From: Pseudovibrio sp. Alg231-02
GTDB lineage: Bacteria; Pseudomonadota; Alphaproteobacteria; Rhizobiales; Stappiaceae
Direction of reading: 5' to 3'
DNA length: 64,000 nt
Assembly: GCF_900143565.1 (NCBI RefSeq)
Contig: NZ_FREX01000010.1
Span: 71,015 to 135,014, forward strand
Below the pieces are notes generated by a model. It did not search any database. It was given only the letters and a program-made list of their open reading frames with translations, and had not been told where the DNA came from. Position numbers and translations under genes: made by a program. Positions 1-64,000 of the stretch are shown piece after piece (the first letter of the stretch is position 1; each line of letters opens with the position of its first letter).

Positions 1-54
1 GGCCGTAAAGATACCGCGACCGATCCATCAATCCTCCCAATCCCTCAAACGTAT

Positions 55-1032
55 TTAGGGAATAATCACTGTTGCACCGGTGGTTTTACGCCCTTCCAGA
101 TCGCAGTGCGCCTGCGCAATGTCCTTCAGGCTGTAACGCTGGTTGATCTGAATATTAATTGTCCCGTCAGCCACAGCAGCAAACAGGTCCCCAGCGGTCT
201 CTTCCAGCTCCCAACGCTCAGCAATGTAATTGAACAGCGTCGGTCGCGTCGCAAACAATGAGCCTTTCTGAGACAGGATGGCCATGTTGAACTCAGGGAG
301 CGGCCCGGACGATTGACCAAAGGAACACCAAAGCCCACGTGGACGAAGGCAATCCAGCGATGCAGGATATGTATCCTTGCCCACACTGTCATAAACCACA
401 TCACAGCCGCGCCCATCGGTGATCTGACGCACCCGCGCTACCCAGTCCTCGCTCTTGTAATTGATCACATATTCATAACCATTGGCCTGAGCCAGCCGGG
501 CTTTTTCTTCCGAGCTGACTGTCCCGATCACCCTTGCACCAAGGGCCGACGCCCATTGACCAACGATAAGCCCGACACCGCCAGCCGCTGCGTGGTAAAG
601 CAAAGTCGTATCCGCTCCCACGTTGTAGGTCTCGCGCAGCAGGTAGCGTGCGGTCATGCCTTTCAACATTAAAGCCGCCGCTTGCTCATTACTCACACCT
701 TCAGGGATCTTCACAAGCACGCTGGCGGGAATATTACGCTCTTCACTGTAAGCCCCCAGCGGTCCTGCATATGCCACACGGTCCCCAAGAGCGAGCCCGG
801 TCACGCCTTGCCCAAGCGCAACAACAATCCCTGCCCCCTCATTGCCAGGAATAAACGGGACGCCATTTGGTGCCGGATAAAGACCAGAGCGAAAATAGGT
901 ATCAATAAAGTTGAGCCCGATCGCAGTGTGCCTGATCCGAACTTCACCATGCCCCGGATCAGGCAGGTCCACATCCACGTGTGTCAGAACGGACGGATCA
1001 CCAGTTTTTTCAACGCGAACAGCAAAGACCAT
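55..1032 (-). CDS. qor: NADPH:quinone oxidoreductase, zinc-free MDR family
   Basis: This 325-residue protein is a medium-chain reductase that passes hydride from NADPH to quinones or related alpha,beta-unsaturated carbonyls in the cytosol. The N-terminal GroES-like part carries GNEGAG (about residues 63-68), and the Rossmann part begins at AAAGGVG (148-154), the QOR form of the nucleotide-binding loop. The cysteine cluster that holds structural zinc in alcohol dehydrogenases is absent, which fits the zinc-free QOR branch. The ATG start is preceded by AAGGG about 9 bases upstream. It is probably transcribed alone, since the upstream gene on the same strand has its own terminator. The true substrate cannot be read from the sequence. 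Confidence 0.9.
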   Translation of the reverse strand: MVFAVRVEKTGDPSVLTHVDVDLPDPGHGEVRIRHTAIGLNFIDTYFRSGLYPAPNGVPFIPGNEGAGIVVALGQGVTGLALGDRVAYAGPLGAYSEERNIPASVLVKIPEGVSNEQAAALMLKGMTARYLLRETYNVGADTTLLYHAAAGGVGLIVGQWASALGARVIGTVSSEEKARLAQANGYEYVINYKSEDWVARVRQITDGRGCDVVYDSVGKDTYPASLDCLRPRGLWCSFGQSSGPLPEFNMAILSQKGSLFATRPTLFNYIAERWELEETAGDLFAAVADGTINIQINQRYSLKDIAQAHCDLEGRKTTGATVIIP

Positions 1033-1145
1033 ATGGATTTTCCCTTACAAAAGCTGGAGGCGGAGTTTGGACAGAATGCCGCTAACTTGCAAGCACCTTT
1101 GGGAAAACCATGCTCCACCCTGAGAAATGCAAGCATCAAAGCAAA

Positions 1146-1169
1146 AAGCCCGACCAATTGGCCGGGCTT
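1146..1169 (-). terminator. Rho-independent terminator of pcs
   Basis: On the minus strand AAGCCCG pairs with CGGGCTT, the inner CCAATTGG adds a short self-complementary core, and a T-run follows directly. It lies about 23 bases after the pcs stop codon. Confidence 0.85.
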
Positions 1170-1192
1170 CTAAAAAACTCATTTGTCGAGAA

Positions 1193-1888
1193 TCACATCT
1201 TGCGAAACAGCTGGTGAACAGCCCCAACGCAAAACAGATAAAGGCTCGTTGCCGTGATCAGCGCAAACAACCAGCTATCGATAATAAAATCCTGATAAAG
1301 GGCAACCGCAAGTGCAGCACTCCACACGATGAGAATGCCCAGGGTCAGCGGACGCCACTTGACAGTGCGCACCGGGTGGACGAACTCGACAGGAGCAAAC
1401 GTCAGCACAGAACACAGCACCACCATGCCGATGATGATCCATGGCGGAGACTGCAGTGCAACCAGCACAACAATCACCATATTCCAGACACCAGGGAAGC
1501 CAAGGAAGCCACCGCTTTCTGTCTTCATGTTGCCGTCAGCGAAGTAGATCGCGCCGGTAAACACAATGACAGCACCAGACAAAAGTCCCCAGAACTCTGA
1601 GAGAAGGCCGCTTTGGTATAGCGCGAAAGCAGGCAGGAAAACGTAGGTCGCGTAATCAATCACTAAATCCAGAATAACGCCGCTCCAGCGCGGCAGGCGA
1701 TTCTGAATGTCATATTTACGTGCTAAAGGACCATCCAGCCCGTCGACAACAAGTGCCACCCAGAGCCAGAAAAACATCATAGGCAGATTGCCGTTCGCTC
1801 CAGCGACAAGCGCAAGCAACGCAATGGGGGCCCCCAATGCGGTGAGGATGTGAATGAGGAACAGCCGGGAGTTGGTCTGACCGGTCAA
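1193..1888 (-). CDS. pcs: phosphatidylcholine synthase (CDP-alcohol phosphatidyltransferase)
   Basis: Pcs condenses choline directly with CDP-diacylglycerol to give phosphatidylcholine and CMP in the inner membrane, a pathway typical of host-associated and marine alphaproteobacteria. The family signature DG-x2-DG-x2-AR-x(n)-G-x3-D-x3-D is visible as DGLDGPLAR (49-57), G70, D74 and D78, followed by several hydrophobic membrane segments. Its 231 residues match the compact Pcs type rather than PgsA or PssA. The start is TTG, 6 bases after AAAGGACC. The DUF2182 gene lies immediately upstream on the same strand, only 38 bases away, so the two may be cotranscribed. Confidence 0.88.
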   Translation of the reverse strand: MTGQTNSRLFLIHILTALGAPIALLALVAGANGNLPMMFFWLWVALVVDGLDGPLARKYDIQNRLPRWSGVILDLVIDYATYVFLPAFALYQSGLLSEFWGLLSGAVIVFTGAIYFADGNMKTESGGFLGFPGVWNMVIVVLVALQSPPWIIIGMVVLCSVLTFAPVEFVHPVRTVKWRPLTLGILIVWSAALAVALYQDFIIDSWLFALITATSLYLFCVGAVHQLFRKM

Positions 1889-1926
1889 CTTTGGGTCCTT
1901 TGTTATTCTTTAAGTGAAGGTACCAC

Positions 1927-2832
1927 TTAGAACAATCTATCGCCCAAAACTTCAATAAGAGGTAAGTCCGCCCGAGCGAAATAGATGTTTGCACCGCCCC
2001 ATAGCAGAAGTGCGATACCTATTCCATAGCTTGTAAACGGTGTTTTGCTCTTTTTTTCAAGTGTCATTATGAGACCAAGCAGCGCGATCCAAATAATATT
2101 CATGATTCCCACTGCAAACATAAGCACCATGAGTGCCCAACAGCACCCCAAACAGTACAAACCTTGCTCGATTCCAAACTGGAAGGCACTTTGCTTTTGC
2201 TCACCAGAATGCAGAGCCAATGCAACATTGGGCGTCCGGCACCGGTCAAGACAAGCCTGCTTGGCAGGCGTAAACTGATAGATCGCGGCTGCAATGACAG
2301 TTGTAATCGTCAGTGTAGAAAACACCGGCATCATCATCGGGCTCATCACACCCAGCTCATGCAGCACGCCCTGAGCAACAGTCGCGACAACGGAAAACGC
2401 AACCCAGATAGCCAGATACCCGCCAGCCACCACATAAATAGCCTTGCCACCACGCGCTTCATGATAGGTCTGTAGCATGGGCATGGCAGTCGGCAACATC
2501 ATGGCGAGCACCATCATGAACCACATCACAAACAACAGAAAATAGTCGTAAAGGCCCATATTCACCAGCGCTGGCATCCCAAACGCTTCCTGAGCCAATG
2601 GCAAACACAGCGAGGCTAGCTGAACACGCACATGTTCCGGCAGGCCTTGGAACATGTTGAACTGATTGAACAGCTCCATGCCTGGGCCCATCTCGCCCAT
2701 ATCCATGCGAGAGATCATGTCGATAACCATGGCCGCCAGATAAACCCAGCCCAAAACCACAGCACCACCCAGCACAATGTACGGGAGCCGATAGGACAAC
2801 TGTAAATCCGTCTTCGGACTGGTAACTGACAT
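1927..2832 (-). CDS. DUF2182 predicted metal-binding membrane protein
   Basis: A polytopic membrane protein of about 301 residues, of unknown biochemical function. It carries the family hallmarks: a Met-rich membrane motif around MWFMMVLAMMLPTAMPM (103-119), YQFTPxKxxCLxxCR (185-199), and GLYCLGCCWALM (224-235). The paired cysteines and the many methionines, including a periplasmic-looking segment near residues 40-60, suggest soft-metal (copper-like) binding; this is inference. The start chosen is the ATG preceded by GAGG 6 bases upstream, six codons inside the longest frame. It lies 38 bases upstream of pcs and is probably cotranscribed with it. Confidence 0.8.
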   Translation of the reverse strand: MSVTSPKTDLQLSYRLPYIVLGGAVVLGWVYLAAMVIDMISRMDMGEMGPGMELFNQFNMFQGLPEHVRVQLASLCLPLAQEAFGMPALVNMGLYDYFLLFVMWFMMVLAMMLPTAMPMLQTYHEARGGKAIYVVAGGYLAIWVAFSVVATVAQGVLHELGVMSPMMMPVFSTLTITTVIAAAIYQFTPAKQACLDRCRTPNVALALHSGEQKQSAFQFGIEQGLYCLGCCWALMVLMFAVGIMNIIWIALLGLIMTLEKKSKTPFTSYGIGIALLLWGGANIYFARADLPLIEVLGDRLF

Positions 2833-3088
2833 AACCAACCTCAAAATCAATCAGGACAGGCCGAAACTCTGGGGTTCCGGAACCGGCGCAATTTATGCAG
2901 CTTCTCTAATAGACCAGTAATAGTCCCAATGCGACATTGATTTAGTTCAAATCTAAACTGGAACCTGCGACATGATGAAGCTGGCGCAACGAGACCTCTC
3001 CGCTTTCACTAGGGGACTATCCGCGTGCGGCACCTTGAAACCGATAGGTTTTATCCCCTAGATACTTGGGTAATAGAACGCAAACAAA

Positions 3089-4366
3089 ATGCGGAACGAA
3101 AAAATGGCAGCCAATCTTGCAGCAGACAGCACCAAAGGCAAAAACAACGACCTCACGCCGTCGCAGGAAAAGAGCTACGATTGCGCTGTAATCGGCACTG
3201 GCCCGGCTGGCATGATCGCCGCCCTTGCCCTTGCCAGCAATGGACTGGAAACTGTGCTGATCGGCCCACCAGTCAACCTCAATGATGCCCGTACCACCGC
3301 CCTGATGGATGCCTCCCGCCAGTTTCTCGATAATATCGGCATCTGGAAAGACTTGCGTTCAGCGTTTACACCGCTGGAAAAGATGCGCTTGATCGACGGC
3401 ACAGATCGCCTTTTGCGCGCACCAGAAACCACATTTTCCGCCTCGGAACTGGACCTGCCTGCCTTCGGTTACAACATCCTCAACAAGGACTTGAACCGGG
3501 TGCTGTTTGATCTTGTGAACAACAACGAGCTCATTGAGCTTGTCGAAGACACAATCAAAAACGTCTCCAGTAATGACCACAAAGCCACCATTGAACTGAG
3601 CAATACGCCAGACATCAGCTGTCATGTCGTCATCGGCGCAGATGGACGAAATTCTGTGGTACGCCGCTCCGCTGGCATTGAGACAAAGAACTGGAAGTAC
3701 CCGCAAGCAGCGCTCGTTCTCAATCTCAAGCATGACCTGCCGCATTACAACATCTCTACCGAGTTCCACCGCAACACTGGCCCATTCACCATGGTCCCGC
3801 TGCCAGGTAAGACCTCTTCCCTTGTTTATGTGGAAACGCCAGAACGCGCCGAAGAGCTGAACAATTATAAGGACGAAGCTCTCGAAGCCGAACTGGAAAA
3901 ACTCAGCAAGTTCGTTCTGGGTTCACTTAAACTAGCAAGCCCAAGGCAGGTCTACCCACTCTCCGGCCTGACAGCCGTTCACATGAGTGGCAATCGCTCA
4001 CTGCTTATGGGCGAAGCAGCCCACGCCTTCCCGCCAATCGGAGCCCAGGGTCTCAATCTGTCTCTGCGCGATGTAGCCGTTGCGACAGAACTGCTGGCCA
4101 ACGCAAAGCACACCAAGGCAGATATGGGTTCGGCTGAGTTGCTGCAGAAGTATGACCGCAGCCGCAAGGCAGACGTGATCAGCCGCACAACGGCCGTAGA
4201 CCTGCTCAACAGATCTTTGCTGACGGATGCCTTACCTGTTCAGATGCTGCGTTCTCTGGGGCTCTACACAGCCTCCAGAATCCCACTTGTACGTCGTCTG
4301 CTGATGCGTGAAGGCATCGCTCCATCCTGGAGCCTGCCAACACTGATGCGCGCGCAAAACGATTAA
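3089..4366 (+). CDS. UbiH/UbiF/COQ6-family FAD-dependent monooxygenase
   Basis: A flavoprotein hydroxylase of the type that adds oxygen to the ubiquinone ring precursor at the membrane. The N-terminal GTGPAG (36-41) is the FAD Rossmann motif. VIGADGRNSVVRR, near the middle, is the DG motif that contacts FAD and NADPH. GEAAHAFPPIGAQGLNL is the second FAD motif, which is highly typical of ubiquinone hydroxylases. An ATG five codons further in (3104) has a weak GGAA upstream and may be the real start. Its stop overlaps the stop of the convergent AEC gene. Which ring position it hydroxylates cannot be told. Confidence 0.85.
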   Translation: MRNEKMAANLAADSTKGKNNDLTPSQEKSYDCAVIGTGPAGMIAALALASNGLETVLIGPPVNLNDARTTALMDASRQFLDNIGIWKDLRSAFTPLEKMRLIDGTDRLLRAPETTFSASELDLPAFGYNILNKDLNRVLFDLVNNNELIELVEDTIKNVSSNDHKATIELSNTPDISCHVVIGADGRNSVVRRSAGIETKNWKYPQAALVLNLKHDLPHYNISTEFHRNTGPFTMVPLPGKTSSLVYVETPERAEELNNYKDEALEAELEKLSKFVLGSLKLASPRQVYPLSGLTAVHMSGNRSLLMGEAAHAFPPIGAQGLNLSLRDVAVATELLANAKHTKADMGSAELLQKYDRSRKADVISRTTAVDLLNRSLLTDALPVQMLRSLGLYTASRIPLVRRLLMREGIAPSWSLPTLMRAQND

Positions 4367-5313
4367 GGCACCAGTATTCCAGATTGAATGAGATAAATGA
4401 GCGTTGGCAACGTAATAACAGAGGCCAACGTCCCATAAAGCACGGCTGTAGACGCGCGCTCGACATAGCTCGAGTAGTGCTGAGCTAGCACATAAACATT
4501 CGCAGCCGGCGGCAACGCCGCCATGAGAACAGCTGTTGAGACCCACAGACTGTCAAAGCCACCAATCCACTCCAGCAGCACAAATGCAAGGATTGGGTGC
4601 ACCACCAGCTTGATAAGCAACAGGACCGGCAGTTCCTTCGCCGTTCTCCGGCTTGGCTGCAAGGCAATCGTCACCCCCATGGCAAACAATGCACAAGGTG
4701 CCGCAGCTTGTCGTAAAAACGAGATGGTCTGATCGAGTGCAACAGGTGGCTTGAACTCAATTGCAGCAGCCAGAATTCCCGCAAACACCGCAAGAATAAA
4801 CGGGTGAGTGATGATCTTCTTGAAAATCTCAAAGGCCAATGGCCCAAACTTAATGTTCCGTGCCCCACCAATCGACATCATCATGGGAACGAGAATGAAC
4901 AACAAGATTGTATCAAAACACAGGATCAAAGCCGTCGGCACCGCCGCCCCTGCCCCAAGAACAGCAAGCGTAACGCCCGGCCCCATGTAACCAATGTTGG
5001 AATAGGAACCAACCAGTGCCTGCACAGTCGCCTCACCGATACTGCCGCGCAATATGAAGCGCGCAAAAGCATAAGCCAGCACAAACATTGCGAAGGTGGA
5101 AAATGTGGTCGCAGCGACAAAGTCAAAAGTGGCAAGTTCTTCCAGCGGCGTTTCAGAGAGCAACTGAAAGAACAGCGCAGGCAGAGCCAGATAGATCACG
5201 AAAAAGTTCATCCATGACAAACCCTCTCGTGAGAGTTTCGCACCGCGACCAGAAACAAACCCTAGGAAGATGAGCAAGAAAAATGGCATTGCCAAATTAA
5301 CAACATTGAGCAT
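4363..5313 (-). CDS. AEC (auxin efflux carrier) family transporter
   Basis: A 316-residue inner-membrane permease with about ten hydrophobic segments and the two-half AEC layout: MPFFLLIFLGFVSGR near the N-terminus, YSNIGYMGPG in the middle, and the Pro-rich ALPPAANVYVLAQHY near residue 280. Bacterial members export or take up small organic acids such as malate or malonate. The substrate here is unknown. It is convergent with the UbiH-type gene and shares a TTAA in which both stop codons lie. Confidence 0.85.
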   Translation of the reverse strand: MLNVVNLAMPFFLLIFLGFVSGRGAKLSREGLSWMNFFVIYLALPALFFQLLSETPLEELATFDFVAATTFSTFAMFVLAYAFARFILRGSIGEATVQALVGSYSNIGYMGPGVTLAVLGAGAAVPTALILCFDTILLFILVPMMMSIGGARNIKFGPLAFEIFKKIITHPFILAVFAGILAAAIEFKPPVALDQTISFLRQAAAPCALFAMGVTIALQPSRRTAKELPVLLLIKLVVHPILAFVLLEWIGGFDSLWVSTAVLMAALPPAANVYVLAQHYSSYVERASTAVLYGTLASVITLPTLIYLIQSGILVP

Positions 5314-5514
5314 CTAAACCATTTCCCCATGCAATTTTTTAGTGTTCTCCGCATCCAACTGGAGAATGAGTTGCTTTTGAAATGCTGATTGGCTAATCAC
5401 CATGTCCGAGTTGAGCGTATATAGCCATTCTACAGAGGTTGGCATACCGGCAACTACGACACTATAGTATGCGAGTAAACGGAACTGGAAAGCTCCATCC
5501 GCCCAAAGGCCAAA

Positions 5515-6408
5515 ATGAAAGCTAAAAAATCCCGTCGCCCACTGACACGTCGCGAGAAGCTCAGCTTTCGTGCTGAATGGCTGGCTCTAAGATTTATCGG
5601 CGGAATTCTGCGCTCTATGCCGCTGGATTGGTCCTCCGCTTTCATGGGAAACATGTGGCGTCTGATCGCCCCCATGACCCATAGGCATGCCCGTGCCAAA
5701 GCGCACATCATGGCCGCCTATCCGGAAATGACGCTCAATGAAGCGGATAAAATTATCAGGGATATGTGGGAAAACCTTGGTCGAGTCTCTGCTGAAACCG
5801 TTTTACTTTCCAAAATCCACAAGGATCCGAGCCGCGTCACCTACGTAAATCCAGAGGTCTTTGAACCCTCGGTTGGTGAAGGCGCCGTTCTTGTAACCAT
5901 GCACTCCGGCAACTGGGAGGTTGTCTCCGACAAAGCCGAGGAACTTGGTCTTCCGCTCGCTGGTGTCTATCAAAAACTGAAGAACCCTTACTCTGAAGGG
6001 TATTTGGTCGAAAAACGTAATTTCCTCTATAAGCTTGGCCTGTTTTGCAAAGGCCACGACACCGGCACAAAGATCATTTCAATCCTGCGTAAAAAGGGTT
6101 CTGTTGCCTTCGTCGCAGACGTACGTGACCATCGCGGTGTCAAAATTGAGTTCTTCAAGCAACCGTCAGCAGCAACGCACATTCCAGCTGCGCTCGCCCG
6201 CACCATGAACAAGCGTCTCATCGCTGTGGTTGCTCGCCGCAAAAAAGGCTCCCGCTTCGACATCATTGCCAAAGAAATCCCAGTTGCTCGCACCAAAGAC
6301 CGTGTACAGGATGCCATCACCACGACACAGGCAGTGCACGATCAGTTCGAAGAATGGATCCGCGAAGAACCATCCCAATGGATGTGGATCATGAAGAAGT
6401 GGATTTAG
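5515..6408 (+). CDS. lysophospholipid/lipid A acyltransferase, LpxL/HtrB family
   Basis: A 297-residue membrane-associated acyltransferase. The catalytic H-x4-E/D-type motif is seen in TMHSGNWEV (about residues 127-135). FVADVRDHRGVKIEFF matches the second conserved block, with an Arg-Asp pair and a product-side aromatic, and SQWMWIMKKW closes the protein as in HtrB/MsbB proteins (usually QW-x-W-x-H-R/K). Members add a secondary acyl chain to lipid A, and in Hyphomicrobiales some act on ornithine lipids. The very basic N-terminus suits membrane attachment. It stands alone, divergent from the AEC gene. Confidence 0.85.
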   Translation: MKAKKSRRPLTRREKLSFRAEWLALRFIGGILRSMPLDWSSAFMGNMWRLIAPMTHRHARAKAHIMAAYPEMTLNEADKIIRDMWENLGRVSAETVLLSKIHKDPSRVTYVNPEVFEPSVGEGAVLVTMHSGNWEVVSDKAEELGLPLAGVYQKLKNPYSEGYLVEKRNFLYKLGLFCKGHDTGTKIISILRKKGSVAFVADVRDHRGVKIEFFKQPSAATHIPAALARTMNKRLIAVVARRKKGSRFDIIAKEIPVARTKDRVQDAITTTQAVHDQFEEWIREEPSQWMWIMKKWI

Positions 6409-6437
6409 CCCGCTCCCCCACGGTGTATCTCTCAAAT

Positions 6438-6472
6438 GCCGGAGCTGGTTTAAGTTTAAGACACGCTCCGGC
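6438..6472 (+). terminator. hairpin after the acyltransferase gene
   Basis: GCCGGAGC pairs perfectly with GCTCCGGC across a 19-base loop, about 30 bases after the stop. No T-run follows, so termination strength is uncertain. Confidence 0.5.
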
Positions 6473-6611
6473 AAAAGCTAAAGCCCTACAATCAGTTCTA
6501 ACGAAAGACTGACCGCTTCAGGACTTAGCCCAAAGAGCTGATTTTGCACCGCACAATATTCTGTATACTCCCCTTTGAATTTCAATTTCGGCTCGGGAGG
6601 GAGCTAGCCAG

Positions 6612-7649
6612 ATGAAAACCTATCGTTCCTATTATAAGCCTCTGGCCATTGGTGCCCCAACACCGTTTGCTGAGCCGCCTGTCGCACTGGAGCGCATGAT
6701 CCACTTCGTGCCGCCGCATATCGAAAAGATGCGTGCAAAGATCCCGCAGATGATCTCTCAAGTGGACGTAATTCTCGGCAATCTGGAAGACGCGATCCCA
6801 GCGGACGAAAAGCTCAATGCCCGCGAAGGCTTCATCCAGATGGCCAATGACAATGACTTTGGCACCACAAAGCTCTGGACGCGTATCAACTCGTTGGAAA
6901 GCCCATGGGTTCTAGATGATATTACCGAAATCGTGACCCGCTGCGGTGACAAGCTTGATGTGATTATGCTGCCAAAAGTGAATGGCCCATGGGACATTCA
7001 CTATCTGGATCAGCTGCTCGCTCAGCTCGAAGCCAAGGCAGGTGTGACAAAACCGATCCAGATCCACGCCATTTTGGAAACGGCTGAAGGCGTCAACAAC
7101 GTAGAAGCCATCGCCACCGCCAGCCCGCGCATGCATGGCATGAGCCTCGGCCCAGCAGATCTCGCGGCCTCCCGCGGCATGAAGACAACTCGCGTTGGCG
7201 GCGGTCATCCTGACTATCAGGTACTTGCAGATGCCGACGGTGACGCACCGCGCGCACGCTACCAGCAAGACTTATGGCACTATACTGTAGCCAAAATGGT
7301 AGATGCATGCCTTGCTGCAGGCATTAAACCCTTCTACGGACCTTTCGGAGATTTCAGCGACCCAGCCGCATGTGAAGCCCAGTTCCGCAACTCATTCCTC
7401 ATGGGCTGTCTTGGAACCTGGACATTGCACCCAAGCCAGATTGGCATTGCAAAATCAGTCTTCTCACCAGAGCCAGATGAAGTGAAATTTGCTCGCAGGA
7501 TTCTGGAAGCAATGCCGGATGGAACCGGCGCAGTCATGCTGGATGGGAAAATGCAGGATGATGCAACCTGGAAACAGGCAAAGGTGATCTGTGACCTAGC
7601 TGATCTGGTCATCTCCAAAGACCCGGATTTGGCAGAATCTTTCCAATAA
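6612..7649 (+). CDS. HpcH/HpaI-family CoA-ester lyase (malyl-CoA/citramalyl-CoA lyase-like)
   Basis: A 345-residue TIM-barrel lyase of the citrate lyase beta family, which cleaves or forms C4-C5 hydroxyacyl-CoA esters such as malyl-CoA, methylmalyl-CoA or citramalyl-CoA with Mg2+. Visible family features are an acidic metal-site segment [22 protein letters not shown], the [10 protein letters not shown] strand with its metal-ligand glutamate, and [11 protein letters not shown]. It is longer than the roughly 320-residue Mcl1 type and lacks its N-terminus, so the substrate is left open. A GGGAGGGAG ribosome site precedes the ATG. No ethylmalonyl-CoA or serine-cycle gene is adjacent, so the context does not decide its pathway. 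Confidence 0.8.
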
Positions 7650-7657
7650 TCAATCCT

Positions 7658-7681
7658 GAAGAGTGGTCGGCGCCACTCTTC
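7658..7681 (+). terminator. hairpin terminator of the CoA-ester lyase gene
   Basis: A perfect nine-base stem, GAAGAGTGG with CCACTCTTC, around a 6-base loop starts 9 bases after the stop codon. No clear T-run follows. Confidence 0.6.
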
Positions 7682-7787
7682 AACCCTGCGGATGTGCATA
7701 TCAATGAAATGTGAGGAGCTATTCATCCCCAAACGTCACATTTTGATCGGTTTGTGCTGCCTCTCGCCTCTTTGCTGCGCTATATAG

Positions 7788-7817
7788 CTTGACAATAAGA
7801 GCATGGCATGACCTTTA
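7788..7817 (+). promoter_or_regulatory. candidate hspQ promoter
   Basis: CTTGACA is followed after 17 bases by CCTTTA, about 45 bases before the hspQ ATG. The CTTG element and C-rich -10 resemble alphaproteobacterial RpoH promoters more than a housekeeping TATAAT, which would suit a heat-shock gene. This is a motif match only. Confidence 0.4.
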
Positions 7818-7861
7818 AGGCGCCCTGACAAGATACAGTATCTTCGAAAGCTTGGTGGATT

Positions 7862-8194
7862 ATGGAGACAATTAGAACCGCGAAATTCAGAATTGGACAG
7901 GTCGTACGTCACCGCCTGTACCCGTTCCGTGGCATAGTCTTCGACGTTGATCCCACATTCGACAATACAGAAGAGTGGTGGGAGTCAATTCCCGAAGAAG
8001 CACGCCCAAGCAAGGACCAGCCTTTTTATCACCTTCTCGCTGAAAACGCTGAGAGTGAATACATTGCTTATGTCTCGGAGCAGAATCTGGAAAAAGACGA
8101 CAGTGGCGAACCTGTGAGACACCCGCAGGTCGATGAGTTTTTTGATGAGACCACCGATGGAGACTACATCGTCAAGGATGTGGAAATTCATTAA
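7862..8194 (+). CDS. hspQ: heat-shock protein HspQ
   Basis: A small 110-residue protein that in enterobacteria acts as a specificity-enhancing factor for the Lon protease and binds hemimethylated DNA. The whole length matches the family: KFRIGQVVRHRLYPFRG (9-25), FDVDPTFDNTEEWWESIP, QPFYHLLAENAES and YVSEQNLEKD are near-invariant blocks. GGTGG lies just upstream of the ATG. It stands alone between a hairpin and a strong terminator, with a CTTG-type promoter candidate upstream that would suit heat induction. Confidence 0.93.
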   Translation: METIRTAKFRIGQVVRHRLYPFRGIVFDVDPTFDNTEEWWESIPEEARPSKDQPFYHLLAENAESEYIAYVSEQNLEKDDSGEPVRHPQVDEFFDETTDGDYIVKDVEIH

Positions 8195-8252
8195 AGCCGG
8201 TTCCTGAATTCTCTTCATGGAAACCGCATCTTTTTAAAATCATCAGATCAAT

Positions 8253-8286
8253 AAAAAACCCGAAGGAAAACTCCTTCGGGTTTTTT
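8253..8286. terminator. bidirectional terminator between hspQ and the IalB-family gene
   Basis: AACCCGAAGGA pairs with TCCTTCGGGTT, flanked by an A-run on the left and a T-run on the right. It can therefore stop both the plus-strand hspQ and the convergent minus-strand gene. Confidence 0.9.
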
Positions 8287-8308
8287 AATTCTTAAAGCGA
8301 AAACCAAA

Positions 8309-8923
8309 TTACTGGTTTGCTTGTCGCTGCTGCTCAATCAGCTTCTGACGAGCGGCTTCAGCACGTTTCTGAAGTTCAGACTGCAGGCGCTCCTGCTTTG
8401 CCTGGAGTTCTTCAGGCTTAATAGCTTCACCATCATAAATACGGGTGAACCCTTTCAAAGTAAGGTCGAATGGACGTGCCTTACCCTGCTGGTTCAACGT
8501 AGTAATGATCAGCTTGCCACCTTTTTTCAGGCCACCGATGAAGGTGTCATCAATAACCATCTCGGCAATACAAGCGTTTGGAAAACAAATTGTATATTTA
8601 GCTTCAGACTGTTTGCCACCATCAACCTGTACACGAAGACCAGGCTGAATCAGCATTCCTGGAGGAACAGCAAGGTGCAGCAACTTGCGGCTTTCGCCGG
8701 TCACTTCACGCACAACAGCTTGAGCTAGGAACTGGCCTGTGTCCGTGCGCAGTTCTTGTGTGATAAGGCAAAATTCTTTCTTGGATTTAGGATCAGTGTT
8801 ACAAACTTTCACCCAAGCATCGTCTGCCTGTGCATTCTGTGCAACACTGGTGCCTGCAAAGCCAACAGCGGCCATTGCTGCAATAATCCCACCAGTCAGA
8901 ACGCCCTTAAAATTAACGGCCAT
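8309..8923 (-). CDS. invasion-associated locus B (IalB) family periplasmic protein
   Basis: An exported protein of about 204 residues. The chosen ATG (8923) has GAGG 8 bases upstream and yields a clean signal peptide (MAVNFKGVLTGG, then AMAAVGFAGTSVAQNAQA) with cleavage before DDAW. The start of the longest frame would bury the signal peptide. The mature part shows the IalB pattern WVKVC....FCLITQE, LLHLAVPPGM, LRVQVDGG, and CFPNACIAEM with four cysteines able to form two disulfides. The C-terminus is a Gln/Glu/Arg-rich helix, probably coiled coil. IalB is linked to erythrocyte invasion in Bartonella, but homologues are common in non-pathogens and their role is unclear. Confidence 0.85.
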   Translation of the reverse strand: MAVNFKGVLTGGIIAAMAAVGFAGTSVAQNAQADDAWVKVCNTDPKSKKEFCLITQELRTDTGQFLAQAVVREVTGESRKLLHLAVPPGMLIQPGLRVQVDGGKQSEAKYTICFPNACIAEMVIDDTFIGGLKKGGKLIITTLNQQGKARPFDLTLKGFTRIYDGEAIKPEELQAKQERLQSELQKRAEAARQKLIEQQRQANQ

Positions 8924-9223
8924 CCCAAATTTCCTCAAAGTTTGATCCGGTGCAAAACGATGCCTCCGGCAATTACGCAGCAACCATTTTTTAAGTTCAA
9001 CAGTGTTTTGACTGCTTGTTCGGCGCCAAGCATACTCAGAACAGAGCTGAAAAAAAGGCAACGCTTCTGTTAAATGCTACTTATGTACTCTTTAAACGCC
9101 TCGGAACCATTTTTCCACCTATAGATTGGGGTGGTTACTGTCCTTTTCCAAAGCCTCGTAGGCTGAAATTTCCTCAGAATCGTATTATTGCTAGTTTCTG
9201 CGGACGCCCTAGGAGAAATTCTA
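8924..9223. other. divergent intergenic region, ialB-type gene / solute-binding protein
   Basis: About 300 AT-rich bases between two divergent starts. It must hold both promoters, but no motif convincing enough to name was seen. No believable coding frame is present. Confidence 0.5.
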
Positions 9224-11086
9224 ATGACTAAATTCCGATCCTATGTGAATGGAATAAACAATTTTACGAAAGGGCTTGTTGTCATTTCCGGTATGGCAAC
9301 ATTAGCTTGTTCAACTGCACTGGCTCAGGATACCGTTCCTTGGAGCCATGGCATTGCAATGCATGGGAAACCTGCGCTGCCAGCAGATTATACTCACCTG
9401 CCCTATGCAAACCCGGAAGCTCCTAAAGGCGGTCGTCTTTCTCTCGGCGTTCAAGGTACATTTGATAGTCTTAATTCCTTTGCTCTCAAAGGGGCATGGA
9501 CATCCGCACGCGGCATGAAGGAACGTCAGATGGGTTCTTTCATTCTGGAGAGCCTCCTTCTTCGCACCAATGACGAAGCATTCACATTATATGCACACCT
9601 TGCTGAAGCTGTGCGCATGCCAGACGAGCGAAACTGGATCGAATTTCGCCTGAACCCTGCAGCAAAATTCTCCAACGGTGACCCGTTAACCGTTGAAGAT
9701 ATTATCTTTTCTCTTGAAACCATCCGCGATCATGGCCGCCCGCCTTATGCGCGTTGGTATGGCAAAGTCGTCAAGTTCGAAAAAACGGGGGCACATTCTG
9801 TAAAACTGCATTTTAAAGATGGCAGCGACCGCGAGCTTCCACTGCTCATTGCTCTGGCCCCTATTTTCAACAGCCGCACAACTGATCCCGAAACGTTCGG
9901 CAACACCACGCTGACACCACCAATCGGAACCGGCCCTTACATTTTCTCTGAAATCGACCCAGGTAGACGCACCACCTACACACGCCGCGACGATTATTGG
10001 GCAAAAGATCTGCCACAGAAAATCGGCTTCGATAACTTCAATGAAGTGACCGTTGATTACTTCAGAGATTATAACGCCTTGCAGGAAGCATTCCGCAAAG
10101 GTGACACAGAAGCGCTCATTTATGGCAATCCAAGCCTTTGGGAGAATGCGGGTGACTTTCCTGCATTTGAAGAAGGCAAGGTTGTCAAAGACGTATTTGA
10201 ACGTGGCACGCCACCGAGCATGACCGGCATTGCGTTCAACACCCGTCACCCCCAGTTCTCTGACAAACGCGTCCGCCAAGCTCTTGGCATGCTGTTAGAC
10301 TTCCAATGGATCAACAGAACCCTCTTCAACGGACTGTACAAACGTACAGACGGATATTGGGACAACTCTGAACTGTCCTCCATTGGGCGCCCGGCGAACG
10401 AGTTGGAAAAGAAACTTCTTGAACCATACCCGAATGTGGTCACAGACGAGGTTCTGGCAGGAACATGGCGCCCATCCGAGGCTGATGGGTCAGGGCGTGA
10501 CCGCAAGGTATTACGCGACGCACTGAGCCTTTTCAAACAGGCAGGGTACAAACTTGATCAAGGCAAACTGATCAACACAAAATCCGGCGAGCAGCTCAAC
10601 TTTGAAATTCTTGTTCGCGTTCAGGACGAAGAGAAAGTCGCGCTTGCATTGCAGCGCACAGCCAAACTTCTGGGTATCGAAATCTCAGTGCGAACCGTCG
10701 ACGCCGCCCAGTTCGAAGAACGCCGCGCTTCTTTTGGGTTTGATGCCCTCTTCAACACTTGGTTTGCTTCCCTTTCTCCCGGTGGTGAGCAATATGCGCG
10801 CTGGTCATCTCAGGCAGCAGACACCAAGAGCTCCAGAAACATCGTTGGCGCAAAAGAACCTGTAATCGATGCATTGATCGATGCCATGGTCGCGGCCCGT
10901 ACCCGTGAGGAGTTTGTAGCCGCAGTCCGCGCATTCGACCGTGTTCTGATCTCGGGCTTTTACGCAATTCCACTCTATCACGCCCCTGCTGAGTGGGTTG
11001 CACGATGGACAACCGTTGAGCATCCAGCCAAATCACCGCTTTACGGCATGCAGTTCGATAACTGGTGGGATGCACCTAAAGAGTAG
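9224..11086 (+). CDS. YejA-type extracellular solute-binding protein (family 5)
   Basis: The periplasmic binding component of an oligopeptide- or microcin C-type ABC importer, about 620 residues. The ATG at 9224 follows AGGAGA by 7 bases and opens a signal peptide ending ACSTALAQ before DTVPW. The early mature region, HGIAMHGKPALP with YANPEAPKGG, is characteristic of YejA-like proteins. ALKGAWTSARGMKERQMG, the FSNGDPLTVEDIIFSLETI block and the AFNTRHPQFSDKRVRQALGML block are SBP_bac_5 signatures. No permease or ATPase genes are adjacent, so its transporter partners must lie elsewhere. Confidence 0.88.
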   Translation: MTKFRSYVNGINNFTKGLVVISGMATLACSTALAQDTVPWSHGIAMHGKPALPADYTHLPYANPEAPKGGRLSLGVQGTFDSLNSFALKGAWTSARGMKERQMGSFILESLLLRTNDEAFTLYAHLAEAVRMPDERNWIEFRLNPAAKFSNGDPLTVEDIIFSLETIRDHGRPPYARWYGKVVKFEKTGAHSVKLHFKDGSDRELPLLIALAPIFNSRTTDPETFGNTTLTPPIGTGPYIFSEIDPGRRTTYTRRDDYWAKDLPQKIGFDNFNEVTVDYFRDYNALQEAFRKGDTEALIYGNPSLWENAGDFPAFEEGKVVKDVFERGTPPSMTGIAFNTRHPQFSDKRVRQALGMLLDFQWINRTLFNGLYKRTDGYWDNSELSSIGRPANELEKKLLEPYPNVVTDEVLAGTWRPSEADGSGRDRKVLRDALSLFKQAGYKLDQGKLINTKSGEQLNFEILVRVQDEEKVALALQRTAKLLGIEISVRTVDAAQFEERRASFGFDALFNTWFASLSPGGEQYARWSSQAADTKSSRNIVGAKEPVIDALIDAMVAARTREEFVAAVRAFDRVLISGFYAIPLYHAPAEWVARWTTVEHPAKSPLYGMQFDNWWDAPKE

Positions 11087-11103
11087 ATAAACACATAAAA
11101 ATT

Positions 11104-11130
11104 AGGCTGCGTTCTTGATGAAGGCAGCCT
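11104..11130 (+). terminator. possible terminator hairpin after the solute-binding protein gene
   Basis: AGGCTGC pairs with GCAGCCT across a 13-base loop, 17 bases after the stop. No T-run is present. Confidence 0.4.
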
Positions 11131-11202
11131 ACTCAACAAAAGTGTCTATTAACCAACTTGTCGAATCTCTAATTTCTCAGTCGCTTAGCGGACTTACCTT
11201 AA

Positions 11203-12876
11203 ATGATACTGTCAAATACCGATGCCATTGCAAACCACAGCACAACTGGAGTTTGGGGCAATATCACTCTTGATATGCTGTTCCGGCGTGCTGCGCAAAA
11301 ACATCCAAACCGCTTGGCATTGGTCGATGCACCCGACAGAGAAACATGGACCGGCGGCAAGCCACGCCACCTGACCTATGCCGAAGCAGAGCAGGAAATC
11401 AGCAGAATTGCTGGCTTCTTCGCAGCTGTAGGGATGGAGCCCGATCACATTCTGGGCCTGCAATCTCCCAATACAGTCGATAATGTTCTTTGCATTCTTG
11501 GAGCTCTGCGCGCTGGCCTGATTGTTTCCCCCTTCCCGCTGCACTGGCGCCACTCTGAGATTTTACGCGCACTCAGCACAGTAGATGCCAAAGCACTGAT
11601 CACAGCAGATCGCGTTGAGACCCGCATGCTCGGCGAAGAAGCGCGCGACGCTGCCGCTGACTTTTTCTCTCTGCGTTTCGTTTTTGGCCTTGGCAGCGAC
11701 ATTCCCGACGGCCTCATCGATATGGCACCTATGCTGGCTGAGAGCGGGGATTCCTTCCCGGAGCCGGTGGTAGAACGGGACGGCGCACCTGCCAATCACG
11801 TCGCCACACTCACCTGGGTTCACTCTGGATCTGAAATCAGCCCAATCCCACGCAGTCATAACCACTGGGTCTCCACAGGCCTCATGCCGTTTCTTGAGAC
11901 AAGACTGGAGCCAGGTGCACGGATTTTGCTGCCGTATATTTTGTGCGGAATTACCGGAATTGGCGCCGGTTTGGTCCCTTGGCTACTGAGCGAAGGGACG
12001 CTGCATCTCCACCATCCACATGCTTTATCCACATTAACGGATCACGCACGCTCCATTGAGGCAAATTATATTTTAACCCCTGGACCGCTTGCGTCTCACA
12101 TCGATGGGGCCTTGGAAGGCTGGAAAACAAACACCGTTGCCACATGGGCAATCACCTCACCAACGCCTGCCAAATACAAAGCCAAAGGCATCGTAACAGA
12201 CCTCCATGTGTTGGATGAATATGCACTGGTGGCACATTTGCGAGGAACCTCTGAGGAGCCTGTCCCCCTCATTCCGGGCAACCAGTTTGCCCCAAGCACA
12301 TCCACCCACGGCCCGTGCCTTATTAATATTGATCCCGTTGAAATAAATGAGGAAAATTCACAGGGAGTTTCGACAACAGCGCCCGGATACCACCTCAAAC
12401 TCAAGGGTGCGATGGTCCCGGATGCAGATTGGCCGACCAACGAATCTCATCTAACATTCTTCAGCAACGAGCAAAATGAACATGGGCTGATTACTCAAAT
12501 CCCTGTTGGCGTACATGACGTTACTGGAGCAATTCATGGCTTTGGAACGCCCGGTCAAAAAGCGCCCGGTTTGCTGGAGCTGGAACGTCTCGACGAAATA
12601 TACAGTGAATTCTCGGGGGTAAAAGAAGCGGCTGCTTTTCTGGTAGAAGATGAATTAATGGGTGCACGCCTTATGGTCGCGGTGGTACCGTCAGAAGGTC
12701 TTCTCGTTGATGTGGAGGCCTTTTACGCCTACCTCGACGCATCACGCGTCAGCCTGACAATGATGCCACATAGAATTCTGTCACTTCGCGCATTGCCAAT
12801 GACAGAAGATGGCACTGTAGACCGACAGAAATTGACCAGACGCTCCCAGCCAAAACCGGTGGAAGCGGTTGCCTGA
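11203..12876 (+). CDS. degenerate AMP-binding (ANL superfamily) protein
   Basis: A 557-residue protein with the fold-level pattern of acyl-CoA synthetases and NRPS adenylation domains: LDMLFRRAAQKHPNRLALV at the N-terminus, LTYAEAEQEISRIAGFF, LGALRAGLIVSP, and a C-terminal MMPHRILSLRALPMTEDGTVDRQKL. The catalytic motifs are damaged. The ATP-binding P-loop (normally SGTTGxPK) reads HSGSEISPIPR (207-217), the GR-x2-D-x-I-K hinge is not recognisable near residues 450-480, and the A10 lysine of GK-x-x-R is a threonine (DGTVDR, 536-541). It is therefore probably a pseudoenzyme or has changed chemistry. Eight bases separate it from the next gene, so they form an operon. No clear ribosome site precedes the ATG. 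Confidence 0.75.
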   Translation: MILSNTDAIANHSTTGVWGNITLDMLFRRAAQKHPNRLALVDAPDRETWTGGKPRHLTYAEAEQEISRIAGFFAAVGMEPDHILGLQSPNTVDNVLCILGALRAGLIVSPFPLHWRHSEILRALSTVDAKALITADRVETRMLGEEARDAAADFFSLRFVFGLGSDIPDGLIDMAPMLAESGDSFPEPVVERDGAPANHVATLTWVHSGSEISPIPRSHNHWVSTGLMPFLETRLEPGARILLPYILCGITGIGAGLVPWLLSEGTLHLHHPHALSTLTDHARSIEANYILTPGPLASHIDGALEGWKTNTVATWAITSPTPAKYKAKGIVTDLHVLDEYALVAHLRGTSEEPVPLIPGNQFAPSTSTHGPCLINIDPVEINEENSQGVSTTAPGYHLKLKGAMVPDADWPTNESHLTFFSNEQNEHGLITQIPVGVHDVTGAIHGFGTPGQKAPGLLELERLDEIYSEFSGVKEAAAFLVEDELMGARLMVAVVPSEGLLVDVEAFYAYLDASRVSLTMMPHRILSLRALPMTEDGTVDRQKLTRRSQPKPVEAVA

Positions 12877-12884
12877 GAGGATGA

Positions 12885-14126
12885 ATGGCCGATCATAGCC
12901 AACCATTAGAGACTGAAACGCACGATTCCAGTTGGGGCAAAATCCTGCTGATCGCACCGGTGCAAAATCATGTCTTTGATATGTTGGAGCCTTTGACCGT
13001 GCTATCCGATCGTCTGGTCGCAGTTCGAACCAGCGCGCAGCTCATCGACGAGCTTCAGGGTGCAAACGTTCTTCCCATATGCATTCTTTTGCCATGGCAG
13101 GAAGATAACCCTCCTGAGCTTGATGAACTCACGCAAACCATTAGGCAATTCCGAAAAGGCCCCGGTGTCGAAGTTCCACTTCTTATTATTACAAGTGGCA
13201 GTGTGCCTGTTCCGCTGGATTTAAAGCCAAGCGCAACTGTGAGTGATGCAATACCACCAGATGTTCTACTGCCACGCATTGCCGGTTTGAGGCGTCTTGC
13301 TAACAGAGCTGAGGAAGCGCGCCTGCGCCGTGGCCTATTTGGTCCATTGCCAGAGTATAAGATCGAATTTGGCCCGCTAAAATCTGCGGGACTACTCGTT
13401 GCTGGGTTTGGCAAGCACTTTGGACGCACGCAAGCTCTGTTGGATATGCCTGTAGAAATCGTCAGCGGTTTCTCCTCCGATATGACAGAGGATTATCTGA
13501 CAGCGCGCCGATTTGAAGCTGTCTTGATCGACATGCCCGCATGGCAAGCTTGCGAAGAGATTGAGCGCCTGCGAGCTGACCCACGTTATTTCAACTTACC
13601 CATACTTGCCCATAGCGTTGACGAGGAGTCCGCACACCTTCTTTATTCAGCAGGTGCAACTGATGTCCTGCTCGGTGAGGTCTCAGATAAAGCGCTCACG
13701 GGTCATATCATTAGCGCCTTGCGCGCAGGCAGACGCCAGCGTTTGACCGATGCAATCCTGACTGTTTCCAGCCAATGGCTTGCACGTCAGGATAATGATG
13801 ATTTCCTTTCCGAGCAAAAATACCTCAACTACTTGAAACTTCTGGAAGAATCTACGAAACGCCGTGGTGAGTCCATCTACGAACTTAATCTTCTTGAACT
13901 CATAGAACGTTTCACTGGCAGCAACCCCCAGGCATTCGCACAGCATCAAATATACTGGAGCGGAACTGTTCTTTCCATAGCCATGGCCGTTTGCCGTGAT
14001 GAAGACTTCGTTGCTAACATTGAAGGTCGCGGACCCGTCGCCGTTCTACGCAGCAAAAAAGGCATGGAACAGCTCTCCAACCGCGTGCTCGTCATGGTAC
14101 GCACCACAGGCTTGGGCAACGGATAA
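12885..14126 (+). CDS. PleD-like double pseudo-receiver protein with degenerate GGDEF-like end
   Basis: A 413-residue protein that I read as REC-REC-GGDEF in which all three parts are degenerate. Receiver-like unit 1 (about 17-105) has ILLP where the phospho-aspartate should be. Unit 2 (about 167-285) keeps VLIDMPAW with D216, then LRADPRYFNLPILAHS and AGATDVLLGEV, as in true receivers. The C-terminal part (about 325-410) ends CRDEDFVANIEGRGPVAVL, which lines up with the R-x-E-D-x2-A-R-x-GGDEF-x-V-L strand of diguanylate cyclases, but GGDEF is GRGPV (381-385). Cyclase activity is therefore not expected. GAGAGGATGA precedes the ATG. It is paired with the degenerate ANL gene. Domain assignments are by eye. 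Confidence 0.6.
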   Translation: MADHSQPLETETHDSSWGKILLIAPVQNHVFDMLEPLTVLSDRLVAVRTSAQLIDELQGANVLPICILLPWQEDNPPELDELTQTIRQFRKGPGVEVPLLIITSGSVPVPLDLKPSATVSDAIPPDVLLPRIAGLRRLANRAEEARLRRGLFGPLPEYKIEFGPLKSAGLLVAGFGKHFGRTQALLDMPVEIVSGFSSDMTEDYLTARRFEAVLIDMPAWQACEEIERLRADPRYFNLPILAHSVDEESAHLLYSAGATDVLLGEVSDKALTGHIISALRAGRRQRLTDAILTVSSQWLARQDNDDFLSEQKYLNYLKLLEESTKRRGESIYELNLLELIERFTGSNPQAFAQHQIYWSGTVLSIAMAVCRDEDFVANIEGRGPVAVLRSKKGMEQLSNRVLVMVRTTGLGNG

Positions 14127-14139
14127 GCTCTTCCACCTC

Positions 14140-14172
14140 CTCACGAAACTGTGAGAGTTTTCATGGAAAACT
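14140..14172 (+). terminator. weak tandem hairpins after the pseudo-receiver gene
   Basis: CTCAC/GTGAG with a 6-base loop is followed immediately by AGTTTTC/GAAAACT with a 3-base loop. They lie 14-46 bases after the stop, and neither is followed by a T-run. Confidence 0.3.
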
Positions 14173-14231
14173 ATCGGATATTCCTGATAGATTGTAGAGC
14201 TAACGCGACAAACCCATAACTGAGAATACAG

Positions 14232-14888
14232 ATGTCTACTACTGCCCCGATTGTCATTGATGTTATCTCCGATGTCATGTGCCCATGGTGCTTCATCGGC
14301 AAACGCCGACTGGAGAAAGCCTTGATGCTGCTACCAGACAGCACCGTAAAAGTTCAATGGCACCCCTACCAACTTGATGCGACCCTCCCAAAAGAAGGCA
14401 AGGATCGCAAAAAGTATCTGGAAGACAAGTTTGGCGGAGCTGAACGGGCAAAAGAGATCTACGCGCAGGTATGCAATGCCGGTGCAGCAGAAGAAATTGA
14501 CTTCAAGTTTGAGGCAATCACGAAATCCCCTAACACAATCGACAGCCACCGGTTGATCCGCTGGGCCCGTTCTGAAGGCATGCAGGACGCGATGGTCGAA
14601 GAGCTGTTCAAGCTTTATTTCACAGAAGGTGCTGACCTGACCGATAAGCAAGTCCTGACCAACGCCGCCGAACGCGCAGGCCTCAACAGCAAGCTCGTTT
14701 CTGATCTATTGAACACGGATCAGGACGTAAAAGAAGTTGAAGCAGATGTAGTCCGTGCTCATGAAATTGGCGTAACAGGAGTTCCCTTCTTCATCATAGA
14801 TGGCCGCTTTGCTGTGGCAGGAGCAGAAAACCCCGAAACACTCGCAGCAGCAATCCGCCACGCCGAGGAAACAAAAACTGGCGATTAA
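14232..14888 (+). CDS. DsbA-family oxidoreductase, FrnE-like
   Basis: A cytosolic thioredoxin-fold protein of 218 residues with the active site CPWC (17-20) near the N-terminus, within VISDVMCPWCFIGKRRLE. The helical insertion follows, and the cis-proline segment EIGVTGVPFFIIDGRFAVAGA (about 178-198) is the FrnE hallmark. There is no signal peptide. Members are disulfide isomerases or 2-hydroxychromene-2-carboxylate isomerase-like proteins, and in Deinococcus FrnE is linked to oxidative stress. It stands alone on the plus strand, 105 bases after the pseudo-receiver gene. Confidence 0.88.
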   Translation: MSTTAPIVIDVISDVMCPWCFIGKRRLEKALMLLPDSTVKVQWHPYQLDATLPKEGKDRKKYLEDKFGGAERAKEIYAQVCNAGAAEEIDFKFEAITKSPNTIDSHRLIRWARSEGMQDAMVEELFKLYFTEGADLTDKQVLTNAAERAGLNSKLVSDLLNTDQDVKEVEADVVRAHEIGVTGVPFFIIDGRFAVAGAENPETLAAAIRHAEETKTGD

Positions 14889-15020
14889 AAGAAGTAGCCG
14901 CGTCTTTATGCGCTCAACGAGCTTCTGAAGATAAATTCCAAGCGCAACAACAAAGCCACATATTCAACTGCTGGATTTCAATAGTGGCTCTGTTTTGCTT
15001 GCAGGTATAACCTTGCATGC

Positions 15021-15308
15021 ATGAGCCTTAGGACTTTCATCGCGCTGCTACTAACTCCCATTGCCATTTGGCTTGCAAGTATTGCAGCGCTCTTCGTGAT
15101 TAGTTCGAGCACTGACTGTTCATTTTCATCGAAAGGTATAAGCCCCTGCATCATTTATGGGATTGATCTTGGGCACTCTTTGTATGATCTCGGTCTGATG
15201 GCGGCATGGGGTTTCCTAGCCGTCCCGTATATGTGGGGTTATCTATTTGCAGGGTGGTTCATATTCAAAGTCGGAACCTTTTTGTACGGCATTTTCGTCA
15301 GGATGTAG
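15021..15308 (+). CDS. small hypothetical membrane protein
   Basis: A 95-residue frame rich in hydrophobic residues, with about three membrane segments: an N-terminal one (about 4-27), a central one beginning LMAAWGFLAV, and a third near YLFAGWFIFKVGTFLYGIF. Two cysteines (near residues 33 and 43) lie in the first loop. No family was recognised. Support is its hydrophobic pattern and its position between two well-defined genes. No good ribosome site precedes the ATG. It may be real but species-restricted. Confidence 0.5.
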   Translation: MSLRTFIALLLTPIAIWLASIAALFVISSSTDCSFSSKGISPCIIYGIDLGHSLYDLGLMAAWGFLAVPYMWGYLFAGWFIFKVGTFLYGIFVRM

Positions 15309-15313
15309 AAAGC

Positions 15314-15343
15314 AAAAAAACCGGCCCAAATGGACCGGCTTTC
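15314..15343 (-). terminator. Rho-independent terminator of eno
   Basis: On the minus strand AAGCCGGTCC pairs with GGGCCGGTTT, including two G-U pairs, followed by a run of seven T. It lies about 27 bases after the eno stop codon. Confidence 0.88.
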
Positions 15344-15369
15344 TTAATTTCAAGCAAATGCTGAAGGTC

Positions 15370-16644
<1,275 letters not shown>

Positions 16645-16834
16645 CTAAGAGTACTCCAATGTACTTGTAGAGTGTGGAATTTTGGCTCTAAGAGCTTTTA
16701 CCCGAGGTACTGCCCCCAAGGAAGAGAAGAGACCGTACCCTTCTGTAAATCCTTGGGAATAAACGAATGTATTTTGTCGCACCTCTACGTAAAAACGCAG
16801 TATTTTGTCACTTTCCTTAGGTGCCGTGAAATAT

Positions 16835-17683
16835 CTAAAGCGTAAAACTTCCGTTTTTCGCGATCCGATCAAACTCCTGCAGCCACAGCAGCAAGTCTTT
16901 GAGTCGGTTTAGAGGAATCATATTCGGACCATCAGATGACATGGTGTTGTCAGGATCGTCATGAGTTTCCACAAACAGGCCTGCAATGCCAACGGCAACA
17001 GCAGCACGTGCCAGTGTTGCAACAAACTCGCGCTGCCCACCAGATGTGCCACCAAGGCCGCCTGGCTGCTGTACAGAGTGAGTTGCATCAAACACCACAG
17101 GAGCACCCATGTCCGCCATAATCGGCAGAGCGCGCATGTCTGAAACAAGTGTGTTGTAGCCGAATGTTGCGCCACGCTCGCACAGCATCACATTGGAGTT
17201 GCCACTCTCAACCACTTTGGTCATGACGTTTTTCATGTCCCAGGGCGCGAGAAACTGCCCCTTCTTCACATTCAGCGCTCTGCCGGTTTTAGCAGCAGCA
17301 ACAAGAAGGTCAGTTTGGCGGCACAGATAAGCTGGAATCTGCAAAATATCGCAAACTTCACTAACTGGCGCACAATGGTTTGGCTCATGCACATCGGTAA
17401 TCACCGGCAAGCCGTAGGTTTCTTTGATTTCGGCAAAAACCTCCAGACCTTTGGCCATGCCCATACCGCGGCTGGCAGACAGACTAGTCCGGTTTGCCTT
17501 GTCGTAGCTCGCTTTAAAAACCAAACCTATATTCAGCTCTTCTGCAATTTCTTTGACAGCCTGAGCCATTTCCATGGCGTGTGCGCGGCTCTCCATCTGG
17601 CATGGTCCAGCAATAAGAGAAAACGGCTTATCATTTGAAAAGACAGCGTTTCCAACTGAAACTTCTGAATTTGGTTGAGACAC
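16835..17683 (-). CDS. kdsA: 3-deoxy-8-phosphooctulonate (KDO-8-P) synthase
   Basis: Condenses phosphoenolpyruvate with arabinose-5-phosphate to make KDO-8-phosphate for the lipopolysaccharide inner core. Family blocks are visible through the whole 282 residues: SLIAGPCQMES, FKASYDKANRTS, ITDVHEPNHC, IPAYLCRQTDLL, NVKKGQFLAPWDM, LCERGATFGYN, and FDATHSVQQPGG. FVETHDDPDNTMSDG-type residues lie near the end. A GTG start follows AAGGAG by about 8 bases. In many alphaproteobacteria pyrG precedes kdsA and eno; here it does not, and a gene-poor stretch lies upstream instead. Confidence 0.96.
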   Translation of the reverse strand: MSQPNSEVSVGNAVFSNDKPFSLIAGPCQMESRAHAMEMAQAVKEIAEELNIGLVFKASYDKANRTSLSASRGMGMAKGLEVFAEIKETYGLPVITDVHEPNHCAPVSEVCDILQIPAYLCRQTDLLVAAAKTGRALNVKKGQFLAPWDMKNVMTKVVESGNSNVMLCERGATFGYNTLVSDMRALPIMADMGAPVVFDATHSVQQPGGLGGTSGGQREFVATLARAAVAVGIAGLFVETHDDPDNTMSSDGPNMIPLNRLKDLLLWLQEFDRIAKNGSFTL

Positions 17684-18174
17684 GAAGAGATCTCCTTAAA
17701 GGCGTGAATATAATCCAAAAGTTGATTAGGCGCTTTGGCTCCAAATTACAAGAGCAGGAACGATGCGATGCACTCCACAGAGACCTTTGACATACGCAGA
17801 TCTTACAGCCAGTCCTCCAAGTCTGTGAACGCCAAAAAACTTGAGTTTCATGGGATAGCTGCAGTCATCACCTTGCTTGGTCCAATGCATTTCTAACAAC
17901 AGCACGCACTGCATAGAATGCATCTCATCTGTGAGTAGATGAGTGCTACGCCTCAACTTGGATGGCGACCTTTTCACTAGCCAAAGCCTGTGGTTCAAAA
18001 CACATTCTTTGATGAGCTCATTAATGCTTCATATTGAATTGAAGAGAGTGGCAACCGGCCAATCGATACGTTGCCGCCCACACTGAGCTTAAATGAAACA
18101 TAACAGCGCCAACACAAAAGCGAACCATCAGAAACTATGTAGCCAAGCGAAACATCCACCAGGCTAAAACAGCG
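17684..18174. other. 491-base gene-free stretch upstream of kdsA
   Basis: No convincing gene, RNA or repeat was seen. A 90-codon open frame on the minus strand (17726-17998) lacks a ribosome site and family features. The kdsA promoter must lie in the part next to 17683. Confidence 0.5.
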
Positions 18175-18765
18175 TCATCCAATAACCATAGACATCTCGG
18201 CAGTCTTCCCCATAAGAACAATCAAACTCTTCGCATCTGTTGTTAAGGTAACTCCATAACTCTTTGCTATTTTGTCTCGCTCTTTCTCATAGGTATCCTG
18301 AAATCGCTCAACTTGCTTTTGGAGCGCGGTCACCTGGGCAATCTTCTTCTCAGCGGCATCATAACCTTTGTTCGCAGTATCTAAATGCTGGCGAAGTTTT
18401 TGATACTTTTCAACGCCAATGAGCTTTTTCTTGTCTCCACCAGCTTCAGCTTCCAAAGTTTTCATTCCCTTGGTGATTTGCTCCACCAAATTATGTGCCT
18501 TGATATAGTCGTCCTGCGCTTTCGCAAGAGATTTGAGGGCTTTCTGACCTGTTTCAATATCAGCAGTAATTTTCTTTAGCTTCGGTTCATCCTCGACGAG
18601 TTTCATGTAGGCCTTTTCGACAGCCGCTTTATCATTCGTCAACTTGCCGTATTTAGCGACATCTTTAGCCGGGAGCTTATGTTTCTTTTCCATTTCTTTC
18701 TGGAAAGCAGACACACCGCTCAAGAACTCTTTGACATTCTTATATTTTTTGAGAGCCTTTGGCAT
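18175..18765 (-). CDS. orphan coiled-coil protein
   Basis: A 196-residue, Lys/Glu/Ala-rich protein without signal peptide or membrane segment. Almost the entire length has a heptad-like helical pattern, with few prolines or glycines, one GGDKKK hinge near residue 107, and a more hydrophobic end containing SLIVLMGKTAEMSMVIG. An ideal ribosome site (GGAGGAATAA before ATG) argues that it is a real gene. No family was recognised. It is isolated from its neighbours by 215 bases upstream and about 490 downstream, and is more AT-rich than the surrounding core genes, which suggests recent acquisition or fast evolution. Confidence 0.7.
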   Translation of the reverse strand: MPKALKKYKNVKEFLSGVSAFQKEMEKKHKLPAKDVAKYGKLTNDKAAVEKAYMKLVEDEPKLKKITADIETGQKALKSLAKAQDDYIKAHNLVEQITKGMKTLEAEAGGDKKKLIGVEKYQKLRQHLDTANKGYDAAEKKIAQVTALQKQVERFQDTYEKERDKIAKSYGVTLTTDAKSLIVLMGKTAEMSMVIG

Positions 18766-18926
18766 TTATTCCTCCAACTGTTTTGCCATGACAGCACAAA
18801 CGCAGCGAGAAACTACCTGATATCGACCCTGCGAAAAATTACGAGGTCTCACCTTGGTAAAAAATTCTTAGAGCAATTCGGAAAGATTAGCATAAACCAT
18901 GCCTGATAAAACACTCACTTGAAACT

Positions 18927-18954
18927 GAAAAACCGGGAACTCTCGTCCCCGGCT
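18927..18954 (-). terminator. terminator of the cysQ-cysD-cysNC operon
   Basis: On the minus strand GCCGGGGA faces TCCCGGT around CGAGAGT, followed by TTTT, about 27 bases after the cysNC stop. Confidence 0.75.
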
Positions 18955-18980
18955 TCAAATTCCAAAAACTTACTGGTGCT

Positions 18981-20906
18981 TTAGATGACCCAGGTATTGT
19001 CCGAGCCAATATAGCCATCTTTAAGCAGGCGGTCGACGATCTCATCAGCCAGAGCCTCAACAGTGCGCCCTGCAGTTTTCAGATGCAGTTCCGGAGCCTC
19101 AGGGGCTTCATAAGCACTATCTATCCCGGTAAAGTTGGAAATCTCACCTTTCCGGGCTTTGGCATAAAGTCCCTTAGGGTCACGTGTTTCACACTCTTCT
19201 AGAGTTGTATCGACAAAGATTTCAAAGAACTCGTCCGTATTCAGCAAATCACGAGCAAGCTGACGTTCAGCCTTAAATGGCGAGATAAAGGAAACCAGCG
19301 TGATCAACCCTGCGTCCACAAAGAGTCTTGATGTCTCAGCAACTCGGCGGATGTTTTCAACGCGATCAGCATCGGTAAATCCAAGATCTTTATTCAGACC
19401 ATGACGAACATTATCGCCATCAAGCAGATAGGTATGCCGTCCAAGGCTCAGGAGCTTCTGTTCCACCGCATTCGCGATGGTCGACTTCCCTGAACCTGAA
19501 AGCCCTGTAAACCAGAGAACTGCAGGCTTCTGCCCTTTAAGACCGCCACGCGCTTTCTTGTTCACATCCAGGGCTTGGCGATGAACGTTAGTTGCCCGTC
19601 GCAATCCAAACCAGATCAGACCAGCAGCAACAGTCTCATTCGTCATTCTGTCGATGAGAATAAAGCTGCCAGTATCCCGGTTTGCTTCATATGGGTCGAA
19701 CGCAATTGCTTCAGAAAGCGCCAAATTACAAAATGCAATCTCATTAAGAGCCAGCTGCTTTGCCGCATGATGATCAAACGTGTTCACATCTACCTTGTGT
19801 TTGATCTCAGTAACACTTGCCCCGATGGTTTTAGTACCACACTTCAAAAGGTAGGGACGCCCCGGCAACATTGCATTTTCAGACATCCAGATCAGATGAG
19901 CGGCAAACTGGTCACTTACATCAGGTCGTGAGTGCGCTGGCGCCAGAACATCGCCACGAGAAATATCGATCTCATCGGCTAAGGTCAGAGTAACCGACTG
20001 ACCATCATCAGCTCGCAGCTGATCACCATCCATGGTGACAATCTTTTCAACGCGACTGGTTTTGCCAGATTGAGCAACGACAACTTCATCACCCACATTA
20101 ACAGATCCGCCACGAACAGTGCCGCTATATCCGCGAAAATCCAGATTTGGACGGTTCACCCACTGAACTGGAAAACGGAACGCTGCTTCACTGTGCTCTT
20201 CACCAAGTTCAACATTTTCAAGGTGTTCAAGCAAAGTCGGACCAGTAAACCAACTGAGCTTCTCGCTATTGGTGGTTACATTGTCACCAAAACGCGCTGA
20301 AAGCGGAATGACTTCGCTACTGTCAAAATCAAAACCAGATGAGAAGCTCTCAAAGTCCGCTTTGATTTCATCAAACCGCTTTTGGTCATAGTCAACAAGG
20401 TCAATCTTGTTGACCGCCAGAACCACATGACGCACGCCCAACAAAGATGCAATAAATGCATGACGACGTGTCTGCGTTAGCAGTCCATTGCGCGCATCAA
20501 CCAACAAAATTGCAAGATCTGCCGTTGACGCCCCGGTCGCCATGTTCCGCGTATACTGTTCATGCCCAGGTGTATCAGCAACAATAAACTTCCGTTTTTC
20601 AGTCGAGAAAAAGCGGTAAGCAACATCAATCGTGATCCCCTGCTCCCGCTCAGCCTCAAGGCCATCAACGAGCAACGCAAGATCAATTTCATCTGCAACA
20701 GTTCCGTGCTTGCGGCTATCTTTCTCAAGCGCTGCCAGCTGATCCTCAAAAATCAGCTTGGTGTCGTAGAGCAAGCGACCAATAAGCGTGGACTTTCCAT
20801 CATCGACACTGCCGCAAGTCAAAAACCGCAGGAAACTTTTGGACTCTTGTGAGTTGATATAGGTGGACAGATCAAATGCTTCTGCCACTGGCGCGATCTT
20901 GTTCAT
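18981..20906 (-). CDS. cysNC: bifunctional sulfate adenylyltransferase large subunit / APS kinase
   Basis: A 641-residue fusion. The N-terminal CysN GTPase drives ATP sulfurylase: [15 protein letters not shown] (32-46) is G1, [11 protein letters not shown] the switch region, [13 protein letters not shown]3, and NKIDL G4, followed by two beta-barrel domains. From about residue 460 the CysC part phosphorylates adenosine phosphosulfate to PAPS, with P-loop [29 protein letters not shown], and [14 protein letters not shown]. The fusion is of the NodQ type. Its ATG directly abuts the cysD stop (TAAATG), indicating translational coupling. Together with cysD and cysQ it makes and manages PAPS for sulfate assimilation or sulfation. 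Confidence 0.95.
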
Positions 20907-21815
20907 TTAGAAATACCCCTCACGCTTCTTCTTTTCCATTGAGCCGGAGCTGTCATGATCAATCAGGCGACCACTACGTTCAGATGTGCGTGCAATGAGC
21001 ATCTCACTCACAATATCTTCAAGAGTGTCAGCAGTGGATTCCACAGCCCCTGTCAGCGGATAACATCCAAGAGTTCTGAAACGAACATCCCGTTGCTCAA
21101 CTTTCTCACCTGGTTCCAGACGAAAGCGATCATCATCCAGCATCAATAAAGTGCCATCCCGCTCAACCACGGGTCGCTTGGCAGAGAAGTAGAGAGGTAC
21201 AATTTCGATGCCTTCAGCCAGAATGTACTGCCAGATGTCCAGCTCAGTCCAATTGGAGAGCGGGAATGCGCGAATAGATTCACCTTTGGCAATCCGACCG
21301 TTATAAAGTGACCACAGTTCCGGGCGCTGGTTCTTAGGATCCCAACCATGGCTCGCAGAACGGAACGAAAAAACGCGTTCTTTTGCGCGCGATTTTTCTT
21401 CATCACGCCGCGCACCACCGAAAGCTGCATCAAATTTGTATTGCGTAAGCGCTTCTTTCAGCGCTTCCGTTTTCATGATGTGCGTATAATTGGAGCTGCC
21501 GTGATCAAATGGATTAATGTTGTTTTTGACGCCTTCTTCGTTCGTGTGAACGATCAGATCCAGTCCATACTTATCTACCGTGTAATCACGGAAAGTGATC
21601 ATCTCCTGAAACTTCCACGTGGTATCCACGTGCAGTAGAGGAAATGGAGGCTTGGAAGGATAGAAGGCTTTAAGAGCAAGGTGCAGCATCACCGCGCTGT
21701 CTTTACCAATGGAGTAAAGCATCACAGGGTTGTCAAACTCTGCCGCTACCTCGCGAATAATATGAATGCTCTCGTTTTCTAGTCGTCGCAAATGCGACTG
21801 GCTATCAATGCCCAT
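20907..21815 (-). CDS. cysD: sulfate adenylyltransferase small subunit
   Basis: The catalytic subunit of ATP sulfurylase, which forms adenosine phosphosulfate from ATP and sulfate. It belongs to the PP-loop family: [11 protein letters not shown] (near residue 35) is the SGGKDS-like loop, with [29 protein letters not shown] and [15 protein letters not shown] as further CysD blocks, and [13 protein letters not shown] and REGYF at the end. The ATG at 21815 has GGAG 6 bases upstream; a TTG four codons earlier (21827) is less likely. It lies between cysQ (71 bases upstream) and cysNC (abutting). Confidence 0.95.
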
Positions 21816-21886
21816 CACGGTCTCCAAAGGACGTGTCGTTAAGTCTTGATCCAGAGTTTAACGGTTGAGCATTGATGCGCCGAAGC

Positions 21887-22696
21887 TTACCAACCCGACC
21901 TTAAGCCATAATGGGAAATAATTTTTTCGTCTGCGACCGCAAGGAAGCAAGGATTTGCGAAAGGCTTGCCTTGAGGCGTTTCCAGCTTGCCATATTCAAG
22001 TGGCTCTCCGCCTTCCACTATAACGCTTCCCCCAGCTGCACACAGAATTGCCTGTCCAGCAGCTGTGTCCCACTCCATCGTTGGCCCCATGCGTGGATAG
22101 AAATCTGCCTTACCCTCCGCAAGACGACAAAATTTCAAAGAAGAACCCGCGGCTATAATTGAAGAGTTCTCTAGCTTTGAAATGAGGGTATTGGTTTTCT
22201 CACAGCGATGCGAACGACTTGCCAGAACTAACAGTTCCTCAGAAACCGCCTTACAACTCATTTGAGATTCATCACCCCACTCAAGACCCTTTGCATCAGC
22301 ACGAAAGGCACCTTTGTTATCTTCTCCCCAAAATAACTCACCAGTTGCAGGGGCATAAATAACTCCTTTTGTCGGTTTGCCGTTCTCAATCAAAGCAATA
22401 TTGACAGTGAACTCTCCGTTCCTGTTGATGAATTCCTTCGTACCATCAAGTGGGTCAACAAGAATGAAACAAGAACCTGTTTCAGGCATGACCCCGGCCT
22501 CCATAGATTCTTCAGCGATGACTGGTATCTGAGGACACAAAACAGCTAGATGTTTCAGAATTATCTCCTCCGCCTGCTGGTCAGCAACCGTGACCGGTGA
22601 CCCGTCTCCCTTTTTTTTTGACTGAACGTCCTCTCCATAAATCCCCAGAATTCGTTGTCCGGCTTCCAATGCCGCAAGCTTAAAACCTTCAATCAC
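21887..22696 (-). CDS. cysQ: 3'(2'),5'-bisphosphate nucleotidase
   Basis: Removes the 3'-phosphate from PAP, the by-product of PAPS-using reductases or sulfotransferases, and so relieves their inhibition. The inositol monophosphatase-type metal site is visible: VIAEES (58-63), LVDPLDGTKEFINRNGEF (about 79-96), and EWDTAAGQAIL near residue 208. Length 269 is normal. A GTG start follows AGAGG by 8 bases. It is first in an apparent cysQ-cysD-cysNC operon, placing PAPS synthesis and PAP recycling under one promoter, which lies in the divergent gap shared with galU. Confidence 0.92.
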   Translation of the reverse strand: MIEGFKLAALEAGQRILGIYGEDVQSKKKGDGSPVTVADQQAEEIILKHLAVLCPQIPVIAEESMEAGVMPETGSCFILVDPLDGTKEFINRNGEFTVNIALIENGKPTKGVIYAPATGELFWGEDNKGAFRADAKGLEWGDESQMSCKAVSEELLVLASRSHRCEKTNTLISKLENSSIIAAGSSLKFCRLAEGKADFYPRMGPTMEWDTAAGQAILCAAGGSVIVEGGEPLEYGKLETPQGKPFANPCFLAVADEKIISHYGLRSGW

Positions 22697-22740
22697 AATT
22701 ATACCTCTGATTGCATCTTGTTCATTCGGAAGTAACTTTT

Positions 22741-22755
22741 AGAACAGCATGTTCT
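22741..22755. promoter_or_regulatory. palindrome in the cysQ/galU divergent region
   Basis: AGAACA-GCA-TGTTCT is a perfect six-base inverted repeat about 45 bases upstream of cysQ. The symmetric half-sites look like an operator for a dimeric regulator. No regulator is encoded nearby. It does not match the GTTC-N7-GTTC SOS box. Confidence 0.4.
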
Positions 22756-22851
22756 GGAGAAACAAGAGAGCTTCACAATTTCGCGATAATTGACTGCGAA
22801 TGAACATCTCTAAAGAATGAGTAATTCAAATTTCGGGCAATCGAAGCATTA

Positions 22852-22863
22852 TGTCCTAGGACA
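22852..22863. promoter_or_regulatory. second palindrome in the cysQ/galU divergent region
   Basis: TGTCCTAGGACA is a perfect 12-base palindrome about 95 bases upstream of galU. It may be an operator; short palindromes can also arise by chance. Confidence 0.3.
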
Positions 22864-22957
22864 AATTCATTTGGTACCATTGACGAGCCTAATTCGCTGC
22901 AGATAAGTGCTAAGAAAATGACTGTTTCGATCTCCTTGACCTAAGGAATTCAAATAT

Positions 22958-23842
22958 ATGACACGTGCGATACGAAAAGCTGTTCTCCCGGTTGCAGGTC
23001 TGGGCACCCGCTTCCTTCCTGCAACAAAAGCCGTTCCAAAAGAAATGCTGACCATTCTGGATCGGCCTATCATCCAATACGTGGTTGATGAAGCTCGCAC
23101 TGCCGGGATTGAGCACATCGTATTTGTAACAGGCAGAAACAAGCAGGTGATCGAAGATCACTTCGATATTGCTTACGAGCTGGAAGAAACTCTGCGTCGC
23201 AGAAACAAAGACCATGCGTTGGAACTTCTTGAAAAGATCCGCCCTTCCGCAGGTACAACCAGTTTCACCCGTCAGCAGGAACCTCTCGGCCTGGGGCATG
23301 CGATCTGGTGTGCACGCGACATCATCGGCAATGAACCTTTCGCTATTTTGCTGCCAGACATGCTGATGAAAGCACCGAAAGGCTGCCTCTCACAAATGGT
23401 AGAGGCCTATGAGAACCATGGCGGCAACATCATCTCAGTTGAGGAAGTGCCGTGGGATCAGACACACAAATACGGCATTGTCGAGCGGGGTGCTCCACGC
23501 ACTGACGACACCTTCTCCATCACAGGTATGGTTGAGAAGCCAGCAGAGGGGACTGCACCATCTAATCTCTACATCAATGGCCGTTATATCCTGCAGCCAG
23601 AGATTTTTGGGCTTCTCGAAAAACAGAGCACCGGTGCCGGTGGTGAAATCCAGCTCACCGATGCCATGCTCACACTGATGGGCCAGCAGGACTTCCACGG
23701 CGTCGAATTCCGTGGAGAAACATACGACTGTGGTTCTCGCTCAGGGTTCTTATCGGCAAATGTCGCTTATGCATTGGATGATTCGGAGCTGGCTGCTCAG
23801 CTACGCCCAATGCTGGACAAGCTTCTTGTAAAAACCAGCTGA
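22958..23842 (+). CDS. galU: UTP-glucose-1-phosphate uridylyltransferase
   Basis: Makes UDP-glucose from UTP and glucose-1-phosphate for exopolysaccharide, LPS and osmoregulated glucans. The 294 residues carry the GalU blocks [19 protein letters not shown] (6-24, nucleotide loop), [27 protein letters not shown], and [10 protein letters not shown] near residue 225. AAGGA lies 8 bases before the ATG. It is followed at 17 bases by an epimerase gene and then by a nucleotide-sugar dehydrogenase, forming a three-gene precursor operon. Confidence 0.95.
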
Positions 23843-23859
23843 GTATCGGGAAACGTGAA

Positions 23860-24870
23860 ATGGAAAAAGTACTTGTAACAGGCACTGCCGGCTTTATCGG
23901 CAACGCTGTAGCCCTCCGTCTGTTACAAAATGGCTATCATGTCATCGGCCTGGATTGTGTCACAGACTACTATGATGTGACGCTGAAGGAAGAGCGACTG
24001 AAACGCCTCACATCCTCTAACCATTTCACAGAGGAACGGATTAGGCTTGAAGATGCAGAAGCTGTTATGCGCATCTTCAAGCAACATGCACCGTCAAAGA
24101 TCATTCACCTTGCTGCTCAAGCAGGTGTGCGCTACTCGCTGGAAAGCCCTCAATCTTATGTCGATGCAAACGTCACTGGCTTTTTATCTATACTGGAAGG
24201 CGCTCGCGCGCATAATGTAAAGCATCTGGTCTATGCTTCCACCAGCTCTGTCTACGGGCTAGATGAAACGATGCCGTTGTCGACACATCGCGGTGGCAAT
24301 CATCCGGTTTCATTTTATGCTGCGACTAAAAAAGCCAACGAGGCCATGGCCCATTCCTATGCACACCTCTTTGACATCCCTTGCACCGGCCTACGGTTCT
24401 TCACCGTGTACGGTCCTTGGGGGCGCCCAGATATGGCTCTGTTCAAGTTCACCAAAGCTATATTAGAGGGTAAACCTGTCCCTCTGTTCAACCACGGCAA
24501 TATGATCCGCGATTTCACATACGTGGATGATATTGTGGAAGGTATTGTGCGGGTTGCAAACCTTCCGCCAAAACGTACGGATGATTGGGATGGAAAAGCA
24601 GCTGATCCAGCGACCTCCAGCGCACCGTATCAGGTCTTCAACATCGGCAACAGCGATCCGGTTCAGCTAATGGACTATCTTGCCGCCATCGAAGACGCGC
24701 TGGGCATGACCGCAAAGAAAGAGTTCTTACCATTCCAGCCTGGAGACGTTGCAGCCACCTTCGCTGATGTTACGGATCTGATTGAGACAACGGGCTTCAA
24801 ACCGCAAACCTCCGTAAAGGCAGGGGTTGCAAACTTCGTCAAATGGTATCGGGATTACTACAATGTGTAG
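23860..24870 (+). CDS. UDP-glucuronate 4-epimerase-type NAD-dependent epimerase
   Basis: A 336-residue extended SDR enzyme. GTAGFIGNAVALRLL (8-22) is the NAD-binding loop in its GxxGxxG form, STSSVYG supplies the catalytic Ser/Thr, and YAATKK (Y-x3-K) the catalytic pair. The segment DCVTDYYDVTLKEERL and the AAQAGVRYSLESPQSYVDANVTGF block are typical of the LpsL/CapI UDP-glucuronate 4-epimerase group, giving UDP-galacturonate. It is placed between galU and the dehydrogenase, 21 bases from the latter. The exact sugar is inferred from subfamily likeness. Confidence 0.88.
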   Translation: MEKVLVTGTAGFIGNAVALRLLQNGYHVIGLDCVTDYYDVTLKEERLKRLTSSNHFTEERIRLEDAEAVMRIFKQHAPSKIIHLAAQAGVRYSLESPQSYVDANVTGFLSILEGARAHNVKHLVYASTSSVYGLDETMPLSTHRGGNHPVSFYAATKKANEAMAHSYAHLFDIPCTGLRFFTVYGPWGRPDMALFKFTKAILEGKPVPLFNHGNMIRDFTYVDDIVEGIVRVANLPPKRTDDWDGKAADPATSSAPYQVFNIGNSDPVQLMDYLAAIEDALGMTAKKEFLPFQPGDVAATFADVTDLIETTGFKPQTSVKAGVANFVKWYRDYYNV

Positions 24871-24891
24871 GACATCCCAAGGTGCCATTTT

Positions 24892-26178
24892 ATGGAAGAA
24901 ATCGTCTCAGTTGTCGGGCTTGGCTATGTAGGCTTGCCTGTTGCTTGTGCGTTAGCGCATGCAGGTATCAAAACCATTGGTTACGACATAGATCGTCACC
25001 GGGTCCAAGAGCTTCTCGAGGGAAATGACAGAACTGCATCTGTCAGCAAGACGGCTCTTTCTTCCAAAAACCTAACGCTCACGTATTCCGCGCCTGATAT
25101 CAGACAGGCGCGGATCCACATTGTTGCAGTCCCCACTCCAATAAACATCTCCAAACGCCCTGATCTCGGCCCAATCAAAAAAGCCTCCAAAATCGTTGGG
25201 GCCTTCATGAAGCCCAACGACATCGTAGTGTTCGAATCTACAGTCTATCCCGGCGCCACCGAAGAGATCGCGATCCCCCTTTTGCAACGAGAATCCGGCC
25301 TGCGATTTCAGAAGGATTTCCAGATTGGATACTCACCTGAACGGATCAATCCCGGCGATAAAAAACATACACTTTCGAATCTGCTCAAAATCGTTTCAGC
25401 CAGTTCAGAGGATGCACTTGAAACACTGGCCGAGCTGTACGGAAAGATCGTCAAAGCAGGTGTTTACAAAGCCTCATCCATTAAAGTCGCTGAAGCTGCA
25501 AAGGTCATTGAAAATACACAGCGTGATTTGAATATAGCGCTTATGAATGAGCTCTCCATGCTATTTCATGCCATGGATATCGATACTCGCGATGTTCTGG
25601 AAGGTGCTTCAACCAAATGGAACTTCCTGCCATTTCATCCCGGTTTGGTCGGCGGACACTGTATCGGCGTTGACCCTTACTACCTGACAGATAAAGCGCA
25701 CCAGCTTGGTTTCTCCCCTCAGGTCATCCTTGCAGGACGAGGAACCAATGAAAGTATGAGTAGATTCATTGCAACAGAAGTCATTCAGGGGTGCGTAAAA
25801 CTTGCACGCCCTATGCCACCTCGCATTGCCATTTTAGGCATCACATACAAGGCAGACGTGCCTGATACGCGAAATTCCAAAGTAATCGACCTGATTAGAG
25901 AACTGGAACGCTTCGGTGCCCATATCTTCGCTGTTGATCCTTTAGCAGATCCGGAACACACGAAAGATCACTTTGGCGTCGAACTCTACCAGGAAACTCC
26001 GCCAGGTGACTGTGATGCAGTTATTCTGGCTGTCCCCCATCATGCTTTCTTCGAAAACGAAGAACCTTGGCATGTGATGGAGCGGTACTTAAGTGCAGAA
26101 AAAGTCTTTGTGGCCGATCTTCATGGCCTCTTGGAAAGAGAGAAGACACCAGAACATGTGCTTCTATGGCGCCTATAG
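24892..26178 (+). CDS. nucleotide-sugar dehydrogenase, WecC/TviB type
   Basis: A 428-residue UDP-glucose/GDP-mannose dehydrogenase family enzyme that oxidises the C6 hydroxyl of a UDP-sugar to a carboxylate using two NAD+. SVVGLGYVGLPVA (6-18) is the Rossmann motif. VAVPTPIN, ESTVYPGATEE and GYSPERINPGD follow, then KVIENTQRDLNIALMNEL with the active-site region. FHPGLVGGHCIGVDPYYL holds the catalytic cysteine, and GITYKADVPDTRNSK follows. The GGHCIGVDPYYL form and length match the N-acetyl-hexosamine dehydrogenases (TviB/WbpO/WecC) better than UDP-glucose dehydrogenase, so the product is probably a UDP-N-acetyl-hexosaminuronate; this is inference. Confidence 0.88.
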   Translation: MEEIVSVVGLGYVGLPVACALAHAGIKTIGYDIDRHRVQELLEGNDRTASVSKTALSSKNLTLTYSAPDIRQARIHIVAVPTPINISKRPDLGPIKKASKIVGAFMKPNDIVVFESTVYPGATEEIAIPLLQRESGLRFQKDFQIGYSPERINPGDKKHTLSNLLKIVSASSEDALETLAELYGKIVKAGVYKASSIKVAEAAKVIENTQRDLNIALMNELSMLFHAMDIDTRDVLEGASTKWNFLPFHPGLVGGHCIGVDPYYLTDKAHQLGFSPQVILAGRGTNESMSRFIATEVIQGCVKLARPMPPRIAILGITYKADVPDTRNSKVIDLIRELERFGAHIFAVDPLADPEHTKDHFGVELYQETPPGDCDAVILAVPHHAFFENEEPWHVMERYLSAEKVFVADLHGLLEREKTPEHVLLWRL

Positions 26179-26180
26179 AA

Positions 26181-26220
26181 AAGGCTTGGGCATTCACACG
26201 CCCAAGCCTTCGTAGTTTTT
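26181..26220. terminator. bidirectional terminator between the dehydrogenase gene and tgt
   Basis: AAGGCTTGGGC pairs perfectly with GCCCAAGCCTT over an 8-base loop. T-rich tracts lie on both sides, so it can serve both convergent operons. Confidence 0.88.
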
Positions 26221-26234
26221 ATGTTCACTGAACC

Positions 26235-27416
26235 CTATGACCAAACATAAGGCTCCCTGTCACCACGTGCCCAGTCTTCTTTGGTCTGCTGGCGGAATTC
26301 TTCAAATCGACCTTCATCAATCGCATCACGGATGCCCTGCATCAGGTACTGGTAGTAAGCAAGGTTGTTCCAGGTCAACAGCATCGCAGCCAGACCTTCA
26401 TTCACACGCACCAGATGGTGTAGGTAAGCGCGGGAGTATTTGGAAGTTGCTTCACAGTTGGATTGCTCATCCAACGGGCGCGGATCTTCAGAATGGCGCG
26501 CATTCTTCAGGTTCACTTTACCAAATCGGGTATAGGCCAAACCATGACGGCCAGCACGGGTTGGCATCACACAGTCAAACTGATCAATACCACGCGCGAC
26601 ACTTTCCAGAATATCTTCTGGTGTGCCAACACCCATCAGATAACGCGGCTTGTCCTTTGGCATCGCAGGCGTCGTGATCTCCAGCATCTTCAGCATGACG
26701 GCCTGAGGCTCACCAACGGCCAGACCACCAACGGAATAACCTTCCATCGGAAGCTCACCAAGCCGCTGAGCAGATTCAACACGCAGATCCGGCACGTCAC
26801 CGCCCTGAACAATACCGTAAAGGCCCTGCCCCTTTTCTGGGCCGCCCATTTTCTCAAACTGAGCACGGGAGCGTTCAGCCCAACGCAAAGACAATTGCAT
26901 GGCGCGCTCAACTTCATCCCGCTCAGCAGGAAGAGCAATACACTCATCAAGCTGCATCTGGATATCAGAACCAAGCAGGCCCTGAATTTCGACAGAACGC
27001 TCCGGGCTCATGAAATGCTTTGATCCATCATGGTGAGACGAGAAGGTTACGCCTTCTTCTGTCATCTTGCGAAGACCAGACAAGGACATCACCTGGAACC
27101 CACCAGAGTCTGTCAGGATCGTGTGATCCCATCCCATAAATTTGTGCAGGCCACCAAGTTTGGCAATCCGCTCAGCAGTCGGGCGCAGCATCAAATGGTA
27201 TGTGTTACCGAGAACAACATCCGCCCCCAGATCACGCACCTGCTGCGGATACATAGCCTTTACAGTCGCCTGTGTACCAACCGGCATAAACGCAGGTGTA
27301 CGAACCTTGCCGTGCGGCGTTGTAATTTCACCGCGGCGCGCCATGCCATCTGTTTTCAGCAGCTTGAAGGAAAACGGCTTGGTGCCTTGCTGTGTTTCAC
27401 GAGATGTTTCGGTCAT
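26235..27416 (-). CDS. tgt: tRNA-guanine transglycosylase, zinc-site variant
   Basis: Exchanges guanine 34 for preQ1 in GUN-anticodon tRNAs, the step before QueA. TIM-barrel signatures are intact: [14 protein letters not shown] with the catalytic Asp, [29 protein letters not shown], and [13 protein letters not shown]. The usual C-terminal zinc site (C-x-C-x2-C plus His) is not: SNCEAT keeps only Cys321, and the histidine is Asn350 in TWNNL. I recall similar substitutions in other Hyphomicrobiales Tgt proteins, so the enzyme is probably active. The ATG overlaps the queA stop by four bases (ATGA), so translation is coupled. Confidence 0.95.
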
Positions 27417-28498
27417 TTGGAAGCCTTCTTGAACAGCAGCGAGCTGTCTCCATAACTGTAAAAACGGTAGCCAGTGCTGATCGCATGCTCATAAGCAGCG
27501 CGCATTTCGTCCATACCACTCAGCGCACTCACAAGCATAAACAGCGTTGAGCGCGGTAAATGGAAGTTGGTCATCAGCGCATCAATGGCTTTGAACTGAT
27601 AGCCCGGCGTAATGAAAATGTCGGTGCTCTGAGAAATCGGGTTAATCACGCCGTCCTCAGAAACTGAGCTCTCAAGAATGCGCAGTGAAGTTGTACCAAC
27701 AGAAACAATCTTGTTGCCACGGGCACGAACAGCGTTGAGCGCTGCAGCTGTCTCACCGCTGATCTCGCCATACTCAAAGTGCATTTTATGGTCTTCAGTC
27801 TTGTCGGCTTTGACTGGCAAAAACGTGCCAGCGCCCACATGAAGCGTCACGAAGTGTTTCTCAACACCGCGCTCTTCAAGGGCAGCAAACAGCTGGTCCG
27901 TAAAATGCAAGCCAGCAGTGGGTGCAGCAACAGCACCCTCATATTTTGCGTAGATGGTTTGATAGTCTTTGCGATCCTGATCGTCTTCTGCACGTTTGGC
28001 TGCAATGTATGGCGGCAACGGAATGTGCCCCACCTGCGCAATCGCAGCATCCAACTCACCGGCAGAACGGTCAAACTCAAACAGAATGTCACCAGCCTCG
28101 GATTTCTCAGTCACAACAGCAGAAAACTCTGCAGTATCTTTACTTTCCTCATCAAAAGCAAAACGAACAGTATCGCCAACTTTCAGTTTCTTAGCTGGAC
28201 GAACAAAGGCACGCCATTCCTTCGCGCTGGCACGCTGGTGCAATGTCACACCAACTTTTGCCGTCACGCCATCACGCGAGCGGAAGCCAAGCAGCTGTGC
28301 CGGAATAACTTTTGTATCATTAAAGACGAGCGCATCACCCGGCTCTAAAAGATCAGGCAGAGACAGCACCTGATCATCTGTCAGCAGTTGCTCACCATCA
28401 GGACGCACCACCAACATCCGAGAACTATCACGCGGAACTGCCGGGCGGAGCGCAATGTTTTCCGGTGGCAGATCAAAATCAAAATCATCAACCAGCAT
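27413..28498 (-). CDS. queA: S-adenosylmethionine:tRNA ribosyltransferase-isomerase
   Basis: Transfers and isomerises the ribosyl part of AdoMet onto preQ1 in tRNA to make epoxyqueuosine. The start at 28498 gives the canonical N-terminus [19 protein letters not shown]; the longer frame adds 29 unlike residues. Other QueA blocks are [66 protein letters not shown], and [17 protein letters not shown] near the C-terminus. It is followed by tgt with an ATGA overlap and preceded by the two cyclophilin genes on the same strand. Confidence 0.95.
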
Positions 28499-28720
28499 AG
28501 GGTATCCAGTTTTACAAAACAGCAAATCAGCGCCGCACAGTATGTGGTCGCCATCTCCGTGCTGTCTTATTGGAATTATTGCCAAATCCGTTTGTATTCT
28601 GCAGGCCTTGCTGTCACCTGTCCCGCAGTCAAACGATTGAAGCCAGAGGGAGATACCTCCTGACGCGATTTAGGTCAACCTGTTTAGAAGAGCGCTGCGT
28701 CCATTTGCATGGCCCCAACA

Positions 28721-28748
28721 AAAAGGCCCGGCAAATTGCCGAGCCTTT
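28721..28748 (-). terminator. terminator between ppiB and queA
   Basis: On the minus strand AAAGGCTCGGCAA faces TTGCCGGGCCTTT, with one G-U pair, followed by a T-run, 24 bases after the ppiB stop. It suggests that queA-tgt are transcribed from their own promoter in 28499-28720. Confidence 0.8.
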
Positions 28749-28771
28749 TGTAATTCACAGTGCGTTCGCTA

Positions 28772-29242
28772 TTAAGCGTCCGCAGCAACCTTCAAAGAGA
28801 CAATCTTATCTGGGTTGGAAACAGGCTCACCACGTTTGATCTTGTCAACGTTGTCCATACCTTCAACAACCTGACCCCATGCGGTGTACTGACCGTCGAG
28901 CCAGGATGCATCGCCGAAGCAGATGAAGAACTGGCTGTCGCCGGAGTTTGGATCCATAGAGCGAGCCATGGAGCAAGTGCCGCGAACGTGTTTCGCATCA
29001 TTGAACTCAGCTTTCAGCTTCTTGCCGGAGCCGCCAGTACCTGTGCCCTGAGGGCAGCCGGTCTGAGCCATGAAGCCGTCAATCACACGGTGGAACACGA
29101 TGCCGTCATAAAAGCCTTCACGTGCGAGCTCTTTAATACGAGCAACGTGGTTAGGTGCCAGGTCAGGACGCAGTTCAATAACAACGTTACCCTGAGTGGT
29201 TTCCAGCAGCAGTGTGTTTTCTGGATCTTTGATATCAGCCAC
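28772..29242 (-). CDS. ppiB: cytosolic cyclophilin-type peptidyl-prolyl isomerase
   Basis: A prolyl cis-trans isomerase of about 156 residues without signal peptide. The GTG at 29242 (AAGGA 7 bases upstream) gives MADIKDPENTLLLETTQG as N-terminus. The active-site block FHRVIDGFMAQTGCPQGTG holds the catalytic Arg and Phe/Met/Gln, and SQFFICFG with WLDGQYTAWG completes the pocket. It lies 46 bases after the paralogous exported cyclophilin gene. The two share a stretch of 22 identical residues around the active site, so they arose by tandem duplication. Confidence 0.94.
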   Translation of the reverse strand: MADIKDPENTLLLETTQGNVVIELRPDLAPNHVARIKELAREGFYDGIVFHRVIDGFMAQTGCPQGTGTGGSGKKLKAEFNDAKHVRGTCSMARSMDPNSGDSQFFICFGDASWLDGQYTAWGQVVEGMDNVDKIKRGEPVSNPDKIVSLKVAADA

Positions 29243-29288
29243 GGGACTGTCCTTTATCTTAGAATAAGTCTGAGTGCAGACATAGCCT

Positions 29289-29846
29289 CTACTTGGCGTC
29301 TGCCGCAACCTGCATTTTGATGATCTTATCAGGGTTACGAACAGGTTCGCCGCGTTTGATCTTGTCTACAGCGTCCATTCCGGAAACCACGTCACCAAAT
29401 ACGGTGTACTGACCATCAAGCCAGGACCCATCATTGAACATGATGAAGAACTGAGAGTTCGCACTGTTCGGGCTGCGGGAACGTGCCATGCCAAGAGTAC
29501 CACGCTTGAATGGAGCCTTGGAGAACTCAGCCTTCAGGTCAGGCATTTCAGAGCCGCCTATGCCTGTGCCGGTTGGGTCGCCAGTCTGCGCCATGAAGCC
29601 ATCAATCACACGATGGAATACGATGCCATCATAAAAGCCTTCACGTGTAAGCTGTTTAATACGCTTCACATGCTCAGGTGCAAGATCAGGACGCAGCGCA
29701 ATTTCAACGCGTCCGTCTTTTAGGTCCAGATAAATCGTGTTTTCAAGATCTTTCGCGCTGGCAGTGAATGGCATCATAAATGCGCCCACAACCATCGCAC
29801 ATGCTGTCAGGATACGTAGCAAGATTTCTGTCCTTGTCTTAGCCAA
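29289..29846 (-). CDS. ppiA: periplasmic cyclophilin-type peptidyl-prolyl isomerase
   Basis: The exported paralogue of the next gene, about 185 residues. The likely start is TTG at 29846, 6 bases after GAGAGG. It opens a signal peptide (AKTRTEILLRILTACAMVVG, then AFMMPFTASA) cleaved before KDLENT. The mature enzyme has FHRVIDGFMAQTGDPTGTG, SQFFIMFN, and WLDGQYTVFG. The longer ATG frame would place 17 unlike residues before the signal. It assists folding of envelope proteins. It lies downstream of coaD, separated by a gap of about 150 bases. Confidence 0.92.
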   Translation of the reverse strand: MAKTRTEILLRILTACAMVVGAFMMPFTASAKDLENTIYLDLKDGRVEIALRPDLAPEHVKRIKQLTREGFYDGIVFHRVIDGFMAQTGDPTGTGIGGSEMPDLKAEFSKAPFKRGTLGMARSRSPNSANSQFFIMFNDGSWLDGQYTVFGDVVSGMDAVDKIKRGEPVRNPDKIIKMQVAADAK

Positions 29847-29994
29847 GGCGTACCTCTCAAACTCCCAATTGGCTTTCGAAAAGAGATACGCACACAAAAC
29901 AAAATTTAGCGGGTGTTATGTGATTGCACATAAACGCGACGCGCTAAAAAAGTCTAACCCTATCAAATAGGCAGTCTTTTCTGTTGCGTTGTTT

Positions 29995-30498
29995 TTAAGC
30001 AATCTCAAAGCGCTTTTTAAGCGCAGCCTCAACACACTTGGGGACAAACGAACTGTAATCTCCCCCCATCTTTGCAATCTGGCGCACCAGTGTAGCCGTA
30101 ATGGGGCGCATCACTGGTGAGCTTGGAAAAAATACGGTCTTGATGTCAGGTGCCATCGCCCCATTCATTCCAGCCATCTGCATTTCATAATTGAGATCAG
30201 TCGAGTCTCGGAGTCCACGCACCAGAATGTTAGAGCCATGCTCTCGCGCTGCATCCACTACCAGCCCAGTAAAGGAGACTGTACGAATACGAGCAGCATT
30301 TTCTGCACCAAACTGCTCTTCACAAGCAAGGCGGATCAACTCCACACGTTCTTCAAAGGAAAACAACGGAGCCTTGGAAGCCTGAATGCCAATAGCTACA
30401 ATTACCTCATCAGCCAAAACCAATGATTGCTCCAGAATGTCCAGATGACCGTGTGTCATAGGATCAAATGACCCCGGATAAAGTGCAATGCGCTTCAT
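29995..30498 (-). CDS. coaD: phosphopantetheine adenylyltransferase
   Basis: Transfers AMP from ATP to 4'-phosphopantetheine in the fourth step of coenzyme A synthesis. The ATG at 30498 gives the classical start [20 protein letters not shown] with the T/HxGH nucleotidyltransferase motif. [29 protein letters not shown], and [21 protein letters not shown] follow, as in all CoaD proteins. Length about 167 is normal. It lies between gyrA (upstream) and ppiA, the usual alphaproteobacterial arrangement. Confidence 0.96.
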
Positions 30499-30764
30499 AT
30501 AATCTCTCGCGTCACAAATGCCTCTCCCCATAAGCATCATAAATGACACTTACCTTTTGGGCTTTGGCGAGATTGAACCCATTTTATCCATGCGTTTCAA
30601 GCTATTTCTGACAATTAGGCCATACCATATAGGACAGATCATGCAGAATTGGATCGATAGTTGGATCTACCCAAGACGTGCTTCTAGAAAAGCACAATGA
30701 AAGTCGCAAAATCCAAATCACTCATAAAATTGCAATTCCCTCTCTCAGAATGAAATAACCAGAA

Positions 30765-30798
30765 ACAAAAAAGGCGGAGCACATGCCCCGCCTTTTTT
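30765..30798 (-). terminator. Rho-independent terminator of gyrA
   Basis: On the minus strand AAAAAAGGCGGGGC faces GCTCCGCCTTTTTT around a short loop, 17 bases after the gyrA stop. Confidence 0.9.
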
Positions 30799-30814
30799 CT
30801 AGAATCTACATCAC

Positions 30815-33613
30815 TTACTCAGTGCTTGGCGCTTCACCACCGTCACCCTCAGGTGTCGGAGCAGCGCTCTCTGCGTCTGCTCCTTCGGTGTCTGCACCGG
30901 TCTCGACGGCGCCTTCTACGTCAGCGTTTTCATCGTCATCAGCTTCGCTAATGCGCTCCACTGCAACAACTTGCTCTTCAGCAGAGGTATTGAACACGGT
31001 CACACCTTGTGTCGAACGACCTGCAATGCGGATGCCGTTAACCGGGCAACGGATCAGCTGTCCACCATCGGTCACCAGCATAATCTCGTCGCTGTCCTCA
31101 CTACGGAAAGACGCAACCAGGCGGCCATTACGATCATTCACCGTCATCGCCGCGATACCCTTACCGCCACGACCGGTAGTGCGGTACTCGTACGAGCTTG
31201 TGCGCTTGCCATAACCCTTTTCAGAAACAGTAAGAATGACTTCTTCACTCTCGTCCATCTCTTTAAAGCGTTCTTCGGAGATGCCAGCGTCCTCAAAGGA
31301 CACATTATCTTCTGCTTCCTCACCGCGCATTGCACGGGAAAGCTTCAGATAAGCCGTCCGCTCTTCGGAATCGCACTCAAAGTGACCAAGGATCGTCATA
31401 GAGATGACGTGATCACTCTCAGCAAGGTTGATCCCCCGAACACCAACGGAGTTACGGCCAGAGAACACACGAACATCCGTTGCCGGGAAGCGAATACACA
31501 TCCCCGATGAGGTCGTCAGCAGAACGTCATCATCTTCCGTCGAAGTCATAACGTTGACGATGCCATCGCCCTCTTCCAACTTCATGGCGATCTTGCCGTT
31601 TTTGTTGATCTGAGCGAAGTCTGAAAGCTTGTTCCGGCGGATGGTTCCACGCTTGGTCGCAAACATCACGTCCAGTTCAGCCCACGTTTCCTCGTTCTCA
31701 GGAAGCGGCAAAATAGATGTGATGCGTTCACCCTGCTCCAGAGGAAGCATATTGACCAAAGCATTACCACGTGCCTGAGGGCTGGCCAGAGGCAAGCGCC
31801 AGACTTTCATCTTGTAAGCGATACCGCGTGAAGAGAAGAACAGAACCGGCGTATGAGTATTGGCAACGAACAGACGGGTTACAAAGTCTTCGTCTTTCGT
31901 CCGCATGCCAGACCGGCCCTTACCGCCACGACGCTGTGCACGATAGGTGTCCAGAGGAACGCGTTTGATGTAACCGGTATGAGATACAGTCACGACCATA
32001 TCTTCACGCTGGATCAGATCTTCATCATCCAGATCTCCACCACCATCGGTAATTTCTGTCCGGCGCGGTGTCGCAAACTCATCACGTACTTCTTCAAGCT
32101 CGGTACGAACGATGTGAAGAATACGCTCACGGCTACGCAGAATATCAAGATAATCCTTGATCTCCGTCGCCAGTTTGTCGAGTTCATCGCCAATCTCGTC
32201 ACGACCCAGAGCAGTCAGACGCTGCAAGCGCAGATCCAGAATGGCGCGAGCCTGATCTTCAGAAAGCTTGAACGTACCATCTTCCTGAATAGCGTAGCGT
32301 GGATCATCAATCAGCTGGATCAGCGGCTCGATGTCTTTCGCTGGCCAGTTACGCTCCATCAGCTGACGGCGCGCAGTCGCAGGATCAGGTGCTGTGCGAA
32401 TAAGATGAATAACATCATCAATGTTGGCAGTCGCAACAGCCAAACCTACGAGAACATGAGCACGATCTCGCGCTTTGTTCAGAAGGAAACGAGTCCGGCG
32501 ACCAATAACCTCTTCACGGAAAGCAATAAACGCTTTCAGCATATCCTGCAGAGCAAGCTGCTCAGGACGGCCACCATTCAGAGCCACCACATTACAGCCA
32601 AAGCTCTGTTGAAGCTGAGAGTAACGATAGAGCTGGTTCAGGATAACATCAGGAACAGCATCACGCTTCAGCTCAATAACAACGCGCATGCCACGACGAT
32701 CTGATTCGTCGCGAATATCAGAGATGCCCTCAATCCGCTTTTCACGAACAAGCTCTGCGATCTTTTCGATCATAGAGGATTTGTTCACCTGATAAGGGAT
32801 TTCAGTGACAATCAAAGCCATACGGCCTGAGCGAATTTCTTCCGTCTCAACCCGGCTGCGCATAAGAACGGAACCACGTCCGGTCTCATAAGCTGATTTG
32901 ATGCCAGCACGGCCAAGAATAATACCACCGGTCGGGAAGTCCGGACCCGGGATAATCTCCATCAGCTCTGGCAGAGTGATTTCAGGGCGCTCGATCATTG
33001 CGATCGTGCCATCAATCACTTCACCCATGTTATGCGGCGGAATATTGGTCGCCATACCAACAGCAATACCGCCAGCACCATTTACCAGCAGGTTCGGGTA
33101 GCGTGCTGGGAGAACTTCAGGTTCCGTCTCGGAGCCATCGTAGTTCTCATTGAAGTTCACCGTATCTTTGTCGATATCGGAAAGCTGTGTCTGAGCAACT
33201 TTTTCGAGGCGACACTCTGTGTAACGCATCGCAGCAGCACGGTCACCATCAACCGAGCCAAAGTTGCCCTGCCCATTAATGAGTGGCAGGCGCATGGAAA
33301 AATTCTGCGCCATACGAACAAGAGCATCATAAATCGCACTATCACCATGTGGGTGATATTTACCCATAACGTCACCAACGACGCGGGCGGATTTACGATA
33401 GGGCTTGTTCCACTCATATCCGTTTTCATGCATAGAATACAGAATACGGCGGTGAACCGGCTTCAAACCATCACGAACATCGGGAAGCGCACGGCTCACA
33501 ATCACGCTCATTGCGTAATCGAGATAGCTGCGCTTCATTTCATCTGTGATAGAGACGGGCCGAATGTCGCTAGGTAGGCCACCTGGTGGTGTACTTAAGT
33601 CCTGATCTGCCAA
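30815..33613 (-). CDS. gyrA: DNA gyrase subunit A
   Basis: The breakage-reunion subunit of gyrase, 932 residues. [20 protein letters not shown] opens the core, and the catalytic tyrosine is Y131 in [10 protein letters not shown]. The quinolone-resistance region [20 protein letters not shown] carries Ser92 and Asp96, equivalent to E. coli Ser83 and Asp87, so it looks wild-type. The C-terminal domain has the beta-pinwheel repeats and the GyrA box in [11 protein letters not shown]. It ends in a long acidic tail rich in Glu, Asp and Ala. The start is TTG, with an ordinary MADQD-type N-terminus and no better ATG. Confidence 0.97.
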
Positions 33614-33946
33614 GGATTATTCTCATCAATTTTAAGTCAGAATTCCTAGCCTTTATAGCCGATTCAAACCGCAGAACCAAACGCCACAAGCCCTGAAAAG
33701 ACACCTAATAACAACTACCTTACCCCACGGCCTCATCGACCACTGGTTACTAGGCCTTTCTACACAGTTTCGTTGCTCAAAAGCATCGCTCTTCCTCATA
33801 AAAATACTAAGCTATACGCAGGCAGTGCAAAATCCTATCAAACTCTTGCCAAATACAACATTGTCTGGTAGCGCCCTCTCAAGAACCGCAGAAATGCGGG
33901 TAAAAGCGCCCAAAGATGGGCTAAACCACATACAAGGTAAAGCGCA
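33614..33946. other. divergent intergenic region, gyrA / marC
   Basis: About 333 bases with no convincing gene or RNA. It must hold the gyrA and marC promoters; no clear -35/-10 pair was seen. A short GCCCAAAGATGGGC hairpin lies about 30 bases before the marC ATG. Confidence 0.45.
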
Positions 33947-34579
33947 ATGCTCATTGAGTTCCTCATCAATGCATTTGCCATGCTGTTTGTCACCATCGAC
34001 CCGATTGGTCTGGCACCAATTTTTCTGGCCGTAACCGCCGGGGCAAGCAGTGTTGAGCGCCGTCAGATCGCGATTAAAGCCATAGTCATTTCTGGCATCA
34101 CGCTCCTGGCATTTTTCTTTGCCGGACGCCAGCTTCTGGAAGTTCTCGGCATCTCTCAAGCTGCATTTAAGGTTGCGGGCGGCCTTCTGCTCTTCATCAT
34201 TGCAACTGAGATGGTGTTCGAACATCGCCAAAAGCGTAAAGCTGAAAGTGCGGAAAAGGTTGTCGAACAGGAAGACCTGTCCCAGACAGCAGTGTTCCCG
34301 CTGGCAATTCCGCTCATTGCAGGTCCGGCAACTATCTCTGCAATCATCCTGCTCGCCGGTCAGGCACCAGGCTTTGCTGGCCAGATGAGCCTGATCGCAG
34401 TCCTTCTGTCTGTGCTCGCACTCAGCTTCTTCGTGTTTCTGCTGGCAGCACGCATCGATAAACTGCTCGGCTCTACAGTCCAGCTCATCATCACCCGTCT
34501 TTTTGGTGTGATCCTCGCAGCACTGTCCGTTCAGTTCGTTGCAGACGGCATCTTCTCGTTAATCGAGATGCATTCATAA
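33947..34579 (+). CDS. MarC-family integral membrane protein
   Basis: A 210-residue protein with six hydrophobic segments, of the MarC/UPF0056 family, whose members were once thought to be antibiotic-resistance transporters and whose function is unsettled. Family blocks are FVTIDPIGLAPIFLAVT (14-30), GGLLLFIIATEMVF, the polar linker with many Lys and Glu (about 90-110), and VFPLAIPLIAGPATISAIILL. It stands alone on the plus strand with AAGGTAAAGCGC before the ATG. Confidence 0.88.
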   Translation: MLIEFLINAFAMLFVTIDPIGLAPIFLAVTAGASSVERRQIAIKAIVISGITLLAFFFAGRQLLEVLGISQAAFKVAGGLLLFIIATEMVFEHRQKRKAESAEKVVEQEDLSQTAVFPLAIPLIAGPATISAIILLAGQAPGFAGQMSLIAVLLSVLALSFFVFLLAARIDKLLGSTVQLIITRLFGVILAALSVQFVADGIFSLIEMHS

Positions 34580-34690
34580 TTCAGGTGAGCGCCCATACCT
34601 CTTGTGGGCGCTCTTCTCTCCAAATGAGTTAAAGCTTGCAGTCCCAAATCCCCTTCGTAAAGTCGCCCTTGTATTTTACGGAGGATTCGA

Positions 34691-35623
34691 ATGGCTGCCC
34701 ACGGCTCAAAAAAAGTGATTTTCGCCGCCCTTGCTGGCAACACACTCATTTCAATCACCAAATTTGCTGCCGCAGCCTATACCGGGTCTGCCGCAATGCT
34801 ATCCGAAGGCATTCACTCGCTCGTTGACACAGGAAACCAGGGCCTGCTGCTGCTTGGCATGAAGCGCGCTGAAAAACCTGCAGATGAAAAACACCCGTTC
34901 GGATATGGCTCAGAAATTTACTTCTGGGCATTTGTCGTCGCCATCATGATTTTCGCCGTTGGTGCAGGAATTTCGCTCTACGAAGGCATTCAGAAAATTC
35001 TCAATCCTCACCCGATTGAATCTGCCCTGATCGCTTACATCGTCCTTGGACTCGCAATCATTTTTGAAGGCTGGGCCTGGATGGTCGCCTACAAAGAGTT
35101 CAAAAAAACCAAAGGCAAGCGCCCTTTCCTTGCCGCTGTGCGCGACAGCAAAGACCCAACAGTTTTCACAGTGCTTTTCGAAGATACAGCCGCAATGCTT
35201 GGCTTGCTCGTCGCACTTGTCGGCATCTACGGCGCTCAAGCTTTGGGCATTGCATGGCTGGACGGAGCAGCCTCTGTCGTAATTGGCCTCATCCTCGCAG
35301 GCACAGCATTTGTACTGGCATTGGAAACCAAGGGCCTCCTCATCGGCGAAAGCGCTTCTGACGAACTTGTTGCCTCCGTACGAGAAATTCTACAGGCACC
35401 AGCAGCCGTCAAAGGCGTGAATGAAATCCGCACCCTGCACTTGGGCCCAAATGACGTCCTTCTCGCAGCCTCGCTGGATTTCGAAGACGCTCTGACAGCA
35501 GGTGCAGTTGAAGAAGTCATCTTCTCACTGGAAGACACGATCAAACGGGCACAACCATTGATCGGACGCGTATTCCTTGAAGTTCAGGCTGCACGCGATC
35601 ATCAGATTCTTGAGGGCGAGTAG
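34691..35623 (+). CDS. cation diffusion facilitator (CDF) family transporter
   Basis: A 310-residue metal/proton antiporter of the inner membrane. The N-terminal SAAMLSEGIHSLVDTGNQGLL carries the transport-site H-x3-D pair on helix 2. HPFGYGSEIYFWAFV is the cytoplasmic-loop and helix 3 signature, and FEDTAAMLGLLVAL supplies the second D/E-x3-D pair on helix 5. The C-terminal cytoplasmic regulatory domain (about 215-300) is present. The E-D rather than H-D pattern in helix 5 leaves open whether Zn, Fe or Mn is moved. GGAGG lies upstream of the ATG. Confidence 0.9.
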   Translation: MAAHGSKKVIFAALAGNTLISITKFAAAAYTGSAAMLSEGIHSLVDTGNQGLLLLGMKRAEKPADEKHPFGYGSEIYFWAFVVAIMIFAVGAGISLYEGIQKILNPHPIESALIAYIVLGLAIIFEGWAWMVAYKEFKKTKGKRPFLAAVRDSKDPTVFTVLFEDTAAMLGLLVALVGIYGAQALGIAWLDGAASVVIGLILAGTAFVLALETKGLLIGESASDELVASVREILQAPAAVKGVNEIRTLHLGPNDVLLAASLDFEDALTAGAVEEVIFSLEDTIKRAQPLIGRVFLEVQAARDHQILEGE

Positions 35624-35692
35624 TTTATCCGCCTAGTGACTTACAAATTAGACCCTTAAGAAGCTTACATACTAAGAATTTTGGAGCAGACA

Positions 35693-36682
35693 ATGACCAT
35701 ACTTGTAACAGGCGGCTGCGGATATATTGGAAGCCACATGACGTGGTGTCTTCACGACGCAGGAGAGGATTTTGTCGTCATAGACAATCTGTCCACGGGC
35801 TTCGACTGGGCCATCCCGCAAAGCACCAAGCTATACGAAGGCGAAATCACAGACCTTGATCTGCTCCAGACAATCATCCGCAACCACGACATCTCTGCGG
35901 TCATTCACTTCGCGGGCTCAATTATCGTCCCAGAATCCGTCTCTAACCCATTGAAATATTATGAGAATAACACAGCAGCTTCACGCACATTAATTGAAGC
36001 CTGCGTGAAGAATGGCATCAAGCATTTCATTTTCTCATCAACTGCAGCAGTTTATGGTGATCCAGAAGTTATTCCAGTTTCTGAAGATACCCCTTTAACT
36101 CCCTTAAGCCCCTACGGCACTTCAAAGTTGATGACAGAACTTATGTTGCGCGACACGGCCGCCGCCCACGAGTTCAAATACACGGCTCTACGCTATTTTA
36201 ATGTGGCAGGCGCTGACCCCGAAGGTCGCACTGGCCAATCCACCAAGAACGCGACCCACCTGATCAAAGTGGCCTGCGAAGCTGCCCTCGGTAAGCGCAC
36301 CCATCTCGGCATTTTTGGCGATGATTTCGACACACCAGATGGGACTGGAGTGCGCGATTACATCCACGTTTCCGACCTCGCAAGCGCACATTACCTCGCC
36401 CTAAAACGCCTGCGCGATGGCGGAGATAGCATTATCATGAACGCAGGCTACGGTGACGGCTACTCAGTCCTTCAGGTCATCGATGCTGTGAAAGCCGTAT
36501 CAGACGTTAATTTTGAGGTGAAAAAAGAACCGCGCCGTGCTGGCGACTCTCCAAAAGTTGTCGCAGACAACTCCAGAATCATGAGCAATCTGGAATGGAA
36601 GCCACGCTTTGATGACCTGCCAACAATCGTAAAACATGCGCTGGATTGGGAGAAAAAGCTCCAATTCAAAAACAGTCTTTAG
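35693..36682 (+). CDS. galE: UDP-glucose 4-epimerase
   Basis: Interconverts UDP-glucose and UDP-galactose, feeding galactose into LPS and exopolysaccharide. This extended SDR enzyme of about 329 residues has the NAD loop GGCGYIGSHM near the N-terminus and VIDNLSTG. It also has FAGSIIVPESVSNPLKYYENN, catalytic Ser in FSSTAAVYGDP and YGTSK, ALRYFNVAGADPEGRTGQ, and GTGVRDYIHVSDLA. The ATG at 35693 has GGAG 6 bases upstream; the in-frame TTG before it is less likely. It functionally complements galU at 22958-23842 but lies well away from it. Confidence 0.93.
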   Translation: MTILVTGGCGYIGSHMTWCLHDAGEDFVVIDNLSTGFDWAIPQSTKLYEGEITDLDLLQTIIRNHDISAVIHFAGSIIVPESVSNPLKYYENNTAASRTLIEACVKNGIKHFIFSSTAAVYGDPEVIPVSEDTPLTPLSPYGTSKLMTELMLRDTAAAHEFKYTALRYFNVAGADPEGRTGQSTKNATHLIKVACEAALGKRTHLGIFGDDFDTPDGTGVRDYIHVSDLASAHYLALKRLRDGGDSIIMNAGYGDGYSVLQVIDAVKAVSDVNFEVKKEPRRAGDSPKVVADNSRIMSNLEWKPRFDDLPTIVKHALDWEKKLQFKNSL

Positions 36683-36690
36683 ACGCTATT

Positions 36691-36724
36691 GCGCCGGCTG
36701 AACTCCTCAGTCGGCGCACTTTTC
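36691..36724 (+). terminator. terminator of galE
   Basis: GCGCCGGCTGA pairs with TCAGTCGGCGC, with one G-U pair, around a 6-base loop, followed by ACTTTTCT. It starts 8 bases after the stop codon. Confidence 0.82.
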
Positions 36725-36746
36725 TGCGAAGCACTAAACGCTCCAT

Positions 36747-37184
36747 CTATGGGATACGGATAACACGATCTCCGGGCTGAATACCCAATTCAGCCGCGCG
36801 CCCAGCCACCACCTCTAAAACATATTGAGCAGGCAAACCGGAAGGGATGATCTCTTCCGAATACGGCACTGTGTTCGCAGCAATGCTTTTAACTTTATAG
36901 TCAGACCCGATGAAAATGATATCGAGCGAAGTCGGCGTATTCTTCATCCAGAAGTACTGAAGACCCGACTGCGGGAAAATGAACAGCATCCCCTGATCAG
37001 CTGTCAGATCCGTTCGGCCCATCAAGCCTTGGGCCCTGTCATCAGGCGTTTCAGCGACCTCAACTTGGAACTCATGCGTTCCATTGGCACTACGCACTTC
37101 AAGAATTTCAGTTCTCATACCTGCAGCAACCGTCGATGTCATACCCAGCAAAACAAAAATGAATGCAATTCGAAGAACCGTCAT
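36747..37184 (-). CDS. DUF192 family exported protein
   Basis: A small exported protein of about 145 residues. The ATG at 37184 starts a signal peptide, MTVLRIAFIFVLLGM then TSTVAAG. The DUF192 core reads VEVAETPDDRAQGLMGRTDL, GMLFIFPQSG, FWMKNTPTSLDIIFIG, and YVLEVVAGRAAELGIQPGD near the end. The family occurs in bacteria and archaea and has no firmly established function; the conserved Asp and Trp-Met-Lys-Asn-Thr suggest a ligand- or metal-binding pocket. It lies downstream of the cold-shock gene on the same strand, with a terminator between them. Confidence 0.88.
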   Translation of the reverse strand: MTVLRIAFIFVLLGMTSTVAAGMRTEILEVRSANGTHEFQVEVAETPDDRAQGLMGRTDLTADQGMLFIFPQSGLQYFWMKNTPTSLDIIFIGSDYKVKSIAANTVPYSEEIIPSGLPAQYVLEVVAGRAAELGIQPGDRVIRIP

Positions 37185-37222
37185 AAAGCTTAAAACCTCG
37201 TTTTCTTTAGCTTTGAGCCAAA

Positions 37223-37253
37223 GAAAAACCCTTGGCAAGTCACCAAGGGCTTA
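37223..37253 (-). terminator. terminator of the two-domain cold-shock gene
   Basis: On the minus strand CCCTTGG pairs with CCAAGGG, extended by AAG/TTT-type pairs, and is followed by TTTTTC. It lies between the cold-shock gene and the DUF192 gene. Confidence 0.75.
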
Positions 37254-37300
37254 AAATCAGCAAATATCAGGAATGTGATCTGAAAACGGTAAGACTCTCG

Positions 37301-37882
37301 TCAGTGAGATGCCGGAATGTGAGTACCACTCCCAACAGGCCGAACTTCCGCAGCCATCTTGCCTTTCGGCCCGTCACCAAAGCGCACCTGCACCTTTTGG
37401 CCAGGCCGCAACTCCGTAATACCGAAACGACGTAGCGTTTCCATATGAATGAAGATATCTTCCGTGCCTTCGCCGCGCGTCAGGAAACCAAAGCCCTTGA
37501 CCCGGTTAAACCACTTTACTTCTGCGTCGATAAAACTACCCTCTGGTGTCACCTGCACGTGCGTCCGAGAAGGTGGCAGCTGAGAAGGATGAACCGCATA
37601 ACTCTCATCCATGGAAAGAATGCGCATCGCCTGCAATCCGCGCGGACGATTAAGCACCTCGCAAACAACACGCGCACCTTCATACGCCGTCTGATAGCCG
37701 TCCCTGCGCAAGCATGTAACATGCAACAAGACGTCAGGCAGATCGTCTTCCGGCTCTACAAAACCATAGCCTTTACCAATATCAAACCACTTGATTGTTC
37801 CTGCCACTTGAAGAACATCTAAGGCTGTATCGTCAACCAGGTCCTCGACAGAGCCTAACTGAGGCGCCGTTTTTACCACCAT
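37301..37882 (-). CDS. two-domain cold-shock (CSD) protein
   Basis: An RNA/single-strand DNA-binding protein of about 193 residues with two cold-shock domains in tandem, an arrangement typical of Hyphomicrobiales rather than the 70-residue CspA. Domain 1 has [18 protein letters not shown] and LLHVTCL (RNP1 and RNP2). Domain 2 has [18 protein letters not shown] and [10 protein letters not shown], ending MAAEVRPV. The ATG at 37882 (GGGG about 8 bases upstream) is preferred over a TTG start 16 codons earlier. The long leader on the upstream side contains alternative hairpins. It probably acts as an RNA chaperone under stress. Confidence 0.88.
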
Positions 37883-38026
37883 GATGAATGCCCCGAAATT
37901 TGCCGCATCTGAAATGTAACGCTCGATCAAAACCGAACACCACTTGATTCCACAAAAAGAATATCATTACGCCCGACGGCAAAAAGGTAAAAAATTAACA
38001 AAGAGCTAAATGATCCCCCATTGATT

Positions 38027-38090
38027 TGGTTAGTGTTGTCCTATCAACACCATTTACCTGAAGTTTGGAGGGGGTATAGCTAACACTACT
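38027..38090 (-). promoter_or_regulatory. alternative hairpins in the cold-shock gene leader
   Basis: GTGTTG (38033-38038) can pair with CAACAC (38045-38050) as a tight local hairpin. Alternatively TAGTGTT (38031-38037) pairs with AACACTA (38082-38088), enclosing a CCCCCTCC tract on the minus strand. The two pairings exclude each other. Whether the transcript starts far enough upstream to contain both is not known. The rest of 37883-38299 shows no gene. Confidence 0.35.
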
Positions 38091-38299
38091 GAAGATTTTA
38101 TCCCATGAATCCCCGCGTTACTTTCAAAGTCTCAGCTTGTCATCAGATACACACTATTGCGGAGCATACCTTGCATATTCAGAATTCAGAAATACTAGGC
38201 ACCCTTCCCTCCTAGCTTTTTTCGCGCTAGCTTCGGCCAACTTCAACCTCTGCTGGTTCCCACTTCACAGAGCCAATCCCATAAAAGAAAGAGTTCGAC

Positions 38300-38740
38300 A
38301 TGCGTTATCTACACACCATGGTCCGCGTTAAAGATCTTGATGAATCCCTGAAGTTTTATTGCAGTATCTTTGGGCTGGAAGAAGTTCGCCGTCACGAAAG
38401 CGAAGCCGGCCGCTTCACGCTTGTCTTCCTGGCTGCGCCTGAAGACAAAGAAAGCTTCAGCGCATCTTCCGCACCAGCACTCGAGCTAACATACAACTGG
38501 GATCCGGAAGAGTACGCCGGAGGTCGCAACTTCGGCCACCTCGCCTATGAAGTCGACAATATCTATGAGACCTGCGAAAAGCTTCAAGCCTCTGGGATCA
38601 CAATCAACCGACCACCACGCGACGGTCGTATGGCATTCATTGTTTCTCCAGATGGAATTTCCATTGAGCTTTTGCAAAAAGGTGGAAGCCTTGAGCCAGC
38701 TGAGCCATGGCTCTCCATGGGCAACACCGGCAGCTGGTAA
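38300..38740 (+). CDS. gloA: glyoxalase I (lactoylglutathione lyase)
   Basis: Converts the hemithioacetal of methylglyoxal and glutathione to S-lactoylglutathione in the cytosol. The 146 residues form two beta-alpha-beta3 units. Metal ligands are visible as His5 in [12 protein letters not shown], a Glu in LELTYNWD, His in [10 protein letters not shown], and a Glu in [22 protein letters not shown] and [10 protein letters not shown] are family blocks. It stands alone and is followed by a strong palindromic hairpin. Confidence 0.94.
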
Positions 38741-38753
38741 TTTCAGCACAAGT

Positions 38754-38789
38754 ATTTCAGCGCCTCAATTTCAATTGAGGCGCTGAAAT
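38754..38789 (+). terminator. long perfect palindromic hairpin after gloA
   Basis: A 17-base arm (38754-38770, ATTTCAGCGCCTCAATT) is matched exactly by its complement at 38773-38789 with only 2 bases between. It is 13 bases after the gloA stop and has no T-run. It may act as terminator or as a 3'-end stabiliser. Confidence 0.65.
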
Positions 38790-38930
38790 CTAACAATAAT
38801 TAAGAAAAGAATAGACCAAATCCATATTTGTGGATTGTTTGAATTATAAAATTTTAAGCACTAGACAATATCCTGCTGAAAACTTATAAGCCTCTTCACA
38901 GCGCGCCACATTGCGCAAATGCTGTAGAGT

Positions 38931-39005
38931 GCGCCCATCGTCTAGCGGTTAGGACGCCGCCCTTTCACGGCGGAAACAGGGGTTCGATTCCCCTTGGGCG
39001 TACCA
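38931..39005 (+). tRNA. tRNA-Glu (UUC anticodon)
   Basis: A complete cloverleaf with encoded CCA. The acceptor GCGCCCA pairs with TGGGCGT (one G-U pair), the D-arm lies within TCGTCTAGCGGTTAGGACG, the anticodon stem CCGCC/GGCGG encloses CTTTCAC with TTC as anticodon, and the T-arm GGGGTTCGATTCCCC is canonical. It decodes GAA and GAG. It is a single gene, not part of a tRNA cluster, and the downstream side shows no integrase or repeated 3' end. Confidence 0.96.
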
Positions 39006-39213
39006 ATTCTCTCCTTAAATTTATTTGTTTTGCTAGCATCGCATCTTCATGCGCTGTTTCTCAATTATTTTGAGAGCAAGTACTGACGACACATCTCTGC
39101 GAACGAGCTCCCCAATCCTCATAGCCGCGACCAGTCCACTTAAGCCCGAGTAAAGTCGCAAGGTAAGACCCTTACCCACATCACCCTCTGATCAGGACCC
39201 CACGCCGGAACAC

Positions 39214-39250
39214 AAAAAAGCCCGGCAGTGAACCTGCGCTCACTCCGGGC
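39214..39250 (-). terminator. terminator of ssb
   Basis: On the minus strand GCCCGGAGTGA pairs with TCACTGCCGGGC (one bulged base) and is followed by six T. It lies 23 bases after the ssb stop. Confidence 0.88.
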
Positions 39251-39272
39251 CATCTTGAATTACATGCTTGGC

Positions 39273-39830
39273 TTAGAACGGAATTTCATCGTCCATTCCA
39301 CCGCCGAAACCGCCAGATGGTGCTTGGCCACCACCGCCGCCACCGCCGAAGCCGCCGCCCTGATTGCTGGAGCCGCCACCACCAAAGCCACCGCCCTGGT
39401 CGTATCCGCCGCCACCGCCGCCGCTGCCGCCGAAGCCTCCGGACTGACCACCCTGGCCGCCTGCACCACCGCCTTCGCCGCGACCATCAAGCATAGTCAG
39501 CGTAGAGTTGAAGCCCTGCAGAACGATCTCGGTGGAGTATTTATCCTGGCCGCTCTGGTCCTGCCATTTGCGAGTTTGCAACTGACCTTCGATGTAAACC
39601 TTGGAGCCTTTGCGCAGGAATTGCTCGGCAACCTTTGCAAGACCTTCATTAAACACAACAACACGGTGCCATTCGGTCCGCTCACGGCGCTCGCCGCTAT
39701 TACGGTCACGCCAGCTCTCCGAAGTAGCGATACGCAAGTTGACGATCGGACGACCGTCCTGCGTACGGCGAATTTCCGGATCTGCGCCCAAATTTCCAAC
39801 CAAAATGACTTTATTGACGCTACCGGCCAT
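39273..39830 (-). CDS. ssb: single-stranded DNA-binding protein
   Basis: Coats single-stranded DNA as a tetramer and recruits repair and replication proteins. The ATG at 39830 gives [19 protein letters not shown], the standard start. The OB fold runs to about residue 112 with [42 protein letters not shown] and STEIVL. It is followed by a Gly-rich linker of about 65 residues and the acidic tip DDEIPF that binds partner proteins. The Gly-rich segment makes the DNA repetitive (ccg-type) but it is coding. It is divergent from uvrA with two SOS boxes between them. Confidence 0.97.
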
Positions 39831-40002
39831 TGAATTACTCCTAAGTCTGAACTCGCCCAAAGTTTAAGCGAGTTAAGTTGGCAAGTAACCTATGCTCCGC
39901 GCTCTACAATTCAAACAGACTTTCTCAAACCCGCGGTGGTTGTCCACATTTCCTAGGCTTTCAGTCGGAATATCAGGCGCCCGCAAGCAAGGCTCTCTGC
40001 TC

Positions 40003-40017
40003 GTTCTATTTTTGTTC
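40003..40017. promoter_or_regulatory. LexA (SOS) box 1, ssb side
   Basis: A perfect GTTC-N7-GTTC direct repeat, the alphaproteobacterial LexA site, lying in the ssb-uvrA divergent promoter region about 170 bases upstream of the ssb start. Confidence 0.85.
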
Positions 40018-40114
40018 CGATACAATGCCTTGCAAAACTGCCAAGTTCAACTCTCAATTTTTCTAAAAGACAATTTTACGCGAGCAAACTCAAAAAGGCT
40101 TGCTCCTTAAAATT

Positions 40115-40129
40115 GTTCCGTTTATGTTC
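40115..40129. promoter_or_regulatory. LexA (SOS) box 2, uvrA side
   Basis: A second perfect GTTC-N7-GTTC repeat, 112 bases from the first and about 100 bases upstream of the uvrA ATG. It is placed to repress uvrA. Confidence 0.88.
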
Positions 40130-40231
40130 CACCTGATTTCCAGCGCTCATTCTCCTGCATTTTGAGGATCGCGCCCAGACCTGTTTTGCTTTTTATATGC
40201 GAACTCGGTATCCGTGATAAAGGACAGTTCC

Positions 40232-43165
40232 ATGGCGAAGTCGCCAACACATGACACACAAAATACTCCAGCGCGCGCAGACCTTATGAAGCAGATCACT
40301 GTACGTGGCGCTCGCGAACATAACTTGAAGAATGTGGACCTGGATCTTCCACGAGACAGCCTGATCGTCATGACTGGCCTGTCCGGCTCAGGCAAATCCT
40401 CTCTTGCCTTCGATACAATTTACGCTGAAGGGCAGCGCCGCTACGTTGAAAGCCTGAGCGCTTACGCCCGCCAGTTCCTTGAAATGATGCAGAAACCGGA
40501 CGTAGATCAGATCGATGGCCTGTCACCTGCAATCTCCATTGAACAGAAAACCACCTCAAAAAACCCACGCTCCACAGTCGGCACAGTCACAGAAATCTAT
40601 GACTACATGCGCCTCCTATTCGCGCGCGTAGGCATTCCATACTCTCCGGCAACGGGCCTTCCAATTGAAAGTCAGACCGTCTCCCAAATGGTAGACCGAA
40701 TTCTGACATTGGAAGAAGGAACCCGCCTTTACCTGCTGGCCCCAATCGTGCGTGGCCGCAAAGGCGAGTATAGAAAAGAACTCGCTGAGCTCATGAAAAA
40801 GGGCTTCCAGCGCGTAAAAGTTGACGGCGAGTATTATGAAATCGCCGATGCGCCCACTCTGGATAAGAAGTTCAAACACGATATTGACGTCGTTGTTGAC
40901 CGTATCGTCGTGCGTGAAGATATGGCTGGCCGCCTGGCAGATTCTCTGGAAACCGCACTGGAGCTTGCCGAAGGCCTCGCTACTGTTGAGTTTGCAGATC
41001 AGCAGGATGAGAAAGGCAAAGCAAAGCAGCTCATTTTCTCAGAAAAGTTCGCCTGCCCGGTCTCCGGCTTCACGATCCCGGAGATTGAACCGCGCCTGTT
41101 CTCGTTCAACAACCCGTTTGGCGCATGCCCGACTTGCGATGGTCTCGGCACAAAACTGGCGTTTGAAGCCGAACTCGTTGTACCGGACCAAACCCTGTCC
41201 CTTCGAGGCGGCGCGATCCTGCCATGGTCAAAAACCGGTTCAACCTCTCCTTATTACACCCAAACACTGGAAGCATTGGCCAAGCATCATAAGCAGCCAA
41301 TGACCAAAGCTTGGAAAGACCTTCCTGAAGACTTCCGCAATGCGGTGCTGTTCGGAACCGGCAACACTAAAGTGCAGTTTGTTTATGATGACGGCACTCG
41401 CTCTTACAAAACCGAAAAGCCATTCGAAGGCGTTGTCGGCAACATCGAGCGGCGCTGGCGTGAAACAGATTCCCAGATGGTGCGCGATGAGCTCTCACGC
41501 TACCAATCCGACCATGCTTGCGACGCCTGTAAAGGCTACCGTCTCAAGCCTGAGGCGCTTTGCGTCAAAATAGCAGATCGCCATATAGGCGAGATCACAG
41601 CCCTTTCCATCAAAACCGCACACGACTGGTTCTCCAGCATTGATGAAAAACTCTCCGACAAGCAAAACGAAATCGCATACCGCATCCTCAAGGAAATCCG
41701 TGAGCGCCTGAAGTTCCTCAACGATGTTGGCTTGGAATACCTTTCCATGGACCGCTCTTCCGGAACCCTGTCTGGTGGTGAGAGCCAACGTATTCGCCTG
41801 GCCTCCCAGATCGGTTCCGGCCTGACCGGTGTGCTTTACGTTCTGGATGAACCATCCATCGGCCTGCACCAGCGCGACAATGCCCGCCTTCTGGAAACCC
41901 TGAAACACCTGCGCAATCTCGGCAACACTGTTATCGTGGTAGAACACGACGAAGACGCCGTCCTCACCGCAGATTATGTGGTGGATGTGGGTCCGGGCGC
42001 AGGTATCCATGGCGGACAGGTGGTCGCACAAGGCACCCCAGATGAAGTGATGGCCAATCCGGCCTCCCTCACCGGCAAGTATCTTTCCGGCAAAATGAGC
42101 ATTCCGCAACCAGATGAGCCGCGCAAGATTGACAAGAACCGTCAGATCAAGGTGTTCGGCGCACGCGGTAACAACCTCAAAGACGTGAATGCTACCATCC
42201 CGCTTGGCACATTTACCTGCGTAACTGGTGTATCTGGTGGCGGCAAATCTACATTCCTGATCGATACCGTCTACAAGGCAACCGCTCGTCGCCTCAATGG
42301 CGCACGCGACAACCCTGCTCCGCATGACCGGATTGAAGGCCTGGAGCGTCTGGACAAAGTCATCGACATTGATCAGTCCCCTATTGGCAGAACGCCGCGT
42401 TCCAACCCGGCAACCTACACAGGCGCCTTCACTCCAATCCGGGAGTGGTTTGCAGGCATGCCGGAAGCAAAAACACGCGGCTACGCGCCGGGCCGCTTCT
42501 CTTTCAACGTAAAAGGCGGACGCTGCGAAGCCTGTCAGGGTGACGGTGTTATCAAGATCGAAATGCACTTCCTACCTGATGTATATGTCACCTGTGATGT
42601 TTGTAAGGGCAAGCGCTACAATCGCGAGACACTGGAAGTTCAGTTCAAGGGCAAATCCATTGCAGATGTACTGGACATGACCGTTGAAGAAGCAGCAAGC
42701 TTCTTCTCTGCCGTGCCATCCATCCGCGACAAAATGGAAACCCTCGCCCGCGTGGGCCTCGGCTACATCAAGGTCGGTCAGCAGGCCACCACCTTGTCCG
42801 GCGGTGAAGCACAACGTGTGAAACTGGCAAAGGAACTTTCCAAACGCTCAACTGGCCGTACGCTCTATATTCTGGACGAACCAACAACCGGTCTCCATTT
42901 CCACGATGTCGCCAAGCTGCTCGATGTCCTTCATGAGCTGGTCGATCAGGGCAACACAGTTCTCGTGATCGAACACAATCTGGAAGTGATCAGAACCGCA
43001 GACTGGATCCTTGACCTTGGCCCTGAAGGCGGGGACGGCGGCGGAACCATCGTCGCAACCGGCCGTCCACAGGATGTGGCAGAGGTACCAAAGAGCTATA
43101 CGGGACACTTCCTCAAGGAATTGTTTGAAAGGCGAAGCGCCAGCAAACTGGACGCAGCAGAATAA
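40232..43165 (+). CDS. uvrA: excinuclease ABC subunit A
   Basis: The damage-sensing ATPase of nucleotide excision repair, about 977 residues. The ATG at 40232 follows AAAGGA by about 7 bases. There are two ABC modules: Walker [10 protein letters not shown] and GVSGGGKST, signatures LSGGESQRI and LSGGEAQRV, and Walker [14 protein letters not shown] and [10 protein letters not shown]. Zinc module 1 begins CPVSGF, so one of its four usual cysteines is serine, while CPTCDGLG is intact. Zinc module 2 (CEACQGDG and CDVCKGKRY) is complete. It has a perfect LexA box upstream and is probably DNA-damage inducible. Confidence 0.97.
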
Positions 43166-43172
43166 AAACCAA

Positions 43173-43206
43173 ATGGCCGGGCACTGTCCCGGTCATTTTT
43201 TTTGCA
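43173..43206 (+). terminator. Rho-independent terminator of uvrA
   Basis: ATGGCCGGG pairs with CCCGGTCAT (one G-U pair) around CACTGT and is followed by a run of eight T. Confidence 0.9.
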
Positions 43207-43544
43207 AAGACCACCACCCCAACAGTCTCTTTCCGCGAAAACAACACAAAATACCAGTCGGCGCCGCTCTATTACAAAACCTGTTCAAAGCCGGCGACAC
43301 ATTGAAATATGATTAAGTTTTCAGCACCAACTGCCTAAAAACAGCACTCCCAGCCCCTCAGGTATGCAGATTTGTGCCGCAAATCACAAAATTACCGCAC
43401 TGCACAATCGTTAATTTTGGCATTTATGTCTTTTTGAACAATGGTAGCGCCATCATTTGCCATAATGCCATGCATTTTTTGCATATCGGACATGCGAAAT
43501 GATGTGATGCACAATTGGAAAGTCTTTTGTATAAACCAACTCAA

Positions 43545-43699
43545 GGCCGCTGAGGAACTCCTCCCAATTAAACCTCGGCAGCCTAACATACAATCCTCAG
43601 GCAGCACCTCCTCCCAAGCTGCTTGATGGTTCTAAACAGAGATTTCCTCCCAGTTCTCTGTTTACTAGCTTCGCCCGTCGTTCCTCCCATCGACGGGCG
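43545..43699 (+). ncRNA. tandem array of four CCUCCC-loop hairpins (cuckoo/CcsR-like sRNAs)
   Basis: Four hairpins stand in a row, each with an anti-Shine-Dalgarno pyrimidine tract in its loop. H1, 43545-43583: GGC-C-GCTGAGG with CCTCGGC-A-GCC, loop holding CTCCTCCC. H2, 43599-43624: AGGCAGC with GCTGCTT, loop ACCTCCTCCCAA. H3, 43634-43663: AAACAGAGA with TCTCTGTTT, loop TTTCCTCCCAGT. H4, 43672-43699: CGCCCGTCG with CGACGGGCG, loop TTCCTCCCAT. The stems differ in sequence while loop motif and spacing are kept, which indicates selected RNA structure. Known relatives are the CcsR1-4 RNAs of Rhodobacter and the alphaproteobacterial cuckoo RNAs. No small DUF1127-type gene is seen just upstream, and no clear promoter was found. 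Confidence 0.78.
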
Positions 43700-43712
43700 T
43701 TAGCTGTTTTAA

Positions 43713-43737
43713 GGGCCTATTTTCCTCAAAACTGCCC
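43713..43737 (+). ncRNA. possible fifth, diverged hairpin of the array
   Basis: GGGC at 43713-43716 pairs with GCCC at 43734-43737, with an inner TTTT/AAAA pairing that leaves CCTC as the loop. It is 13 bases after H4 and lacks the full CCTCCC motif. It may be a decayed unit or part of the 3' end. Confidence 0.35.
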
Positions 43738-43847
43738 ATCGTCCTCAGTAAAGCAATCACACAAAAGAAAAGCGCACCAGCCTCGCTGATACGCTCTCCA
43801 AATCATCACTGCTTTACGCACATCACTGCGCAACTCTCATCACCAGC

Positions 43848-44513
43848 TCACCTGCCTGATGGGTTTTCCAAATCAGCGCTGGTCATAGTCAGCCACTTAG
43901 TCATGTGCAAAATATCAGGCGGCTTGCCATTACTTAGGCGCCAGCTGTCTACCACCCATGGAATCTCTGTGGTCGTATCCACCACAACAGCTGAAGCATG
44001 CGGATATTTGCCATCAAGGAAAAAACCGCGCGAGGCAGGCCGCGCCGCACGGTGGTATTTAAGCCAACCCTGAGAACCCGCATAAACCAGCAGGCTTGTT
44101 GTATTGGTCGCCTCATCAATGCAGTCCATCTGCCCTTTAACGTTGCCATTACCCATATCCAGCCCACCAATATCATTGGATGACCCAACCACAGGCCCAA
44201 CACGCTTTTCTTGCCACTGCACCGCTTTGGAAATTGCAGCGCGTTCTGCTTCAGGGCTTCGATGCCCTCGCTTCAAAATCGTGCGTAATCGCTGTTTGTC
44301 TTTCTGGCTAAACGTCACAGCCGTGCGATATTCGCAGCCGAAACCATGACAGATGTAAAGTGTGTCACCTTTGTTTTCGATGCCACCCATCTGAGTATAC
44401 CAGGTGCTTGGCTTTCTATTAATTTGGCTCATGCACGCAGTTAGCCCAATTGCGCCAACTGCAATCACGAAGGCCTGAGAAATTTTCTTCAGTTTCTTAT
44501 TTGAAAAATACAT
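43848..44513 (-). CDS. conserved lipoprotein with possible Cys-His-Asp triad
   Basis: A 221-residue lipoprotein from the ATG at 44513: a basic start, a hydrophobic stretch, and the lipobox LTAC with Cys27. After CHGFGC (56-60) and a helical part comes MDCIDEATNTTS (129-140), then KYPHASAVV (169-177) and WVVDSW (186-191). The spacing Cys131, His172, Asp189, with small residues around the His strand, resembles transglutaminase-like or other papain-fold cysteine hydrolases. This is inference. I recall homologues in many alphaproteobacteria annotated only as hypothetical. The frame extends upstream across the trmFO start, but that part is antisense. No clear ribosome site is present. Confidence 0.72.
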   Translation of the reverse strand: MYFSNKKLKKISQAFVIAVGAIGLTACMSQINRKPSTWYTQMGGIENKGDTLYICHGFGCEYRTAVTFSQKDKQRLRTILKRGHRSPEAERAAISKAVQWQEKRVGPVVGSSNDIGGLDMGNGNVKGQMDCIDEATNTTSLLVYAGSQGWLKYHRAARPASRGFFLDGKYPHASAVVVDTTTEIPWVVDSWRLSNGKPPDILHMTKWLTMTSADLENPSGR

Positions 44514-44667
44514 GTGTTTTTGTGAATCACTTTGCACAACCATGGAAGATTGATGGCCTAAATGATTGAACTGAGCAAGTTCAGAGGCTAAGCAATTCGC
44601 AAGCGATAAACACTTAGGCTTCATCAGACGCTTTGGCGCAACAGAAGCCCAGTCGATTGGATAGGAA

Positions 44668-46065
44668 ATGACGAAGCAGACCATACACGTGGTTGGCGGC
44701 GGCCTGGCAGGCTCCGAAGCAGCATGGCAGATCGCAGAAAAAGGCCTGAAGGTCGTTCTGCACGAAATGCGCCCAACACGTGAGACCGATGCACACAAAA
44801 CAGATGACCTTGCAGAACTGGTGTGCTCCAACTCATTCCGTTCTGACGATGCTGAAAACAACGCTGTTGGCCTACTTCATGCTGAGCTACGCGCTGCCGG
44901 CTCCCTGATCATGAGATGCGCAGATGCCAACAAAGTGCCTGCTGGCGGCGCACTGGCCGTGGACCGCGATGGATTTTCCCAAGCTGTACAAGCCGCGCTG
45001 GAAGGCCACGAGAACGTAGAGATCCTCCGCGAAGAAGTGATTGAAATTCCATCAGCAGAAAGCGGTCAGGTCATTCTTGCAACCGGCCCGCTCACATCTC
45101 CAGCTCTTTCAGAGCAGATCCTGCAAGCAACCGGCGAAGACTCCCTCGCCTTTTTTGATGCGATTGCACCGATCATTCACACTGAATCCATCAATATGAA
45201 CAAGGCATGGTTTCAGTCTCGCTACGACAAAGTCGGCCCGGGCGGTACGGGTAAAGATTACATCAACTGCCCAATGGATAAAGAGCAATACGAAGCCTTT
45301 ATCGATGCACTGATCGGCGGCGAAAAGACCTCTTTTAAAGAATGGGAAGAAAACACACCATACTTTGATGGCTGCCTTCCAATTGAAGTGATGGCGGAAC
45401 GTGGCCGCGAAACCTTGCGCCACGGCCCAATGAAACCAATGGGCCTAACCAATGCCCATCAGCCAGACATCAAAGCCTATGCCGTGGTACAGCTGCGTCA
45501 GGACAATGCCCTTGGCACGCTTTACAACATGGTTGGTTTTCAGACCAAACTGAAGTACGGCGCGCAGGCAGAAATTCTCCGTATGATCCCGGGTCTGGAA
45601 GAAGCTCAGTTTGCCCGCCTCGGTGGCCTGCACCGCAACACCTTCCTCAATTCACCGCGTCTTCTCGATGATCAGATGCGCCTCAAAGCTCTGCCACACG
45701 TGCGTTTCGCAGGTCAGATCACCGGCTGTGAAGGTTATGTGGAATCCACCGCTGTTGGATGTTTGACAGGTCTGTTTGCAGCTCATCAGGCACTTGGAAC
45801 CGACATCGCACCTCCGCCAGTCACAACTGCATGCGGTGCAATCGTCAACCATATCACGGGTGGTCACATCGATCGCGAAGATGGCTCCGGCCCGCGTTCC
45901 TTCCAGCCAATGAACATCAACTTCGGCCTCCTGCCTCCTCTGGACGAAATGCCGAAGCATCCGGAAGGCAAGCGCCTGCGCGGGAAAGAAAAGACCCGCC
46001 TTAAAAAGCAGGTTATGGCCAAACGTGGTCTGGATGACTTTAAAGCATGGGTCGCGAACGTCTAA
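44668..46065 (+). CDS. trmFO: folate-dependent tRNA (uracil-54-C5) methyltransferase
   Basis: Makes ribothymidine 54 in the T-loop using methylenetetrahydrofolate and FAD, the route used in place of TrmA. The 465 residues begin with [19 protein letters not shown] (FAD loop). They continue with [29 protein letters not shown], a stretch unique to TrmFO, then [56 protein letters not shown], and [20 protein letters not shown]. It is divergent from the lipoprotein gene, sharing a promoter region of about 150 bases. Confidence 0.97.
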
Positions 46066-46093
46066 CACGCACGCAACATACAATTAGAGACAG

Positions 46094-46119
46094 AAAGGCC
46101 GGATATTCCGGCCTTTTTC
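46094..46119. terminator. terminator between trmFO and the squalene/phytoene synthase-like gene
   Basis: AAAGGCCGGA pairs perfectly with TCCGGCCTTT over a 3-base loop, followed by TT-CT on the plus strand and by a T-rich tract on the minus strand. It can serve both convergent genes. Confidence 0.88.
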
Positions 46120-46979
46120 TATTTCCGCGAGAGTTTGGTAAGGCGGCGAGATGTCCGCCACATATGCCAGACACGCCGCATATGCGGCGCCCCACCGCAA
46201 ACCTGCAGCGGCTCAAAACTATCTTTGTCCGCCTCATTGAAGAACAGTTCCACCTGAAACACGGGCAAAAACGCAGGCAGCACAGACGGGTCAATCCCTT
46301 CCAGTGCACTCTCACAATCATCGAGATGCTTTTTGCTCAGCTCCACCATTTCTTCAAAAGCCGCCCAGACAGCATCATTTGAACGGTTCCCTCGCAAGGC
46401 ATTGGCATCCACACCGTGTCGTTCCATCACATCTTTGGGAAGGAACTGCTGGTGCCGCGAGGCCTGCCACGCAAGCGTCTGCATCAAGCCAGAGAGCGCA
46501 TACGCCACACCACCATGGCCGCTGGCGTCAGAAAGCTGGCGATCAGCAGGTTTTCCGCTCAATATCATGGAGGCCAGCAGAACCACTGTAGAGCTGGTCT
46601 CCCCGCAATACCCCTCCAAATCATTGATGGTTGGCATTGGATCAGAATAAAGGTCGAACCGGCGCGCAGAAATCAGGTTGAGGAACGGCTCTCTTGGCAA
46701 TTTATGATGCTCAATCGTCTCAATGATCGCCTGCGCAACCGGGTTGTGCATCACATCGCCATGATCAGTTCCACTCAGCGCATCATGCCACCATTGCAGG
46801 CGAATTTCTCCGGGCATCGGCTCATTGACCAGCTCTCGGATACGCGCAATCTCACAGGCAAAGGCGTAAAGGGCAATCAAACTCGGACGCGCAATAATCG
46901 GAGCATACAATGTGCTCAGGTAACGCTCGTAGCAGAAGCGTTTTACGAAATCATTACAGTGGTCATAGGCCTGGCTCAT
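46119..46979 (-). CDS. squalene/phytoene synthase family protein, NDUFAF6-like
   Basis: A 286-residue all-helical protein of the trans-prenyltransferase superfamily. It matches over FCYERYLSTLYAPIIARPSLIALYAFACEIARIREL, RLQWWHDAL, EGYCGETSSTVVLLASMIL and GVAYALSGLMQTLAW. The first Asp-rich substrate motif (D-x3-D) of true synthases is replaced by CEIARI, so prenyl chemistry is doubtful. This fits the NDUFAF6-like branch, whose human member helps assemble complex I. It lies 21 bases after the Mth938-like gene on the same strand, and that gene is related to another complex I assembly factor (NDUFAF3). Confidence 0.8.
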   Translation of the reverse strand: MSQAYDHCNDFVKRFCYERYLSTLYAPIIARPSLIALYAFACEIARIRELVNEPMPGEIRLQWWHDALSGTDHGDVMHNPVAQAIIETIEHHKLPREPFLNLISARRFDLYSDPMPTINDLEGYCGETSSTVVLLASMILSGKPADRQLSDASGHGGVAYALSGLMQTLAWQASRHQQFLPKDVMERHGVDANALRGNRSNDAVWAAFEEMVELSKKHLDDCESALEGIDPSVLPAFLPVFQVELFFNEADKDSFEPLQVCGGAPHMRRVWHMWRTSRRLTKLSRK

Positions 46980-47000
46980 AGCTGGGTTCCACGCTTCTTT

Positions 47001-47405
47001 TTAAACGTCTTCAACTGCAATAAACACGGCTGCCACAGCTCGGTCTTCACCAAGAAGCACATTGTATGTGCGCACAGCAGCACCAGTGGACATGCTATCG
47101 ACCATGATGCCCTTCTCACGAAACGGCCCCTTACGAGACTCTGGAAATGGCTTCAGCTCGTCACCAGCACCAATCAACAACACTTCAATATCGTCAGACT
47201 CTGCAAGGATTTGCGCCAGTGCCTCATCCGTAACCTCATCAAAGCTGGTTGGCGCCCAACCATAAACACCAGAGGGTACACACATCAGCGATCCACGATG
47301 AGACATATCGGCAAATCGAAAGCCGCCATTTCCGTAGGCGTCGATTTGAACCATACTTGGATAATGCGCATCCCGCACTTCCAAAGGCTCTCCACGTTTT
47401 CCCAT
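47001..47405 (-). CDS. Mth938-like (DUF498) protein, NDUFAF3 relative
   Basis: A soluble protein of about 134 residues. The ATG at 47405 has GGAGG 5 bases upstream. The Mth938 fold blocks are visible: IDAYGNGGFRFADMSHRGSLM, VPSGVYGWAP, EVLLIGAGDELKP, GIMVDSMSTGAAVRTYNVLLGEDRAVAA. The human relative NDUFAF3 is a complex I assembly factor. In many alphaproteobacteria the gene sits beside secDF, as here. It probably forms a two-gene unit with the NDUFAF6-like gene downstream. A terminator separates it from secF. Confidence 0.86.
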   Translation of the reverse strand: MGKRGEPLEVRDAHYPSMVQIDAYGNGGFRFADMSHRGSLMCVPSGVYGWAPTSFDEVTDEALAQILAESDDIEVLLIGAGDELKPFPESRKGPFREKGIMVDSMSTGAAVRTYNVLLGEDRAVAAVFIAVEDV

Positions 47406-47492
47406 AGTGTCCTCCAATGGCTATTTTCGCCCAGTATACGCGCAAATTGATAGCCTCTGTTTAATTACACGCGAAAGAATGTCCAATAGAAA

Positions 47493-47524
47493 ATGGGGCT
47501 GACCACAACTGTGGTCAGCCCCAT
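47493..47524 (-). terminator. terminator of the yajC-secD-secF unit
   Basis: A perfect 15-base stem (ATGGGGCTGACCACA with its complement) has only 2 bases between arms and is followed on the minus strand by TTTTCT. It lies 26 bases after the secF stop. Confidence 0.88.
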
Positions 47525-47549
47525 CTAAAACATTAGCTGTTTCCGCTGG

Positions 47550-48491
47550 TTAAGCAGATTTTGCCGGAGATGTTTCGTCGTCTTTCTTGTCAAACACGCT
47601 GGTACGAAGCTTCATGAGCATCAGCAGCGGAGAGGCAAGGAAGATAGAAGAGTAAGTCCCGATCACGATACCGAAGATCATCGCCAGCACGAAGGACTGG
47701 ATCACTTCACCGCCCAGGAAGTACAATGCAAACAGCGCGAGCAAAGTGGTCACGGATGTCATTGTTGTACGGGACAAGGTCTCGTTGATGGACTTATCAA
47801 GCAGCTCTTCCAGAGAAAGACGCTTGTAACGACGCAGGTTCTCACGAATACGGTCATAAACAACCACCGTATCGTTAAGTGAGTAACCGATAATCGTCAG
47901 CACCGCCGCAATACTGGACAGCGTAAAGTCCAGCTGCAACACCGCAAACAATCCAACCGTCAGCAGGATATCATTGAAGGTGGTGATGATCGCGCCAACT
48001 GCGAACTGCCATTCAAAGCGGAACCAGATGTAAAACATGATCATCAGCAAGGCAGACCCGACCGCCAGCGTTCCTGCATAAGCAAGCTCGCCGGAGACAC
48101 GAGGTCCAACCACTTCAGTTCTGCGGAATTCATATCCATCGGTAAAGGCACCACGGACACTCTCAACCACATCCTGCTGCGCGCTTTCACCTTCGCCCTG
48201 AGATTCAATGCGGATCAGAACTTCGGTAGGACTACCGAATTCCTGCACCTGCACATCACCCAGATCAAGACCACCAAGGGTCCGGCGAATTTCAGAAAGG
48301 TTCGCAGGACCGCTTGTGGACTGCAGCTCAATCAGCGTCCCGCCCTTAAAATCGATGCCGTAATTCAGGCCGATTGTCAGGAACAGCACAATGGAAAGAA
48401 CTGCCGTAATTCCAGAAAACGGAAAACTCAACACCCGCCAATGCATAAAGCGGAAGTTGGTCTGCTCCGGAACAAGTCTAAGAAGTTTCAT
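47550..48491 (-). CDS. secF: protein translocase subunit SecF
   Basis: With SecD it pulls exported proteins through SecYEG using the proton gradient. The 313 residues have six membrane segments and a periplasmic domain: GLNYGIDFKGGTLIELQ (about 42-58), VVGPRVSGELAYAGTLAVGSALLMIMFYIWFRFEW in short blocks, VLTIIGYSLNDTVVVYDRIREN, and SRTTMTSVTTLLALFALYFLGG. The ATG follows GGAG by about 9 bases. The gene follows secD by 16 bases and ends before a strong terminator. Confidence 0.96.
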   Translation of the reverse strand: MKLLRLVPEQTNFRFMHWRVLSFPFSGITAVLSIVLFLTIGLNYGIDFKGGTLIELQSTSGPANLSEIRRTLGGLDLGDVQVQEFGSPTEVLIRIESQGEGESAQQDVVESVRGAFTDGYEFRRTEVVGPRVSGELAYAGTLAVGSALLMIMFYIWFRFEWQFAVGAIITTFNDILLTVGLFAVLQLDFTLSSIAAVLTIIGYSLNDTVVVYDRIRENLRRYKRLSLEELLDKSINETLSRTTMTSVTTLLALFALYFLGGEVIQSFVLAMIFGIVIGTYSSIFLASPLLMLMKLRTSVFDKKDDETSPAKSA

Positions 48492-48507
48492 AGGGTCATG
48501 CTCCGAG

Positions 48508-50112
48508 TTAGATTGGCAGTTTGGATGGACGCTTACGCTTCACCCATACAGAGATGAGGAAACGAGAGATAGTAAACGCAGAGAACACTGTGGTGAAGAT
48601 ACCGATCATCAGCGTTACGGCGAACCCTTTAACAGGACCGGAACCGATGAAGAACAGGATCACAGCCACAATCAGCGTTGTGATGTTTGCATCCAAAATG
48701 GTGCCAAGTGCACGCTTAAAGCCCGCATCAATCGAACCAATAGCGGAACGACCAGCACGTGCCTCTTCACGAATGCGCTCGTAAATCAGCACGTTGGCAT
48801 CAACCGCCATACCAATTGTCAAAACAACACCCGCAATACCCGGCAGGGTCAGCGTTGCCTGAAGCGTGGTGAGCACACCAAAGATCAGGAAAACGTTGGA
48901 AGCGAGCGCAAGGTTCGCAATGATCCCGAACTGGCCATAAGCTAGCAGCATGAAGATCACCACCGCTGCCGCTGCAACGATGGAAGCAACCTTACCACTA
49001 TCAATGGAATCCTGACCAAGGCCCGGACCAACTGAACGCTCTTCAACCACATCCAGACGCGCAGGAAGCGCACCAGCACGCAGCAGAACAGCAAGATCAT
49101 TCGCACCATCAACAGTGAAGCTACCAGAGATCTGACCGGAACCGCCTGTGATCGGCTGACGGATAACCGGAGCGGTGATCACTTCGTCATCCAGCACAAT
49201 CGCGAACGGACGACCAACATTTGCGCGGGTCACATCCGCAAAGACGCGGGCACCGGCAGTGTTGAAGCGGAAGTTCACAACAGGCTCGTTTGTCTGCTGG
49301 TCAAACGCAACAGAAGCATCCTGCAGCTCTTCACCCGTCAGCAACGGGTTTTCATCCAGCAGGTATGGCTGGCCATCAGAACCCTCAACCACCATCGTGC
49401 CTGCTGGCGGACGGCCTTGAAGTGCCTGTGACGCGCTCATTTCCTGACTAACAAGATGGAACGTTAGCTGCGCGGTTGCACCAATGATATCCTTCAGACG
49501 CTGAGGGTTGGATTCACCCGGCGCTTCAACAAGGATTCGGTCAGTGCCCTGACGCTGAATGGAAGGCTCAGTCGTGCCGAGTTCATCAACACGGCGACGG
49601 ATAACCTCAATGGACTGCCTCACAACGGAAGCGAGGCGCATGTCCAGACCTTCCTCGGAGAAAGCCATGCGGAACAGGCCATCACCTTGAGGTTCAAGAA
49701 CAAATTCGTTAACCGCTGCACCGCCAAAAACGCCGGAGTTAAGCGGGTTTACCAGTTCTGCAAGGCGCTGTTCAGCCTCATCGAAGCGTGCATTATCACG
49801 AATGCGAACCTGAACGCCGTCTCCCTGAATACCCAGACCGGTGTAGCCGATACGTGGGTTCTCGCGCAGGGCCCGGCGGATATTTCCAACCAGCTGACGG
49901 AACTGTTTTTCTTTGTAATCTTCCTTATCAACCTCATAGAGCAGATAAGCACCGCCCTGAAGGTCAAGACCGAGAACAATCTGGCGCTTAGGCATAAAAT
50001 CCGGCCAGGATTGAACGGTACTTGCCGGGAAGAAGTTCGGCAATGTTGTAAAGATACCGCCCAGCACCACGACGATAATCAGGGCGATTTTCCAACGCGC
50101 GAAATGAAGCAT
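48508..50112 (-). CDS. secD: protein translocase subunit SecD
   Basis: The large subunit of the SecDF motor, 534 residues. Visible features are an N-terminal membrane anchor, LGLDLQGGAYLLYEVD (about 48-63), and the big periplasmic region with RRVDELGTTEPSIQRQGTDRILVEAPG. GRPFAIVLDDEVITAPVIRQPI and GGSGQISGSF follow. The five C-terminal membrane segments begin at VGPGLGQDSIDSGKVASI and include GMAVDANVLIYERIREE with the conserved Asp of the proton path. It lies between yajC (95 bases upstream) and secF. Confidence 0.97.
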   Translation of the reverse strand: MLHFARWKIALIIVVVLGGIFTTLPNFFPASTVQSWPDFMPKRQIVLGLDLQGGAYLLYEVDKEDYKEKQFRQLVGNIRRALRENPRIGYTGLGIQGDGVQVRIRDNARFDEAEQRLAELVNPLNSGVFGGAAVNEFVLEPQGDGLFRMAFSEEGLDMRLASVVRQSIEVIRRRVDELGTTEPSIQRQGTDRILVEAPGESNPQRLKDIIGATAQLTFHLVSQEMSASQALQGRPPAGTMVVEGSDGQPYLLDENPLLTGEELQDASVAFDQQTNEPVVNFRFNTAGARVFADVTRANVGRPFAIVLDDEVITAPVIRQPITGGSGQISGSFTVDGANDLAVLLRAGALPARLDVVEERSVGPGLGQDSIDSGKVASIVAAAAVVIFMLLAYGQFGIIANLALASNVFLIFGVLTTLQATLTLPGIAGVVLTIGMAVDANVLIYERIREEARAGRSAIGSIDAGFKRALGTILDANITTLIVAVILFFIGSGPVKGFAVTLMIGIFTTVFSAFTISRFLISVWVKRKRPSKLPI

Positions 50113-50207
50113 GAGTATATGCCCGGTCCTAGAATAGGCAGACCGCTCTCACTGCGGCGATTGCCGAAACAGGAAAGCGGTCTGAAACTACAGGTATCAA
50201 GGCGCGA

Positions 50208-50537
50208 TTATTCGCCGTCCTTAACAGGTTCACCTTTGGAGCGAACTTCCTGGATCATGGCACGAGCAATACGCACACGCGTACCTTCAGCAATGTCCAC
50301 CTGCAGTTCAGCATCATCAACGATCTTAGCAACTTTACCAATCAGACCACCAGAGGTCACAACGGTATCGCCGCGACGCAGATTGCTCACCATCTCCTGA
50401 TGAGACTTCATTTTCTGGCGCTGAGGGCGAATGATCAGGAACCACATGATCACGAAGATCAGGACGAACGGCACAATAGACATTACAACGTCTGGCACGC
50501 CGCCTGCGGCCTGTGCATAGGCAGGGGTAATAAACAT
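50208..50537 (-). CDS. yajC: preprotein translocase subunit YajC
   Basis: A small accessory membrane protein of SecDF, 109 residues. It has one membrane helix (about 20-40, ending FVIMWFLIIRPQRQKMK, the diagnostic YajC motif) and a small cytoplasmic beta domain containing GDTVVTSGGLIGKVAKI. AAGGAG lies 6 bases upstream of the ATG. It is first gene of the yajC-secD-secF operon. Confidence 0.95.
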   Translation of the reverse strand: MFITPAYAQAAGGVPDVVMSIVPFVLIFVIMWFLIIRPQRQKMKSHQEMVSNLRRGDTVVTSGGLIGKVAKIVDDAELQVDIAEGTRVRIARAMIQEVRSKGEPVKDGE

Positions 50538-50852
50538 TAGTTTCTCCTTACCACAAATTCCCGAGGAACCTGATGGCGTTCATTAAACAATTGGCGAGGT
50601 GAACCCCTCCAAAATTGACCTTGGCCCGAAAGAACAAGGATTTTGCGCTGGACTATACAGTCCACTCCAACCTTTTCAAGGCATTGACATGCTAACTGGG
50701 ACTTTCCCCAAGAGTATTGGACATGATACAGCTGTAAATAGGGATACTTGGCCGCAGATCAAATAGCAGAACCGCCGCTGAGACAATTTTTCACCTAGTG
50801 CATTTTGCGTAAAGCCTATGCCAGCGCACCTGAGTTAATCACGTAGATACAC
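50538..50852. other. divergent intergenic region, yajC / DUF815 gene
   Basis: About 315 bases without a believable gene or RNA. It must carry the promoters for the sec operon and the DUF815 gene; no clear motif was found. The DUF815 ATG lacks an obvious ribosome site. Confidence 0.45.
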
Positions 50853-51746
50853 ATGACCACTAAAGAAAATACCTCTGAAGTCGCCCTTCTTACATCCAAG
50901 CTGGACGAGATTGTCGCCCTGTTGGCCAGCTCCCTTCCCAAGCCTCCGGTTACTGTCAATTTCGACGAAGCCGATGCCTTTGTATTCCACCCTTCCCCGT
51001 TTGAGCTTGCACCTGTATCCAAAGTCAATCGGGTTGATATTAGCCTGCTCAAAGGCGTCGATCACTCCAAGAAAATGCTGATGGAGAATACAAATAGGTT
51101 CGCAGAAGGTTTTCCGGCCAACAACGTGCTGTTGTGGGGTGCCAGAGGCATGGGCAAGTCGTCTTTGGTGAAATCTGCTCATGCTGCGATCAACGCAGCA
51201 CACGCAAACTCCGAAGGCGTCCGCAAACTTGTTCTCATCGAGATTCACCGCGAGGACATCGAAGCCCTCCCAGCGTTGATGAACGAGCTGCGCGGCAAGC
51301 CTTACAACTTCATCATCTTTTGCGATGATCTCTCCTTTGATGGCGACGACACCAGCTACAAGAGCCTGAAAGCAGCTCTGGACGGCGGCATTGAAGGTCG
51401 ACCAGCAAATGTCCTGTTTTACGCCACATCCAACCGCAGACACCTTTTGCCGCGCGATATGATGGAGAACGAGCGGTCAACCGCGATCCATGCAAGCGAA
51501 GCGGTGGAAGAGAAGGTTTCACTTTCTGATCGATTCGGCCTTTGGATTGGCTTCCACAAATGCTCTCAGGATGAGTATCTGGATATGATCTACGGCTACA
51601 CAGAGCATTTTGGCTTAAAGGTCGAGCAGGAGCAGCTCCGCGCGCAGGCTCTGGAATGGTCCACCACACGCGGCGCTCGCTCTGGTCGTGTCGCATGGCA
51701 ATTTATTCAGGATCTGGCAGGCCGCCTCAGCCAAACGCTGTCCTGA
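50853..51746 (+). CDS. DUF815 AAA-type ATPase
   Basis: A 297-residue P-loop ATPase of the DUF815 family, with no settled function. Walker A is WGARGMGKSSLVK (near residue 95), Walker B FIIFCDDLSF, sensor 1 VLFYATSNRRHLLP, and the arginine-finger-like SLSDRFGLWIGF. The C-terminal helical lid contains ARSGRVAWQFIQDLAGR. The N-terminal 75 residues are a family-specific helical region. It lies between the sec operon and the LysM/LytM gene, an arrangement I believe common in Hyphomicrobiales. Confidence 0.9.
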   Translation: MTTKENTSEVALLTSKLDEIVALLASSLPKPPVTVNFDEADAFVFHPSPFELAPVSKVNRVDISLLKGVDHSKKMLMENTNRFAEGFPANNVLLWGARGMGKSSLVKSAHAAINAAHANSEGVRKLVLIEIHREDIEALPALMNELRGKPYNFIIFCDDLSFDGDDTSYKSLKAALDGGIEGRPANVLFYATSNRRHLLPRDMMENERSTAIHASEAVEEKVSLSDRFGLWIGFHKCSQDEYLDMIYGYTEHFGLKVEQEQLRAQALEWSTTRGARSGRVAWQFIQDLAGRLSQTLS

Positions 51747-51762
51747 CAAGCAAAAGCGCTCA

Positions 51763-51803
51763 TAAAAAAGCACGCCGCGTGAAGGTCATCAACGCGGCGT
51801 GCT
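51763..51803 (-). terminator. terminator of the LysM/LytM gene
   Basis: AGCACGCCGCGT pairs perfectly with ACGCGGCGTGCT over an 11-base loop. On the minus strand six T follow the stem, 43 bases after the stop codon of the minus-strand gene. Confidence 0.88.
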
Positions 51804-51846
51804 CTACCTATGAAAAGAGTTCCAAGAAGAACCCTCCCCCTTTTTA

Positions 51847-53595
51847 TTAGGAACGTGGTAGATGGTTCATAGGATCTACCGGCTTGTTATCCTTACGCAG
51901 CTCAAAATGCAGCTGAGGCTGTGTCACAGACCCCGTCGCACCAGCCATGGCAATAGTCTGTCCACGGCGTACGGCATCACCACGGCGCACCTTCAGCTCT
52001 TTGTTGTGCGCATAAGCCGAAACCCAGCCATTATCATGGCGGATCAGCACCAGATTTCCAAAGCCTTTCAGCTCATTACCGGCGTAAACGATGGTTCCGT
52101 CTTCCGCAGCTTTAATGTCTGTTCCTGATGGAACTGCCAGATTAATGCCGTCGTTTTTAGACCCACCCGGCTTCACGCCAAAGTCAGAGATAATCCGCCC
52201 ACGCACCGGCCAGCGGAACGTCGCTTCATCTGCCACAGCAACCTTAGGAGCCTTCGCTGTCGCAACTGGCTGCACAGGCGCTGGCTTGGAAACTTCTGTC
52301 GGCTGCAAACGGACAACATCCGTCTCAGCTTCAGAGATAACCGGAACAATCGGTTTTTGCGGCTTCTGAACACTTGCGGTGTGAACTGGGGTCGGCGCAA
52401 GAGAATTGGCAAGCGTGCGCTGTGTCGCAACCGGAGCGGTCACGCGTTGCGGGTTCAACCCTGCCAAAGCGATTCTCTTTGGCTTCGGCACAGCTTGTGT
52501 CGCTGTGACACTGGCAACCGATGCCGGACGCTGTGCAACATTAGCCCTGGGTTTACTCTTTGGCACAGCTGAAACGCGCAGAGGAGCAACGCTGCGCGCC
52601 GCCTGCCCAGTAACAGGCACACCATAAGATGGCTGAACAGTCGCAGACTGCGGAGCAACAATCGGCGTCAAAGACTGACTGCGATAGGTCGTTGGCTGTT
52701 GCTGTGCACGATAGACCTGAGAAGGTGCAGACTGCTGAATTGGCTGAAGCGAAGACGCAGGCACAGCTGCTGCTGGTGCACGCCTTTGCGCCGGATAAGC
52801 TGCTGGAGGTGCATCACTGTAAACAGGACGCGATCGTTCTCCCACATTACCCGGAGGAAGCAACGCAGCCGCAATCTTGGTCGCAAACACATCACGAGAC
52901 TGCCTGGAAGCAGAGCCATTGGCATTCAAAGGCGCAACATACTGCGAAGGAATGGAGGCCGTCGTCTGAGGCTGCTGATTATTGGACGGCAACACACGAG
53001 CGCTGGCTTTCGGCAAGCGGTTCGGTTTACGAACCATCTTCACCGGAATAACAACGGAATCACCTGGCTGCAGCGCAGAACTCACAGTCACGCGATTGGC
53101 ATGAAGAATTTCGTTCGCCGGCACACGGTATTGCCAGGCAAGACTATCAACATTCTCGTTGGCTTTCAGCGTGACAACGCGGCCACCAACAGCTGTCCAC
53201 CCAAGCGTGCCATCATTCGGCGCTTTGGCAAGTGCTGCAGGAACCCGAGCGCTCGCGCGCGTGCGCTGACTCACCGGAGCAGGTTGTTTAGAAAATGTCG
53301 GCTGCCATGTCTGCTGCGGATACCCGCGCGATTGCGCAGATCCGGTCACAATAGGAGCATTGCTTGATGTTGGCGCAGGCAACAAGACACCGCGCTGAAC
53401 AACAGATTTCGTGCTTGATGATGGAAGTCCGGGCGTCACCACAACGGCAGTTCGAGCCGGAGACGTTGGTTCATCAACATATTCAGACTTGCCAAACCGG
53501 TCTACATTGCCACTACAACCAGCGAGACCTGCTGACAGCAAAAACAAGGCTACACCGCGCCGCAATCTGGCTTTCTCACGGGAATGAAACTGCAT
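51847..53595 (-). CDS. LysM / degenerate LytM (M23-like) lipoprotein, NlpD-type
   Basis: A lipoprotein of about 582 residues (lipobox LAGC near residue 28). One LysM domain (about 140-185: VTLKANENVDSLAWQYRVP, then ILHANRV and LQPGDSVVIP) is followed by a long Ala/Pro/Gln-rich linker of about 250 residues and a C-terminal LytM domain. The zinc site is incomplete: the usual H-x3-D is N-DGINL, while AYAH and LHFELR remain. This matches E. coli NlpD/EnvC, which activate cell-wall amidases instead of cutting peptidoglycan. It lies downstream of surE and pcm, the usual NlpD neighbours. The ATG at 53595 has AGGG 5 bases upstream. Confidence 0.88.
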   Translation of the reverse strand: MQFHSREKARLRRGVALFLLSAGLAGCSGNVDRFGKSEYVDEPTSPARTAVVVTPGLPSSSTKSVVQRGVLLPAPTSSNAPIVTGSAQSRGYPQQTWQPTFSKQPAPVSQRTRASARVPAALAKAPNDGTLGWTAVGGRVVTLKANENVDSLAWQYRVPANEILHANRVTVSSALQPGDSVVIPVKMVRKPNRLPKASARVLPSNNQQPQTTASIPSQYVAPLNANGSASRQSRDVFATKIAAALLPPGNVGERSRPVYSDAPPAAYPAQRRAPAAAVPASSLQPIQQSAPSQVYRAQQQPTTYRSQSLTPIVAPQSATVQPSYGVPVTGQAARSVAPLRVSAVPKSKPRANVAQRPASVASVTATQAVPKPKRIALAGLNPQRVTAPVATQRTLANSLAPTPVHTASVQKPQKPIVPVISEAETDVVRLQPTEVSKPAPVQPVATAKAPKVAVADEATFRWPVRGRIISDFGVKPGGSKNDGINLAVPSGTDIKAAEDGTIVYAGNELKGFGNLVLIRHDNGWVSAYAHNKELKVRRGDAVRRGQTIAMAGATGSVTQPQLHFELRKDNKPVDPMNHLPRS

Positions 53596-53684
53596 ATCCG
53601 CCCTACCCAATACAAATAAAAGGCTAACTGGCGTAAGTTTACTGACAACAGAGTTGATAAAGACTTAATTAAAGCCTCATTCCC

Positions 53685-54377
53685 CTACAGTTTCGCAGCT
53701 ATTCCCGGTGTGAGAGAAAGATAGCGGAAACCACCAAGGTCAGTCTCATCAAGACCGCGGCCACCTTTGTCATACTGAATCAGGCGGCAAATACCGCTTT
53801 CATGCTTGATTGGCGCCAACAAACGCCCCCCGGGCGCTAGGCGGTCAAACAAGAAACCCGGCACTCGGTCCAGTGCACCATTTAAAATAATGCGGTCAAA
53901 CGGGCCGCCATCGTCCTCTTCATCAACAGGCGCCACAAGACCATCCGCATGAATCACGTCGACATTGTTGATCTTGCAGGACCGAAGCCGCTCACGCGCC
54001 AGATCAGCCAGTGTCCGGTAGCGCTCCAGCGAGACGATGCGATCACAGATTTTAGAAAGAACCGCGCACTGATACCCGGAACCACTGCCAATCTCCAGCA
54101 GGGAATGATCCGGCTTCATTTGCAGGAAATCAGCAACCTTCCCAATCAAGGATGGCTGTGTACTCATCTGCCCGCAATCAATTGGAAATGCACGGTCTTC
54201 GAAGGCCAGAAATTGCTGGCTGGCTGACAGAAATATTCTACGTGGGATAGCTTCAAGAGCCCCCAGAACCTCAAGGTTCCGCACGCCCTCAGATCGCAGC
54301 TTCATCACCCATGCCGCTTGCTTGGCAAGGTTCTCATCAAAGCGACCATCTTCATCAGCAAACAGACTGTCTTCCAT
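53685..54377 (-). CDS. pcm: protein-L-isoaspartate O-methyltransferase
   Basis: Repairs isoaspartyl residues in aged proteins with AdoMet in the cytosol. The 230-residue protein has the family start block RSEGVRNLEVLGALEAIPRR, a substrate segment beginning FEDRAFPIDCGQ then MSTQPSLIGKVADFL, AdoMet motif I LLEIGSGSGYQCAVLSKI, and motif II FDRIILNGALDRVP. LLDRLAPGGRLLAP-type residues follow. GDG in the usual VHADG region is HADGLVAPV. It lies between surE and the NlpD-like gene, a conserved trio. Confidence 0.92.
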   Translation of the reverse strand: MEDSLFADEDGRFDENLAKQAAWVMKLRSEGVRNLEVLGALEAIPRRIFLSASQQFLAFEDRAFPIDCGQMSTQPSLIGKVADFLQMKPDHSLLEIGSGSGYQCAVLSKICDRIVSLERYRTLADLARERLRSCKINNVDVIHADGLVAPVDEEDDGGPFDRIILNGALDRVPGFLFDRLAPGGRLLAPIKHESGICRLIQYDKGGRGLDETDLGGFRYLSLTPGIAAKL

Positions 54378-54537
54378 TTTAAAACACTCCGTCTATCTGC
54401 AGTGCGAAGCTTGCTGGCAAACCAGCAAACTCAAAAGAACGCACCTTCAAAGGTCCACCTCGGCCCTTTGAAGAATACGCACATATAACCTCAGAACCTG
54501 ACGCGAACCCGAAGGACCTCAGTAGGTTCTCATCATA

Positions 54538-55302
54538 TCAGGACTTTTCGAGCGTCTTTTCCAACTGCCCCATCAACTCATCAGCTGTCAGGTTCAAATG
54601 CAAAGGCGTGACCGAAATATAGCCTTCTTTCAAAGCGCTGATGTCAGTCCCTTCACGCGCATTGGGTACGCGATTTTGGAAAGCAAGCCAGTGATACGGA
54701 TTACCACGGCCATCCTTGCGGCTTTCAATGTAGAGCGAACCCGCATCGCGCTTGCCCTGACGTACAACCTTAACACCTTTAACCATGTCAGGCGCGTCTT
54801 TAGGGAAGTTCACGTTCAGCAGCGTGTCAGATGGCAAATTGAACTCCAGCAAGCTGCGGATCACACCAACAGCATGCGCTTCAGCGGTGTCGTAGCTTGG
54901 GCCAAACTCAGAACCAAATGCATAAGCCTGAGAAAGCGCGATGGAACGAACGCCCATCAAAGTGCCTTCCATAGCCGCAGCAATGGTGCCGGAATAAGTC
55001 ACATCATCTGCAATGTTCGCACCCCGGTTGATACCGGAAAGAACCAGATCAGGTGGTGTATCCATGATGGAACGAACCGCCATGATCACACAATCCGTTG
55101 GTGTACCGCGAACAGCAAAGTGACGGCTGTCAATTTCACGAACGCGCAAAGGATCATTCAAAGACAGGGAGTGCGCCACACCGCTCTGGTCGGTTTCAGG
55201 CGCAACAACCCAAACATCATCTGAAATCTGCCGCGCAATGCGCTCCAAAACCTCAAGACCCTCAGCGTGGATCCCGTCATCGTTGGTTAGTAAGATACGC
55301 AT
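54538..55302 (-). CDS. surE: 5'-nucleotidase/polyphosphatase SurE
   Basis: A metal-dependent nucleotidase active on nucleoside monophosphates and short polyphosphates, linked to stationary-phase survival. The start at 55302 gives [20 protein letters not shown], with the catalytic Asp pair. [55 protein letters not shown] (in shorter blocks), and LLNVNFP are family motifs. Length about 254 is normal. It lies between serS (upstream, same strand) and pcm. Confidence 0.96.
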
Positions 55303-55386
55303 ATCGCAGCAATTCCTCATATAAGTCGCGCAGTACAGCAGAAGAACGCAACCGCCCTTCTGCTGAAAATACGCTTACATCAATTA

Positions 55387-56664
55387 TTAAGCGCCAATGA
55401 CTTCAAGGCCATTCATGTATGGGCGAAGAACCTCAGGAACCGTAATTGTTCCGTCTGCATTCTGATAGTTTTCCATCACTGCGATCAGGCAGCGCCCAAC
55501 AGCAAGACCAGAGCCGTTCAGAGTATGAACAAACTTCAGAGCCTTCTCGCCTTCCACGCGGTAGCGTGCATTCATGCGACGGCCCTGGAAGTCACCACAA
55601 ACAGAACAGGAAGAAATCTCGCGATAAGCATCCTGACCTGGCAGCCAAACTTCAATATCGTAGGTTTTACGAGCACCAAAGCCCATATCACCAACACACA
55701 GTGTGACAACACGGTAGTGCAAGCCAAGCAGCTTCAGAACCTTTTCAGCAGACTCACGCATCCGCTCCAACTCTTCCAGAGAGCTGTTCTCATCCGTGAT
55801 AGAAACAAGCTCACACTTCTGGAACTGATGCTGACGCAGCATGCCAGCCGTATCACGACCAGCAGACCCAGCTTCAGACCGGAAACAATAGGTCAGAGCA
55901 GTCATACGCAGTGGCAGGTCTGCCTCAGCAAGCGTCTCACCAGCAACCACATTCGTCAGCGGAACTTCTGCTGTTGGAATAAGCCAATGATCATTTGTCG
56001 TACGGAACAGGTCTTCAGCAAACTTCGGCAGCTGGCTCGTACCGTAAAGCGCGTTATCACGCACCAACAGTGGTGGAGAAACTTCGGTGTAGCCGTTTTC
56101 CTGCGTGTGCAGATCAATCATGAACTGACCAATCGCACGCTCCAGACGCGCAATCTGACCTTTCAGCAATACAAAACGGGAGCCAGACATTTTAGCAGCG
56201 GTTTCAAAGTCCATGCCGCCAAGTTGCTCACCCAGCTCGTAATGTTCTTTCTGCTCAAAGTTGTTACGCGGCTTTTCGCCATGCGTGTGCAGCAAAACGT
56301 TGTCAGCCTCATCCGCGCCAAGCGGAACATCCTCATGAGGAATATTGGGGATAACAGCCAAAGCATCCTCAAGCGCAGCGTTCAGCTTGCGCTGTTCCTC
56401 TTCGCCGTTCTGGATAAAGCTTTTAATTTCGGCAACTTCAGCCTTCAGGGCCTCTGCTTTTTCCTTGTCGCCCTGGCCCATGGCCATGCCGATTTCTTTG
56501 GATGCGGAGTTACGGCGCTGCTGCGCCTCCTGAAGCTTGGTGGTGTGGGAACGGCGCGCATCGTCCAGTTCAACGAGCAGCGCAGCGCGTGGCTCTTGGC
56601 CGCGTTTAGCGAGAGCTGTATCAAAGCTCTCCTGATTTTCACGAATCCACTTGATATCAAGCAT
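55387..56664 (-). CDS. serS: seryl-tRNA synthetase
   Basis: Charges tRNA-Ser. The 425-residue class II enzyme has the N-terminal coiled-coil tRNA arm (about 30-105), motif 1 around [18 protein letters not shown], motif 2 in [30 protein letters not shown], and motif 3 as [16 protein letters not shown] near the end. The pre-motif TAEVPLTN is also present. It is followed by surE after an 84-base gap and preceded by tatC. Confidence 0.97.
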
Positions 56665-56736
56665 AACTTAGTAACCCCGGCAGGTTTGCCTTCAAATAAC
56701 CCGCCGGGAAACTCGTAAATCAGGGTGGAAGTGAGA

Positions 56737-57522
56737 CTAGGCCTCTTCTTCCGCTTCCTTCTCTTTACGTTTCTTCTCGACGAGCCTTACACAATAGATG
56801 GAGACTTCGTAGAGAAGCAGAGTAGGAAGTGCAAGACCGATCTGCGAAATCGGATCAGGAGGTGTTAAAATTGCCGCAGCTGCAAACGCAGCAACCACAG
56901 CATATTTCCGCTTACCCTTCAAAGACTCAGAGGTCACAAGACCCGCGCGTCCCATAAGCGTCAAAACAACCGGAAGCTGAAAAACCAGACCGAACGCGAA
57001 GATCAGAACCATCACGAAGCTCAGGTACTCACTCACACGCGGAAGCATCTCAATGGACGCTTGCCCGTCCATGCCCATCTGCTGCATGGCAAGGAAGAAG
57101 CCCATCGCCATTGGCAGCACAAGGTAATAAACCAGCGACCCACCAATCACGAACAAAATAGGTGTCGCGACCAGATACGGAATAAAGGCACTGCGCTCGT
57201 GCTTATAAAGCCCGGGCGCCATAAACATGTAAATCTGACTGGCAAGAACCGGGAAGGCAATAAACAGCGCTCCAAACAAGGCCAGCTTCATCTGGGTGAA
57301 GAACCATTCGTGCGGTGCGGTGTAGATCAGCTTGACTTCAATACTTTCCCCGGCCGCTGCCGAAAACGGCTCGATCAGGAAGTTGAAGATGTCATTTGAG
57401 AAGTAAAAGCAAACCGCAAAGGCAATAGCGATCGCAATCACCGACTTCATCAGGCGGGAACGCAATTCGATCAGGTGCTCAATCAGTGGCGCACGCGAAT
57501 CTTCAATTTCGTTATCACTCAT
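56737..57522 (-). CDS. tatC: twin-arginine translocase subunit TatC
   Basis: The six-helix receptor that recognises twin-arginine signal peptides. The 261 residues begin with PLIEHLIELRSRLMKSV, the TatC N-terminal signature. They continue with PHEWFFTQMKLALFGALFIAFP, QIYMFMAPGLYKHERS (with the essential Glu region), FVMVLIFAFGLVFQLPV, and AAILTPPDPISQIGLALP. It ends in a Lys/Glu-rich cytoplasmic tail. It follows tatB by 12 bases. Confidence 0.96.
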   Translation of the reverse strand: MSDNEIEDSRAPLIEHLIELRSRLMKSVIAIAIAFAVCFYFSNDIFNFLIEPFSAAAGESIEVKLIYTAPHEWFFTQMKLALFGALFIAFPVLASQIYMFMAPGLYKHERSAFIPYLVATPILFVIGGSLVYYLVLPMAMGFFLAMQQMGMDGQASIEMLPRVSEYLSFVMVLIFAFGLVFQLPVVLTLMGRAGLVTSESLKGKRKYAVVAAFAAAAILTPPDPISQIGLALPTLLLYEVSIYCVRLVEKKRKEKEAEEEA

Positions 57523-57534
57523 AAAATAGCCGCC

Positions 57535-58023
57535 CTAGCTTTCATCTTTGCTGGAAGGAGTGCTTGCGGCACTTTCTTTTGCTTTTTGCGTGGAAGCCAG
57601 CTCAGCTGAAGAAACAACTTTCTGCGTCGGAACCTCTGCTTTCACAGGCGCAGCTTCTGGCGCACTGTCCGGTTTACTCTCCGAAGAGCCCTCACCGTTC
57701 AGCGAGCTTTTCACATCGCTCTCCGCAGTTTTCATGCTGTCCTGAAGCTTCTTCTTCTCGTCCGCCAATGTCTTTTTCAAGTCATCAAGTGGATTGAAGT
57801 TTTGTGCGGCATCAGCCTGCTTCCGCATTTCATCAATGCCGGTCTGCTTCTCCGCTTCTTTGACAGCGTCATTCAAACTAGACTGAAACTCGCCAGCCAT
57901 ACGCCGCACACTGCCGATTGTGCGCCCGATTGTGCGCAACATGCCCGGCAGTTCTTTGGGGCCAACCACCAAAATGGCAACCACAGCAACAAGCAGCAGC
58001 TCTGTCCATGCGATATCGAACAT
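57535..58023 (-). CDS. tatB: twin-arginine translocase subunit TatB
   Basis: A 162-residue single-span protein that binds TatC. MFDIAWTELLLVAVVAILVVGPKELPGML is seen in blocks: the initial helix, then the GPKELP hinge, then an amphipathic helix RTIGRTIGSVRRMAGEF. A long acidic, Lys/Ser/Ala-rich disordered tail follows (about 70-162), longer than the amphipathic region needs, as usual for alphaproteobacterial TatB. It is second gene of tatA-tatB-tatC. Confidence 0.94.
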   Translation of the reverse strand: MFDIAWTELLLVAVVAILVVGPKELPGMLRTIGRTIGSVRRMAGEFQSSLNDAVKEAEKQTGIDEMRKQADAAQNFNPLDDLKKTLADEKKKLQDSMKTAESDVKSSLNGEGSSESKPDSAPEAAPVKAEVPTQKVVSSAELASTQKAKESAASTPSSKDES

Positions 58024-58193
58024 AAAGAAGCCGTTTCGTTAGTGTCTCAATGACAGCCCGTTACCAGGCTCTCATCATAGACATGTCGTGCCGCAAACGG
58101 CACATTCACTAGGGAAAGGCGTAGATCACAAACTCTAAGCCAGAAAACGCCGACTTTCCCTAGGTAATTTACACAGACTACCTTAAAGGAGAC

Positions 58194-58439
58194 TTAGTCC
58201 TTTTTCGCGGTGTCTTCAGTTTTTTCCTGCGCATTCACGGTGTCACCCGGCGCATGGTCGATCACTTTAGGATCTTCTTCTTTTTCTTTTGCTTCCGCAG
58301 CATCATCATTCAGCCCCTTTTTGAAGCTGTTGATGCCCTTTGCAACATCGCCCATCAGCTCGGAAATCTTTCCGCGACCAAACAGCAGAACTACGACAAC
58401 CGCGATGATGACAATTTGCCAAATACCAATTGAGCCCAT
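58194..58439 (-). CDS. tatA: twin-arginine translocase subunit TatA
   Basis: The pore-forming single-span subunit, about 81 residues. The ATG at 58439 has GGAG 8 bases upstream, and the preceding TTG is not used. [21 protein letters not shown] is present as helix and hinge; the hinge reads FGRGKI in place of the common [21 protein letters not shown] forms the amphipathic helix, and the acidic tail completes the protein. The gap to tatB (170 bases) is larger than usual and shows no terminator. Confidence 0.93.
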
Positions 58440-58521
58440 CAACCAAACTCCTTAAGAACCCTGAACTGTGTTTTGAGAGACACTACATCCCCCAGATACT
58501 AATAGGTAGTATCCAGAAGAA

Positions 58522-59604
58522 TTACCCACTATGATTTACTGACGTCTCTCGCCCAAAAACCAAAACATTCTCTGCATTTATACACAAGTCTATGACATTT
58601 TCTGGGTAGAATTGTAATACATCCCTCGTACGAATACGTAGAAGACGCTCAATTCCATCAACTTGTACGTCCAGAAGATCTGTCTCACCTGCCATTGCGC
58701 GAGAAATTACTCTGCCTTTGAACTGCCCCTCACCATGGCATACCTTTAAGTGATGTGGTCTTACACATAAGGTCGCATGAGCCCCTTCTTCAAGGCCATT
58801 AGAGGAAAATTTCCCGATAGGCGTGACCACACGGCCACCAACAACTTTTCCGGGTATCTCATTGAGATCGGAAAAGAATTTAGCGGCAAACAAACTATTC
58901 GGGCGGAAGTAGATATCCTCTGGCGTCGCCAGCTGTACCACCTCCCCATTACGCATCAGCGCAATCCGGTCACCCACGCGCAAGGCTTCTTCAGGATCAT
59001 GGGTCACCACAACCGCTGTCGCACCTTGCATTTTGATCATATCCAGCGTCTGCGTGCGCACATCATCACGCAAGCGACTGTCCAGTCCTGAAAATGGCTC
59101 ATCCATCAACAAAGTATGAGGCCGCGGTGCCATTGCACGCGCCAGCGCAGCACGTTGCTGCTCACCTCCAGACAATCCATGCGGATAATCATCCAGATAC
59201 TGACCAAGACCAACCATGTGCAGCGCATCACGCGCACGGCGCTCGGCCACTTCAGAAGACAGGTCAGAAAGACCAAACTTCACATTCTCAAGAATCGTTA
59301 GATGCGGAAACAGCGCATAGTCCTGGAACATAAGCCCCACACCGCGCTTTTCCGGCGGCAGAAAAGTCCGCTCATCGGCAACCACAGAACCATTGATCCG
59401 GACGCTTCCCTGCTGCTGACGCACAACACCAGCTGCAATACGCAGCACCGTTGTCTTTCCGCAACCAGAATGCCCTAGCAAACACAGCACTTCTCCGCTT
59501 TTCAATGAAAGCGAAACACCGCGAACCGCAGGTAAGTCCCCATAATGATGGTAGATATTGTCAAACACCAGCCGTTCTGATGCTGCAACCTTCCCTGGCT
59601 CCAT
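58522..59604 (-). CDS. ABC transporter ATP-binding protein, FbpC-like
   Basis: An ABC importer ATPase of about 360 residues. Walker A is LLGHSGCGKTTVLRI, the Q-loop GLMFQDYALFPHLT, the signature LSGGEQQRAALARAMA, Walker B LLMDEPFSGLD, and the switch VVVTHDPEEAL. A TOBE-like C-terminal domain (about 240-360) follows. The layout and the Q-loop/TOBE pattern resemble iron(III) FbpC and related Fe/spermidine/sulfate ATPases. No permease or binding protein gene is adjacent, so the substrate is unproven. The ATG at 59604 has GAGGG 4 bases upstream. It lies between tatA and scpB on the same strand. Confidence 0.88.
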   Translation of the reverse strand: MEPGKVAASERLVFDNIYHHYGDLPAVRGVSLSLKSGEVLCLLGHSGCGKTTVLRIAAGVVRQQQGSVRINGSVVADERTFLPPEKRGVGLMFQDYALFPHLTILENVKFGLSDLSSEVAERRARDALHMVGLGQYLDDYPHGLSGGEQQRAALARAMAPRPHTLLMDEPFSGLDSRLRDDVRTQTLDMIKMQGATAVVVTHDPEEALRVGDRIALMRNGEVVQLATPEDIYFRPNSLFAAKFFSDLNEIPGKVVGGRVVTPIGKFSSNGLEEGAHATLCVRPHHLKVCHGEGQFKGRVISRAMAGETDLLDVQVDGIERLLRIRTRDVLQFYPENVIDLCINAENVLVFGRETSVNHSG

Positions 59605-59661
59605 TCGTCCCTCATAAAACTTGCAAGGCGGCGAACACAACATCGCGCCCCTTGCATGTGT

Positions 59662-60378
59662 TTATTTTTCTCCGGCGTCTTCTTCAAGTGCGCCAGTTGC
59701 AAACATTTCACTTTCTTCCAGAGGATCTTCATCTTCTGTCAGATCAATACTGTCATCCGGTGCTGGCACATGGAAGCTGGCGGGGATCGCACTATCAAGC
59801 AGCCCTGCCCCTTTCAGCTCTTCCAGTCCCGGCAAATCCTTGATGTTCTCAAGACCAAAATGGTCAAGAAAATCAAAGCTCGTTCCATAAGTTACAGGAC
59901 GCCCCGGTGTTCTGCGTCGACCACGCATACGGACCCAGCCCGTTTCCAGCAGCACATCAAGCGTACCCTTAGATGTAGAAACGCCGCGAATATCTTCAAT
60001 CTCCGCGCGGGTCACAGGTTGGTGAAAGGCGATAATAGCTAATGTTTCCAGTGCAGCTCGCGACAAACGCCGTTGCTCCACTGCTTCCCGGTGCAAAATA
60101 AACGACAGATCTTCAGCAGTACGGAACGACCAGCGATCCTCGGCAGACCGCAGCTGCACGCCACGCTTGCGATAATGAGCACGTAAGCGATTGAGTGCGC
60201 CGCGAATATCCCGATCACCGGGAATACGCTTTGTAAGCTCGGTAAAACTGAGAGGCTCCGCACTGGCAAAGATCAAAGCTTCAACCATGCGCTCCGTTTC
60301 TAAAAGCTCCCCGGCATCCGCAACTTCAATCGCCTCATCTTGTGAGACTGTGTCGAGCAGGTCTGGCGTTTTACTCAT
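59662..60378 (-). CDS. scpB: segregation and condensation protein B
   Basis: A winged-helix KITE subunit of the SMC-ScpAB condensin. The 238 residues include MVEALIFASAEPLSFTELTKRI, LNRLRAHYRKRGVQL, WSFRTAEDL, the second winged helix LSRAALETLAIIAFHQPVTRAEIEDIRGVSTSKGTLDVLLE (in short blocks), and GRPVTYGTSFDFLDHFGLENI. An acidic C-terminal tail of about 50 residues follows. Its ATG overlaps the scpA stop by four bases, so the two are translationally coupled. Confidence 0.95.
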   Translation of the reverse strand: MSKTPDLLDTVSQDEAIEVADAGELLETERMVEALIFASAEPLSFTELTKRIPGDRDIRGALNRLRAHYRKRGVQLRSAEDRWSFRTAEDLSFILHREAVEQRRLSRAALETLAIIAFHQPVTRAEIEDIRGVSTSKGTLDVLLETGWVRMRGRRRTPGRPVTYGTSFDFLDHFGLENIKDLPGLEELKGAGLLDSAIPASFHVPAPDDSIDLTEDEDPLEESEMFATGALEEDAGEK

Positions 60379-61247
60379 GACAACTCAACCTCTTTTTCCT
60401 GAAGCTCTTCAGCAGGCTCACCCGCACCAATCTCTTCCGGCGTCCGCTGTGAGGCACGCACATAGATCGTCTCGAACGGCCCGGACTGCTGAATATCGAT
60501 CACGCCTTCACGCACCAGCTCCAGACTGGCCGAAAACGCAGAAGCCATAGCCGTCGCCCGCTCCTGCGGATCTTCCAGATAAGCCGTCAAAAACCGCTCA
60601 ATCGGCGTCCATACTGCGACCTGCCCCACAAGACGGGTCAGAATATCGCGCGCATCCTGAAGCGACCAAACCTCACGCCGTTTCACATGCACGGACGTCA
60701 CCGAGTGGCGCTGGCGCTGAGAGGCATACGCCATCAGCAAATCATAAAGCGTGGCAGTCCAGACACTGCGCCGTTCCACCGACACCGTTTCAGGAGCACC
60801 ACGCGCAAACAAATCCCGTCCCAGACGCGACCGGTTCATCAGCTTTGCAGAAGCATCCCGCATAGCTTCTAATCGTTGCAGACGAAACGCCAGCGCTGCT
60901 GCCAGCTCTTCACCCGTCGGCTCATCGCTGTCTTTTTGCTGCGGTATGAGCAAACGGGATTTCAGATAAGCCAACCACGCCGCCATCACCAGATAATCTG
61001 CAGCCAGCTCCAGCCGCAAACGGCGCGCTTCCTTTACAAACTCAAGATACTGCTCTGTCAGCGCGAGAATGGAGATCTTGGTGATATCAACCTTCTGGCT
61101 GCGGGCCAGTGTGAGCAGAACATCAAGCGGGCCTTCAAACCCGTCCACATCCACAAGCAGGTTCGGGTCGCCAGTCGCGGGCTGCTCCACAGCCGCCGCG
61201 CCTGCCAACGCTTCCTCTAACTGCTCTGTGGCCTCAACGTCGCTCAA
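60375..61247 (-). CDS. scpA: segregation and condensation protein A (kleisin)
   Basis: The kleisin that links SMC heads. The 290 residues contain the N-terminal kleisin motif VDGFEGPLDVLLTLARSQKVDITKISIL in blocks. LAADYLVMAAWLAYLKSRLLIP follows, then a middle helical part and a C-terminal winged helix containing RATAMASAFSASLELVREGVIDI. The start appears to be TTG at 61247, with AAAGGGATTGATGC before it; the nearby ATG is in another frame. It is followed by scpB with an ATGA overlap and preceded by nagZ at 65 bases. Confidence 0.95.
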   Translation of the reverse strand: MSDVEATEQLEEALAGAAAVEQPATGDPNLLVDVDGFEGPLDVLLTLARSQKVDITKISILALTEQYLEFVKEARRLRLELAADYLVMAAWLAYLKSRLLIPQQKDSDEPTGEELAAALAFRLQRLEAMRDASAKLMNRSRLGRDLFARGAPETVSVERRSVWTATLYDLLMAYASQRQRHSVTSVHVKRREVWSLQDARDILTRLVGQVAVWTPIERFLTAYLEDPQERATAMASAFSASLELVREGVIDIQQSGPFETIYVRASQRTPEEIGAGEPAEELQEKEVELS

Positions 61248-61312
61248 GCATCAATCCCTTTAAAGCGTATCCCCGAAGAGCATGACCTGCACTCCGGTAA
61301 AAAGACACCCTC

Positions 61313-62326
61313 TCAAACTTTCGCACACAGCTCATCAAACTCCGCGCGCAGTGCTGTTTCATCCCCATCAAACACCTGGGTATTTCGCTGCATAGCCGCC
61401 TCGATGCGCTCAGCACGTTTTCCATCTATCTCCGGCACAGCCGAAGCAACCGTCTTCATCTCATCCAGCTCGCCATTGCAATGCAGAACAAGATCACACC
61501 CCGCCGCAACAATTTTCTCAACCCGGCTCTTCAGATCACCACCAAGCGCTTTCATGGAGATGTCATCACTGATCAGGACGCCATCAAAACCAATCGCTTC
61601 CCGGATAACTTTCTGAATAGCATAGGAAGATTGCGTAACAGGATGATCTCCATCAATCTCTTTAAAGACGATGTGAGCTGTCATCCCCATCGGGCAATCC
61701 CGCAAGGATTTGAACGGCAAAAAGTCTCGCGCTTCAAGCTCCTCAAGAGGGCTTGTCACTTCAGGCAAGGAAAGATGACTATCAACCAGCGCTCGGCCAT
61801 GGCCCGGCATATGCTTCATAACCGGCATCACACCAGCAGCAAGACAGCCATCCATCGCAGCGCGGCCCAGATCACTCACAAGCACCGCATCAGAACCATA
61901 AGCCCGCAGACCAATAATGTTGCTCGCACCTTCAATGGGCATATCAAGACACGGAATACAGTTGGCGTTCAACCCAAGATCACGCAGATCCAGCCCAATC
62001 AGCAAGGCATGCAAATAAGCAGCTCGTTTCGCCGCCTCAACGTCCTGCGCATAAAGCCGACCGATGGTCCCAGCCGCTGGATAGACTGGCACATGCGGCG
62101 CACCAAAGCGCTGCACACGCCCGCCTTCCTGATCAATAAAAGCAGGCGCATCCGCACGGCCAACAGCTTCGCGAAAATCAGCGCAAAGTCGGCGGATCTG
62201 CGCCGGCGTTTCCATGTTTCTAGCAAAAAGGATCAGACCAAACGGCTGTTGGTCGCGAAAAAAGGCTTTGTCCTCAGCGCTAAGCTCAGGTCCAAGGCAT
62301 CCGGAAATGAACGATTTTAAAAACAT
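61313..62326 (-). CDS. nagZ: beta-N-acetylhexosaminidase NagZ
   Basis: A glycoside hydrolase family 3 enzyme of peptidoglycan recycling, which frees N-acetylglucosamine from anhydro-muropeptides in the cytosol. It is 337 residues long. The diagnostic catalytic loop K-H-x-P-G-H-G-x(n)-D-S-H is MKHMPGHGRALVDSHLSLP (about 164-182). FIDQEGGRVQRF binds sugar, and GFDGVLISDDISMKAL holds the nucleophile Asp. No ribosome site is seen between a perfect hairpin (62340-62366) and the ATG. It is the second gene after the SPOR protein. Confidence 0.95.
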   Translation of the reverse strand: MFLKSFISGCLGPELSAEDKAFFRDQQPFGLILFARNMETPAQIRRLCADFREAVGRADAPAFIDQEGGRVQRFGAPHVPVYPAAGTIGRLYAQDVEAAKRAAYLHALLIGLDLRDLGLNANCIPCLDMPIEGASNIIGLRAYGSDAVLVSDLGRAAMDGCLAAGVMPVMKHMPGHGRALVDSHLSLPEVTSPLEELEARDFLPFKSLRDCPMGMTAHIVFKEIDGDHPVTQSSYAIQKVIREAIGFDGVLISDDISMKALGGDLKSRVEKIVAAGCDLVLHCNGELDEMKTVASAVPEIDGKRAERIEAAMQRNTQVFDGDETALRAEFDELCAKV

Positions 62327-62339
62327 GAGTAAAGCTGGT

Positions 62340-62366
62340 AGCTTGACGCTGGTACGGCGTCAAGCT
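62340..62366 (-). other. intercistronic hairpin before nagZ
   Basis: AGCTTGACGC pairs perfectly with GCGTCAAGCT over a 7-base loop. The stem ends 13 bases before the nagZ start codon. It has no T-run. It could protect or process the mRNA, or limit nagZ translation. Confidence 0.5.
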
Positions 62367-62399
62367 CCAAAGCGTAGTCCCTGAAAAGGGAAAGCGTAT

Positions 62400-64000
62400 T
62401 TAGTTGCGGCGAACGTAACAGTCACCACCAGCAGATTTAAACTCACCACAGAAGGTGTTTGCACTGGTCGGACCATCAAACGGAACCTGAATGCGGTAGT
62501 AAATGCCTTTGTCGCCAAGATCAGCACGCGTAATCACCGGTGTCACCAAAGCCATCAGGTTTGGATAGCGGCTGTTGTAGCGGCGGATCTGACCACGAGC
62601 ATCCTCAACAGTGCGCACAGAAGCCACCTGCACAATGTAAGTCCCACCTGGAATCTCACCAACAACACCTTCGGTAGGTGTCGGAGTTGGAGCAATTGCC
62701 TGCGGGTTTACAGCAGCTGTTTGCGTATTCTGGTTTCCAGTCAGGTTCAGCGGTGCGTTGCTGGCACGAGACGTTGGCTGCGGCTGCAGCGGCGTCAGTG
62801 TGTTGGAGCGAACAGTACCGCTGCCTGTATTGGCAGACGCCACAACAAACGGCTTGGACTGAGGCACAACACTCACACCCAGAAGCGTATTACGCGTCTC
62901 GGTCCGCGTTGCCACCGGAGCATTCGCAAACGCATCCTGCAAGCTGGTGGTTGTTGGTACAGCTGCAGCCTGCTGGTTTGCACTCTGGGTTTCACCCGGA
63001 AGTGGATCCCACTGCCCAGACGTCGCCGCTGGTGTGGTGCTACCCGTATTCTGCGGATTGCTGTTGCGCACAGTGCTGCTTGTGACAACACGAGGCTGTG
63101 CAGACACATTGGCTTCCGTACCAGCCCGCTGAACGATGGTCCCGTCAGGACGAACAATAACGGTCCGCACCTTCTTCGTCGGGTTCACATCAAACACGCT
63201 GGACTTTGCAGTATCCGTTTCGCTGGATGCTGGCGGCAATGGTGTAACAGCTGCATCTTCACGCTGAATCATCTTCTCGCCAGTGACTGGCTGAGACGCT
63301 TCCTCCGGAGAAAAGACTTTTGCTGTGTCGTTCTTAGGCTGCGCAGAAGGAGATGGAACCTCCTTCATTGGAGAGGCATCAGCTCGAATAATCGGTGGCG
63401 GAGTAGCATCTCCACCTGTTCCACCGAAGTCGAACAGGAACAGACCGGCACCGCCAACCACAACAATACCGCCAATGAGCGAAGCAGCCATCAGGCCTTT
63501 GCGCATACCGCCACTGCGGTTCTCTTCTGCTTCAATCGGAACATCAACAGAAACCCGTGGCACAGCTTGCGGAAGAACACCGCCATCAAGGCTCGGATCT
63601 TCTTTGCGCATAGCCTGCGCCACAGCATCAAGATCATATCCGCCAGGAGGAGGAGATTGCTCTTCACCAGGCTTTTTCGCTGCGTTCATTGCCTCTTGAT
63701 GAGCAGCTTCCGTCTGCGCCAGCTTTTCAGCAGCAGCAGGCCAGGACATTTCATCCAAAGACGTATCGTTGGCAACGCTTTCGTCCAGCTGCCAGGCATC
63801 ATCACCTTCAACGGCAAATGGATCGATTTCCTGAGCAACCTGTTCAAAACCGGCACTCATGCGCTCAAATTCATTCAGCTCAGCAGCAACTTCAGGGCCG
63901 ATTTCAACTTCCGGCTCTGGTTCTGGCTGCGGCTCCTGCGCAATTTCATCTGCAAAGATGTCATCAACGCTCGCCTCAATGTCCTGCGCAACATTTCGCA
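62400..64000 (-). CDS. SPOR-domain membrane protein, 5' end outside the window
   Basis: An envelope protein of FtsN-like design; the reading frame stays open to the right edge of the window, so the N-terminus is missing. In order it has an acidic cytoplasmic part, including a PQPEPEPEVE stretch near 63.9 kb, and one membrane helix (GLMAASLIGGIVVVGGAGLF, near 63.5 kb). A long periplasmic Thr/Gln/Ala/Pro linker and a C-terminal SPOR domain (GGTYIVQVASV through CGEFKSAGGDCYVRR) follow. SPOR domains bind denuded glycan at the division site. It stands directly upstream of nagZ-scpA-scpB, the usual alphaproteobacterial position. Confidence 0.92.
   Translation of the reverse strand, partial: RNVAQDIEASVDDIFADEIAQEPQPEPEPEVEIGPEVAAELNEFERMSAGFEQVAQEIDPFAVEGDDAWQLDESVANDTSLDEMSWPAAAEKLAQTEAAHQEAMNAAKKPGEEQSPPPGGYDLDAVAQAMRKEDPSLDGGVLPQAVPRVSVDVPIEAEENRSGGMRKGLMAASLIGGIVVVGGAGLFLFDFGGTGGDATPPPIIRADASPMKEVPSPSAQPKNDTAKVFSPEEASQPVTGEKMIQREDAAVTPLPPASSETDTAKSSVFDVNPTKKVRTVIVRPDGTIVQRAGTEANVSAQPRVVTSSTVRNSNPQNTGSTTPAATSGQWDPLPGETQSANQQAAAVPTTTSLQDAFANAPVATRTETRNTLLGVSVVPQSKPFVVASANTGSGTVRSNTLTPLQPQPTSRASNAPLNLTGNQNTQTAAVNPQAIAPTPTPTEGVVGEIPGGTYIVQVASVRTVEDARGQIRRYNSRYPNLMALVTPVITRADLGDKGIYYRIQVPFDGPTSANTFCGEFKSAGGDCYVRRN

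Follow-up and report, generated by a model that had tools for sequence, protein, structure and literature searches.

What are the repeated hairpins that follow uvrA in the marine bacterium Pseudovibrio sp. Alg231-02, and on what might their loops act? The repeats lie within a 64,000-nucleotide stretch of DNA, analysed as a whole and referred to here as the window, and occupy intergenic space between the end of uvrA (43165) on one side and the end of a convergent lipoprotein gene (43848) on the other. A preliminary description of this DNA had placed between these two genes, outside any coding sequence, a tandem array of four hairpins presenting CCUCCC in their loops. Coordinates, fold and shuffling analysis all bear this out. 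The fold of window positions 43544-43706 (+) consists of four consecutive hairpins with CCUCCC unpaired in each loop (CCTCCC starting at 43560, 43610, 43646 and 43683). Its minimum free energy of -68.2 kcal/mol compares with -40.1 +/- 3.4 kcal/mol in dinucleotide shuffles (z = -8.2), none of the 200 shuffles being equally stable. The array and its immediate surroundings comprise the following features.

43171..43198, + strand: terminator-like hairpin of uvrA, setting the array apart from uvrA transcription
43544..43584, + strand: hairpin H1, loop with CUCCUCCC; an additional 5′ module beyond the Rfam match
43592..43631, + strand: hairpin H2, loop with CCUCCUCCC; opens the alpha-r14 match
43633..43664, + strand: hairpin H3, loop with UUCCUCCC
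43666..43706, + strand: hairpin H4, loop with UUCCUCCC; the strongest stem, followed by GTTTTAA
43848..44513, - strand: convergent lipoprotein gene, matching no Pfam family; synteny marker of the alpha-r14 locus

The complete CCUCCUCCC is confined to the H2 loop, and the loops of H1, H3 and H4 carry (U)CCUCCC. Stems had initially been put at 9-11 bp, with 7 in H2; the fold corrects H2 to 9 bp plus an outer helix of 4 bp and adds one mismatch to the stem of H1. H4 is probably the terminator hairpin. In the 5.96-Mb genome, for which all counts given here come from pattern searches, CCTCCC triplets with 20-50 nt spacing occur in just two places and the reversed triplet pattern in none.

To characterize the evolution of the array, we surveyed the uvrA region across the genus, where it was found in all 16 Pseudovibrio genomes. 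Behind uvrA, four hairpins are present in 14 of these genomes, five in another (L056) and none in G010 (L055). G010 does, elsewhere, hold two near-identical tandem hairpin sets (L156 2700-3250, -). Across the Pseudovibrio loci the loops are nearly fixed and the stems variable, those of H1-H3 most of all. Compensatory stem changes in related genomes, the comparison that the preliminary description had proposed as a check, were indeed found: two-sided changes affect 15 of 30 stem pairs in an alignment of 14 Pseudovibrio sequences, and none of 500 shuffles, which ignore relatedness, attained the values observed for pairing, covariation score or two-sided changes. When the partners were slid by one column, a control that preserves relatedness, pairing fell from 92.5% to about 36%. 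Exchange of 5′ and 3′ arms between species weakened every hairpin, at an average cost of about 4 to 5 kcal/mol per hairpin; H3 was assessed in this way because MAFFT had misplaced its divergent stems in the full alignment.

Covariance-model searching, also suggested beforehand, yielded a match to Rfam RF02344 (ar14) at 43589..43705 (+) that spans model positions 1-123 of 123 and covers H2-H4. The E value of 3e-9 speaks for the match, but its score of 54.3 bits falls 4.5 bits short of the gathering score of 58.8, a value that is a database cut-off and no biological feature. No Pseudovibrio copy reaches this cut-off, the best scoring 57.2. Among the 61 genomes around the window, RF02344 matches occur in 48, of which 21 exceed the cut-off. 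Roseibium, Mesorhizobium, Phyllobacterium, Paramesorhizobium, Chelativorans, Nitratireductor and two MAGs have alpha-r14 genes that exceed the threshold close to this convergent lipoprotein gene; trmFO lies beyond the lipoprotein gene at the relatives' loci, and in relatives from the family uvrA lies on the opposite side of the locus from the lipoprotein gene. By position, the window array is thus placed as the orthologue of these genes. Since it occupies the same genomic place, we assign it to the alpha-r14 (NfeR1/SmelA075/SmelA099) family of anti-Shine-Dalgarno small RNAs, alias cuckoo RNAs, and synteny provides the strongest argument for this assignment. The initial proposal of a cuckoo/CcsR-type small RNA with Shine-Dalgarno-pairing loops is therefore supported in kind by the Rfam match, the synteny and the covarying stems around fixed loops, whereas the nearest named family is alpha-r14/NfeR1 and not the CcsR RNAs of Rhodobacter.

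Comparison with described members delimits what the Pseudovibrio locus adds. The three-hairpin SmelA075 and the four-hairpin SmelA099, both with CCUCCUCCC loops, were reported in 2011 together with the proposal that they form a single family whose members differ in module number (PMC3927594). Like alpha-r14/NfeR1 (RF02344; SmelA075) of Sinorhizobium and its relatives, the window array presents CCUCCUCCC-type loops on unlike stems; unlike it, the array has four hairpins (five in L056) instead of three, carries UUCCUCCC in two of its four loops and scores below gathering. The SmelA099 family model, compared here by description only, likewise comprises four consecutive anti-Shine-Dalgarno hairpins in one RNA (PMC3927594). 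Four-hairpin members have accordingly been known since 2011, and the additions made here are the place of the gene in Pseudovibrio, its form with four to five modules, the retention of a LysR-type box alongside the loss of DUF1127, and a testable set of targets.

Further elements of this kind were noted in the survey. A second cuckoo array in the same genome (L157 3850-4060, -; G000:C14:374316-374452 and neighbourhood) comprises five hairpins with CCTCCC and closes with a terminator, a long stem with a T-run; it is conserved in the genus and has no DUF1127 gene nearby. A two-hairpin anti-Shine-Dalgarno element with a terminator (L158 3136-3230, +; G000:C22:26636-26726; RF02344 45.7 bits) is also present in other Pseudovibrio genomes. 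In one family relative, the three-hairpin alpha-r14 unit stands in four tandem copies, an apparent duplication of the unit (L143 3780-4450, +). Weak RF02344 places at C5, C12 and C15 of the same genome were rejected as chance, with no CCTCCC in the matched stretch. Other weak Rfam matches in the region (sX13, ctRNA_p42d, anti-hemB and others) lie far under their cut-offs, that to sX13 being a resemblance only.

In relatives, the hairpin sets are usually directly preceded by a DUF1127 gene of 45-50 aa (Pfam PF06568, E 1.4e-17 and 2e-16 in two examples), an association named the CIN1 locus (PMC10253847), in which the DUF1127 gene shares a transcript with the hairpins. This gene is absent from all 16 Pseudovibrio loci, in agreement with the earlier remark that none was visible upstream. 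That remark had set the locus apart from its Rhodobacter counterpart; the absence stands, but it marks a loss at what is a DUF1127 locus in relatives and not a different kind of locus. Because relatives carry the gene at the same place, its absence in Pseudovibrio would represent a derived loss, and the simplest history is one in which the gene disappeared from between promoter and array. Pseudovibrio genomes retain one or two DUF1127 genes, compared with three to six in the other searched genera of the family. The surviving gene at G000:C8:1187832 stands alone, and its protein scores 39 bits against 52-58 bits for the array-linked DUF1127 proteins of relatives. In another genome of the order, eight consecutive CCTCCC hairpins follow a DUF1127 gene beside trmFO (L163 3491-3790, +).

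The sequence upstream of the array contains conserved promoter-like features.

43471..43484, + strand: TGCA-N6-GCAT, a LysR-type (LsrB-like) box spanning about -72 to -59 relative to the predicted start
43485..43516, + strand: conserved promoter stretch ATATCGGACATGCGAAATGATGTGATGCACAA, between the box and the -10, from an alignment of 15 genus loci
43530..43535, + strand: putative -10 TATAAA, its position conserved, with the first CCTCC 30 bases further on in most loci

Transcription is predicted to start near 43543. No -35 element was recognisable upstream of the array, scanning for the sigma-70 consensus detected no promoter there, and inspection by eye revealed no RpoH-type site like the RpoHI/RpoHII promoter of the CcsR/CIN1 locus. 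The box precedes the first loop motif by 89 bases; it is exact and at the same distance in 12 of the 15 Pseudovibrio array loci and degenerate in L057, L058 and L060, which are deeper-branching members. Many relatives carry TGCA-N6-GCAT about 115-155 bases 5′ of the DUF1127 start. In S. meliloti, nfeR1 has an LsrB site TGCA-N6-GCAT at -72 to -60, supported by gel shift (PMC10746234); relative to a start that is predicted for the window, the box here matches this published site in sequence and position, about 72 bases 5′ of the start in both (PMC10746234). The nfeR1 promoter of S. meliloti also has an NtrC site.

We then searched the genome for ribosome-binding sites complementary to the loops. 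GGGAGGA-N4-10-ATG occurs at 89 sites, against 13 for the reversed pattern. Behind these sites lie 56 distinct ORFs (at least 80 aa), at least 12 of which encode solute-binding proteins of the periplasm (five DctP of the TRAP type, six of the ABC type and one TctC). AAGGAGG was taken as the control because TAAGGAGA, a candidate control with 21 sites, was too rare. With the control motif, 1 of 43 ORFs is a solute-binding protein, compared with 12 of 56 (Fisher p = 0.006), a contrast somewhat inflated because the control ORF set is richer in spurious frames. GGGAGGA precedes 5 of the 25 DctP genes of the genome (hypergeometric p about 1e-5 if 4500-5400 genes are assumed). Solute-binding proteins are the class expected from the NfeR1 literature, and the TRAP subset was noticed afterwards. 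Many sites in this genome read GGGAGGA instead of the 16S-optimal AAGGAGG. NfeR1 of S. meliloti silences ABC-transporter genes through its three loops, which act redundantly; it also silences ntrB by pairing where translation starts, and loop mutants fail to do so (PMC10746234). Solute-binding protein genes would be targets in both systems, by prediction in Pseudovibrio (PMC10746234). Such targets would be common to the other cuckoo arrays of the same genome.

Collectively, we consider it probable (about 0.78) that the array is the Pseudovibrio alpha-r14 (NfeR1-type, cuckoo) anti-Shine-Dalgarno small RNA, with four modules, no DUF1127 gene, a separate promoter under the probable control of an LsrB-like regulator, and likely targets in nutrient uptake. 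In the mechanism that we propose, the RNA would be transcribed from this promoter with a LysR regulator (LsrB-like) as activator, and the UCCUCCC of each loop would pair with GGGAGGA at ribosome-binding sites, blocking translation and lowering the mRNA. The four modules may be redundant, the last probably ending the transcript, which as an alpha-r14 RNA would be expected to be Hfq-independent. The genes likely to be targeted serve nutrient uptake, chiefly those that encode the periplasmic solute-binding components of TRAP and ABC transporters.

Other readings account for parts of this evidence. The array could behave like CcsR1-4 of Rhodobacter sphaeroides and other CIN1 cuckoo RNAs, being transcribed under a stress sigma factor and cleaved by RNase E into RNAs of one hairpin each, which would work together with a DUF1127 protein encoded elsewhere in the genome. 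Its four separable modules with anti-Shine-Dalgarno loops resemble CcsR1-4 (PMC10253847), relatives show the CIN1 arrangement of DUF1127 gene plus hairpins, and one DUF1127 gene is left, at G000:C8:1187832. That gene, however, stands alone, with its protein scoring below the array-linked ones, the locus itself has none, and the promoter carries a LysR box, with no RpoH site recognised by eye; we regard this reading as unlikely. It is less probable still that the loops imitate the 16S anti-Shine-Dalgarno end as a general ribosome mimic, binding many mRNAs and damping translation globally without choice of target. Such a role would suit the CCUCC core and the several arrays per genome, but the loops favour GGGAGGA over AAGGAGG, and one protein class is enriched among the GGGAGGA genes.

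Read on the minus strand, the loops contain GGGAGGA and hence GGA motifs in repeated hairpin loops, as in a CsrB/RsmZ-like sponge titrating a CsrA-type protein. The plus strand is indicated by the conserved promoter, by the Rfam match and by the syntenic DUF1127 genes upstream, and this very improbable reading was rejected for its polarity. The least probable view of all, that the repeats are non-functional or belong to the 3′ end of uvrA with no separate role, finds some support in their intergenic position; it is already contradicted by compensatory changes around fixed loops, by the conserved promoter and by the terminator ahead of the array.

Under the alpha-r14 assignment, the locus represents a gene of a known small-RNA family that lies under the Rfam cut-off, so that annotation pipelines would miss it, and the match of its loops to the ribosome-binding sites of TRAP/ABC receptor genes offers concrete targets for testing. 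More tentatively, Pseudovibrio may have uncoupled a cuckoo RNA from DUF1127, with the array grown to four or five modules and acting as a stand-alone, LysR-controlled repressor of TRAP/ABC uptake. If this uncoupling is true, neither the maturation nor the action of cuckoo RNAs would require a DUF1127 partner protein. It is debated whether the targets of DUF1127 proteins are RNA or protein (PMC12501420), and a genus that has the box and the array but no DUF1127 gene at that place constitutes a natural test of the RNAs' need for DUF1127.
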